40,527 bases of DNA from a virus, in IMG/VR virus record IMGVR_UViG_3300049793_000221, positions 1 to 40,527 of that record. One strand, 5' to 3'. Below, one piece after another: positions 1 to 40,527 of the stretch (the stretch's first letter is position 1; every line of letters starts with the position of its first letter). The notes below the pieces were generated by a model. It saw nothing but the letters and a program-made list of their open reading frames with translations, did not search any database and was not told the DNA's origin. The translations under genes were made by a program, and so were the position numbers.

Positions 1-1
1 A

Positions 2-1072
2 GATACCAAGTGGCCTTTCAAGACCGTAGTGTGCGATGAAAGCACACGAATTAAATCGGCGCGCTGCAGTTTCCAAACGACCAAGACCGGTAAGACGATC
101 CTGCGCATTGCGGGCGCGGTCAACGCCGCCGCGCTCATGCGCTATGCGCCGCGCACGGAGCGGTGGATCAACCTCACGGGCACGCCCGCGCCGAACGGAC
201 TCAAAGACTTATGGGGTCAAACATGGCCTCTTGACTTCGGCCAATCCCTCGGGCGTTCGTACACCGCATTTACCCAGCGCTGGTTCATGCAACGCCGTGG
301 CACGAGCGCACAGCAGGCGGTATTCGATCCGTTGCCGCACGCACTGGACGAGATCACGGAGCGCATTGCGCCGCTCACGATCAGTATCGACGCCTACGAC
401 TACTTCGACGTTGCGAAGCCGCGTGAAGTGGATATCGACGTTGAGCTTTCCGAAAAACTCATGAAGGATTATCGCAAGCTGCATCGGCAGGCGGTACTGA
501 CACTGGCTAACCAGACCGTCATCACGGCAGTAAATTCGGCCGTCATTACAAATAAGTGCAGACAATATGCGAGCGGATCAATTTTTGATAGCAACGGCAA
601 CGCACATCATATTCACGACGCCAAGCTAGAGGCACTCGATTCCCTGCTCGAAAATTTGTGCGGCGCACCGTTGCTCGTGTCCTATGCTTTCAAACCGGAT
701 CGTGATGCCATCCTGAAACGCTTTCCGCAAGCCAAGCTCTTGCCCTCTGGTGCGAAACAGCAACAGGTCGAGGATGACTGGAACGCTGGCCGTATCCCGA
801 TGCTCGTCGTTCACGCAGCCGGGGCAGGCCATGGGTTGTCGCTGCAACACGGCGGACACAATCTGTGCATCTACACGCCCGATTGGGATGCTGAATTGTA
901 CGAGCAGATCATCGAGCGCATCGGCCCGGTGCGTCAGATGCAGTCGGGCTACAAGCGATTGGTCAACGTCTATCGGTTGATAGCGCGAAACACTTTCGAT
1001 CAGTCCACGACTGATTGCGTGACCCGTAAGATCAGCGTGCAGCAAGCCATCAAAATCGCCGTAGCCGCTTAG
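2..1072 (+). CDS. SNF2/DEAD-like helicase, C-terminal part (5' truncated by window edge)
   Basis: The reading frame is open from base 2, so the N-terminus, including Walker A, lies outside the window. The first visible residues run into motif II (VVCDEST, followed by RIKS). Motif III follows as LTGTPAPN. The C-terminal RecA-like lobe carries VVHAAGAGHGLSLQ (motif V-like) and an IIERIGP...RQ segment (motif VI-like, without the usual R-x-GQ). This is the pattern of phage SNF2-family ATPases that act on replicating or recombining DNA. The product is probably cytoplasmic and early or middle expressed. The next gene's Shine-Dalgarno (AGGAG) overlaps its stop codon, so it forms an operon with the MazG-like and thyX genes. 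The family call is firm; the exact role (replication, recombination or remodelling) is not known. Confidence 0.85.
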   Translation, partial: DTKWPFKTVVCDESTRIKSARCSFQTTKTGKTILRIAGAVNAAALMRYAPRTERWINLTGTPAPNGLKDLWGQTWPLDFGQSLGRSYTAFTQRWFMQRRGTSAQQAVFDPLPHALDEITERIAPLTISIDAYDYFDVAKPREVDIDVELSEKLMKDYRKLHRQAVLTLANQTVITAVNSAVITNKCRQYASGSIFDSNGNAHHIHDAKLEALDSLLENLCGAPLLVSYAFKPDRDAILKRFPQAKLLPSGAKQQQVEDDWNAGRIPMLVVHAAGAGHGLSLQHGGHNLCIYTPDWDAELYEQIIERIGPVRQMQSGYKRLVNVYRLIARNTFDQSTTDCVTRKISVQQAIKIAVAA

Positions 1073-1081
1073 GAGAGCAAA

Positions 1082-1396
1082 ATGGAAAAACACACCCCGT
1101 CACAAGTCACGTCGTCGCTGGTCCAGCAATTGTTGGAGCGCGACAAGCACGGCCAGGTCAAATACGGTACGTCACTCGATCGCGCCGACCTGACACCGGA
1201 GCAATGGGCGCAGCACGCCGTCGAAGAATTGCTCGATGGCGCTGGCTACCTCACGTCACTACAGCGCGAGCTGGCCGTAATGCGCGAAGCGCTCAAGCGC
1301 AAAGACAGATACATTCGCGCATTCATCGCGTACTTCGAGCAGGCCAAAGCCATCACTCCCACCTTCATTGCGGAAGCCAACAAGGAATTAGAATGA
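1082..1396 (+). CDS. small MazG-like / nucleotide pyrophosphohydrolase-like phage protein
   Basis: A 104-residue, mostly helical protein. The stretch KYGTSLDRADLTPEQWAQHA, followed by VEELLDGAGYL, matches the layout of small phage all-alpha NTP pyrophosphohydrolase-like proteins, in which an EExxD helix binds metal. Only one such helix is obvious, so activity is uncertain and it could be a structural relative. A clear AGGAG ribosome site lies just upstream, inside the helicase stop region. Its stop overlaps the thyX start as ATGA. Sitting between a helicase and a thymidylate synthase fits a role in nucleotide pool control, but this is inferred from context. Confidence 0.6.
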   Translation: MEKHTPSQVTSSLVQQLLERDKHGQVKYGTSLDRADLTPEQWAQHAVEELLDGAGYLTSLQRELAVMREALKRKDRYIRAFIAYFEQAKAITPTFIAEANKELE

Positions 1397-2109
1397 CTTA
1401 CAAAGAGGTATTACCCTGCATCGGTCACGACAAGCCCGGCTCCGTGCGCTTGGTCGGCTTCATGGGTAGCGATCTCTCCGTCGTGCAAGCCGCTCGCGTC
1501 TCTTACGATGCCGACTGGCGTGCTGGCGAGGACGAAGGCAAAGATGCCAAGCTGATCGACTACCTGATGAAGAACCATCACACGTCGCCGTTTGAAATGG
1601 TGCAATTCCGGTTCGAGGTCAAAGCCCCGATCTTCGTTTTCCGTCAATGGCATCGGCATCGCACGTGGTCTTTCAATGAAATGTCGGCGCGCTACACGGA
1701 ACTCGACGAGGGCTACTACCTGCCGGGGTCTGGTGATTACGGCGTGCAAAGTGCGTCGAGCAAGCAGGCACGTGATCGCAAAGAACTGACAGAAGCGCAG
1801 AACCGTCAAGAGGTATTTTGGCGTGACGGGCAAAAAACAGTGATCGACCAAGCGATTGAGATGTACCGTGCTCATCTGGAAGCCGGGATGCCGCGTGAGC
1901 TGGCGCGCATCGTGCTGCCGGTAGCCTGCTATTCGCGGATGCAAGCGAGCATCGACCTGCACAACTTGTTTCACTTCCTGCGACTACGTTGTCACGCGCA
2001 CGCGCAGTACGAGATACAGGTGTACGCCAACGCAATGCTCGAACTCATCGAGCCGATCGTACCGGTGTGCGCGGCTTCGTTTCGGAAGCACGTACTGGTT
2101 TCTTCTTGA
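1393..2109 (+). CDS. thyX: FAD-dependent thymidylate synthase ThyX
   Basis: 238 residues, close to the usual ThyX length. ThyX makes dTMP from dUMP using methylene-tetrahydrofolate, with FAD and NADPH as cofactors. The signature RHRTWSFNEMSARY is at residues 88-101 (family pattern RHRxxSxNExSxRY), and HHTSPFE at 62-68 is the conserved upstream motif. The frame is open further 5', but ATG at 1393 is chosen because it overlaps the preceding stop as ATGA and begins at the normal ThyX N-terminus (MTYKEVLP). It is the last gene of the plus-strand operon and meets the late operon head-on; a small minus-strand reading frame runs into its 3' end. It would supply thymidylate for phage DNA synthesis. 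Confidence 0.96.
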   Translation: MTYKEVLPCIGHDKPGSVRLVGFMGSDLSVVQAARVSYDADWRAGEDEGKDAKLIDYLMKNHHTSPFEMVQFRFEVKAPIFVFRQWHRHRTWSFNEMSARYTELDEGYYLPGSGDYGVQSASSKQARDRKELTEAQNRQEVFWRDGQKTVIDQAIEMYRAHLEAGMPRELARIVLPVACYSRMQASIDLHNLFHFLRLRCHAHAQYEIQVYANAMLELIEPIVPVCAASFRKHVLVSS

Positions 2110-2158
2110 CCGGCTTTTTCTTCATGCCCGGAGGCAACGGTACTTCCCACGGTTTCAT
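2045..2158 (-). CDS. possible 37-residue basic, proline-rich peptide at end of late operon
   Basis: The stop of the 2,661-residue gene overlaps an ATG as ATGA, the same coupling seen throughout the late operon. This ATG opens a frame of 37 codons, rich in Lys and Pro (it contains PPGMKKKPVKKKP). It ends antisense to the last 65 bases of thyX. No family is recognised. The coupling argues for translation. The short length, and the fact that most of it lies antisense to or just beyond a real gene, argue against it. Confidence 0.4.
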   Translation of the reverse strand: MKPWEVPLPPGMKKKPVKKKPVRASETKPRTPVRSAR

Positions 2159-5100
2159 TGCAGGGCCTCCTTGGGAACCTCTACCCGCGTGGCCGGTTGA
2201 CCTGTCGCCACGCGGTACGAATACAGGGCCAGCGTGATCGCGTGCTCGCGCTTGGTCTTGAGTGCTTCTTCCTTTTGCGCACGTACGCTGGCGGCTAGCG
2301 TCTTATCGCGCGTGATCGCACCTTTCTCCTTGCGCAGCGCGCTGTCGGTATCGTCCCACGCCTTCCGCCACGCGAGCATCGCCACTTGTTGATCGCTGAA
2401 ATCGCGCTCTTTCACGTTGTAGGCTTTGAGCAAGTCGTCGGTCTTGCCTAGCGCCTCTTGGAACTGGAAGTAGATCGCCGAGTCCGAATAGCCGGCATAG
2501 ACCTGACTCCACAGCGCGCTCTGTGCGGGCTGACCCTTCGATTCCTTGTACGGATTTTCGATCAAGCCGTTGATGAGCATCGTACCCGGGCCGAGCGGGT
2601 AGCCGTGGATCAGCGCCTTGACTTCCTCGGGCGAGAGATCGAAGTGGAACGGCAAGTGTCGCAGGAAGATCGCGATATCCTTGTAGGTCGGCGAGACGTT
2701 CTTGCCGAACTGCTCCGAGCGATACTGCGTGGTGTCTTCGTAGTTGTCGCGCACCACCGGCGTGCCCCATGCGGTCTGGTTGAGGCCAACGGATACGATC
2801 GGCTTGGCCCATGTCGGCGCGAAGGTGACGAGGAACGCCTGTATCGGCCGGTTCGTCCAGTCGATGTTCGTATCCTCGATGGGCGAGATCACCGGCACCA
2901 GCGAACCGGACGTGAGCTTGCCCAGCGCTTCGCCGGGGGTCTGCTCCTTGGTCTGCACACCGATGAGCGCTCGCGCCATGCCGTTTGCAATGCGCACCGA
3001 GCCGAAGGCGAGCGGAATTTTAATCACGCCATCGCCGAACGGGATCAGTAGGTGCGTGTTCTTGACGAAATCGCTCTGCTCGTCGAGCTTGTTGCCGCCC
3101 TCGTCATCGTCCGCAAAGTGACGCGCAAGGGCTTGAACGCCCAACAGCGCGATCGTGTAGCCCACCAACCGGACCTGCCCGCGGCGTGTGCCGAGCGAGG
3201 CAAACGTGTTGATGCCGCTGGTGATCGACGGCTGGGCAAAGGCGTAGAGCGAGCTGATGTAGGCCGATGCCGCACCGCGCTTGCGGAAGTTCATCAGGTC
3301 GAGCACACCGGCGGCGGACTCCGCCGGGGAAACCCCGGCATCGCGCAGGGCGATATAGCCGGCGAGCGCCGGTCCCAGCTCGAACGTCCGGTTGTACTTG
3401 GCGATGAACTGCTTGAACATTCTGAGCTGCTTGGTGCCGCTCTGCTCGCGCAGGATCGCTTTCACCATGTCGGTGCGCGTGTAGGCGAAGCGATCGCCGA
3501 ACACGCTCGCACCGCCCAGCGACAGCAGCTCGTCGAGGTAGCGGGCTTCTTTAGAAGAATTAGAACTCATGCCGAAGCCATGCCGCCCGGTCGCCGAGAA
3601 CAGCGCCGCCAGCTTCGCCGGGTTGCCCATATACCACATCATCGCGCGACCGGCTTGGTTGCTGTCGATCACTTCGCCCTGTGCGTTGCGGTACACGCGC
3701 GTGCGCAGTATCTCGCTGCGATCCCAGAAGTCGCGGATGAAATTCTTGGGCGCGAACCACGGCGCAAGTTGCGTCGCGAAGTACGAGTAGACGCGCGTGA
3801 ACTGACTCAAAGAGGTCGTGAACAAGTTGTTCGCATCGCCCAAGCTCGCACCCCGGATATCTTCGAGCAGCTTCTTGTCACGCAGCTCGTAAGCCACGGC
3901 GCGGCCGTTACGACGGCGCACGATCGCACCGGCAGGCGGCGCGGCCCCGTGCCCGAGGTCATGACGGACAATGCCGGCTTCCTCGCGCTGTTCCCGTGTC
4001 ATACCGGCGTGCGCTTCGGCAATGCCGTCTTGGAAGTCGCGCCAGCCGGCGTAGCTCGCCGCCTTGAGCACCGCAGCAAACGTCGTGCTGATGCCATCGT
4101 CAGGGATCGAGGTCGTCCGGCCATCCATGCGGTAATCGCGGGCGACGTTCGGCTGGCTGCTGCCGTGGTAGAACAAGTCCTCGGTCAACGCGGTGTTCGG
4201 ATCGCCGGACAGCGGGACGTAGTTCGAGTGCACGGCGGCTTTCACTTCGGCGCGCTTGGCAACGAGCGCCGCTACCTTGTCCGCGTTCTCTGCCGTGGTC
4301 GTCGCGCCGAGATCGCGCAGCTCCTGCAGCAGCGGCAACAACCCGGGCTGACGCAGGAAGGTCACCGCGATCTCCGGCGAGGTCTTGCCGTTCTCGAGGT
4401 TGGTCGCCAGTACCCACGCGTTGAGATCGTGGACGTGCTTGGCGACGGCCTGCAGTTCGGTGACGTCGTACTTGGATTCGATCTCTCTCGCCAGTTGCCG
4501 CGCTTGCGCGTTGTTGAAGCCGCCGACACCGGCCACGTGCCGCTTGACGATCGTCTCCGGGTTGTTCACCGCGCGGCTGCGCTGCGTCAACTGGCGCACA
4601 GCAGCGCTCAACTCGCGCGAGGCAGCGGCCAATGCGGCATTGTGCTCGGCGGTGTCGGTCTCGGTCGGATGGGTAATGCCCGCGAATTCGCGTTCGAGGG
4701 TGGCGATCTGACGCTGCACGGCAAGCACCGCATCCGTGTCGCGCTGGATCAGCAGGGCGTTCGCCGCGGGGGCGCGCTGCGCCGTGATCCAGAAGCCGAA
4801 GTTGCGGCGGATCGTCTCGACCGTCGTGTTGTACTTGCTGGCGATGGCCGCGAGTTCGCGATTCATCGCTTGCCCGCCGTTGTTTTCCATCGCGTCATTG
4901 AGCCGGTCATCGCGCACGCCGGGGGCACGGCGCAGTGCACCTTCTATGCGATCGCGGAGCTGCTGGGCGACACCGGGGAGCGCGTTGATCCAGTCCTTGA
5001 CGTGGATCAGGTGATCGCCGACCTGCTCGTTGAGCCACTTGCCGGTGCCTGCCAGCGCGTGCCGCGCGGCCGACCAATCGCGACGCCGCAGCGCCTGTGT

Positions 5101-8100
5101 CAGCTCGTTGCTCGGCGAGGAGGGCGTCGCCGGCACGTTGTCGCGCACGTCGGTGTGCAACTGCCCGTAATCGTCGCGCGGACGCGGCAAGGCCGCATCC
5201 GGGGCGAACGGTTCGGCGGCTACCGTCTCTGCGGTGATCGTGTCCGGCAACGAGAACACGATATTGGCGAGCGATTCGTCGCTGGCGTCATCGGGCATCG
5301 AGAAAATCGTGTCGAAAATGTCCGTCTGCAACCCGGCATTGAGAATGGCTTGCCGTGCGTCGTCGGTGCGTGCGGCACGCAGCGAGTTCACGAGGGCAGT
5401 GAGCCCGATCGTGGAGGCGGTCGAGATGCGAGCCGTCGTGGGAGCCACGCCGCTACCCGGAACAAGCGTTGCCGCGCGCAGCTCTGGAAAAGAGTAAGAA
5501 CGGCTGCCGATGGAAATGCGCTGCGTTTCCGGGTTGAAAAGAATGGGTGCGCTGGCATTGCCTACCGTGGATAGCATGTAGCGACGGGCGCGATCCATGA
5601 CCAACTGGATTTGCGCATTCAATGCTTCCGCCCACGGCAGATTCTGACTCCTGATATTCGGCACGGCATCGCCCAACCCGACCGATTCAGTCGTCAGCGA
5701 ATGAACCGCATTTTCCATGTCGCCGGTGATAGCGCCCCACTTCAACATGGCACGCAACCGGTTGATGGGGATACGTGCGGAGTTGTCGGACGTGTACCCG
5801 CCGTTAGGCACTTGCTTGCGTGCACTGACCATCGCTCCGTTCACGAGATCGTAGACGAAGTTCGCAGCGCTCGATTCCCGCCCGTAGTCGTTGTTGCTCG
5901 ACCACGAACTTGTGCTGGCTTGGCCGCTATAAGGGAAGGCTCCGTAGTTGCCGTCGATATAAACCTTGACGCCATTGGCACCATGCGTCAGGCGAAGCCG
6001 ACCTGCGATCCGCGGGTACTGAGCGGGATCGTTCAGCGCCTGCACGCCGGCTTGCATCGCGGCGAGGAAATACGCGTTCTTTTGTGCAGCCGTGGCTGAC
6101 GCAGGAATCAACTGCCCGAGTGCGCCGACCGGACGCACACCGCGAACGTGTCCGCGATTGCGTGCGAAGTTCACGATAGCGTCGATGACTTGTTGTGAGA
6201 ACGTGCGGTTGGCAAGCGTACGTGCTTCGGCTTCCGAGCTGGGCAGCGCCGGGTTGGCCGCGGTTACCGTGCCTTGCTCGGCCGCACGCTGCCCTGCCGT
6301 CCGCTGTTGCTCCGCCGCGATCGCCGCCTGCTCTGCAGCGCGCCGTTCGGCTTCGCTCGGTGGCGCGGTCACGCGACGCGAGCTGATGGCGACCGGTACG
6401 CCGATCGGCACGGTGCCCCCCGGGATATCGCGGATGCCTTCCATGACCGACTGTGCGACCGCATCGCCCAGTTGGCGAATTTCAGGCAACGTCAGTCCCA
6501 GCGATTCCAAGAAGCGCGTGTTCGAGGCGTCTTGCTGATCGCCCGAGTTATTACGTCGCGGATAGAGCAAGGCCACGATGGGATTGTCGAACCGTACTTC
6601 GCGCCCGTTGATCGTGGGTGCGCTCACAACATGGACGCTCGACGGCAGTTGCACGTCGGCGAGTGCGACCTGCGGGCGGTTTGATGCAGTCGCTTCGAGA
6701 CGACCTTGGCTGTTCGCTACGATCTGCGGAATCCGAAGGATGGCCCCCGCCGGGGAATTGTTGCTGAGATCACGTGCCTGACTGCGAATCGAATCTGCCA
6801 GCAAGTCGATCTGCGACTGACTCATCCCCAGCGAGTGCAGCCACGCAACCGCGGCAGGACGCGTGTTCGATCGTGCGCCAGTACGTGCCAGATAGATCAC
6901 GCCGTCGATTGGATCGTAAAAACTAAGCTGCTGACCGCGCCCGCCGGCATTCCAGCGCATCGCGCGTACGGCCCGAGTGAAGGTCGCGGACACGGGCGTA
7001 CCGGCTAGCGAGTTAATGCGCACCGGTTCTTGCGCGACGGGCGTGAGGTTTTCGATTGGCGCTTGCTGCGCGGTAAAACTCGGCGGGTCCGGCAGGGGAA
7101 ATGCCGCCTCGAACATTTGCATCGTGGAGTTATAGCGCGCGAAGTCAAGCAGCGCGGTGCGCTCGGCATCCGTCAGCCGGTCGCCGAAACGCGACAGCTC
7201 CGCTTCAAGACTTTGAATCGGCGTGGCGTCATAACGAACGTCTTGCGCCACCGTGCGCAGATGATTGCGTTCGTCATCGGTGAGCGGTTCTGCAACCGGC
7301 TCTGTCGCCGCCGGCTGCTCTTGTGCAACCGGTGCGGTAGCTGTACCCGTGATGCTCGCATTGTGATTGACGGCCTGTGCGGCAATTTGCTGCAACACGT
7401 GCAGGATCGAACTCTCGCTGACGTTTGCACCCGGGTGCACCATGTTGAGCACGCGGCTGATCCAGCCGGCGATCGCATCGAGCAACGTGCGGTGCTGCGA
7501 TGGCCCTAAGCGATTCAACGCGCCCTGTGCACTCGCAGAGAGCCTGTGCACGTCAAGCGACGTGTTCGCCGCGAGCGCCAGCATTTCCGGCTTGACAAGC
7601 TCGGCAAACATTTCTTGAAGGTCGTGCGTTCCCCGTGTGTTGCCGGCCGCCTGCAGTTGCGCGAGCAAACCGTCTAGTAGCGCCTTCAGCTCTACCGCTT
7701 GCTGCTCGCCGCGCGCTGCTCGCGCAGTAATGTCGTTGAGCGCCCGCGACGTCAGCGAGTGGATGGTTTCGTGAAGTACCGTGTCGGCCGTGCTGGTCGG
7801 ATTGAAGCGCAGCGCGTGCGTCGCGGTGTTGTAGGAACCGAACTCCGTTCCCTGTTGCGGGCCGTAGCTCACGGTCGGCAGCGTCTGTCCGGTCTGCCGA
7901 TAGAGATCGAGCAAGTGCGCCGCGATGATCGCGTTCGCGTGCCCGGCTTCTTCCGAATTGTCAATGATGCTTTGCAGGATCGTGTGGATCGGCTGTTCGC
8001 TGCGCACGTTCGCCGCCCACACGGCATCCGGGTTGTCCTGCACCCGGCGATTGAGGCCCAGCTCGCGCACCGCATAGAGCAGCGGGTTGCTCTCGGGCGT

Positions 8101-10140
8101 GTGAATTTGCGAGCTATTGCGTGCCTGCTCCGTGAGGACTTGCTGCTGATCGGGCGTGAGAGTACGCACGGCGTCGCCCAGCTCTCGCAGCCCTTGGAAC
8201 CGGGTCGCGTCGTTGGCGAGCAAGCCCGGGATCGTTTGCTGCAAATTCGAGTTGATATGGGCGAGCTGGGTGATGGCTGCGGCCGTGTCGTGGACAGCGG
8301 CAAGCGTCACCACAGGTGCCGCTGGCGTTGCCACGACTGGTGCAGCCGGCGTCCCATTGAGCGTGGCCAGTGTCGTATCCGCGCTGGCGTTGGGCGTCTG
8401 CCCCTCGCCATAGGCCCACGTACCATCCGGGCCAACCACGAGCGTGCTGCCGGCCACAACCGTCTGCGTGCCCGGGATCGGGCGTGTCTCCGTGACCGCC
8501 GACGTGACGGCGGTAGCAGGCGGTGACCCGGGCGGCCCACCACGCCGGGTCGAGTGCGCCTCTACCGCCGCCACGCGGGCGTTCTGTGCTGCGATCACCG
8601 CGTCGGCGGTGTCGTTGGGCGTCTGGCCTTCACCGTAGGCGTAGCGCCCGTCTGCCTGCGGCTGCAGGGTGGCCCCTTCGATGGTGATCGGAGCCACCGG
8701 CGGGGCGGTCGTGTTAGCCTCTGCCTCCCGGTTCCGGATGATGAGGTCTGGCTCGGTCACTGCCGGCGTGACCGGCGGGGGTGCGAAGTGCTCCACGCCC
8801 GCGATCCCGACATGACCGCCCAAGCCGCCGAGCGCGCCGAGCGTGCCTTCCGCGCCAACCCCTTCGAGCAGCTTCTGATCGGGTGCGACCCCTTGCGCAC
8901 CGTAGTTCTGCGCGGCCCGGCCGATTCCTTCCTCGAAGCCCTCGTTGAGCGTAGCGCCCGCAGCGCGCAGCGTCGCCGCCAGCGCTCCCGGTGCCTTGGC
9001 GGCAGCGATCAAACCGCCGTGGCGGGCTACGGCGTCGGCGACGGTGCCTTCCAGCGACCCAGCTCCCGGGATGGCGCTGATGCCGCCGATGATCGCGCCG
9101 AGAATGCCGGCGGTGTTGCCGGCGTGCTGAGCCGCCTGCTCCTTGGCGGCTTCGACATTACCGCCGCTAGCCGCCAGCAGTGCCGCCCACTCCGGGTCTT
9201 TCGCCAGCTCGTCGGGCGTCATGGCCTTGACCGCACCGTAGGCTCCCGAACGTGCCTCGCCCGCCGTCAGGGCGGAGTTCAGCACCGCACCAGTGACCTT
9301 GCCGGCCGTCTGTGCCGCGACGAGCGCACGCTCTGCGCCGATGGCTCCGCGCAGGGCGATGTTGGTGCCGGTACCGACGCCCGCGGTCACCAGCAGCGAC
9401 GGCAGGACGTTGCCGACGACTTCGCCGGCTTGGCTCAGCGTGAAGTGTTTGAGCGTGCTGCTGGCTTCCGAGCCCAAGCGTTCGAGCGCACTGGCATCGG
9501 GCGCGATCTGGCTCTGCTCGAACTGGCTCTCGTTCGCTTGGTTTTTCTCGTAGGCCGACAGCGACTGGGCAATATCCTGCTGATCCTGCCGGAGCTGCGC
9601 CGCTTGTACGCTCGCGGGCGCGATCGCACCGACCGCCGATTCTGCCGTCGCTTCTAATCCCTTGCGCAAGCCCTTGAGCGGATCGGTGATGTTTTCCAAC
9701 AGTGACCGCTCGGGCTTGAGCGGAGCCGGGTTGTTCGTGCGCAACAACTGCGTCAGCTCGAACTCGTCGGCCTTGGGGTTGAGCTTTTTAGCACTGGCAA
9801 TTTGCGCGTCGAGGTAGCCTTGGTAAATTTTGTTTTGCTCGGAATACGGGAGCGCGTCGAAGCCTTGGGTAGCGGTTTTAACAGCCTCCCACTTCGGCAG
9901 CCCGGCGATCAGATCACCGAGCGGCATTGCTTCCTGCAAGGTCTGCTGCAGTTTCGTTTGCTCTTTGGCTTGGCTGATGAGCGAACTCACGGAGGCCAGT
10001 GCACTACCGCCGGCGCGGGTGCGTGGCGCGTCCAGCAAATCTTTCGGTTGCGCGATCGAGCCGAGCACACTGCGCAATTCTTTCGCGTAGTCGGGAACCT
10101 TCAAATCACCGAGGGCTTTTTCAAAGAGATCGTCGGTCAT
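2155..10140 (-). CDS. giant polyvalent ejection-type virion protein with HExxH metallopeptidase motif
   Basis: 2,661 residues, the largest gene here. Residues 240-450 are Ala/Gly-rich with hydrophobic helices. Residues 484-600 hold two copies of a module containing YGEGQTPN. HETIH at 790-794, followed by LQEMFAE near 841, is a zinc-metallopeptidase-like site. Residues about 1072-1144 and 1181-1253 look like a diverged internal duplication. A charged Ala/Gln-rich helix lies at 1262-1290. From about 2105 to the end the protein resembles the C-terminal domains of phage large polyvalent proteins (LPD38-like), including a membrane-like segment near 2325-2342. Such proteins are usually packaged and injected with the DNA. 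Its start overlaps the lytic transglycosylase stop as ATGA, placing it in an ejection module. Ejection and the peptidase substrate are inferred; most of the middle is unrecognised. Confidence 0.85.
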   Translation of the reverse strand: MTDDLFEKALGDLKVPDYAKELRSVLGSIAQPKDLLDAPRTRAGGSALASVSSLISQAKEQTKLQQTLQEAMPLGDLIAGLPKWEAVKTATQGFDALPYSEQNKIYQGYLDAQIASAKKLNPKADEFELTQLLRTNNPAPLKPERSLLENITDPLKGLRKGLEATAESAVGAIAPASVQAAQLRQDQQDIAQSLSAYEKNQANESQFEQSQIAPDASALERLGSEASSTLKHFTLSQAGEVVGNVLPSLLVTAGVGTGTNIALRGAIGAERALVAAQTAGKVTGAVLNSALTAGEARSGAYGAVKAMTPDELAKDPEWAALLAASGGNVEAAKEQAAQHAGNTAGILGAIIGGISAIPGAGSLEGTVADAVARHGGLIAAAKAPGALAATLRAAGATLNEGFEEGIGRAAQNYGAQGVAPDQKLLEGVGAEGTLGALGGLGGHVGIAGVEHFAPPPVTPAVTEPDLIIRNREAEANTTAPPVAPITIEGATLQPQADGRYAYGEGQTPNDTADAVIAAQNARVAAVEAHSTRRGGPPGSPPATAVTSAVTETRPIPGTQTVVAGSTLVVGPDGTWAYGEGQTPNASADTTLATLNGTPAAPVVATPAAPVVTLAAVHDTAAAITQLAHINSNLQQTIPGLLANDATRFQGLRELGDAVRTLTPDQQQVLTEQARNSSQIHTPESNPLLYAVRELGLNRRVQDNPDAVWAANVRSEQPIHTILQSIIDNSEEAGHANAIIAAHLLDLYRQTGQTLPTVSYGPQQGTEFGSYNTATHALRFNPTSTADTVLHETIHSLTSRALNDITARAARGEQQAVELKALLDGLLAQLQAAGNTRGTHDLQEMFAELVKPEMLALAANTSLDVHRLSASAQGALNRLGPSQHRTLLDAIAGWISRVLNMVHPGANVSESSILHVLQQIAAQAVNHNASITGTATAPVAQEQPAATEPVAEPLTDDERNHLRTVAQDVRYDATPIQSLEAELSRFGDRLTDAERTALLDFARYNSTMQMFEAAFPLPDPPSFTAQQAPIENLTPVAQEPVRINSLAGTPVSATFTRAVRAMRWNAGGRGQQLSFYDPIDGVIYLARTGARSNTRPAAVAWLHSLGMSQSQIDLLADSIRSQARDLSNNSPAGAILRIPQIVANSQGRLEATASNRPQVALADVQLPSSVHVVSAPTINGREVRFDNPIVALLYPRRNNSGDQQDASNTRFLESLGLTLPEIRQLGDAVAQSVMEGIRDIPGGTVPIGVPVAISSRRVTAPPSEAERRAAEQAAIAAEQQRTAGQRAAEQGTVTAANPALPSSEAEARTLANRTFSQQVIDAIVNFARNRGHVRGVRPVGALGQLIPASATAAQKNAYFLAAMQAGVQALNDPAQYPRIAGRLRLTHGANGVKVYIDGNYGAFPYSGQASTSSWSSNNDYGRESSAANFVYDLVNGAMVSARKQVPNGGYTSDNSARIPINRLRAMLKWGAITGDMENAVHSLTTESVGLGDAVPNIRSQNLPWAEALNAQIQLVMDRARRYMLSTVGNASAPILFNPETQRISIGSRSYSFPELRAATLVPGSGVAPTTARISTASTIGLTALVNSLRAARTDDARQAILNAGLQTDIFDTIFSMPDDASDESLANIVFSLPDTITAETVAAEPFAPDAALPRPRDDYGQLHTDVRDNVPATPSSPSNELTQALRRRDWSAARHALAGTGKWLNEQVGDHLIHVKDWINALPGVAQQLRDRIEGALRRAPGVRDDRLNDAMENNGGQAMNRELAAIASKYNTTVETIRRNFGFWITAQRAPAANALLIQRDTDAVLAVQRQIATLEREFAGITHPTETDTAEHNAALAAASRELSAAVRQLTQRSRAVNNPETIVKRHVAGVGGFNNAQARQLAREIESKYDVTELQAVAKHVHDLNAWVLATNLENGKTSPEIAVTFLRQPGLLPLLQELRDLGATTTAENADKVAALVAKRAEVKAAVHSNYVPLSGDPNTALTEDLFYHGSSQPNVARDYRMDGRTTSIPDDGISTTFAAVLKAASYAGWRDFQDGIAEAHAGMTREQREEAGIVRHDLGHGAAPPAGAIVRRRNGRAVAYELRDKKLLEDIRGASLGDANNLFTTSLSQFTRVYSYFATQLAPWFAPKNFIRDFWDRSEILRTRVYRNAQGEVIDSNQAGRAMMWYMGNPAKLAALFSATGRHGFGMSSNSSKEARYLDELLSLGGASVFGDRFAYTRTDMVKAILREQSGTKQLRMFKQFIAKYNRTFELGPALAGYIALRDAGVSPAESAAGVLDLMNFRKRGAASAYISSLYAFAQPSITSGINTFASLGTRRGQVRLVGYTIALLGVQALARHFADDDEGGNKLDEQSDFVKNTHLLIPFGDGVIKIPLAFGSVRIANGMARALIGVQTKEQTPGEALGKLTSGSLVPVISPIEDTNIDWTNRPIQAFLVTFAPTWAKPIVSVGLNQTAWGTPVVRDNYEDTTQYRSEQFGKNVSPTYKDIAIFLRHLPFHFDLSPEEVKALIHGYPLGPGTMLINGLIENPYKESKGQPAQSALWSQVYAGYSDSAIYFQFQEALGKTDDLLKAYNVKERDFSDQQVAMLAWRKAWDDTDSALRKEKGAITRDKTLAASVRAQKEEALKTKREHAITLALYSYRVATGQPATRVEVPKEALQ

Positions 10141-10991
10141 GCGAGTTTCGCCAGATAGCGGTTGATGGACTCATCGAGCGAGGCGGGGAGCGCGACTTGT
10201 GGCACCGGTTGCTCACCGAAGAAAGAGCTTACCGCGTTGTCGCGCATCGTGTTCGCATCACTGGATACCGCATCCTGCGTGAGCTGCGTCTGCCAGCCCG
10301 GCGTCTCGTCCCCTCCCTGCACGGGCGCGGGCATCGGCTCGCCGGCCAGTTGCGTGCTGCGCACTTGCTCGGCCCATGCCGGTGTTGCGTCGGTCGGCGC
10401 AGGTAGGGCGAGCATCGGCGTCGGTGGCAGCGCGTCTTGCATCGGTGTCGTTGGCGCAGCGCTTGCCAACTCGACGGCCGCTTTGATCGTCGCGGGCGTC
10501 TTGGCGATCAACTGCGCTTGCGATGACGGACCTTTAGACCGCAGGCGGGCCAAAATGCTGTCCACGGCCTTGTTCGATTTCTTCGGCTGGTTGTAAGGGC
10601 TGCTGGGCAAGCTAGCCCATGTTGCGCCAGAACGGGCGATGGCTTGCTTGAAATCGCCGTTGAGCACGTCGCTCAACGCGCCGTTGCGACGGAGCAATTC
10701 CACAGCCGCGATATCCTGCGACGTCGGGCCGAAATCGGTCAGTCCGTATTTCTTGGCGACGTCATCCCATGTCGATTGCAGGAACTGATAACGCCCGGCC
10801 GCCGACGTCTTCTCGCCTTTCTTGCCGAACGTCTGCACGGTGCGCGGGTGATCGTTCAGCGCTGGCAACACGCCGCCACCGAACGCCGTGCTGTAGCCGT
10901 GCTTGGTGGTGCCCTCGGTTTCTGAAATGAGATCGAGGAACGTCCGTACGTTCGGATTCTGCGTCAACTGGGCCAGTTCTTCGCGAGTCAT
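10137..10991 (-). CDS. virion-associated lytic transglycosylase (lambda R / GH104-like)
   Basis: 284 residues. Residues 15-150 follow the lambda R endolysin pattern: FLDLISETEGT with catalytic Glu likely E26, then HGYST.FGG, DHPR, SAAGRYQFL, TW, DFGPTSQD and WASLP.SPY.Q. This fold cleaves the glycan backbone of peptidoglycan by a non-hydrolytic transglycosylase reaction. The remaining 130 residues are Pro/Ala-rich and unlike a free endolysin. The gene lies between two large ejection-module genes, and a separate muramidase sits in the lysis group. I therefore infer a virion enzyme that opens the cell wall during DNA entry. The start is one base after the upstream gene's stop. Confidence 0.85.
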   Translation of the reverse strand: MTREELAQLTQNPNVRTFLDLISETEGTTKHGYSTAFGGGVLPALNDHPRTVQTFGKKGEKTSAAGRYQFLQSTWDDVAKKYGLTDFGPTSQDIAAVELLRRNGALSDVLNGDFKQAIARSGATWASLPSSPYNQPKKSNKAVDSILARLRSKGPSSQAQLIAKTPATIKAAVELASAAPTTPMQDALPPTPMLALPAPTDATPAWAEQVRSTQLAGEPMPAPVQGGDETPGWQTQLTQDAVSSDANTMRDNAVSSFFGEQPVPQVALPASLDESINRYLAKLA

Positions 10992-10992
10992 G

Positions 10993-12621
10993 TCACAGCT
11001 TCCTGAAATTGGCGATGGCGCTATTCAGACGCGCGATGTAAGCAGTCAAGCCGACGCGATATTTTTCTGCAACCGTAGGCAACAGGGCGTTGGCTCGCGC
11101 CACTTCCATATTGAGCGTGGCGACCGCTTGCTGCATCCCTTGGGGATAGCGCTTCTTGAATTCCATCAACTTCGCCGGATCAAGGCCCAGCAGGGTGTAG
11201 CCAACAACGATCTCGTTACCGAGCTTCGTCGTACTGAGTGCGTTGGCTTCGAGTCCCGCGTTTGCCGCCTGATGCGCGGCGATGTTGTTCTGCGCGGCCA
11301 GCCGCAGATTGCCAAGTGCCGTGCTCTCTGTCGCCAACCGCCCTTGCAGCACCGTCACCTGCTGTTTTTCTTCCGGCGTGTACAAGCGCTCAACGCCCAT
11401 GCCTTGATGACGCATCGGCGTTGCTCTCGCTGTCGCCGCTTCATTGATGGTATTCAGTGCACTCTGCAAGGCCGTGACCTCCGCAGTCTTCTGCACGAGT
11501 TGCGGCTGCAGAGTGACGCCGGCTTTAACTGCGTCTAGCCGAGCCAGTGACTCTGGCGAGATCGCCGCCGGGAGCAAACCGGACGCGTCAGGAAGCACGG
11601 GCGCAGGCAACGTACCCGGTGTACCGGGTGTTGCTGCCGCACCGGGTACGGTTAGGCTATGCTGATAAATCGCCTCGCCCACTCCGGCCGGTGCTTGCGG
11701 CGGAGCAAGCGTCAGCCCACCGTTCTGTACCACGTAGCCCGCAGGCACCGTCAGCTTCGCCTGCAGTTCGGGGTGTGCCGCGAGGGCGGCATAGGTGGAG
11801 TTGAAGTCCGTTACCACGCTCGACTGATCTTGAACCGGAACCAAGTTCCCGTTTTGCAGTTGATAGCCGGTCGGGAGCTGTAACAACGGGATCACTTCCG
11901 GGTGGCCTTGCGCAAGCGCGGTGTTTTTCAACTGATTGTATTGCGCCAGCTCTGCTTTTTGCTGTTCGGTCTTGGCTGCCGCCAAGCGCGAGGCATCCAA
12001 GGACGCCGCGATCGAACCGCCTTTGTTTCCTGCTTGGATGATGCCTCCCACCGCTTCCAACGCATCTACCTTATGGCCGGGGTAGATTTCCACTTTGCCG
12101 TTTGCATCGGGCACCAAATGGGCGGCGTCGAGAATTTGCTTCGGATCGCCACTCGCGATCGCGGTCGCGAGATTATTTGGCCCGCCCGACGCACCGTAGA
12201 CGCCCAACAATTTTTGAGCGAGTGAGACGTTCTCTGCACCACCCATGCTCAGACGCTGCTGTGCAATCAGTGTGGCCGACTGACTGAGCTTGTCGAGAAT
12301 GTGCTGTTGCACCGCTGGTGATTTCGATTGGAAATTCGGATCAGCCAAAATCTCTTTGCGCTGCTGGATCGCCCAATCCACGTCGCTCAAGCCTCTGTCG
12401 GCGGCGAGCTGACGGTTGCCAAGGAGCGGTGCGAGGTACGCCGCGGCTTCCTGCTGGCCGAGATAGTCCGTGAAGCCTTCCTCACGCTTGACGCCCTCGA
12501 TCTGGCGACCGCGATCGTTGAACGCGTTGACTTTCTCTTGCTCGAAGCGAACCTTGTCCTGCCAATTATCGGCCAAGGCTTTCTGGCGTCCTTCGGTAAT
12601 CGCCATGAAATCAATAGCCAT
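10993..12621 (-). CDS. putative internal virion / ejection protein
   Basis: 542 residues with no recognised family. It is largely helical and rich in Ala, Gln and Leu. The N-terminal 100 residues are charged and coiled-coil-like, and the middle (about 180-350) has Gly/Pro-rich stretches. No signal peptide or clear membrane segment is seen. ATG at 12621 is chosen because a GGAGACG ribosome site precedes it. It sits between two paralogous helical proteins upstream and the transglycosylase plus giant polyvalent gene downstream. This is the usual place and size for podovirus internal virion proteins. The role is inferred from context only. Confidence 0.6.
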   Translation of the reverse strand: MAIDFMAITEGRQKALADNWQDKVRFEQEKVNAFNDRGRQIEGVKREEGFTDYLGQQEAAAYLAPLLGNRQLAADRGLSDVDWAIQQRKEILADPNFQSKSPAVQQHILDKLSQSATLIAQQRLSMGGAENVSLAQKLLGVYGASGGPNNLATAIASGDPKQILDAAHLVPDANGKVEIYPGHKVDALEAVGGIIQAGNKGGSIAASLDASRLAAAKTEQQKAELAQYNQLKNTALAQGHPEVIPLLQLPTGYQLQNGNLVPVQDQSSVVTDFNSTYAALAAHPELQAKLTVPAGYVVQNGGLTLAPPQAPAGVGEAIYQHSLTVPGAAATPGTPGTLPAPVLPDASGLLPAAISPESLARLDAVKAGVTLQPQLVQKTAEVTALQSALNTINEAATARATPMRHQGMGVERLYTPEEKQQVTVLQGRLATESTALGNLRLAAQNNIAAHQAANAGLEANALSTTKLGNEIVVGYTLLGLDPAKLMEFKKRYPQGMQQAVATLNMEVARANALLPTVAEKYRVGLTAYIARLNSAIANFRKL

Positions 12622-12633
12622 GACACGTCTCCA

Positions 12634-13689
12634 TCAAATAGAACTGTTCAAATCACCGGGGCTCTTGTCATCGACATAGCCCAGCATGTACATACCGAGA
12701 TCGACCGTCACTGTGTCGTCCACGACCGCGAACGTCATCATGCCTTGCGGCACGAGGTTGTCGTTGCCGACGTCGCCACGACGGTGATGCTCGGCGTTAA
12801 TCGGCAACTCTTGGCTGACCGGCCCGGACTGCAGCACATCGCTGTTGCGGCTGTCATTGAACGGTGCGCCTACCTTGTCGTAGCTGCTGAAATCAGACTG
12901 GCTGTGCTCGAAGCCGAACTTGTTGACTGTCTGCATGTAGCTCTGTGCATCCACACCGGACACTGGCGCTTGCGTCTTACTGGCTGTGTTGAACGCTGAC
13001 TGGGCGAACATGCCCGCGTCGGCAGCCGAGCGTGCGCCGGCATAGCCGAACGCTTCCAGCGCACTGTTGAACTGTTTGCTCAACTGATCGCCAACGCCGG
13101 CCAACCCCTGCCCTGCCGCTCTATAGAGCGTCATGGCTTCGTTGATGAGCCCGCGGCCGAGTGACACGGCCTGCAGGCGACGGTTGTAGTTCACGTCAGT
13201 GCGCGCTTGGAATTCAGCAAAGGCGATGTTGCGCCCGAGCACGCGGGCGTTCGCGATCGCGAGGCTGCGCGTCATCATCAGGTCTTGCAGCAACTTGCTG
13301 TTCGCGCTGGTGCAGTAGCGCGAGAAACTGCACTTCGCTTCCTTGAGCGCGTCAGCAAACTGCTTGGCGACAGTAGACGCCAAGCGCCCGCCGTACCGAC
13401 GTCCCATGACCTCGACCGCTTCGATCGGTTCGGGCGTCGAGAACTCGGCAAGGAAGTCGGCCTCGCGCGGCCAGAACACCGTGGCGATCTGATTCTGTTG
13501 CGCCTTGCTGATATCGGTACTGCGCTGGGCAATGTCGTGCTGGTCTTGGTAGTTCTGAACCAGCCGCATCGCGTTGTCGATCGCAATCGCAATCGCCGCC
13601 ACGCGACGAATGTTCGCCGCGAGAGCGACCGCTTTGCCGCGAATCGACTCGCCCTGCCCATAACCGAGATCGCTCAGACAGCCGGGCAT
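12634..13689 (-). CDS. internal-virion-like protein, paralogue of the upstream gene
   Basis: 351 residues, no named family. It shares a skeleton with the 304-residue protein encoded immediately upstream. Both have an Ala-rich helix (here AIAIAIDNAMRLVQ), a Gln-rich helix ending in a VFW.READ.L motif (there IFWAEEADLV), a CxxxxxC pair (CSFSRYC here, CLPPDRC there), and a QAVSLGRG.I / LAVLGMGQG segment leading to an ALEAFGY / AMQLYGY ending. The start overlaps the upstream stop as TGATG. The C-terminal 100 residues are unique. The position at the front of the ejection module suggests an internal core or channel component; this is inferred. Confidence 0.6.
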   Translation of the reverse strand: MPGCLSDLGYGQGESIRGKAVALAANIRRVAAIAIAIDNAMRLVQNYQDQHDIAQRSTDISKAQQNQIATVFWPREADFLAEFSTPEPIEAVEVMGRRYGGRLASTVAKQFADALKEAKCSFSRYCTSANSKLLQDLMMTRSLAIANARVLGRNIAFAEFQARTDVNYNRRLQAVSLGRGLINEAMTLYRAAGQGLAGVGDQLSKQFNSALEAFGYAGARSAADAGMFAQSAFNTASKTQAPVSGVDAQSYMQTVNKFGFEHSQSDFSSYDKVGAPFNDSRNSDVLQSGPVSQELPINAEHHRRGDVGNDNLVPQGMMTFAVVDDTVTVDLGMYMLGYVDDKSPGDLNSSI

Positions 13690-14603
13690 CAGTAAATCCC
13701 TCCGTCAAGACGACGCGCTTCATCAAAGTTATTCGGAAGCGTAAAGGTCGGGTGCTCGACGATATCGAAGCCTGCCTGAATCTCGTTGGCCTTGGTCGTC
13801 GGCGCGGCGCGCGTCGGCACCGGCGGGAGCACCGTCACTGTGGCACGCTGGGCGTCCGTCGCCGGCATCGTCACGGTGCTCCTGAAATTTGGAGCCGCCG
13901 TCCATGTTTGCTTGATGCCTTGCGCCCAACCGGTCGGCGGTCCCGTACGCGATGACTGGTAGCCGTAGAGCTGCATCGCGCTGTTGATGCCCGATTCGAG
14001 CATCGACGCGGCACTGAGCCCGGAGTACAGGCCGATGTTTTGATAGGTGACGAGATCAGCGACCTTGCCCTGCCCCATACCGAGCACCGCGAGCTGACGC
14101 GCGTAGCGCCGATCGTTGAGCGTTTCCGTACGCGCTTCGTCTTGCCGTGACGCGTAGCTGAGCATGTCCGCGCGCAGCAACTGTTCGTTGCGCTGCCAAC
14201 GGGCATCCTGACACCGATCCGGCGGGAGACAGAGCTGACGCGAGACGTCGAGCCAGAGCGCGCGGCCTTCGGCTTCGGCTTCATCGACCAGTGCCGCCCA
14301 GCCGGAACTCAGTGCGGTGTAGCCAGTGACGACTTTCGAGACGCCGAAGGCATCGTTGACGAGATCGGCTTCCTCGGCCCAGAAAATAACCGCGTGCGCT
14401 TGTACCGCTTCCGCCAGCACGACCTGCTGCTCGGAAATGTTTTTCTGCATGTTGGAGATCGAGGTACTGGAATTGCGCTGCCACAGCGCAATCGCCACTT
14501 GAATCGCGGCATCCACCGTCGCCTGCGTGACAATCGCGTGCCCCTGCTTCGTCGCCGCAGAAATGTAGGCGCTATCAGTGACGCAACTCATCCCGAATGA
14601 CAT
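13689..14603 (-). CDS. internal-virion-like protein, paralogue of the downstream gene
   Basis: 304 residues. It shares conserved landmarks with its 351-residue neighbour: an N-terminal Ala-rich helix, the IFWAEEADLV motif near residue 73, CLPPDRC near 124-130, and an AVLGMGQG segment before MLESGINSAMQLYGY. The C-terminal 90 residues are Pro/Thr-rich and unshared. A tandem duplication followed by divergence is the simplest explanation. No catalytic motif is seen. Start ATG at 14603 gives a compact N-terminus (MSFGMSCVTD). Likely a helical virion component of the ejection apparatus, by position. Confidence 0.6.
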   Translation of the reverse strand: MSFGMSCVTDSAYISAATKQGHAIVTQATVDAAIQVAIALWQRNSSTSISNMQKNISEQQVVLAEAVQAHAVIFWAEEADLVNDAFGVSKVVTGYTALSSGWAALVDEAEAEGRALWLDVSRQLCLPPDRCQDARWQRNEQLLRADMLSYASRQDEARTETLNDRRYARQLAVLGMGQGKVADLVTYQNIGLYSGLSAASMLESGINSAMQLYGYQSSRTGPPTGWAQGIKQTWTAAPNFRSTVTMPATDAQRATVTVLPPVPTRAAPTTKANEIQAGFDIVEHPTFTLPNNFDEARRLDGGIY

Positions 14604-14616
14604 GGACCGTTACTCC

Positions 14617-15009
14617 TTATTGGAGCTTGAACTCAAGCACGACATGCACCCAACGCCGATCACCCTGCTGTACTCCTTCGTCTGGCTGATGGAACACCGA
14701 TGCCGCGCCCAGCGCCGCCGCGATCTGCATGACGAAGCCGAGCATCATGTCGGGATGGATGCCGCGCAGTTCGAGAACCGTCGCGGTGAAATCATCCTTG
14801 ACCCAGCGCTTGCCGACCGCGACCAAGGCCATCGCGATGATCTGCTGATCGGCATCGCGCTCGACCAGTACCCGTGTCCCGTTCACCCACGCGATCAGGA
14901 AGCCTTCGGTATCGAGTTTCATGCCGAGCGCTTTGGCCGCCGCGACAATTTCCTTGCCGCGTTCGGCAAACGCCGCTTCTTCCGTGGGGGGTTGCAGGAC
15001 TTGATACAC
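14617..15009 (-). CDS. hypothetical late protein between nozzle-like and ejection genes
   Basis: 130 residues, unrecognised. It begins with GTG, with GGAG eight bases upstream, just after the stop of the 540-residue tail gene. The N-terminal 45 residues are helical and charged (EEAAFAERGKEIVAAAKALG). Next comes a beta segment (GFLIAWVNGTRVLVER), then a helix-rich region including MMLGFVMQIAAALGAASV. The Gly/Ala-rich hydrophobic stretch is short for a membrane segment. It could be a chaperone or small virion part. Confidence 0.55.
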   Translation of the reverse strand: MYQVLQPPTEEAAFAERGKEIVAAAKALGMKLDTEGFLIAWVNGTRVLVERDADQQIIAMALVAVGKRWVKDDFTATVLELRGIHPDMMLGFVMQIAAALGAASVFHQPDEGVQQGDRRWVHVVLEFKLQ

Positions 15010-15012
15010 TGG

Positions 15013-16635
15013 TCAGGCTCCGAGTTCGCGCATGGACGTGGCAAGAGAAAACAGACTGACGACGCCGGTACCTTCCAGCGTGACCTGCCAGCGCGTGCCG
15101 AACGCCCACTGCGGGAGCCGGAAGGGGCGCGATGACAGGAGGGACCGGGAAAGTACGGTTCGGCCATCAACCCGAATAGTAACCGATTCCGCGCCGTGCT
15201 TATGGTGGATATGGCCGGCACCAAAGCCCACGGGCACCGGCGTGACGCTCTCCGGCGATACCCAGCGGTACGCGCGCAATGCCGCGCCGCGATCCCACTG
15301 CACGACGTTCGTGCCTTTGAGCAGGTAGAAATCGCCCGTACGCGTCACGAAGGCGTCGATGACGTCGGTATCCGACAGCGTGCTGTGCGCATCCATCGGC
15401 CAACCGGTTTCTGAACCGCTGGGCATCGTCAGCACGAAACTGCCGCGCCGTGCAAAGACAAACAGCTTGCCGCCGAAGGCAACCGGCGTCGCGCTCTCGG
15501 GTGCGAGCTGCTGCCAGTCATCCGGGGCGTACAGCGGATGCGTGAGCACTTGCGGCTCGCCGCGTCCGGCCAACAGGATCAGCCCATCGTGCGAGGGATA
15601 CACCGCCCCTTGCGGCGTCGAGGCCATGCGACGGTTTCCGCAGCCCACCATCGGGTACGCCATCGGCCCGCGCACGGCAACACGGCAGCCGGCGTTCTTG
15701 CAATCGACTGCCGCCGCGATCGCGTACGGGTGTCCATCGGTCGCCGCGTAGAGCACGCCGTTGCTCTCGATCAGGCCGCACACGTTGTCATCAAGGTCGA
15801 TGAAATACGGCCACTGGTGATAGCTGTTGTTCTCGGAAAAGTAAACGCGATTGCCGACATAGCCGGCGAGCGCGTTGATCGTTTTCACATCCACGATCCC
15901 GCGCAAATTCACCGGGGGTGGCGGCGCAACATCTTCTTCGGCGGATTCTTGCAGCTCATCGTTATATTTTGTGTCCGTAAACGATGCGTCGCCAATGCCT
16001 GCTTCACCGACAAGCATCCAGTTCGTGTCGAACAGGTTGCCGGTTTCCTTGCCGGATTGAAATCCGGAAACCGCTCGATAAATGCGGACTTTCGTAATGC
16101 CCCAAGACGCATCAGGGACTTCCCAACCCGAGACAACCACTGATTGTCCATCTTGTATCAACTCGCTCGTGGAGGCTTTCGACAGCGCACCGCGCTCGCC
16201 GTCGCCATTGACAAACTGGTACGCGTAGCTGCGCCCTTCCGTGTCCTTGGGCACACCCGTGGGCGCACCGACGAGCACCGAAGGCGCGGTATCTGCGCAG
16301 GGAATCCCGAGGCGGCGAATCGTGGGCACGCAGTCGTCATCGAAACTGACGACCGCCGGCCACTCCTGATCGCCGGTGGTGTAAATCTTTTTACAGTTGA
16401 CTGCACCGTAAGCGATATCGACGCACGCCGGAAAGTCGAGCCAGCAGCAACCGAACATCGCAACAGTTTTCGTGCCCTCGGCTACTTCGCGAACTTGCAG
16501 CGGCTCACGCCATGCTTCGAGCGTCCCGTGCCACAAACGACAGTCGAGCGCTTCGGCCGCCGACGAGCCGCCAATCAGATGCTCCGCGAGCCTCGGATTG
16601 GAGCCGCTGAATTGCTTGAAGGTAAGGGCTGTCAT
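15013..16635 (-). CDS. tail nozzle / stabilisation-type protein
   Basis: 540 residues. The central part has the pattern GNRVYFSENNSYHQWPYF, then GLIESNGVLYAATDG.PYAIAA, STPQGAVYPSHDGLILLAG and FVFARRGSFVLT. This series of short beta blades resembles podovirus tail nozzle or DNA-stabilisation proteins that close the tail tip. The frame opens four codons earlier at a GTG, but ATG at 16635 is preferred because it overlaps the upstream stop as ATGA. It contains several Cys residues, including a CC pair near 67. It follows the adaptor-like and collagen-like genes, as expected for a tail-assembly group. The family is assigned by pattern, not by search. Confidence 0.65.
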   Translation of the reverse strand: MTALTFKQFSGSNPRLAEHLIGGSSAAEALDCRLWHGTLEAWREPLQVREVAEGTKTVAMFGCCWLDFPACVDIAYGAVNCKKIYTTGDQEWPAVVSFDDDCVPTIRRLGIPCADTAPSVLVGAPTGVPKDTEGRSYAYQFVNGDGERGALSKASTSELIQDGQSVVVSGWEVPDASWGITKVRIYRAVSGFQSGKETGNLFDTNWMLVGEAGIGDASFTDTKYNDELQESAEEDVAPPPPVNLRGIVDVKTINALAGYVGNRVYFSENNSYHQWPYFIDLDDNVCGLIESNGVLYAATDGHPYAIAAAVDCKNAGCRVAVRGPMAYPMVGCGNRRMASTPQGAVYPSHDGLILLAGRGEPQVLTHPLYAPDDWQQLAPESATPVAFGGKLFVFARRGSFVLTMPSGSETGWPMDAHSTLSDTDVIDAFVTRTGDFYLLKGTNVVQWDRGAALRAYRWVSPESVTPVPVGFGAGHIHHKHGAESVTIRVDGRTVLSRSLLSSRPFRLPQWAFGTRWQVTLEGTGVVSLFSLATSMRELGA

Positions 16636-17318
16636 TCGCCACAGCACGTTGACTGGATGGTGGTGATATCTGACTGCAACGGTGCGATCGCCGTGGCGAT
16701 CTGATCGTTGATGTACGCCTGAATGTCCGTGTAGAACGCCGCGAGCGACAAGTCCAGTGAAACAGCACCGGTCACCGGGTCTTTGGTCGCCGTCAGCGCC
16801 GCGCCCGCCGTGTCAGACGTCGCGGAGTTGACCAAGAGTACCGGAGGCCACGTCAGCGGAAGCGCTTGCACGCTGCCGGCAACAATGTCGATGCCTGCCG
16901 TGTTGTCCGTGACGCCGGTCGGTGTCGCACCGTCGATACCGTCCTCGCCACGCGGGATCGCGAAGTTGAGGATCGCGTTCGTCGGTGTGCCGACGTTGGT
17001 GATCGTCGGTGCCGACGCTGGCGGGAGTGAGCTGACCGTTCCGACGTTGACCGTCGCGGCTGCGCCGGGAGGACCGGGAGGCCCATCGAGCCCACCCTCG
17101 CCACCACCGCCTTCACCCGGCGTGGCGCAACAGCTATCCGGTTGATAGAGGAACGGTGTGCCTTGCTCGACGGCAATGATGCAGCCGTTCTCTACCGTGA
17201 TCGTGGCATTCGTGTAGACGCCATCGGGCAGAACCACATCGCAGCGCGGCAGCAGGGGATCGGGAGCTTGCCCGCAATCTTGGCACGGGGCGCAATCGGT
17301 GGCAGGTTGGCATCCCAT
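16632..17318 (-). CDS. small collagen-like, Cys-rich tail protein
   Basis: 228 residues. The N-terminus is Cys-rich (CQPATDCAPCQDC, later DSCCATPGEGG). A Gly-rich linker then leads to a short collagen-like run (GLDGPPGPPG, residues 77-85). A beta-rich segment follows, including ILNFAIPRGEDG, of the kind seen in phage fibre proteins. The end is a helical DIQAYINDQIATAIAPLQSD stretch that may trimerise, closing with CCGE. The start overlaps the upstream stop as TGATG. It is probably a trimeric connector or short fibre placed between adaptor and nozzle genes; function is inferred. Confidence 0.6.
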   Translation of the reverse strand: MGCQPATDCAPCQDCGQAPDPLLPRCDVVLPDGVYTNATITVENGCIIAVEQGTPFLYQPDSCCATPGEGGGGEGGLDGPPGPPGAAATVNVGTVSSLPPASAPTITNVGTPTNAILNFAIPRGEDGIDGATPTGVTDNTAGIDIVAGSVQALPLTWPPVLLVNSATSDTAGAALTATKDPVTGAVSLDLSLAAFYTDIQAYINDQIATAIAPLQSDITTIQSTCCGE

Positions 17319-18001
17319 CAGGCTGTCTCCTCGCTCTCGGCAACGGCGTCTTGCTTTTGCACGATGCCGAGAATGTCAAAAAACAAACGGTAGTGATATT
17401 GCGCATTGCCCGAGCCGCCGTTGTCGAAACGATCGCCCGTCAACATGGTGGCGAGCACATAGTGCCACGCCGCGACGTTGTGCACGCAGTCGCCATTGAG
17501 TTCGGCGTTGGCGCTTGCCACCGTGAGCGCGCACAGTTGCTGCACGCACTTGACCACGACGTAAGCAGACACGCCGCATGGCACGGGCGGATAGACCGTG
17601 AAGCGGCCGTCGAGCGTCGTGTCGAGCTGCACCGAGTCGATGAAGTAAGCGTCGGCATCGTCCGACGACACGCAACTGGGCTTCTTCCAATGTTTCGTTG
17701 CCACCGTCTTCGAGTGGCGGGACTGACCCAGCTCTTTCAGCACGTTGCCTTCGGAATCGGTTTGATCGAGGATCGCGGTCACGTTCGAGCAACAGCCGCG
17801 GGCATCCTGATACTTGCCGGCTTGCAGACGGATCACGCGCAGCTCGGTGAACAGGTCCGCGCGATAACGCGCTACAAGACACATCGCCGCGTTGTACGCG
17901 GCGATCATGTCAGTGAGTGTATACCGCTGGAAAGGCCGCCCCGGCTCATCGTCACCGAGCTGGGCCGCAATCGTCCGCAACCATGCCTGCAAGGTCACCA
18001 T
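17318..18001 (-). CDS. head-to-tail adaptor-like protein
   Basis: 227 residues. The N-terminal part, PFQRYTLTDMIAAYNAAMCL...ADLFTELRVIRLQAGKYQ, is the layout of podovirus adaptor proteins (DUF6682-like), which dock on the portal and receive the tail. The remainder has many Cys (CCSN, VKCVQQLC, DCVHN) and ends in an acidic tail. The start overlaps the upstream gene by seven bases. Its neighbours are another adaptor-like protein and the nozzle-like gene, consistent with a connector. The family call is tentative. Confidence 0.6.
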   Translation of the reverse strand: MVTLQAWLRTIAAQLGDDEPGRPFQRYTLTDMIAAYNAAMCLVARYRADLFTELRVIRLQAGKYQDARGCCSNVTAILDQTDSEGNVLKELGQSRHSKTVATKHWKKPSCVSSDDADAYFIDSVQLDTTLDGRFTVYPPVPCGVSAYVVVKCVQQLCALTVASANAELNGDCVHNVAAWHYVLATMLTGDRFDNGGSGNAQYHYRLFFDILGIVQKQDAVAESEETA

Positions 18002-18801
18002 GACCGACCCCTATAGTGCGTAGCGGGGCGACCGCTGCCCCAGATGCCGGAACCAAACTGCTGTTGCGACGAGGACGCGTGCCGCATCGCCTTGGTCTTG
18101 GCAGAGAGGATCGCTTTCACGAACGCATCCGACGAGGGGAGGGAAGCCATCAGGGCGCGGTCGCGAAAATGCACGGCGTTCGCGTAAAGCATTCGCGCCC
18201 CAATCGTGATTTCCATGTGGAAGCGATCGTAAAGGAATACATCATGCGCACAGGCGTCCTCGGTCGGAGCCGAGAACACCAGCAGCTTGAGTAGGGAAGC
18301 GCGCGGGACACGGCTGATGAGCAGTTCGTTGCGCGCGACGTCGAGCATCCACTCGACGCCTTCGTAATTGCCACGGGCTCCGCTGCACGCGCAGCCGCAC
18401 CCGCCATCGAACTTGATGCCGATCACGCCGTCGATGCGCTCGCCGTCGTAGGGAAAGAGCGGGTAGCGCAGGATGCCTATCTGCAACGGCACGACCACTT
18501 CACGCTGCAGGACGCGCGAACCGCGCGCAAACTCGATGGCCGCTCGCCGCACGTAGTCGGCGGCGATATTTTCATCCGGGTCTTCGATACCTACGATCAC
18601 TTCGGGAAGCCACCGTGCCCAATCGTAGGTATCAATCGCCTCTTGTATCGGCAACGCCACGCAGGGCGTTGTGGACTCCGACTCCTCCGAGCACGGTAGC
18701 GCTTCAGGCAAACCGCATTCAGAGAATGCTGCGCCATTGAAGCCCCAGTCAACGATCAACCAGTTGACCGGGCTATAGCGGAGGAGCGAAGAAACGGCCA
18801 T
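17995..18801 (-). CDS. putative head-tail connector or tail protein
   Basis: 268 residues. Residues about 55-110 (YDWARWLPEVIVGIEDPDEN...AAIEFARGSRVLQREV) resemble a phage adaptor helix bundle followed by a beta strand. A GCGCACSG Cys cluster lies near 135-142. The C-terminus is Ser/Gly/Trp-rich (SGIWGSGRP). No catalytic motif is present. The start overlaps the upstream stop as TGATG, and the downstream gene begins within its last bases. Together with the next gene it likely builds the neck. It might be a diverged relative of that gene; I cannot prove this by eye. Confidence 0.55.
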   Translation of the reverse strand: MAVSSLLRYSPVNWLIVDWGFNGAAFSECGLPEALPCSEESESTTPCVALPIQEAIDTYDWARWLPEVIVGIEDPDENIAADYVRRAAIEFARGSRVLQREVVVPLQIGILRYPLFPYDGERIDGVIGIKFDGGCGCACSGARGNYEGVEWMLDVARNELLISRVPRASLLKLLVFSAPTEDACAHDVFLYDRFHMEITIGARMLYANAVHFRDRALMASLPSSDAFVKAILSAKTKAMRHASSSQQQFGSGIWGSGRPATHYRGRSW

Positions 18802-19019
18802 CAGACGAGGTTCGCGTCCGGGGTAGCCGGCGGCGCGGACGTATCCGAGGCTTCGGATTCGATCACGAGCTTTTTGTCATCGTCGGCTTTACCACCGCCT
18901 TTGATGCCGGCAAAAATCAACTCGTTGTCACCCGGCGTTTTGAACCGGCGAAGAACGCCGGACGCATCGGCGGGAACGTCGATGATGAGGCCGTTGACAC
19001 GACTTTGTACGGAAGGCAT
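18801..19019 (-). CDS. 72-residue protein with the shared NGLIxDxP N-terminal module
   Basis: A small protein; ATG at 19019 is chosen over an upstream in-frame codon because AAGGAGACG lies just before it. The N-terminus, VQSRVNGLIIDVPAD, matches the starts of the SPRY-like (QSQRNSLILDMPGE) and beta-propeller (QSPVNGLILDLPDD) fibre proteins about 9-10 kb away on the map. The rest is Lys/Asp-rich and ends in a Ser/Thr/Pro tail. It contains no adhesin domain, so it may be the bare form of the module: a small structural adaptor or cement protein. It lies between the capsid-proximal paralogues and the connector genes. Confidence 0.65.
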   Translation of the reverse strand: MPSVQSRVNGLIIDVPADASGVLRRFKTPGDNELIFAGIKGGGKADDDKKLVIESEASDTSAPPATPDANLV

Positions 19020-19049
19020 GGAACGTCTCCTTGAGTGTTCAAACACTAC

Positions 19050-19760
19050 TTACACCGGCTCGTCGCAGCGGCGCACGACTTCATACGAAGCCGCCACGTC
19101 GATATCGAACAAACCGGACACGACACCACCCGCCGGCATGGTTGCCACTTCCATGATGATCTCGTCGGCTTCCAGTGCAAACTCGCCGATGGCCGAGGAG
19201 CCGAACAGGTACGTGGCGAGACTGCCGCCGAGCGCACCGAAACCGGAATAAATGCTGTCCGGTGCCGGATCGGGATCGCCATCACCATCGACCAGCGTCA
19301 GCGTGCGCTCCACTGCACAGCCGGTGCCGGCATCGACGTCCACGATCTGCGCGATATCCGCAGGAAGCGTGAGCCCATTGCGGGTCTTGAGGTCGAACGT
19401 CAGGCCGGTTTCTTCCGCCGCGATCTTGATGGCAATGCGCATCAGGAACGCGAACGTCGGAATCACCAGAATCGAAATCTGCGCACCAACGCCGTTGGCA
19501 TTGATATGGTCGATGATGGCTTGACGATCGGTGGAGAAACCATCCCCACCCGGGACGCGATACTTGTCGTTCGCGCCGAGCGGATTGGAATGGGCGAGGG
19601 AGTTGTCGAAGTGAACGCGATCCGCGAGCTTGTCGTAAGCCTGTACATCGGCTTCGGGGCCGCAGCAGCCGTCGCCGGCATTTTTCACGAACACGTCAGG
19701 CTTCGGGAAGGAACCCCGAAACACTTGCAGATTTTCTGCGTCTTTTGCGGCACGAGCCAT
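19050..19760 (-). CDS. capsid-proximal protein, copy 1 of a tandem pair
   Basis: 236 residues, clearly a duplicate of the gene directly upstream (19819-20517). Residues 8-125 are almost identical between copies, including FRGSFPKPDVF, NAGDGCCGPEA, HFDNSLAHSNPLGAND and DHINANGVGAQIS. Residues about 126-180 differ, and the C-terminal 55 residues match again, ending VVRRCDEPV. A strong AAGGAGATAG ribosome site follows an intergenic hairpin. Lying just downstream of the major capsid gene, the protein is probably a decoration, head-vertex or minor capsid component. No named family is recognised. Confidence 0.7.
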   Translation of the reverse strand: MARAAKDAENLQVFRGSFPKPDVFVKNAGDGCCGPEADVQAYDKLADRVHFDNSLAHSNPLGANDKYRVPGGDGFSTDRQAIIDHINANGVGAQISILVIPTFAFLMRIAIKIAAEETGLTFDLKTRNGLTLPADIAQIVDVDAGTGCAVERTLTLVDGDGDPDPAPDSIYSGFGALGGSLATYLFGSSAIGEFALEADEIIMEVATMPAGGVVSGLFDIDVAASYEVVRRCDEPV

Positions 19761-19778
19761 GATGCTATCTCCTTGTAA

Positions 19779-19808
19779 AGATGGCCCCCTCTTGCGAGGG
19801 GGCTATCT
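19779..19808 (-). terminator. GC-rich hairpin between the capsid-proximal paralogues (partial terminator or processing stem)
   Basis: On the minus strand, AGATAGCCCCCTC pairs with GAGGGGGCCATCT (13 bp, one G-U type pair), closed by a GCAA (GNRA-type) loop. Only a short T stretch follows (CTTTAC), and the ribosome site of the next gene begins a few bases later. This makes a leaky terminator or an mRNA-protecting stem likelier than a full stop. It would set a drop in expression after the capsid gene and first paralogue. Confidence 0.7.
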
Positions 19809-19818
19809 CAAAACCGAC

Positions 19819-20517
19819 TTAGAACGGCTCGTCGCAGCGACGCACGACTTCGTACGAAGCCGCAATGTCGATATCGAACGTGCCGACCACCACGCCGCCT
19901 GCCGGCATCGCCGCCACTTCCAAGATCAGTTCATCCGCTTCGAGGGCAAACTCGCCCAGTGCCGACGAAATGAAAATGTAGCGTGCGATATCCGTACCCA
20001 GCGCACCGAAGCCAGTCACCTGACTCTGATCGCCGGGACTGCCGTCCACGGTTTCGGTGCGCACTACGGCGCAGCCGGTTTCCGCCGCGGTAATCGCCAC
20101 GATACTCGAAGCGCCTTCCGGCAGAGCCAGACCGTTGCGGGTCTTGAGGGTGAACGTCAGACCGGTTTCTTCCGCCGCCACCTTGATCGCAACACGCTTC
20201 AAGAAAGCGAACGTCGGAATCACGAGCACCGAGATTTGCGCACCAACACCGTTGGCGTTGATGTGGTCGATGATCGCCTGACGATCCGTGGAGAAACCAT
20301 CACCGCCCGGAATGCGGAACTTGTCGTTCGCGCCTAGCGGGTTGGAGTGGGCGAGGGAGTTGTCGAAGTGCACCCGATCGGCGAGCTTGTCATAAGCCTG
20401 CAGATTGGCTTCGGGGCCGCAGCACCCGTCGCCGGCGTTCTTGGCGAACACGTCCGGCTTCGGGAAGGAACCACGGAATACTTGCAGGTTGGCTTCGTCT
20501 TTGGTTTCGCGAGTCAT
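19819..20517 (-). CDS. capsid-proximal protein, copy 2 of a tandem pair
   Basis: 232 residues. It is the copy adjacent to the major capsid gene and so upstream of the hairpin. It shares nearly all of residues 8-125 and the last 55 residues with the 236-residue neighbour; the middle (about 126-178) is different and shorter. A CCGP motif near residue 32 is kept in both. The start is preceded by GGAG. Transcription before the hairpin would make this the more abundant copy. The likely role is capsid decoration or a minor head protein; this rests on position and high gene dosage, not on a recognised family. Confidence 0.7.
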   Translation of the reverse strand: MTRETKDEANLQVFRGSFPKPDVFAKNAGDGCCGPEANLQAYDKLADRVHFDNSLAHSNPLGANDKFRIPGGDGFSTDRQAIIDHINANGVGAQISVLVIPTFAFLKRVAIKVAAEETGLTFTLKTRNGLALPEGASSIVAITAAETGCAVVRTETVDGSPGDQSQVTGFGALGTDIARYIFISSALGEFALEADELILEVAAMPAGGVVVGTFDIDIAASYEVVRRCDEPF

Positions 20518-20528
20518 GGGAGTTCTCC

Positions 20529-21509
20529 TCAGACTTTACTGATGGCGACCGCGATACCATGCGGATTGAAGACGTGCGTATCCCACACGAACTCGCCAAC
20601 GAGGAAGTCCTCGAATTTCCCTTCCCACCATTTGTTCGTGATGACGTCGAACGCATGGAGCACTTGGTTGGGATCAACCAAGACGACAGGGGCCAAAATG
20701 CCGGACGCACCGAAGTCGCGCGGGATCAGCCAGCGGGTCGAAACCAACTGGAAGCCGTAGACTTCGCCAAGCAGGCCGGTACGCAACACGCTGTCTTCGG
20801 TGCAGCACAGCTTGCCGTTTTCGCGGAGGAACTTGAGCGCCCACTTTTCGAGCTGCAGCGGGATCAGGATGACCGGCTTCGCGCCGTCGCCTTCGCCCGC
20901 GATCTCGCCTTCACCGCAGAGCATCCCGGCTTCCTGCGCGACCGTGCGCAGCGCGAGGATCATGTCCTCGAAGCCGTTTACCGTGTTGCCGGCCAGCGCG
21001 CCGGAGCCTTGGTTACCGAGGCTGGTGCTGTGCGTCAACATGCCGGCGGTCAAGCCGACGTTATCGGGCGAGGCGGAGGCGATGATCTTCGGGATGGAGT
21101 ACGCATCGACCAGCTTGGTGATGTTCTTGCTGATCTGACGACGCAGGTTCGCTTCCCAGCGATCGTAGTTGTCGCACATCATCCGCTTGTCTTGGTTCGA
21201 GATTTTCCACTCGAACTTTTTGGACTGGCAGATTTGCAGCGAGGCCGAGTCGATGCCGGGGCCGCTGTGCGTCTCGGGCGACTCGTTGTTGTCGGTATCG
21301 CTACCGAACATATCGAGGTCTTGCTCGACGCCGAAGATGACCTTGGAACCGCAGAACAGGTCTTCGTCACTGAGGAAGTTGGACTTCGCCAGCATCGGAG
21401 TGATCGAGCAGATATGGTAGTTGTAGACGATCTTCGCCGCGATTTTCGGCGGAGCCCACAGAGAGCCTGCAACGCTCTCATAACCGGAGGCAGATTGATT
21501 TCGTGCCAT
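20529..21509 (-). CDS. major capsid protein
   Basis: 326 residues, directly after a scaffold-type gene. Features expected of an HK97-fold capsid protein are visible: an N-arm (residues 1-60), a long charged helix (DRWEANLRRQISKNITKLVDAYSI, near 120-143), a beta-rich P-domain, and an A-domain-like end including VVLVDPNQVLHAFDV and a C-terminal beta strand. It contains an unusual number of Cys for a capsid protein. The start ATG has GGAA upstream. No protease gene is evident nearby, so scaffold removal may not require cleavage. The call rests on gene order plus overall pattern. Confidence 0.85.
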   Translation of the reverse strand: MARNQSASGYESVAGSLWAPPKIAAKIVYNYHICSITPMLAKSNFLSDEDLFCGSKVIFGVEQDLDMFGSDTDNNESPETHSGPGIDSASLQICQSKKFEWKISNQDKRMMCDNYDRWEANLRRQISKNITKLVDAYSIPKIIASASPDNVGLTAGMLTHSTSLGNQGSGALAGNTVNGFEDMILALRTVAQEAGMLCGEGEIAGEGDGAKPVILIPLQLEKWALKFLRENGKLCCTEDSVLRTGLLGEVYGFQLVSTRWLIPRDFGASGILAPVVLVDPNQVLHAFDVITNKWWEGKFEDFLVGEFVWDTHVFNPHGIAVAISKV

Positions 21510-21523
21510 GACGAGATTTCCTT

Positions 21524-22438
21524 CTATTGGAGTTCAGCGAGGAGAGCTTGGGCCTTCTTGCGATCGGCCGGGTTGTGCGACCGGGCAAGATTCTTGGCCT
21601 GTGCCAATTTTGCATTTACTTCCTGCGAGGTCAGTTTCGGCTGAGCCCCGCGGCGCATGTGATCTGCGAGAGACTTTTTGGGGTCTGTCGTTTGCCGGCT
21701 GCTCTTGAGTGATTCCTTGAACGCGGCAATGCGCTTTGCAACGATTTTGGCATAGCGGTCAATCTCCTCGGTGCTCTTTGCATTGAGCAGCGAGTTCACC
21801 ACACTCTCCACGTCGTTGTCGTCTTCATTCGACCACGCGATGAACTTCGGGTCGTAAGCCAGTGTACCCAACTGGTGCAAACCCCGTGCCGGGTCCGTCA
21901 GCACCTTTTGGCGATGGTCGGTAACACGCGTGCGCTCCCGCTCATCCAGAACTTGCAGCGCTTCCGCGCGTGCGTCGATCTTGGGAGCCCGCTGCTTGGC
22001 GATACCATCGGCCATTTTCATGACCAACTCTGCCAGCCTCGGGTCGATATCTTTCAGTTCGTCCTCACTTAGCAGGTCGCTGAGTGCGATCGGCTTGGCG
22101 GTGCTTTCGAGCTGTTGGCGGAGCGCCGAAATCTGCTCGTCGCGTTCACGCACTTCACGCTCTCTGGCCTCGCGCTCTGTCGTCAGACGCGACCGCAGTT
22201 CGTCTGCATCACGCTGCACCGGAGCCACCCGTCCGCTGATCGCTGCCAGATCGCGACGAAGTTGCTCGATCTCCGACAGGTTATCGTCATCCGGCGTGTC
22301 GTCATCCGGCGTGTCGTCATCCCGATCATCGTCCTGATCGTCGGCGTTGGCATTCAACGGTGTGCCGTCCGGCTTCAAGCCGGCTCGCGCCAGCTTGGCA
22401 TTTTCACGTTCTTGGGCTTGTTCGAGGATGGAAGGCAT
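21524..22438 (-). CDS. capsid scaffolding protein
   Basis: 304 residues, highly charged. The N-terminus holds an acidic run made of repeated DDTPD units (residues about 34-51). A long coiled coil follows (about 55-115: EIEQLRRDLAAI, LTTEREAREREVRERDEQIS), then helices, and a basic C-terminus suited to bind the coat protein. It lies immediately upstream of the major capsid gene in transcription order. The composition and place are typical of phage scaffolds, which guide procapsid assembly and are then lost. Confidence 0.85.
   Translation of the reverse strand: MPSILEQAQERENAKLARAGLKPDGTPLNANADDQDDDRDDDTPDDDTPDDDNLSEIEQLRRDLAAISGRVAPVQRDADELRSRLTTEREAREREVRERDEQISALRQQLESTAKPIALSDLLSEDELKDIDPRLAELVMKMADGIAKQRAPKIDARAEALQVLDERERTRVTDHRQKVLTDPARGLHQLGTLAYDPKFIAWSNEDDNDVESVVNSLLNAKSTEEIDRYAKIVAKRIAAFKESLKSSRQTTDPKKSLADHMRRGAQPKLTSQEVNAKLAQAKNLARSHNPADRKKAQALLAELQ
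22286..22315 (-). repeat. 15-bp in-frame tandem repeat in scaffold gene
   Basis: Two perfect copies of a 15-bp unit (plus strand GTCATCCGGCGTGTC), followed by a partial third, encode the DDTPD repeats of the scaffold's acidic N-terminal region. The unit length keeps frame, so copy number could change by slippage without breaking the gene. Confidence 0.9.
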
Positions 22439-22458
22439 GTCAGGTTGCTCCTAGCAAG

Positions 22459-22695
22459 TTATTCGCGCCGGTCGTCGAGAGCGGTCGATGGGTTCTTGGT
22501 GATCTCACCAATGAATTTTTCAGCCCCTTCGGCGAGCCCTGCCTGACGAATCAGGCCGGCGGCATCGTTGGTGCTGTACTGGCGGCGCAAGGCGGCGTCA
22601 GCGAAATCTTTTGAGAACTCCACAAGGAGCTGGGTCAACCGTGAGTTGAGAGCCAGCTCCTTGCGGATTTCATTCAGGCGTTGATCGCGGGTCAC
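22459..22695 (-). CDS. small hypothetical protein upstream of the scaffold gene
   Basis: 78 residues, mainly helical, beginning TRDQRLNEIRKELALNSRLT. It starts with GTG, which overlaps the upstream stop as GTGA. No motif or family is recognised. It may be a head-assembly factor by position, between the lysis group and the scaffold gene. Confidence 0.6.
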   Translation of the reverse strand: MTRDQRLNEIRKELALNSRLTQLLVEFSKDFADAALRRQYSTNDAAGLIRQAGLAEGAEKFIGEITKNPSTALDDRRE

Positions 22696-22850
22696 TTCTT
22701 GCGCCCGCAGCTCGCACAGCGCTTGACCAGCGGAGCGGGCTTGGTCTGCGACGCCCGGCTCATGTTGCCATTCTTGCCGATCGCCGGAGATGCTGACGCA
22801 CCGCTGCTCTTGCCGGCCCGGTTCGACGTGCTGCTAAAAGCCTTGTTCAT
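22692..22850 (-). CDS. 52-residue Ser/Lys-rich protein with C-terminal CxxC
   Basis: The frame is open further 5', but ATG at 22850 follows a GAGGG ribosome site and gives MNKAFSSTSNRAGKS. The body is Ser/Ala/Lys-rich and likely disordered. The last nine residues, RCASCGRKK, hold a CxxC within basic residues, like half of a zinc ribbon. It may bind nucleic acid or another small protein; no family is recognised. It is coupled to the next gene through GTGA. Confidence 0.5.
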   Translation of the reverse strand: MNKAFSSTSNRAGKSSGASASPAIGKNGNMSRASQTKPAPLVKRCASCGRKK

Positions 22851-22912
22851 GGTATTGCCCTCGGGTGGTGTTTGTGATAGCGCGTCTAGTCTCGCGCCGT
22901 GTCGCCTGAACG

Positions 22913-23188
22913 TCAACTGCCGGGATGGTCTTTGAAGGACTGCGCCATCGCGTCACCCTTGGCGGTATAGAACGCGGAAACAGCTTGCGCCACGTCCGGT
23001 GCGCTCTCCGCCGTCTCGGCATACACCTGTGCCAGCATCGTGCTGAGTTCGCCGTCGCTGCTGAAAAGGTCTTTCAACACCTCGAAGCCAGCCGACGCGA
23101 GCGCAATGCGCGGATCGAGCATGGCGGCCAGCGCGAGCATCTGTTCGAGTTTGCTGGCGAGTGCGCCAGCGGTAACGGGAGTAGTCAT
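22913..23188 (-). CDS. small helical hypothetical protein
   Basis: 91 residues, Ala-rich and helical (LEQMLALAAMLDPRIALASAG, then AETAESAPDVAQAVSAFY). The start overlaps the upstream lysis-group gene as ATGA. No signal peptide, membrane segment or motif is seen. About 60 bases without a gene follow it, holding only the next gene's ribosome site and a weak 5-bp GC stem. Confidence 0.6.
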   Translation of the reverse strand: MTTPVTAGALASKLEQMLALAAMLDPRIALASAGFEVLKDLFSSDGELSTMLAQVYAETAESAPDVAQAVSAFYTAKGDAMAQSFKDHPGS

Positions 23189-23613
23189 TTCGAGATTTCC
23201 TTGAGTTGGTCAAGCGTGGCGGCTGCGCCTTCGAGTTCCGACATGACGGCATCGCTCGCGGAATAGGGATAGTCTTCACCGGGTTTGAGCCGGCAATACT
23301 TGTCGATCTTGTCTCTGGCCGCGAGCGCCGAACGCTGTTGCGCTGCCTTCAACGGATGCAGATTGTTGCCGACCGTGATGACGCTGTAGGCCACGCCGCC
23401 GTCGATACAGGCGACTTCATAGCGTTGATGCACCGTGAGCGTCGCTGGCTTGGTGGGAAGACTGCCACAGGCAGCCAGCGTGAACAGGATCGCCACACCG
23501 ACCAGCAGTTGAAACCAGTACCAGCTTTTCTTGAATTCCTCTTTGATGAGGCCAATAACCAGCATCACGAGGAATAGGGCGATGAGAATAAGTGCGTGTA
23601 CGGTGAGAGTCAT
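23185..23613 (-). CDS. membrane protein with internal lipobox-like motif (lysis group)
   Basis: 142 residues. The first hydrophobic segment spans residues about 5-22 and a second about 33-48, ending in LFTLAACG with Cys49, which resembles a lipoprotein signal site placed internally. The remaining region is soluble with Cys residues and ends in helices. It lies next to the coiled-coil membrane protein and the endolysin, so an outer-membrane spanin-like role is possible. A normal lipoprotein starts with its only signal, so the lipobox may be chance. AAAGGA precedes the start. Confidence 0.6.
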   Translation of the reverse strand: MTLTVHALILIALFLVMLVIGLIKEEFKKSWYWFQLLVGVAILFTLAACGSLPTKPATLTVHQRYEVACIDGGVAYSVITVGNNLHPLKAAQQRSALAARDKIDKYCRLKPGEDYPYSASDAVMSELEGAAATLDQLKEISK

Positions 23614-23614
23614 G

Positions 23615-24154
23615 TCAATTGTCCTTTAGTTTGTCAGCCGCCTCATTGAGCGTTTCTTTAGCCGTGGCGGCTGCGTCGGATACTACGCTCTTGGCTTCGT
23701 CTGCCGCGACAGACAGAACGACGATTGCCTTGTGTTCAGCTACGACCGGATCAACCACTGAAGCAATACCTTCGGCCTTGCCAATCACGCGTGCATCAGA
23801 AACGGCTTGTGTCGTCAGACCGTTTACTGATTCCTTTACGGTCTGCACTTGTTCGGTGACGTGGGCCAAGACTTGATTTTGCTGATTAAGTGTGGCGGTT
23901 TGATCGCTCAACACCGCCGTTTGATCTTTGCGCTCAGAAGCGGCTACTCTCTGGTGACGCAAGCTGACGTACTGCATCGCGATCATCACTGCCACGGCCA
24001 GTCCGACGATCGGCTCGATCAGTCCTTTAGCCCGATCAAGAATAAGCAGTAGCATGTCAAAGCCGTGGTTAATGGCATCGGCAGCCGGGTCTGACGTAGA
24101 CGCCCAAGCGGTTGTTACGAGTACGCAAGCGATAAGAGCAAGAATGTATTTCAT
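23615..24154 (-). CDS. membrane-anchored coiled-coil protein (lysis group)
   Basis: 179 residues. An N-terminal signal-like segment (KYILALIACVLVTTAWA) is followed by a second hydrophobic stretch (about 44-63). A Gln/Thr/Val-rich coiled coil then fills most of residues 75-175, ending in a basic tail. This layout fits a membrane protein with a long helical arm, such as an inner-membrane spanin or an unusual holin; neither family is certain. It is adjacent to the endolysin (14 bases). Confidence 0.6.
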   Translation of the reverse strand: MKYILALIACVLVTTAWASTSDPAADAINHGFDMLLLILDRAKGLIEPIVGLAVAVMIAMQYVSLRHQRVAASERKDQTAVLSDQTATLNQQNQVLAHVTEQVQTVKESVNGLTTQAVSDARVIGKAEGIASVVDPVVAEHKAIVVLSVAADEAKSVVSDAAATAKETLNEAADKLKDN

Positions 24155-24168
24155 GCTGAAATTCTCGT

Positions 24169-24741
24169 TTAGCTCATCTGGGAAAACTTCTTGTAGGCGG
24201 CGGCGAGCTTCGCGTCGTAATGATTCTTTGCGAAGGCGGGACCATTATACATTCGGGCGAAGGCTACCCAATCGTGATTGACCAAGGCCTTGCGCATTCT
24301 CGGGTTGTTCTTGAGGAAGCCGACGAACATTTCCAAATGCCCGCGCTCGCTGTGGTACGCCGCGTTGATGAACTCCTGCAGTGAGGCGTAACCACAAGCC
24401 TGCCAGTTGTCGCCAAGAATCTGGAATAGGCCCCACGAGGCGGCTCTCAGCGCCGCCTCGCGATCGAGCAGGGCGGCTTCTTCCAGCCGCAAGTGCTCTT
24501 CCATGTTGGAACCGGTATACAGCGCGCGATCCCAATGTAGCGAACTGATCCGTGGGTGTGACTCGTCGAAGCGATGCTGCGTGAACTCGCTGAACTTGTG
24601 TGCCTCGAACAGAATTATCGGCACGCCCCGGTCGTCGAATCCTTTACCCCGGGATTCAACGGTAGCCACTGCGCGAATAGCTGCATCCAAACAGCTAAGT
24701 TCCACAGCCGCCCACGTGAAGTCAGTAGCGAGTAGCTTCAT
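24169..24741 (-). CDS. N-acetylmuramidase endolysin
   Basis: 190 residues, a single catalytic domain matching the phage N-acetylmuramidase family (DUF3380 type). Near the start, VATVESRGKGF, then GVPIILFEAHKF, carries the likely catalytic Glu29. AASWGLFQILGDNW at about 100-113 is the second family motif. It hydrolyses the MurNAc-GlcNAc bond to lyse the host at the end of infection. There is no signal peptide, so release should depend on a holin; the upstream two-segment membrane protein, coupled by ATGA, is the best candidate. Confidence 0.92.
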   Translation of the reverse strand: MKLLATDFTWAAVELSCLDAAIRAVATVESRGKGFDDRGVPIILFEAHKFSEFTQHRFDESHPRISSLHWDRALYTGSNMEEHLRLEEAALLDREAALRAASWGLFQILGDNWQACGYASLQEFINAAYHSERGHLEMFVGFLKNNPRMRKALVNHDWVAFARMYNGPAFAKNHYDAKLAAAYKKFSQMS

Positions 24742-25157
24742 GAGGCATCCCTTGGAAAAGCGGGCTTGATACCCATCTCGTCTAAACGTCGGTGTACCGC
24801 CAGTGTCGTTGCACGATTTTCTGTAATTCGCTCAGTAAGAGTCTGCACAGCATCCGTCATCATGGCACGCAATTCCTGCTTGGTATGATGATCGCGTGCC
24901 AGTTGAATCTTGTGCTCATCAAGTTTTGTGCTAAGTGCTTTGATATCGTCCCGGTTGTCAGTAATACGCACGCTCAATGTTTTCGCATAAACGCCGATCA
25001 TGGAAATGAGCAGACCAGCCAGCAGGTTAAACACTGTTGGGTAGTCCACAGTGCTAGCCGGCACTTGCTGTGCAAAAGCAATCGCTGAATAGCAAAATAG
25101 AGCTAAACCAATGCCAATGAGCGGCCAGCCGAACCGACTTTTCAGTTGCTGACTCAC
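24738..25157 (-). CDS. holin-like membrane protein with coiled-coil tail
   Basis: 139 residues. GTG at 25157 is chosen because it overlaps the upstream stop as GTGA; the longer frame would need a TTG. Two hydrophobic segments (about 12-29 and 42-62) are followed by a coiled-coil tail (about 68-125). It precedes and overlaps the endolysin gene by ATGA. Position and topology suggest a holin or pinholin, but holins lack a reliable signature and the long tail is not typical. Alternatives are a spanin subunit or a membrane protein unrelated to lysis. Confidence 0.6.
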   Translation of the reverse strand: MSQQLKSRFGWPLIGIGLALFCYSAIAFAQQVPASTVDYPTVFNLLAGLLISMIGVYAKTLSVRITDNRDDIKALSTKLDEHKIQLARDHHTKQELRAMMTDAVQTLTERITENRATTLAVHRRLDEMGIKPAFPRDAS

Positions 25158-26089
25158 GGGAAGATATCCCAACCGATCGCGGCGTTGAACGACTGTTGGC
25201 TCGGCGCGTCGTAGCGCAAGTCAAAGAACGATGCGAGGACGATGGCGGTGGCGATGTTGCTCACGGTTGCGGTGTAGGCCGGTCGCGAACCACAGGCCGC
25301 ATGGTTAGTGCCGTTGGCGTAGCTCGTACTGATGATCTCGTTCAAGATGTAATAGCGATCGTCGGTATCGCCGTTGATGATCGTGTTCAAATAGAACACG
25401 TCGCACTGACGGAAGATGGGACCGGCGTAGCTCGGCATGTCGATGACACAACCAATGAAGCGCGTCTCGGAACGGAACCGGGTAACGCGATTGATCGCAT
25501 CGGGGCCGTCCGGCAAGATCGAGCCGGGGACGTCATCCACGAATTTCAGGTTGATGCCGTTGTAGTTGACCTGCTCGTACATGAAGCCGGCCGTTTCATG
25601 GGTCGTGGTTTCGATCCGATGAAACATCAGAATGGGACGCGTCAAATCGTCGGCAATGGTTGGCGTGTACGAGATGCAACCTGCTGCCGCCGTATTGAAA
25701 TCGCCGTAGATGGGATCGTCGTACCACCAGAACTCCACCTGTGCCGCGCTACGATCCGGAGCCATCGCATCGACATGATGCGTCTCGCCGCAGCGGAGTA
25801 CGATCTGATACGTCACCGGACGGTTTTCAGACCGGCTGATGGCTTCGGCAATGGTTTCCAGCGGCGAGGCTTTCGTGCCGAGGTTGGCATCGTTGCCTGA
25901 AGAGGACGAGACAAAAAGCTGCGCAGTCGAAGGCGGCGCGGTCAGGCCGTAGAACAATCCGTCGGTGCGTGGCTCGATCAGGTTGCCGGGATCGGCAGAG
26001 AGTGGAATACGATTTACAGGCAGGGTATCTGGGCCCACGAATGGCGTGTGCAGGCCCGCTTCGTACTTGACAGGTTCTTTGGCAGCCAT
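25154..26089 (-). CDS. tail fibre / spike with beta-helix-like start
   Basis: 311 residues. Residues 35-46 carry a GNLIEPRTDGLF motif shared with two other fibre genes. FVSSSSGNDANLGTKASPLE, at 59-78, is the usual entry to a parallel beta-helix in phage tail spikes. Then come mixed beta strands, many aromatic residues and a C-terminus that may trimerise. No depolymerase active site can be picked out. It is the last gene of the adhesin cluster before the lysis group. A GGAGAAC ribosome site precedes ATG. Confidence 0.65.
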   Translation of the reverse strand: MAAKEPVKYEAGLHTPFVGPDTLPVNRIPLSADPGNLIEPRTDGLFYGLTAPPSTAQLFVSSSSGNDANLGTKASPLETIAEAISRSENRPVTYQIVLRCGETHHVDAMAPDRSAAQVEFWWYDDPIYGDFNTAAAGCISYTPTIADDLTRPILMFHRIETTTHETAGFMYEQVNYNGINLKFVDDVPGSILPDGPDAINRVTRFRSETRFIGCVIDMPSYAGPIFRQCDVFYLNTIINGDTDDRYYILNEIISTSYANGTNHAACGSRPAYTATVSNIATAIVLASFFDLRYDAPSQQSFNAAIGWDIFP

Positions 26090-26125
26090 CGTTGTTCTCC
26101 GGGTTCGCTAACTAGGGTAGTTCAA

Positions 26126-27172
26126 TTAGGGTTGCAACGCCACACTGACCAAATCCATCGTGGTTTCCGCCGCGTTGGCGCGGAAAAATAGCCAGACCGT
26201 CTTGTTGGCCGTCGTCGTTGCAGGGAGCGCCACGCTCATCGACCGGTACTCGCTGTCCCATGTGATCGCGCGCAAGGTGCCGTTATCCCGCAGGCGCAGA
26301 ACATGCTCCTTGCCTTCGATCTTGGTGCCGGTGGGATTATTGATCGTGACCGCCGCCGCTAGCGCGGTGCGCACCGTGACGTTGCTCGTGTCCAGCGCAG
26401 GCGTGATATCGCCACTGGCCGCCGTCACCGGCGCGAAGATGGTTTGCTTGGTTGACAGCGCTCCCGCAAGTGCGGCTACCGCTCTACTGTTGGTGAAGTA
26501 GAGGTTGAACGCACCTTCGGTCAGTGCGTCGGTCGTTGCCGGAATCGCGGCAGCCACTGCAGCGATCGCCGCGGCTTGTGCGGCGCTAACCGGCTTGGTC
26601 GCATCCGTCGTGTTATCGACGTTGGCAAGGCCGACCGCATTTTTGTTGAGAATCTGCCACGTCTTGTCGCCGCGGTAATACTTCGCGGTCGTGCCACCCG
26701 CGAACGCCGGCTCGGCACCGATATCGGCAGGCACCGCTTGCTGCACGTCGAGCGCACGCCCGTATTGATCGAACGCGACCTTGGTATAGAAAACACCCAA
26801 GGCCCAGTTCGCGATGACCGGCGTGCCGAGATCAATGTCGTTGGCGTTGACCTGTATGCGCGACGCCTCTGCCGTGCCGACATTGAACGTGCCGGCAGGG
26901 CTCTCTGTGAGGCCATCGCCCGCGACGTACGTCGATGCCGGGCCGGGATCGCCCTGCGGCCCGGGCACGGTGCTGTCGGCACCGGGAGGACCGGGATCAC
27001 CCGGCGGGCCGGGCACGATGCTATCGGCACCGGCGGGGCCGGGATCGCCGGGTGCAACGAACAGCCCATCTGGCCGCAGCTCAAGCGCGTTGCCAGCGTC
27101 TTGCGAGATCGGTGTGTCACACGCCGTTGCACAGGGCGTGCCTCTATTGCAAGCGGGCGCGCGAAGGGCCAT
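26126..27172 (-). CDS. collagen-like tail fibre
   Basis: 348 residues. The N-terminus has Cys-rich turns and GNALELRPDGLF (27-38). Residues 42-80 are collagen-like Gly-x-y repeats with two GADS.VPGP units. From about 165, WQILNKNAVGLANVDNT, then TKPVSAAQ and TKQTIF, are the standard hinge motifs of phage tail fibres. The last 100 residues are beta-rich and probably form the receptor-binding tip. Its start overlaps the upstream lipoprotein stop as TAATG. Trimeric fibre assembly is inferred from the collagen-like stalk. Confidence 0.8.
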   Translation of the reverse strand: MALRAPACNRGTPCATACDTPISQDAGNALELRPDGLFVAPGDPGPAGADSIVPGPPGDPGPPGADSTVPGPQGDPGPASTYVAGDGLTESPAGTFNVGTAEASRIQVNANDIDLGTPVIANWALGVFYTKVAFDQYGRALDVQQAVPADIGAEPAFAGGTTAKYYRGDKTWQILNKNAVGLANVDNTTDATKPVSAAQAAAIAAVAAAIPATTDALTEGAFNLYFTNSRAVAALAGALSTKQTIFAPVTAASGDITPALDTSNVTVRTALAAAVTINNPTGTKIEGKEHVLRLRDNGTLRAITWDSEYRSMSVALPATTTANKTVWLFFRANAAETTMDLVSVALQP

Positions 27173-27807
27173 TACTGAATGAACTCCAAGGGTGCCATCT
27201 TGAATGTCGCGGGTGCTGTCGTGTAGACCCCGTGACCCGCACCGCTCGTGTTGCCAAACACCACCGCGAGATTATCCAGATCGGCGAGCGTTGCTGCGAG
27301 CGCTGCCGCATTGTCGCTCTTGCCGTAAACATCGCCCAAATTCTGTAAATCGAGTGGAACCGTCAACACGTAGCTGCCCGCTTTCAACTCCGGCAACTGC
27401 CGCGAGTACCAGCGATAAGACTGCATCGCCCCTACACCGCTCCAATCGTCACCACGCCGCTGAAAGCACAAGCCGACTGTGGCCGGAGTTGTTGCGCCGT
27501 GTGCTACGAAACCGCTGCCGGTCACTTCGTAGCGCATGACAACCTGCTTCACGCCGACCAGTGATGGCACGCGATGCCACTGCACATAGTCCACGTGAGT
27601 GTTGGCACCCATGGGAAACTGGATGAGCCAACCTGCACCGATCGGAGTGGGAGACGCCGGCATACCGACCGAATAATTCTGGCCGCGAATGATCGGGCCG
27701 ATTGACCACGCGGATTGCGTTTGTGGTGGCGGTGGCGGAGCACTGTGACCTCCGCCACTGGAACAGGCAGTAAGCAAGAGCAACATGATGGCAAGAAGAA
27801 GTCTCAT
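27172..27807 (-). CDS. putative lipoprotein within the tail-adhesin cluster
   Basis: 211 residues from ATG at 27807, which overlaps the upstream stop as ATGA. Residues 1-15 (MRLLLAIMLLLLTAC) form a classic lipoprotein signal with the lipid-bearing Cys15. SSGGG and a proline run (APPPPPQ) make a flexible spacer. The soluble part (35-211) is beta-rich with a single Cys near the middle. Its setting among fibre genes but with a membrane-export signal recalls phage receptor-blocking lipoproteins such as T5 Llp. A lipid-anchored surface protein that prevents superinfection is a reasonable but unproven reading. Confidence 0.75.
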   Translation of the reverse strand: MRLLLAIMLLLLTACSSGGGHSAPPPPPQTQSAWSIGPIIRGQNYSVGMPASPTPIGAGWLIQFPMGANTHVDYVQWHRVPSLVGVKQVVMRYEVTGSGFVAHGATTPATVGLCFQRRGDDWSGVGAMQSYRWYSRQLPELKAGSYVLTVPLDLQNLGDVYGKSDNAAALAATLADLDNLAVVFGNTSGAGHGVYTTAPATFKMAPLEFIQ

Positions 27808-28493
27808 GTCACGACCCCCCACGCAGCAAAGGTGCCGCTGCTAAACGAGCCGTCTATTACGTGGCTCGGATCGGTTGGCGACGGCGGCGAGGTTGCCTTG
27901 TACATGGCGCATACAATCGCCATCGCATTGCCGGGGGTGAATGTGTGGGTTTCTCCGGTACCGGCTTCGGGGTCACCGGGGGGTGTTGAAGAAGTAGAGG
28001 CCCATATCTTCCCGGTGGTCGCGTTTACCCACATGTAAAGCCAGCCGCCGTCAGAAAGCGCACCGATGGTTGTTAATGGCTCGCCGGAGCCGTCAGCATA
28101 AACAGCGCCGTCAGTGCTGTAGAGCAGGCCTTCGGCAGCGCCGAGAAAGGCCTCGTTTTCAACTGCCGGATCATAGCCCGTGCCAGCAATGCCGGAATAC
28201 TGCTCGTCCCCCGGCAATCCGGAATAGTTGTATTGAAGCCGGAAAGCCCATTTCCCTGCGTTGTGGCTAACGGTCGATTTCGCTCCCACGTAGGCGTCCA
28301 CGTAGGCGGTTGACGCCGTAAGGTCGCCATTGCTCAGCGTGACATTCGTGTTCTTTGTGGCAGCGTCCCAAGTGACAGGGACGGGCGGCTCGGGAGGCGG
28401 TTCCTCATCAACCAGTCTGCAAACGCAATGCGTTTCACCGGGCATATCAAGGATTAGGCTGTTTCTTTGCGATTGAAATGGGATAGGGCGCAT
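27804..28493 (-). CDS. SPRY-like domain adhesin on the shared N-terminal module
   Basis: 229 residues. ATG at 28493 follows GAGGACA and gives MRPIPFQSQRNSLILDMPGE, then THCVCRLVDEEP, closely matching the start of the neighbouring propeller gene. A Pro-rich linker (residues 30-40) leads to about 165 residues with SPRY/B30.2-like features: TWDAATKNTNVTLSNGDLTA, then NAGKWAFRLQY, YSGIAG and GGWLYMWVNATTGKIW. SPRY-like domains bind protein or sugar ligands. It is probably a receptor-binding tip carried on the module. The family assignment is by pattern. Confidence 0.7.
   Translation of the reverse strand: MRPIPFQSQRNSLILDMPGETHCVCRLVDEEPPPEPPVPVTWDAATKNTNVTLSNGDLTASTAYVDAYVGAKSTVSHNAGKWAFRLQYNYSGLPGDEQYSGIAGTGYDPAVENEAFLGAAEGLLYSTDGAVYADGSGEPLTTIGALSDGGWLYMWVNATTGKIWASTSSTPPGDPEAGTGETHTFTPGNAMAIVCAMYKATSPPSPTDPSHVIDGSFSSGTFAAWGVVT
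28412..28493 (-). repeat. module repeat, copy in SPRY-like gene
   Basis: These 82 bases encode the N-terminal module of the SPRY-like protein. Aligned without gaps to 29486-29567, about 62 of 82 bases agree, with the first 40 bases of each (plus strand) nearly identical. Confidence 0.85.
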
Positions 28494-28511
28494 AGCCAGT
28501 GTCCTCAAGTG

Positions 28512-29567
28512 TTATGCAGGGGGATAGACATAGACGCCGATCGCGAGGGTCGGAACCGGCACGGTGGCGACAATGGTGTAGCCGGCCGTCTCTATTACAG
28601 TCAGCGTGTCTGTCTGCCCCGAAGAAGCGTACAAACGCGAGCCTGTCTGGTTGTACGCCAGCGAGCCCACCGTGTTATGGCGCGGGACAATGATCGTAGT
28701 CTGCAACGTGTTGGTCGCTGCGTCATATATCCACACGAGCCCGTCCGGTGTGCTGTTCAAGTCGCTGACCGCGTAGGTCAGGCCATCGGGGTTGAACACC
28801 ACCATCTGCAATGCGTAGCCAATACCCGCCCCCGGCGTGTTTACAAAGTCCAGCAGGGCGAAGGTGGTCGTATCGACGATGTAGACGCCGTAGTGAATGC
28901 TGCCGTTGTGGCCGACGACGTACAGCTTATCCTCGGCCGGGTTGAGCGCGACGCCCCGGATGCCACCACCGGCAGCGTCCAGTACGTGAAACACTCCCGT
29001 CTCGGCGATGGTGTCGAAGACGTAGTAGCCGTCCACGCCGACCACATAAACCACCGTGCCTGCATTGTTGATACACAGCGCCGCCGGTAGCCACGACCCA
29101 AGCACGATGGTCGCCACGGCGGCACCGGTTGCCATGTCCATCTTGTATAGCCGACCATTGGCGTAGTCGATCACATAACCAAAATTGCCTGCGTTGTCGA
29201 TGACAAACGCCTGCGAGGTCGTCGTAGCAAAAACGCCACACGGGGTGGTCGTATTCACCAGCGTCCCGGTACTGAGGTCCACGTAGGCCACGACGCCATC
29301 TGTGCTGTTGAGCACGTACAGCCGGGTGTTGTCGTTGTTGGCGACCGGGTTGTACAGTGCCTTGGAGTGTGCCCCGGCCACGGACGAGTTATCGCTGGCG
29401 TCGATGACGTAATAGCTCGGTCCCGACGCGAAATCATTAGCCACGTAGACCGTACCTACCAGCGGCTCGACGTCGGGAACGTCAGCCAGTCTGCAAACGC
29501 AATGTGTGTCATCGGGCAAGTCAAGGATCAGCCCGTTCACTGGTGACTGAAATTTGATAATTCTCAT
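28512..29567 (-). CDS. YVTN-type beta-propeller adhesin on the shared N-terminal module
   Basis: 351 residues. The N-terminus (QSPVNGLILDLPDD, then THCVCRLADV, residues 8-30) is the shared module. From about 38 to 348, repeats of about 40-45 residues with patterns such as LYVLNSTDGVVAYVDLSTG, YVIDYANGRLYKMDMATG, YVVGHNG.HYGVYIVDTTT and RLYASSGQTDTLTVIE give a six- to seven-bladed YVTN/NHL-like propeller. In a fibre cluster it most likely binds a receptor or sugar at the cell surface. There is no signal peptide and no lactonase site that I can define. AGGACA precedes ATG. Confidence 0.8.
   Translation of the reverse strand: MRIIKFQSPVNGLILDLPDDTHCVCRLADVPDVEPLVGTVYVANDFASGPSYYVIDASDNSSVAGAHSKALYNPVANNDNTRLYVLNSTDGVVAYVDLSTGTLVNTTTPCGVFATTTSQAFVIDNAGNFGYVIDYANGRLYKMDMATGAAVATIVLGSWLPAALCINNAGTVVYVVGVDGYYVFDTIAETGVFHVLDAAGGGIRGVALNPAEDKLYVVGHNGSIHYGVYIVDTTTFALLDFVNTPGAGIGYALQMVVFNPDGLTYAVSDLNSTPDGLVWIYDAATNTLQTTIIVPRHNTVGSLAYNQTGSRLYASSGQTDTLTVIETAGYTIVATVPVPTLAIGVYVYPPA
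29486..29567 (-). repeat. module repeat, copy in beta-propeller gene
   Basis: Partner of the repeat at 28412-28493, in the same orientation about 1.07 kb away. Both sit exactly at the 5' end of a gene whose downstream domains are unrelated. Confidence 0.85.
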
Positions 29568-29579
29568 GGCCGTGTCCTA

Positions 29580-30764
29580 TCAAATGTCAGGGTGTTGTGC
29601 AGGAGGCGTGAACGCCGTGCCGTTGGGATACGGACACATGCCGTTGTTGACCACACGGAAATCATCCACGTAGCCGTCCAGTGCGTACGCCCCGCTGGCG
29701 TAGGCACCAATAACAAACGCTGCATTCAAACCTATGTCGGTGGAGTGTGCTGCGGAGGCGACCTGCACCCCGGCACGATATAGGCGCAAGACATTGTTGT
29801 CCTTTACCAGTGCTATGTGGTCTTGAACACCGGTAGCCGCCGCGACGCTTTCTGCAAGTGCCACACTGCCACCAACATAGACTTGTATTTTGCCATCGCT
29901 ATTGCCGGTCTGTAAGTGAAGACCGTGGGCGCTGACGCCGCCATAGCTGATTGGCACTTGGTAATTGTTGATCGTGTTGTTGTACTGCCACCACTCGATT
30001 CCGAAGTTGTCTCTGCCAAAACCGAAGTCGCCATGCGCGGGGGTGTTGATGCCGTTGGTGGTTCCTGCGCCGTTGGTATTTCCTACAAACAGGGACGTGC
30101 CGCCATATTTCGACTGCGCGTTGCTGACGACGGTCGTCGTACCCGCACGCGTCCAGACCTTTCCTGTCACATCCACCGGTACGATCGTGCCGTTCGGTTC
30201 GTTGAAGTGCAGCAGCGATACGAAAGAGGGAATGGCAGGACCGATCGGCCACACACGCGGAGTTTCCAGCACCCAACCGGTTTGACCGTTGACGGCCAAG
30301 ACGTTAGTCCACGTCGCGCCGTCTGTAGACGTCTGCAAAAAGAATTTGAAGGGCGTACGATCCGTTGCACAGCAGTTAACCGCTTGCACGTAGAGTTCTT
30401 CGACATGCACTGGCGATCCAAAGTCGATCGCCACCCACCACGGAAAGGCCTGTGCCAGTGCTGTGTGCCAGTACGATCCGCCGGTGCCGCGCGGATCAAA
30501 TACTCCGTGCATCCCATCGAGGCCCAAGTACGAAGAACTTTCGGTGACTGTCATGCCCGGTCGTGGCGTGCCGGTAACGCCGCCGTCATTGCAAAGGTTC
30601 GGGCCTCCCGGCGTGGCGGCAAGGCCGAAACGCAAATTGAGGATGCCGGGATCAGAGGAGCCCCATGTCGCACCGTCTCGTATCATCGTGACGTAAAGAC
30701 GAAAGTAGCGTGACGTGAGGCCACCGGCTACTGCGAAGCGATACGGGTCTACCGGATTGCTCAT
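29580..30764 (-). CDS. discoidin-like plus LamG/concanavalin-like tail adhesin
   Basis: 394 residues. Residues about 17-170 have the F5/8 type C (discoidin) pattern: SRYFRLYVTMIRDG, WWVAIDFGSPVHVEELYV, FFLQTSTDGATWTNVLAV. Residues about 180-375 look like a LamG/concanavalin fold: FVSLLHFNEPNGT, KYGGTSLFVGN, FGIEWWQYNN, HIALVKDNNVLRLYRAGVQV, DGYVDDFRVVNNGM. Both domains often bind glycans. The start overlaps the upstream stop as ATGA. It is likely a receptor-binding protein on the tail fibre complex. Confidence 0.8.
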   Translation of the reverse strand: MSNPVDPYRFAVAGGLTSRYFRLYVTMIRDGATWGSSDPGILNLRFGLAATPGGPNLCNDGGVTGTPRPGMTVTESSSYLGLDGMHGVFDPRGTGGSYWHTALAQAFPWWVAIDFGSPVHVEELYVQAVNCCATDRTPFKFFLQTSTDGATWTNVLAVNGQTGWVLETPRVWPIGPAIPSFVSLLHFNEPNGTIVPVDVTGKVWTRAGTTTVVSNAQSKYGGTSLFVGNTNGAGTTNGINTPAHGDFGFGRDNFGIEWWQYNNTINNYQVPISYGGVSAHGLHLQTGNSDGKIQVYVGGSVALAESVAAATGVQDHIALVKDNNVLRLYRAGVQVASAAHSTDIGLNAAFVIGAYASGAYALDGYVDDFRVVNNGMCPYPNGTAFTPPAQHPDI

Positions 30765-31462
30765 GACGGCGTGTACACAATGCGAGCTTGCAGACCCTTA
30801 GCCCCGGTACCGGCTGCTGTCAGGTTGAACTTCACGATATCGCCTTTGCTCAGCACGTTGATGCTGCCCGCCGTCTCGATCACCGCAGGCGTGCCCGTCA
30901 AGCTGGTATCTTCACTGGCTTGAATGCTCGGCAAGGTTGCAAACAAACTGGTTGCTCCCAGCTTGGCATCAACCGTGACGCTGCCCGACGACGATTGCGC
31001 CACCGTCACGGCCGTGATGACCTCATTCAGTGTGCAATCGCAGGGAACCAGCCACCAGCCCACGCCATCTACTGCGACCAATGCCGTCGCAAGATCAGAC
31101 AAAGCTAGGCCGTCGTATTGCTTGACTTGATGCGCCCAAACCGCCGCGTAAACCGCAACGAGCGCGTCAAACACCGCGTTGCCTGACGGTGCATGACCGG
31201 CGTCGCCGTCATCAATGCTCTGCGTCAGGATTGCACTGAGCGCTTGCCCCGTCGCATACAAGCCGTCTGGTAGCACTTGAAGGTGATTGCCGCCTGCCGG
31301 GGATACCACCACACCCAGCGGCAGCGCCGCGTTGCCCTCACCCGCCAGCGTCGCGTCGTGCACGACCGGAGGAATAAACTTCGGGTCGATCACGTCCTCC
31401 GGCTCCATCAAGTGATGGTTCTTGAGCCGATGCTTGTACTTGAGCGGAGTGCGGTAGGTCAT
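30761..31462 (-). CDS. tail fibre / adhesin component
   Basis: 233 residues from ATG at 31462, which overlaps the upstream stop as ATGA. The N-terminus is basic (YRTPLKYKHRLKNHHL). Residues 58-69 (GGNHLQVLPDGLY) share the PDGLF-type motif with the collagen-like and beta-helix-like fibres. A helix-rich middle follows, then a beta-rich C-terminal half (about 130-233: ITAVTVAQSSSGSVTVDAKL, then INVLSKGDIVKFNLTAAG) of the type forming jelly-roll or knob tips. Carbohydrate binding is inferred only. Confidence 0.65.
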   Translation of the reverse strand: MTYRTPLKYKHRLKNHHLMEPEDVIDPKFIPPVVHDATLAGEGNAALPLGVVVSPAGGNHLQVLPDGLYATGQALSAILTQSIDDGDAGHAPSGNAVFDALVAVYAAVWAHQVKQYDGLALSDLATALVAVDGVGWWLVPCDCTLNEVITAVTVAQSSSGSVTVDAKLGATSLFATLPSIQASEDTSLTGTPAVIETAGSINVLSKGDIVKFNLTAAGTGAKGLQARIVYTPS

Positions 31463-33009
31463 GGTTCTTCTGGGCACGCAGGCTGGGTGTAGTACGGCAC
31501 GTGATAGCCACTGATGACTACGAAGCCGTCAGGCTCGCCCATCAACGCATCGCGGCGGCCAAGCAGATTCGTCGGAAGGTCCGTGCCGCTGGTGGTGGAC
31601 GGCGCACAATCCCCGTAGCCGTAATAGGGAAGAACGTAGCCAAGATAATTGATCCAACCCCACGGACGGCCGAGTGTTGTCGCCTGCGTGCCGTAGGTGA
31701 GCACGGGCAGCGAGATATCGAACGTGTCGGTTTCGATATTTGCTGGCAACGGATTTACAGTCGGCAAGTTGCAGCACAGTTGAACATCGAAGAACGGTAT
31801 GGCATTGCCGCCAATGTCTATGAATCCTTCCGGTGCGCCCAGCAAGGCGTTGCGAATGCCATAGATATCCGTGGCGATGGCCGTGTCGTCAATCGCTTCG
31901 GCCGGTACTGCCGCGGGCGGCATGACGTACAGAGCCCCTTCGCTATCACCACACGGCGTTGCCGTGGGCGTCCAGCGCACGTCGCCACACTGATTCGTTT
32001 CTTGATTGTTGTCGAAGCCGCCGATGCACTGCACCATGCCGGTTTCAGTCCACGCAACCGCCTCGACCACCGTCCAACGCAGCGCACCGCACTGATTGCT
32101 CTCTTGCCGCTCGAAGTTGCCGCCTGTGCAGCGTGTCGCGCCGGTCGCCACCCATGCGACCACGGCGATCGTCGTCCAGCGCAGGTTGCCGCACTCGTTG
32201 ACCTCTTGCGCTTGGTAGTCCACGCCGACGCAACGATATTGCCCGGTCTGTGTCCACGTCTCGGGACCGACGACGGTCCAGCGTATGCCGCACGTGCTGC
32301 TTTCCTGCTGCTCGACGTTACCATCGACGCAGCGCGTCGCACCGGTGGCTTCCCACCCGCCGACGTCATCGCCAGCGACCCAACGCAGGCCACCACACTG
32401 ATTGACTTCCTGCTGCTCGATGCTGTCGTCCACGCAGCGCGTGACGCCGGTTGCCACCCATGTGAGTGCACTGACGACAACCCAGCGCAGGTTCTGGCAG
32501 TTGCTGACCTCTTGCGCTTCGTAGCCGGCGTCGGTGCAACGGTACTCGCCGGTTTGCTCCCACGTCTGCTCCTCGTCCTCGCAGCACACGGGCGGGCAGC
32601 CGCGCATCGAGTCGGTCAGGTCTTGGCTGTCCGTCTCGACGGCCCATACCGTGACCGTGTGCATGTCGATGCCGTCGCCGTGATAGATGGCGCGAAGCAT
32701 GGCATTCTGCGGGTTGTCGATGATGACGACCGGGTTGCGGTTGGTCAGTCGCACGAGTTGTTGTGTGTCGCTGACGCACGTCGGGCACTGCAGTTCGGTC
32801 ACGCCGCCGATCGCACTGTCGGTGGCAGGATTCACCCGGCAACCGCAGACGGTCGAGCGCACGCCCGCGATGACGCTGATGACCTCGAAGGTGATGTAGT
32901 CGTCGGGCTGCAAACCGACCGCGACCACGGTCACTTGGTTCTTGACCTCGAAAACCGGCGAGTCGAGTTGCAGCGACTGGTTGTTGAACAGGTACATCAA
33001 TGCGTTCAT
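31459..33009 (-). CDS. Cys/Trp repeat tail protein
   Basis: 516 residues. Residues 1-125 are homologous to the whole of the 133-residue protein encoded upstream. Six repeats of 33-35 residues follow, starting at Trp150, 184, 219, 252, 286 and 320. Each has W.xTG, a Cys, a Gln-Glu pair, a second Cys and LRW or similar. Repeats 1 and 4 resemble each other most, as do 2 and 5, suggesting a duplicated three-repeat block. The C-terminus (about 380-510) has three copies of an LGxPxGF...GxxxPYY motif. Paired Cys in each repeat could form disulfides once outside the cell. It is likely a rigid tail or fibre shaft; no family is recognised. Confidence 0.75.
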   Translation of the reverse strand: MNALMYLFNNQSLQLDSPVFEVKNQVTVVAVGLQPDDYITFEVISVIAGVRSTVCGCRVNPATDSAIGGVTELQCPTCVSDTQQLVRLTNRNPVVIIDNPQNAMLRAIYHGDGIDMHTVTVWAVETDSQDLTDSMRGCPPVCCEDEEQTWEQTGEYRCTDAGYEAQEVSNCQNLRWVVVSALTWVATGVTRCVDDSIEQQEVNQCGGLRWVAGDDVGGWEATGATRCVDGNVEQQESSTCGIRWTVVGPETWTQTGQYRCVGVDYQAQEVNECGNLRWTTIAVVAWVATGATRCTGGNFERQESNQCGALRWTVVEAVAWTETGMVQCIGGFDNNQETNQCGDVRWTPTATPCGDSEGALYVMPPAAVPAEAIDDTAIATDIYGIRNALLGAPEGFIDIGGNAIPFFDVQLCCNLPTVNPLPANIETDTFDISLPVLTYGTQATTLGRPWGWINYLGYVLPYYGYGDCAPSTTSGTDLPTNLLGRRDALMGEPDGFVVISGYHVPYYTQPACPEEP

Positions 33010-33407
33010 GGGGCAACCTCGCAGCCGCGCAGCCGGTCATTGATGTGGGTTGTCGTGCGCTCGTTGAGGAACACCGTCTGCGTGCTCAACGGTGCGGTGA
33101 TGACCTGATTGAGCTTGGCGCGCAGCTTGAAGCCCTGCGGCGCATCGAGCACCACGAACGGGTTGTCGCGACTGAGTGTAACGGGATTGCCATTGCAGAC
33201 AAGCGGTACTTCGTCCACGATGGAGACGAACTGCACTTGCACCGGCGGGCATTCGCACTGCACTCGCGGCGGAATGCTGAGCAGCACAATGAAAAAAGTC
33301 ACGGTGTCATCCGGTTCCAAACCGAGTGCCATGACCGTGACTTGCTCCGCGATCTCGAAGGGATTTGAAATCCCCGAGATCGTGTCCTTGTCAATAAGAA
33401 CTTTCAC
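33006..33407 (-). CDS. small structural protein homologous to the N-terminus of the repeat protein
   Basis: 133 residues. GTG at 33407 is chosen because it overlaps the upstream stop as GTGA; the longer open frame is a shadow of that upstream gene. FEIAEQVTVMALGLEPDDTVTF matches FEVKNQVTVVAVGLQPDDYITF in the 516-residue protein. Both continue with C.C, NP.VV.D.PQ and LRA motifs. The pair probably shares a binding partner on the virion. It may be a baseplate-like or tail-tip subunit; function is unknown. Confidence 0.65.
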   Translation of the reverse strand: MKVLIDKDTISGISNPFEIAEQVTVMALGLEPDDTVTFFIVLLSIPPRVQCECPPVQVQFVSIVDEVPLVCNGNPVTLSRDNPFVVLDAPQGFKLRAKLNQVITAPLSTQTVFLNERTTTHINDRLRGCEVAP

Positions 33408-33688
33408 GAGGGGAACTCCCGTACGAGCGTGTCGAGAACGGCTTGGTATTTGCCGATATCTTGAAATGGCAGATCGAGCGCGATGGGCTCGTGCCAGTAG
33501 ATCACCCGGTTGCCGTTGACAATGCCGCCGGTGAGGAAATAGAGATTGCGCGTCTGGTTGTTCGCGCCTTGCAGCGTCAGGATCGCGGAGCCGTCGTCGA
33601 AGCCGGTGACGGTGCCCCATGCACGAAACGCAATGTGGTACAGCGCATCGTTTAGCTTGACCTCACGCCCAGCGACGATAATGCTCAT
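33404..33688 (-). CDS. conserved-looking small late protein after the portal
   Basis: 94 residues, beta-rich. It includes ALYHIAFRAWGTVTGFDDGSA, then RNLYFLTGGIVNGNRVIYWHEPIALDLP. I recall similar short proteins next to podovirus portal genes, but I cannot name a family. The start overlaps the portal stop as ATGA, so it is probably made with the portal. It could aid portal assembly or be a tail component. Confidence 0.65.
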   Translation of the reverse strand: MSIIVAGREVKLNDALYHIAFRAWGTVTGFDDGSAILTLQGANNQTRNLYFLTGGIVNGNRVIYWHEPIALDLPFQDIGKYQAVLDTLVREFPS

Positions 33689-35724
33689 GGCTGTATCCCG
33701 GGAACGGAGAGTTGCGAGTTGCCAGCGGGAGAGGCGACATTGGCAGACGGTACGTTACTGCGACCGTCGAGCTGGGGTACTTGCGGCCCGCCCGCGGTGA
33801 GTCCCTGTAGCGGCTGACTGGCAGCGACGGCGAGGGCCGAGTCGATCACCGGATCGCTCAAGCCGAGGGCGTCTACCGGGAAACCTGCCTGTTCCAGTAG
33901 TCTCCGGGTAGCGTAGCGCACCGCCTGTTCCGGCACAATCCCGTCCTTCGCCCCCTGCATCACGAACGACATGACGCCCGCCTCGCGCTTCTGGCGCTCG
34001 TCTTCTTTCAGCAGGCCGGTCATGCCGCGCACCAGCACGCCGACGTCTTGACCTTCGGCCAAATCGGGCTCGGTCTGCAGCAGATGATGGAACAACCCGG
34101 TGAACGCCGGCTCGATGAAGTAGGTGTCTTCGTTCAGTGCGGCTTGCTTGATCGTGCGCAGCGCATTGGACACGCGCTGGGTGTATTCGCCCAACGAGGA
34201 GCGACCGAAGTCTTGTGCACTGTAGGCAAACGCCGGAATGCCGCAGTCCTCATCCGCTTGGCGCAGGATCGCGCCGACTTGCGACATGAGCAGATGGTAC
34301 TGCGCCGACACCATGTTCATGCTGCGCACCGGCTCGGGCAGTGAACCAGACGTCGCGAAGCGATCCTCGACGTTGTACTGCCCGCCGGGAACAATCTGCG
34401 TGGCGTCGTTCGGATTCTCGAACACGGTTGGGTTGACCAAGCGCGGCGGGCGCGAGGCCCAGTCCGCGTTGTGCTCGAACAAGTGCATCAGCACATTCAC
34501 ACGTTGCTCGGAATCCCAGAGCATCGCGGCAAGACCGATAGAGTCGAGCAGGTTATCGCCGATCTTGGTGAAGGGCGCTGCGTAGTAAGAACGGTCGGCC
34601 CCGCCGGGCATCCGCAGCAGCTTGGCGCGGATCGTGCGGTTGCCGCAGACTTCAATGCGCGCGGATACATAGTCGAGTTGGTCGATGCCGGTGATGCCGT
34701 ACTCTTTGAGTTCGTCACCGGAGAAGAAGCCTTCGTGAATCAGCAGCGGAATCGTCTCATCGAGTTCCCACCATGCTTCGCGATTGCTGGGGTCGTTGTC
34801 GGTGTCGAGCCAGTTGCGCGTGCGATAGGCAAACTCGGTGAGGATATCCTCGATTTCTTTGGTGAAATAATCGTCCTGCCGCGCCATACCGATCAACTCG
34901 GCCTTGGTGACGTAGGTGTATTCCGTGTTGCCGGTGTTCGTCTGGTAGTCGATCGCATCGCAGACCGGATAAAAATCCACCGTGCGTACATGCCGAAACC
35001 ACGGTAAGGTTTTCCATTCCAGCGTGGCTTTCTTCCCGGCGTGCTTGAGCACCGCACGACGCTGCCAGTCGGGGAAGCGCATCACCCCGACGCCGGTCAG
35101 GATGCGGTCGAAACTGTAAGCGGAGTAGGCTTGACGGAACTGCCCCGCCACCATGACGTCGCGCATCCGGGTCTGTGCTTCTTGGGCGGAGTCTGACGCC
35201 AGACTGATGATGCGGGACAGCTCGACCTTGTGCAGCGCGCGAACGCGCTCGGCCAAGAAGTCTTCGATCCGTTGCGCCGGTTTGCCCTTCGCATCGAGCA
35301 GCAGTTGCGGATCGGCAATGCCGGCTTGCAGCATCTTCTCGGTCAGTTCGCGTTTCACACCGCGGCGAATGCGATCGAGACTGGACTTGTCGAGTTCCGG
35401 TCGCGGTGAGGGTGCGACGGTAAACATGGCGTCGAGGTTGTTGACGATGAGGTCGTTACTCCACGCCACTGTCGCGTTCACTTTCTGCTGCACCACACCC
35501 ATGTAGCGGGTCGGGCAAAAGCCGAACGACTGCTCAAGCATCCCGCGATCATCGTCGGTGTACTCACGACGGTACTGGGAGTTGGCACGGGAGAGGAGGC
35601 GGGAGTAGCTATTGCCTTGGTGGACGATGTAGCTGTCCCGATAGTCTCTGGCGCGGCGGTAACGGGTACAAACGACGTCCGCAAGGGTGTCGCGCTGCTC
35701 CACGGAGGTCTTTACATCAGCCAT
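33685..35724 (-). CDS. portal protein
   Basis: 679 residues, typical of podovirus portals. An N-terminal acidic and basic helix region holds RYRRARDYRDSYIVHQGNSY. A clip/stem-like middle has VTKAELIGMARQDDYFTKEI, then LIHEGFFSGDELKEYGITG. A helical crown region follows (SLGEYTQRVSNALRTIKQAALN), with a Gly/Pro/Ser-rich tail. ATG at 35724, preceded by AGGATA, is chosen over a longer frame starting at 35772. That longer frame would add 16 residues and run into the divergent ribbon-helix-helix gene. The portal forms the DNA gate at one capsid vertex. Between it and terminase lies the plus-strand mobile insert. Confidence 0.85.
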   Translation of the reverse strand: MADVKTSVEQRDTLADVVCTRYRRARDYRDSYIVHQGNSYSRLLSRANSQYRREYTDDDRGMLEQSFGFCPTRYMGVVQQKVNATVAWSNDLIVNNLDAMFTVAPSPRPELDKSSLDRIRRGVKRELTEKMLQAGIADPQLLLDAKGKPAQRIEDFLAERVRALHKVELSRIISLASDSAQEAQTRMRDVMVAGQFRQAYSAYSFDRILTGVGVMRFPDWQRRAVLKHAGKKATLEWKTLPWFRHVRTVDFYPVCDAIDYQTNTGNTEYTYVTKAELIGMARQDDYFTKEIEDILTEFAYRTRNWLDTDNDPSNREAWWELDETIPLLIHEGFFSGDELKEYGITGIDQLDYVSARIEVCGNRTIRAKLLRMPGGADRSYYAAPFTKIGDNLLDSIGLAAMLWDSEQRVNVLMHLFEHNADWASRPPRLVNPTVFENPNDATQIVPGGQYNVEDRFATSGSLPEPVRSMNMVSAQYHLLMSQVGAILRQADEDCGIPAFAYSAQDFGRSSLGEYTQRVSNALRTIKQAALNEDTYFIEPAFTGLFHHLLQTEPDLAEGQDVGVLVRGMTGLLKEDERQKREAGVMSFVMQGAKDGIVPEQAVRYATRRLLEQAGFPVDALGLSDPVIDSALAVAASQPLQGLTAGGPQVPQLDGRSNVPSANVASPAGNSQLSVPGIQP

Positions 35725-35739
35725 CGGGTGATATATCCT
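35711..35739 (+). promoter_or_regulatory. candidate sigma-70-like promoter for the plus-strand insert
   Basis: TTTACA at 35711-35716 and TATCCT at 35734-35739, with a 17-base spacer, lie just before the ribbon-helix-helix gene and overlap the portal start. The -35 matches consensus at five of six bases, the -10 at four. GGAG before the ATG at 35763 supplies translation. This is a pattern match only. Confidence 0.35.
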
Positions 35740-35762
35740 GTAGTTCCTAGATGGAGATAGCC

Positions 35763-35906
35763 ATGAACTCACCTCGCTTGATGCTTGTGCTACCTCCTGA
35801 ACTCAAGGCGCAACTCGAAGCCGAGAGTCTGCGCACGGGCGCGGCCCAAGCCGAGATACTACGCCGTGCTCTTGTAGCATACCTAGCTGCCCAGAGCAAA
35901 AGCTAG
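35763..35906 (+). CDS. ribbon-helix-helix (Arc/CopG-like) DNA-binding protein
   Basis: 47 residues. The strand-helix-helix pattern is clear: RLMLVLPPELKAQLEAESLR, TGAAQAEILRRALVAYLAAQ. LPPEL and the Leu/Ala-rich second helix fit the CopG/Arc family. Such proteins dimerise and bind operators through the N-terminal strand. GGAG lies seven bases before the ATG. Its TAG overlaps the GTG start of the endonuclease-like gene as TAGTG, so the two are coupled. It may control the insert or its neighbours (the divergent portal promoter region lies next to it); it could also be an antitoxin-like remnant without a toxin. Confidence 0.8.
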   Translation: MNSPRLMLVLPPELKAQLEAESLRTGAAQAEILRRALVAYLAAQSKS

Positions 35907-37435
35907 TGCGTAAGCACTACTGCCGACTTACCGCGGAGGAGTTCATTGCCAAGGCAAGAGCCGTGCACGGTGACTACTTCGATTATAGCCAGCTCGATTT
36001 TGTAAACCTGAGCACGAAAGTAAAACTGCTCGGCCCTGATCGAAAAGAGTTCTGGCAAACCCCTTACAACCATCTGCAAGGAAAAAACCCAGCGCTTCCA
36101 CGCGGAGAAGCGATACGCGCCGGCAAGAAAAAAGACGCCACCCTTTTTATCGCGAAAGCAAAAGCCAAGTTTGGTAATCGCTTCGACTACTCAGCGCTCG
36201 GCTATGTGAACTTTACTACTGCTGTCAGCATAGGTTGCGCAGAGCACGGGATTTTTTATCAGATTCCTCATGTGCATCTACGCTCTAAAGGATGCTCGAA
36301 GTGCAGTAAGCAAGCGGCTGGATTACGGCGCGCTGAAAAACACGGAGCAGACTTCGTGAGCGCTGCTCGCGCCGCGCATGGCTCCCGCTACGACTACAAG
36401 AGCAGCAAATACGTCAATGCAAAAACACCGTTGACTATTAACTGCAAAAAGCACGGGGATTTTTCACAAACCCCGGACGCTCACATAAACGCAGGCTCGG
36501 GCTGCCCTGATTGTGGCTTATCGCAAACTAATAGCTCCAAAGGGGTAGATGAACTGTCTGCTTTTCTCAATCTAGAAGTAGTAAAAGAGAAAAGAATCCC
36601 TGATAGCTTAGGACGTGTTGACTTATTCTTGCCGGATTCAAAACTGGCTATCGAGTACCACGGGCTCTACTGGCATAGCACCGGGCGTTTGGATAAAGGC
36701 CGCACTCAAATAACGAGTATGCACAAGATGAAGCGTCTCGCCTGCGAAGCTGCTGGCTGGCGATACATCGCTATCTACGAGGATGAGTGGCTTTATCGTC
36801 GCGCCCTTTGCGAGAGCTACCTGCTCAATCAACTTGGCCTAGCGGAGAGAGTACATGCTCGCAAGTTGACGGTGCAAAAAGTAACTGCCAAGCGTGCTCG
36901 CACCTTCTACGAGAGGCATCACTTCTTGGGCGCTTGCCGCGGTGCGCATATGGGCCTGTGGGAAGCGGGAGTGCTAGTTGCCTGCATGACGCTAGGCGCA
37001 AACACAGAGCGTCGTGGCACTACCAATAGCCAAGTGCTCTGCCTGTCTCGCTACGCCACTGATGGACGCTGCATTGTTGGAGGTATGAGCCGGCTGTTCA
37101 AGGCGCTGCTTGAGGCGGCAGGAGAGATATCTAGTGTGGTTAGCTACATAGACCTCGACAAATATCAAGGCAAGAGCTATGCGATGCTCGGCTTCACGCC
37201 AGTAGCTGAAATAGAGCCTGACTACTGGACAATCTGGCCTGTGAAAGGACGCCGTGCTGGTGAGCGCCGGCACAAAACGGCAACGAAGCGCAGCAACTTG
37301 GAAAAATTGCCTGATTTTCGTGCAGAGGAATCTGAATTCGAGAATACGCAGCGCATGGGGCTGTTCCGCATCTACCACTCTGGCCGACGCAAAGTAGTTT
37401 TAACCCCACGCCCCACCCGGGCCTTTGTTGGCTAG
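35906..37435 (+). CDS. homing-endonuclease-like protein (zinc-finger-like repeats, Vsr-like domain, acetyltransferase-like C-terminus)
   Basis: 509 residues, GTG start overlapping the previous stop. Three N-terminal repeats (about 11-60, 80-133, 149-203) follow the pattern F..KA...HG..FDY...YVN. Copies 2 and 3 keep CxxH...CxxC (C111/H114/C130/C133 and C180/H183/C200/C203); copy 1 has lost these. Residues about 215-300 are Vsr/EDxHD-like: GRVDLFLPDSKLAIEYHGLYW, with D239, E250, H252, and later YEDEW. Residues 322-440 resemble the GNAT-like part of phage endonuclease proteins (FYERHHFLGAC, GGMSRLFKALLE). The ending GLFRIYHSGRRK is also typical. The gene is less GC-rich than its neighbours and lies on the opposite strand, ending 36 bases inside terL. 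It is likely a mobile gene that cuts DNA lacking it. Confidence 0.85.
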   Translation: MRKHYCRLTAEEFIAKARAVHGDYFDYSQLDFVNLSTKVKLLGPDRKEFWQTPYNHLQGKNPALPRGEAIRAGKKKDATLFIAKAKAKFGNRFDYSALGYVNFTTAVSIGCAEHGIFYQIPHVHLRSKGCSKCSKQAAGLRRAEKHGADFVSAARAAHGSRYDYKSSKYVNAKTPLTINCKKHGDFSQTPDAHINAGSGCPDCGLSQTNSSKGVDELSAFLNLEVVKEKRIPDSLGRVDLFLPDSKLAIEYHGLYWHSTGRLDKGRTQITSMHKMKRLACEAAGWRYIAIYEDEWLYRRALCESYLLNQLGLAERVHARKLTVQKVTAKRARTFYERHHFLGACRGAHMGLWEAGVLVACMTLGANTERRGTTNSQVLCLSRYATDGRCIVGGMSRLFKALLEAAGEISSVVSYIDLDKYQGKSYAMLGFTPVAEIEPDYWTIWPVKGRRAGERRHKTATKRSNLEKLPDFRAEESEFENTQRMGLFRIYHSGRRKVVLTPRPTRAFVG

Positions 37436-38845
37436 CAAATGCCGTAGCCGACGCCCGTCGTACTGCTGAATGACCTCTTGACCGCGCCCTTGTAGCCGCT
37501 GGCGCGAGGAGTTCGAGGGTTCCGAGAGCGCATCGGCCAGCGCCTTCGTCGCGAGGGCGTCGTTGTAATGGCTCGTCCAATCGTGGGCTGGATTTTTCGA
37601 CATGACCTTACGTTCGCGATCGAACACAAAGCGGTATTGCTCGAACGCCGCGAGTACGAACGCACAATCATCCATCGGATCATCTACCGGCGTGTCACTG
37701 ACGTTGATCTCCATGCGCCGGATCAGCTGCGCGCTCGCCGCGATACTGTCTTGCTTGCTCACGTTCGGCATCCGGTCAAAATGCACGCCGAGTTTCTTCG
37801 CGGTTGCCATACGACCGACACCGTTCGCGCCCCACTCGCGCTGCACGATATCGTGCGGCCCGAAATGCTTGCGGTAGTAGTAGCGTTTGTTGGCGAGTAT
37901 CTCTGCGTAGTGCTCGATGCCGGTGTCTGTGGACGCGTACCAGTCGAACAGGCGCTCGATGTTGCCCACCGTCTGCCAGAACAGGATCACGTTGGTGTCG
38001 CCGACGCCGATATCCCACGACGTATCGACGGCATAGCGTGGATCGTAGACCAGCGGGCGTGCGCGGCCACTCTCGCGCAGCTCACGCAGTTCTTGGGAGA
38101 ACACACTGCCGATGATCGCGGCTTCCCAGCGCGAGAGATACTCTTGCTCAAAGAGAGAATTACCCAGCGCCGACCCATAGAGGTCGATGTAGACCTTGCG
38201 TTCGAGGGCGAGCTGGATCGGCGAGAAAATGCCGGTGTCTTCGGCCGAGAGCAATTCAGCGAAGCCGTTAGGATCATTTTTTATCAGCTCGAATAGTTTG
38301 TAAAAATGATTCTTGCCGCGTGTCGAGCTGACGTGTACCGACCAGCCATTATTCTCGATGAGGATCGGGCGGAAGAAACCGTAGGCATTCGGATTAGCGA
38401 GTGCGGCTTCCGACATGGTGATGCCGACCGGCGTAGTGCCAACAAGGGATTCGTAGTTGTCGGAGCCGAGCACTTGCCACGAACTATCGTTCTGGAACGT
38501 CAGCTTCATGCCTTGGTTATCGACGTGCTTGATGATCTCGTCGGGGAACGCATCCTTCCAGCGAAGGCGTCCGGTGCGCGGATTGACCGCCTCCCAAATC
38601 GCCTTACGGGCCTGCTCTTGCTGCGGCAGCATGTGCCAGTAATTGCCGGCGCGATCCATCGCCTTGATCGCGGCATTGTGCAGGGCGATCTCGTCCTTGC
38701 CCGCGCGCCGGTGCCACGCGAGCACGACAGTGTTGATCGCCTCGGCGAGTGGTCGCGGCGTCGGCGGGTTGAGCGCGTTCCACGCCTTGAGCTGATGGGG
38801 CGCGGGCTCCCAGCCGAATGCCGGTAGCGTGACGGAGCGGCTCAC
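37400..38845 (-). CDS. terL: terminase large subunit
   Basis: 481 residues. GTG at 38845 overlaps the upstream stop as GTGA and starts before the ATPase; a longer open frame is an out-of-frame shadow of the upstream gene. The ATPase Walker A-like loop is WHRRAGKDE (44-52). Walker B-like ITMSEAA is at 142-148, with Ser where Asp is usual but the catalytic Glu146 kept. The coupling motif SSTRGKNHF is at 173-181. Nuclease features are D278 in SWDIGVGD, D393 region PMDDCAF, and HDWTSHYNDAL (421-431). It cuts and pumps DNA into the procapsid through the portal. Its 3' end overlaps the plus-strand endonuclease-like gene by 36 bases. Confidence 0.92.
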   Translation of the reverse strand: MSRSVTLPAFGWEPAPHQLKAWNALNPPTPRPLAEAINTVVLAWHRRAGKDEIALHNAAIKAMDRAGNYWHMLPQQEQARKAIWEAVNPRTGRLRWKDAFPDEIIKHVDNQGMKLTFQNDSSWQVLGSDNYESLVGTTPVGITMSEAALANPNAYGFFRPILIENNGWSVHVSSTRGKNHFYKLFELIKNDPNGFAELLSAEDTGIFSPIQLALERKVYIDLYGSALGNSLFEQEYLSRWEAAIIGSVFSQELRELRESGRARPLVYDPRYAVDTSWDIGVGDTNVILFWQTVGNIERLFDWYASTDTGIEHYAEILANKRYYYRKHFGPHDIVQREWGANGVGRMATAKKLGVHFDRMPNVSKQDSIAASAQLIRRMEINVSDTPVDDPMDDCAFVLAAFEQYRFVFDRERKVMSKNPAHDWTSHYNDALATKALADALSEPSNSSRQRLQGRGQEVIQQYDGRRLRHLLANKGPGGAWG

Positions 38846-39474
38846 GGCACCGCAGGCGGGGTCGCGCCGATCTGCAGCCAGTAGGAGGCGCAGCGCAGGT
38901 CGAAGGTCAGCGTGAGATCGGGTGACTGGCCGGTGGCTAAGATAATGCCGGAGCTGTCGATGAGGTAGATATCTTGCGGGTCGGCGGGTGCCGGCGAGGC
39001 CAAGGTCACCGTGAGTGTGTCGGTGAGCACAGAGTAGGACAGGGCCAGCCCCTCGGGCACCGGTGGGTCGAGCGTGAGCAGGTAGGTGCCCGGGGTCGGC
39101 TGGGTGACATGGAACGCGGCCACCACCGGGATCGTGTCCCAGTCCGGCTGGGTATCGGGCTCGCAGCACTCGATGCTTTGTTGTGTCGCCCCGGTCGGCG
39201 TGTGCGTCGGAACGAACGCGATCGGCGGGCAGACGTTGAGGTAGACGAGGGTCGAGTAGCACCCGCAGTCGGACGTCAGCGCCAGCGTGTAGACGCCGCG
39301 GGGGGCGTCGTCGGGGATACCGGTGAGCGCGACGTCGCCGGGTACGGTCTGCGTGGGCGGCGTGAGGGTGATGAGCGGGTGGTCGGGCCGGGAGAGGGTC
39401 GCCGCGGTGATGATCTTGGCACAGGACGGCAGGCGCAGGCGGAGCGTGGGGTTGGCGCAGGCGATCACATACAC
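38842..39474 (-). CDS. hypothetical beta-rich Cys-containing protein before terL
   Basis: 210 residues, mostly beta strand with Pro/Thr turns, including VYTLALTSDCGCYSTLVYLN, then SIECCEPDTQ and LTLTFDLRCASYWLQIG. It may contain two Ig-like or fibronectin-like units, but no clear match. It starts with GTG one base after the upstream stop. With Cys-rich composition like other virion proteins here, it could be a capsid fibre or decoration protein. No link to terminase function is visible. Confidence 0.6.
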   Translation of the reverse strand: MYVIACANPTLRLRLPSCAKIITAATLSRPDHPLITLTPPTQTVPGDVALTGIPDDAPRGVYTLALTSDCGCYSTLVYLNVCPPIAFVPTHTPTGATQQSIECCEPDTQPDWDTIPVVAAFHVTQPTPGTYLLTLDPPVPEGLALSYSVLTDTLTVTLASPAPADPQDIYLIDSSGIILATGQSPDLTLTFDLRCASYWLQIGATPPAVP

Positions 39475-39475
39475 G

Positions 39476-39709
39476 TCAGTGGCCTTGGAGGAAGGTGAGC
39501 GCAGCGTACGTCAGCAAGACGCCCAGCGCAAAGGCGGCTGGGACGCGCAGCGTGTCGCAGCACGGACAGCCGGAGGACCGGTCGGCGAGCCAGTCGCCCA
39601 GCGGGGCGAGGTGGGGCCAGCGGTCGATATCACACGGGTTGATCCGGTGACGCAGGAGGGGTTTCGGGGGCGGGGTCGGCTCGTCGGGGGGCAGGTGCGG
39701 GTAGTCCAT
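39476..39709 (-). CDS. small membrane protein with CPCC motif
   Basis: 77 residues. The N-terminal 20 are Pro-rich. CPCC lies at 48-51, followed by one hydrophobic segment (about 56-73: VPAAFALGVLLTYAALTFLQ). It may be an inner-membrane protein. AGG lies upstream of the ATG. It overlaps the neighbouring 80-codon frame by 80 bases in another frame, so one of them could be wrong or both may be made. Confidence 0.5.
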   Translation of the reverse strand: MDYPHLPPDEPTPPPKPLLRHRINPCDIDRWPHLAPLGDWLADRSSGCPCCDTLRVPAAFALGVLLTYAALTFLQGH

Positions 39710-39872
39710 AGAGGTGCCTGTTGGCGGTGACGAAACGCAGGGTGTGGTGCTTGGGTCGCGCTTGCGCGCAGTTACACAGCACTACAAACGTAGTTTGGGT
39801 AGGCAAGTGCACGAGCGTCATCCCGGTGAGGATGCGGACGGCGCTAGACAAGGGTACTGGGGTCGGGGTCAT
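39630..39872 (-). CDS. possible small protein between terS and the CPCC gene
   Basis: 80 codons from ATG at 39872, or 63 from an internal ATG at 39821. The larger form begins inside the terS 3' end. A plausible soluble core (TLVHLPTQTTFVVLCNCAQ, then RPKHHTLRFVTANRHLYG) is followed by a Pro/Ala-rich tail that overlaps the next gene. Neither start has a convincing ribosome site. No family is recognised. Confidence 0.35.
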   Translation of the reverse strand: MTPTPVPLSSAVRILTGMTLVHLPTQTTFVVLCNCAQARPKHHTLRFVTANRHLYGLPAPAPRRADPAPETPPASPDQPV

Positions 39873-40347
39873 GTTCGAGGGCGGGGTGCTCGATCACCGT
39901 GGCGTTGGCGACGCGGTTGGAGGTTGGGATTGGGGTTGAGGCGGGGTCGTCGGGCGTGGGGAACGCGCGCACGAGGATGGTGAGGGGGCCGCCGTTCGCG
40001 CCGGTGATCTCTTGCTTGTCGCCGAATACCGAGCGCCGTTTGGCCTTGATGAGTAGCGCGAGGAGCGTGTCGGAGTATTGCACTTCCTCGTCTACTTTGG
40101 CCCCTTGGTAGTACACGCCTTTTGGTACGCCGTCGATGGCGCGGCGGTGGACCTCTTGCTCGATGCGATCGGCGGCGGTTTCCGTGGCTTCGCGGAGTGC
40201 TTCCTCGAACTCGATGGATTCTGCGGTAAGCATCTCGATACGTTTGAGTGAGACGCCAACGGCCTTGGCCGCTTTGTTCACCATGCCGTGTGCGGCGACG
40301 TGATCCAGAAAGGTCGGAATCCACCGATCGGTGGCTAGGGCGTTCAT
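39844..40347 (-). CDS. terS: terminase small subunit
   Basis: 167 residues from ATG at 40347 (a TTG three codons earlier is also open). The N-terminus is a helix-turn-helix-like region (FLDHVAAHGMVNKAAKAVGV...RIEMLTAES). The middle has the standard small-terminase pattern: HRRAIDGVPKGVYYQG, then YSDTLLALLIKAKRRSVFGDKQE. It binds the packaging start site and loads the large subunit. It is the first gene of the late operon seen here; terL follows after three small genes. Confidence 0.88.
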   Translation of the reverse strand: MNALATDRWIPTFLDHVAAHGMVNKAAKAVGVSLKRIEMLTAESIEFEEALREATETAADRIEQEVHRRAIDGVPKGVYYQGAKVDEEVQYSDTLLALLIKAKRRSVFGDKQEITGANGGPLTILVRAFPTPDDPASTPIPTSNRVANATVIEHPALEHDPDPSTLV

Positions 40348-40527
40348 GGGGTTCAAGGGTAGGCCGGGTAGTGGTGTGCCGTCAAGGGTAGGGGGTTATA
40401 AGGAAAGTACAAAAAGGGTTTTGCAGTTGGCAGATGGCAGTTGGCAGTTTAGGTGGGCGAAAAAAAAAAAAAAAATTCATCGACGTGTGTTTCAAAATCC
40501 GGGGGGTCCGCAACCCCGGTACGGGGG
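40348..40527. other. non-coding region upstream of terS
   Basis: No gene is visible in these 180 bases. TTATAA at 40396-40401 could serve as a -10 for the late operon, but no good -35 accompanies it. Four copies of a 7-bp unit (GGCAGTT, two with one or two changes) lie at 40422-40449. A run of 16 A lies at 40460-40475. CCGGGG (40499-40504) pairs with CCCCGG (40514-40519). This is where a packaging site or late promoter might be, but the sequence ends here. Confidence 0.6.
40422..40449 (+). repeat. 7-bp tandem repeat, four units
   Basis: Units read TGCAGTT, GGCAGAT, GGCAGTT and GGCAGTT in a row. They also contain a perfect 11-bp direct repeat, GCAGTTGGCAG, separated by three bases. Such repeats may be slippage products or binding sites near terS. 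Confidence 0.85.

Follow-up and report, generated by a model that had tools for sequence, protein, structure and literature searches.

The window analysed here comprises a whole IMG/VR virus record (40,527 bases) and carries between its terL and portal genes a two-gene insert in which a gene for a small ribbon-helix-helix (RHH) protein directly precedes a gene for a Hef-like homing endonuclease. With moderate confidence, this insert is interpreted as a self-contained mobile homing cassette, whose RHH protein would repress the promoter shared by the two genes, with the nuclease being made in a burst on entry and then turned off. A mobile homing cassette is the simplest reading because of the anatomy of the locus, the empty alleles in related phages and the family membership of the nuclease. 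Its observed basis consists of the two genes, their overlap, an intact nuclease core, the empty alleles, a foreign composition and the recurrence of the pair elsewhere, from which we infer junction cutting, homing, promoter activity and repression by the RHH protein. The family of free-standing homing nucleases is already known; what is added here is an RHH gene that precedes the nuclease.

The late genes of the phage lie on the minus strand (terS at 39844–40356, followed by terL, the portal gene and more beyond), and the RHH and nuclease genes are placed between terL and portal, antiparallel to both (Table 1). The RHH ORF runs from an ATG at 35763 to a TAG at 35904–35906, with GGAG at 35753–35756 as its Shine-Dalgarno sequence, and the nuclease ORF starts with a GTG at 35906 and stops at 37433–37435, sharing one base (TAGTG) with the RHH stop codon; the gene coordinates and the overlapping codon given in the initial annotation are thus exact by ORF inspection. 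The final residues of the nuclease are encoded opposite the C-terminus of terL. The same annotation held these to be the only plus-strand genes of the late region, which is borne out by the tiling of minus-strand ORFs, since uncovered gaps of more than 150 nt are so few, being confined to 22696–22912, the insert and the right end. The first of these is the sole other interior stretch of the late region above that length that is devoid of a minus-strand ORF. Elsewhere in the late region, a protein of 2661 aa encoded at 2155–10140 carries an LPD38 (large polyvalent protein) domain (E 5e-22).

Table 1. Features of the insert, its candidate control region and its flanks, in positions of the window.
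Feature	Position	Strand	Evidence or remark
Whole insert, lying between portal start and terL stop	35725–37399		1675 nt; not in L001, L003, L005
Candidate sigma70-like promoter, TTTACA-17-TATCCT	35711–35739	+	-35 within first portal codons; sole candidate in 35600–37600, both strands
12-mer TGATATATCCTG	35729–35740	+	once each in window and L002; portal strand reads CAGGATATRTCA
RHH (CopG/Arc-like) protein, 47 aa	35763–35906	+	Pfam RHH_1 (E 0.0012), model, leave-one-out profile
Hef-like homing endonuclease, 509 aa	35906–37435	+	PHROG 559, PHROG 3339, phage matches
FDYS repeat 1 (residues 12–59), no zinc ligands	35939–36082	+	sequence
FDYS zinc-finger-like repeat 2 (residues 80–134)	36143–36307	+	C111 H114 C130 C133, kept in at least 90% of 53 relatives
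FDYS zinc-finger-like repeat 3 (residues 149–205), DUF723	36350–36520	+	Pfam PF05265, 25 bits against a cutoff of 20.9
EDxHD/Vsr-like nuclease core (residues 212–310)	36539–36835	+	D239 E250 H257 H273 K276; 3r3p match
Mom-like GNAT domain (about residues 313–445)	36842–37240	+	H339 R382 D416 Y425; Foldseek to Mu Mom
Antisense overlap of 36 nt, 3' ends of nuclease and terL	37400–37435	+	ORF coordinates
Portal/head-tail connector, one target flank	33685–35724	-	PHROG 332 connector (E 6e-10)
terL, other target flank	37400–38890	-	PHROG 2 terminase large subunit (E 8.7e-17)

Five close relatives (L001 to L005) were obtained from a terL search. In L001, L003 and L005 the terL–portal junction is empty, with terL ending in AWG* and its stop codon overlapping or abutting the portal start; in L001 the junction reads GGGGCTGATGGC, the terL stop overlapping the portal start, and L003 and L005 have its equivalents. 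The window keeps both the terL stop and the portal start, with the insert in between, and because the empty relatives have nothing at the junction, the RHH and nuclease genes both belong to the insert. The initial annotation had regarded the pair as a mobile insert and proposed this comparison, in which three relatives were found without either gene. L004, a distant relative, shows neither overlap nor insert; its junction (about 2281–2400) is occupied by an AT-rich non-coding stretch of approximately 120 nt. In L002 the junction is occupied, in the same orientation, by a Hef gene whose product is 42% identical to that of the window, with an RHH ORF of 64 aa lying 16 nt upstream. The terL of the window is 66–69% identical to those of L001, L002, L003 and L005, and its portal is approximately 71% identical to those of the three empty phages, as compared with 64% for the occupied L002, so that phage lineage alone does not account for which junctions are occupied; the insert has moved or been lost. 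The nuclease gene has a GC content of 52.5%, against 60–61% in its neighbours, and a GC3 of 56%, against 75–77%, which points to a foreign origin.

The nuclease is assigned by family similarity to the Hef-like free-standing homing endonucleases, which were reportedly described by Sandegren et al. in 2005. Its match to PHROG 559 spans residues 6–498 (E 8.6e-78), PHROG 3339, a “homing endonuclease” family, is matched with an E-value of 9.8e-56, and 885 phage records match the protein, 135 of them with coverage of at least 80%; to annotated Hef-like phage genes the identity is 33–35% over 96–97% of the length. When viral contigs were scanned directly with only the window nuclease as query, no matches resulted, the Hef loci described below having come from alignment-based scans, and genome contigs yielded a single relative, distant and partial. 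F-LimIII, F-LimVII, F-LimVIII and F-LimX of LIMEstone are likewise Hef-like free-standing homing endonucleases (PMC3296691). Enzymes of this kind are free-standing and lie next to conserved phage genes, as here, but no RHH gene was found upstream in the five phage isolates with Hef-like genes that were inspected, whereas in the window it leads the operon.

The N-terminal part of the nuclease was initially described as three FDYS-type repeats, and these are present as described, the first without the C..H..C..C ligands and the second and third with them (C180, H183, C200 and C203 in the third). The adjacent nuclease core, annotated as Vsr-like, is upheld by profile and structure and can be specified further as an EDxHD homing-nuclease fold: a profile of 53 relatives matches I-Bth0305I (PDB 3r3p, “Mobile intron protein”) over the core with an E-value of 7.5e-8, while the Pfam Vsr match is under its cutoff (E 0.16). 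D239, E250 and H257 are kept in all 53 relatives, H273 in 50 and K276 in 51, and the examined core residues, whose loss had been named as a possible refutation, are intact in the window. I-Bth0305I shares the EDxHD core; it differs in having been deposited as a mobile intron protein, whereas the window nuclease is free-standing and carries zinc-finger repeats and a Mom-like tail.

This tail, initially called GNAT-like, also stands by profile and structure. It is termed Mom-like because phage Mu Mom (8bv8) is the best PDB match found by Foldseek (E 2.0e-6) for the AlphaFold2 model of the nuclease (pLDDT 87.6); hhalign to the single Mu Mom sequence gave an E-value of 4e-4 with a probability of only 34.5%. 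H339, R382 and Y425 are kept in 53 of 53 relatives and D416 in 52, and S395, which aligns with Mom S124, is poorly kept (27/53). The residues equivalent to R382 and Y425 presumably matter in Mu Mom. The domain possibly represents a DNA-modifying activity within Hef-like homing nucleases.

The partner protein had been annotated as a 47-residue Arc/CopG-like protein, an identification sustained by a match to Pfam RHH_1 slightly under the cutoff (19.1 bits against 20.5) together with the fold matches of its model (pLDDT 86.6), the best of which in the PDB are all RHH proteins (3ft7, CopG, CdbA and Arc), each individually weak (probability at most 0.96, E 0.17 or worse). The modelled monomer shows two helices, the strand not being assigned. 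By tblastn, the protein matches one from a Sulfolobus spindle-shaped virus (E 2e-4), and the same list contains another record that is annotated as a CopG-like repressor. The RHH fold fills about residues 3–45, so that the protein scarcely exceeds it.

Four alignment-based scans of viral contigs yielded Hef loci, with 218 distinct ones seen altogether. Among approximately 185 distinct loci counted with usable upstream sequence, an RHH ORF lies directly before the Hef start in four (the window, L002, L171 and L283), from which it follows that Hefs usually go without an RHH partner. The search for the pair elsewhere that the initial annotation had suggested thus found it at the same site in L002 and at different sites in L171 and L283, which are unrelated phages where the pairs adjoin other late genes; ORF inspection shows all four pairs to be antiparallel to the flanking late genes. 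A statistical preference of paired Hefs for this orientation (P 0.017) was set aside, since the automatic assignment of orientation behind it proved incorrect for the window and L002. The L171 protein (49 aa) exceeds the RHH_1 cutoff (29.1 bits, E 8.7e-7) and its gene overlaps that of the Hef by 4 nt, the L002 protein scores 20.3 bits against the cutoff of 20.5, and the L283 protein (52 aa; 20-nt overlap) has a weak RHH match of 13.3 bits. With regard to chance, the L171 ORF was the top untrained match among 16,512 ORFs, prior to its use in any profile, leave-one-out RHH profiles ranked the partners of the window, L002, L171 and L283 second, first, first and second of 23,540 ORFs, and ORFs whose end lies at most 30 nt from a same-strand Hef start make up only 0.3% of the total. 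In a quick tree of 154 Hefs (LG+G4), the window and L002 nucleases are sisters (SH-aLRT 100) and those of L171 and L283 lie elsewhere, with the paired state changing at least three times.

A similar arrangement is found at L364 (1646–2915), where tandem RHH-like ORFs of 43 and 58 aa lie 6 nt before a GIY-YIG nuclease with repeat domains (PF01541, E 1.9e-6); the second has a weak CcdA match (E 0.0059) and the first matches no RHH family. Based on these sequence matches, the arrangement is suggestive of an RHH theme wider than Hef; relatives of the GIY-YIG nuclease in which the pairing could be checked were too distant or absent. The GIY-YIG gene adjoins a divergent, highly repetitive nuclease of the DUF723/DUF4379 type. 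Divergent RHH-like ORFs beside DUF723 nucleases in L206/L207 and in L364 were not counted as pairs, the nuclease part being another one and the RHH ORF facing away, and an RHH-like ORF in L071 was unrelated to any Hef. A search of cultured phages with the four RHH peptides brought up no pair and nothing but further RHH regulators, chiefly those of archaeal viruses; the one match examined for a neighbouring Hef had none. A search of the open-access literature gave no account of a homing nuclease accompanied by an RHH gene, and absence there is not proof.

A candidate sigma70-like promoter lies directly before the RHH gene, and the sole such site within 2.3 kb of L002 (7523–7495) is in the same place; L171 has TTGACA-17-TATTGT at 2778. 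Promoter-like matches are no commoner than chance, and since approximately one is expected by chance per scan, it is only the position of the site that is suggestive. The 12-mer TGAYATATCCTG is common to the window and L002 (7511–7522), where it sits beside the portal start in the end of each insert that faces portal, with the L002 insert having TGACATATCCTG at the equivalent end; it was not found in L001, L003, L004, L005, L171 or L283. From its sequence and placement, it could be an operator, a portal ribosome-binding site or a sign of shared descent. Inverted repeats in the promoter regions before the RHH genes were no better than those of shuffled sequence, and this included CATATC-16-GATATG in L002, which looks attractive as an operator but was rejected as evidence after this comparison.

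The main rival to the homing cassette is an R-M-like reading of Mom–nuclease fusions, which we consider unlikely and according to which the insert would be a weapon, with the Mom-like domain modifying the phage's own DNA, the nuclease attacking unmodified DNA of competitors or the host, the RHH protein acting in a controller-like manner and mobility being secondary. The near-invariance of H339, R382, D416 and Y425 in the Mom-like domain is in accord with it, and the domain fits a modification role that homing leaves unexplained. Iyer et al. (2021) described jumbo-phage proteins in which a Mom domain is joined to a REase-fold nuclease, a feature shared by the window nuclease, and predicted an R-M role for such fusions (PMC7824862); their paper makes no mention of homing, RHH, MetJ or DUF723. 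Mom activity in the window nuclease is, however, putative, and the counterpart of Mom S124 is not conserved. Homing genes typically show the features seen here, being present in or missing from one exact junction, foreign in composition and scattered over sites that adjoin conserved late genes. The controller proteins of R-M systems delay nuclease expression (PMC3874152), but they are helix-turn-helix proteins, whereas the partner here is an RHH protein. The RHH repressors Omega and PaaR are encoded by the first genes of the toxin-antitoxin operons that they repress (PMC3874152), which is a precedent for the repression proposed in the homing-cassette model, and all of these resemble the present locus in that the gene for a small DNA-binding protein lies with or before a dangerous one, although none of them governs a homing nuclease. 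The weapon and homing readings are not exclusive and can both hold.

As for the RHH gene, it is highly improbable that its product is an antitoxin-like inhibitor binding the nuclease protein directly: RHH antitoxins are common, the gene overlap is as in type II toxin-antitoxin pairs and VapB26 is a distant PDB match, but the window protein has no toxin-binding tail of the type II antitoxin kind, the partners (47–64 aa) have little beyond the RHH fold, their sequences are only 20–34% identical to that of the window as against a single nuclease architecture, and the majority of Hefs have no such partner. The closeness of the portal and RHH starts, only 38 nt apart, and the shared 12-mer just upstream of the portal gene in the window and L002 could instead mean that the RHH protein mainly controls the divergent portal and late region, offsetting the break that the insert makes in terL–portal translational coupling. 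This is very unlikely, since the L171 and L283 pairs adjoin other genes and lack the 12-mer, and the RHH gene leads the nuclease operon in every pair; an effect on the portal gene would in any event be conjectural. There is likewise little to commend a hitchhiking or decayed regulator with no role in the cassette, to which the small minority of Hef loci with an RHH gene and the repeated changes of the paired state on the tree might point, given that passengers would hardly be expected to recur independently in one and the same place, tightly overlapping the nuclease gene, and that the GIY-YIG nuclease of L364 has a similar arrangement.

Of the possible roles of the small RHH gene, that of a dedicated repressor giving expression in a burst on entry is the likeliest. 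In the homing-cassette model, the zinc-finger repeats of the Hef-like endonuclease would recognize the insert-free terL–portal junction and the EDxHD core would cut it, following which recombination repair would copy in the 1.7-kb insert. Lying antiparallel to the late operon, the cassette would probably be driven from its own promoter, which the minimal RHH protein, as the product of the first gene of the operon, would bind and repress, allowing a burst of nuclease upon entry into a new genome, followed by a shutdown that spares the host phage. I-TevI, which represses its own promoter (PMC2988022), offers a precedent for limiting the expression of a homing nuclease in the way proposed here, but I-TevI is its own repressor, whereas the present model assigns that task to a separate small protein. 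More tentatively, free-standing homing endonucleases from more than one family (EDxHD/Hef and GIY-YIG) may have repeatedly and independently acquired dedicated RHH repressors as a regulatory module, an entry switch with which the cassette could lie antiparallel inside essential late operons and do the phage no harm.

Homing endonucleases are usually viewed as single selfish genes, whose expression is governed by surrounding genes, by RNA structure or by the nuclease acting as a repressor. Judging from the absence of both genes in close relatives and the recurrence of the pair in unrelated phages, some selfish nuclease genes may move together with a regulator of their own, and a dedicated, separately encoded regulator recurring beside such nucleases would add a further layer of control, comparable to that provided by the controller proteins of R-M systems. 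The proposed reading predicts, in a testable manner, when homing genes are on, and it suggests how they may persist in opposite orientation inside essential structural operons.
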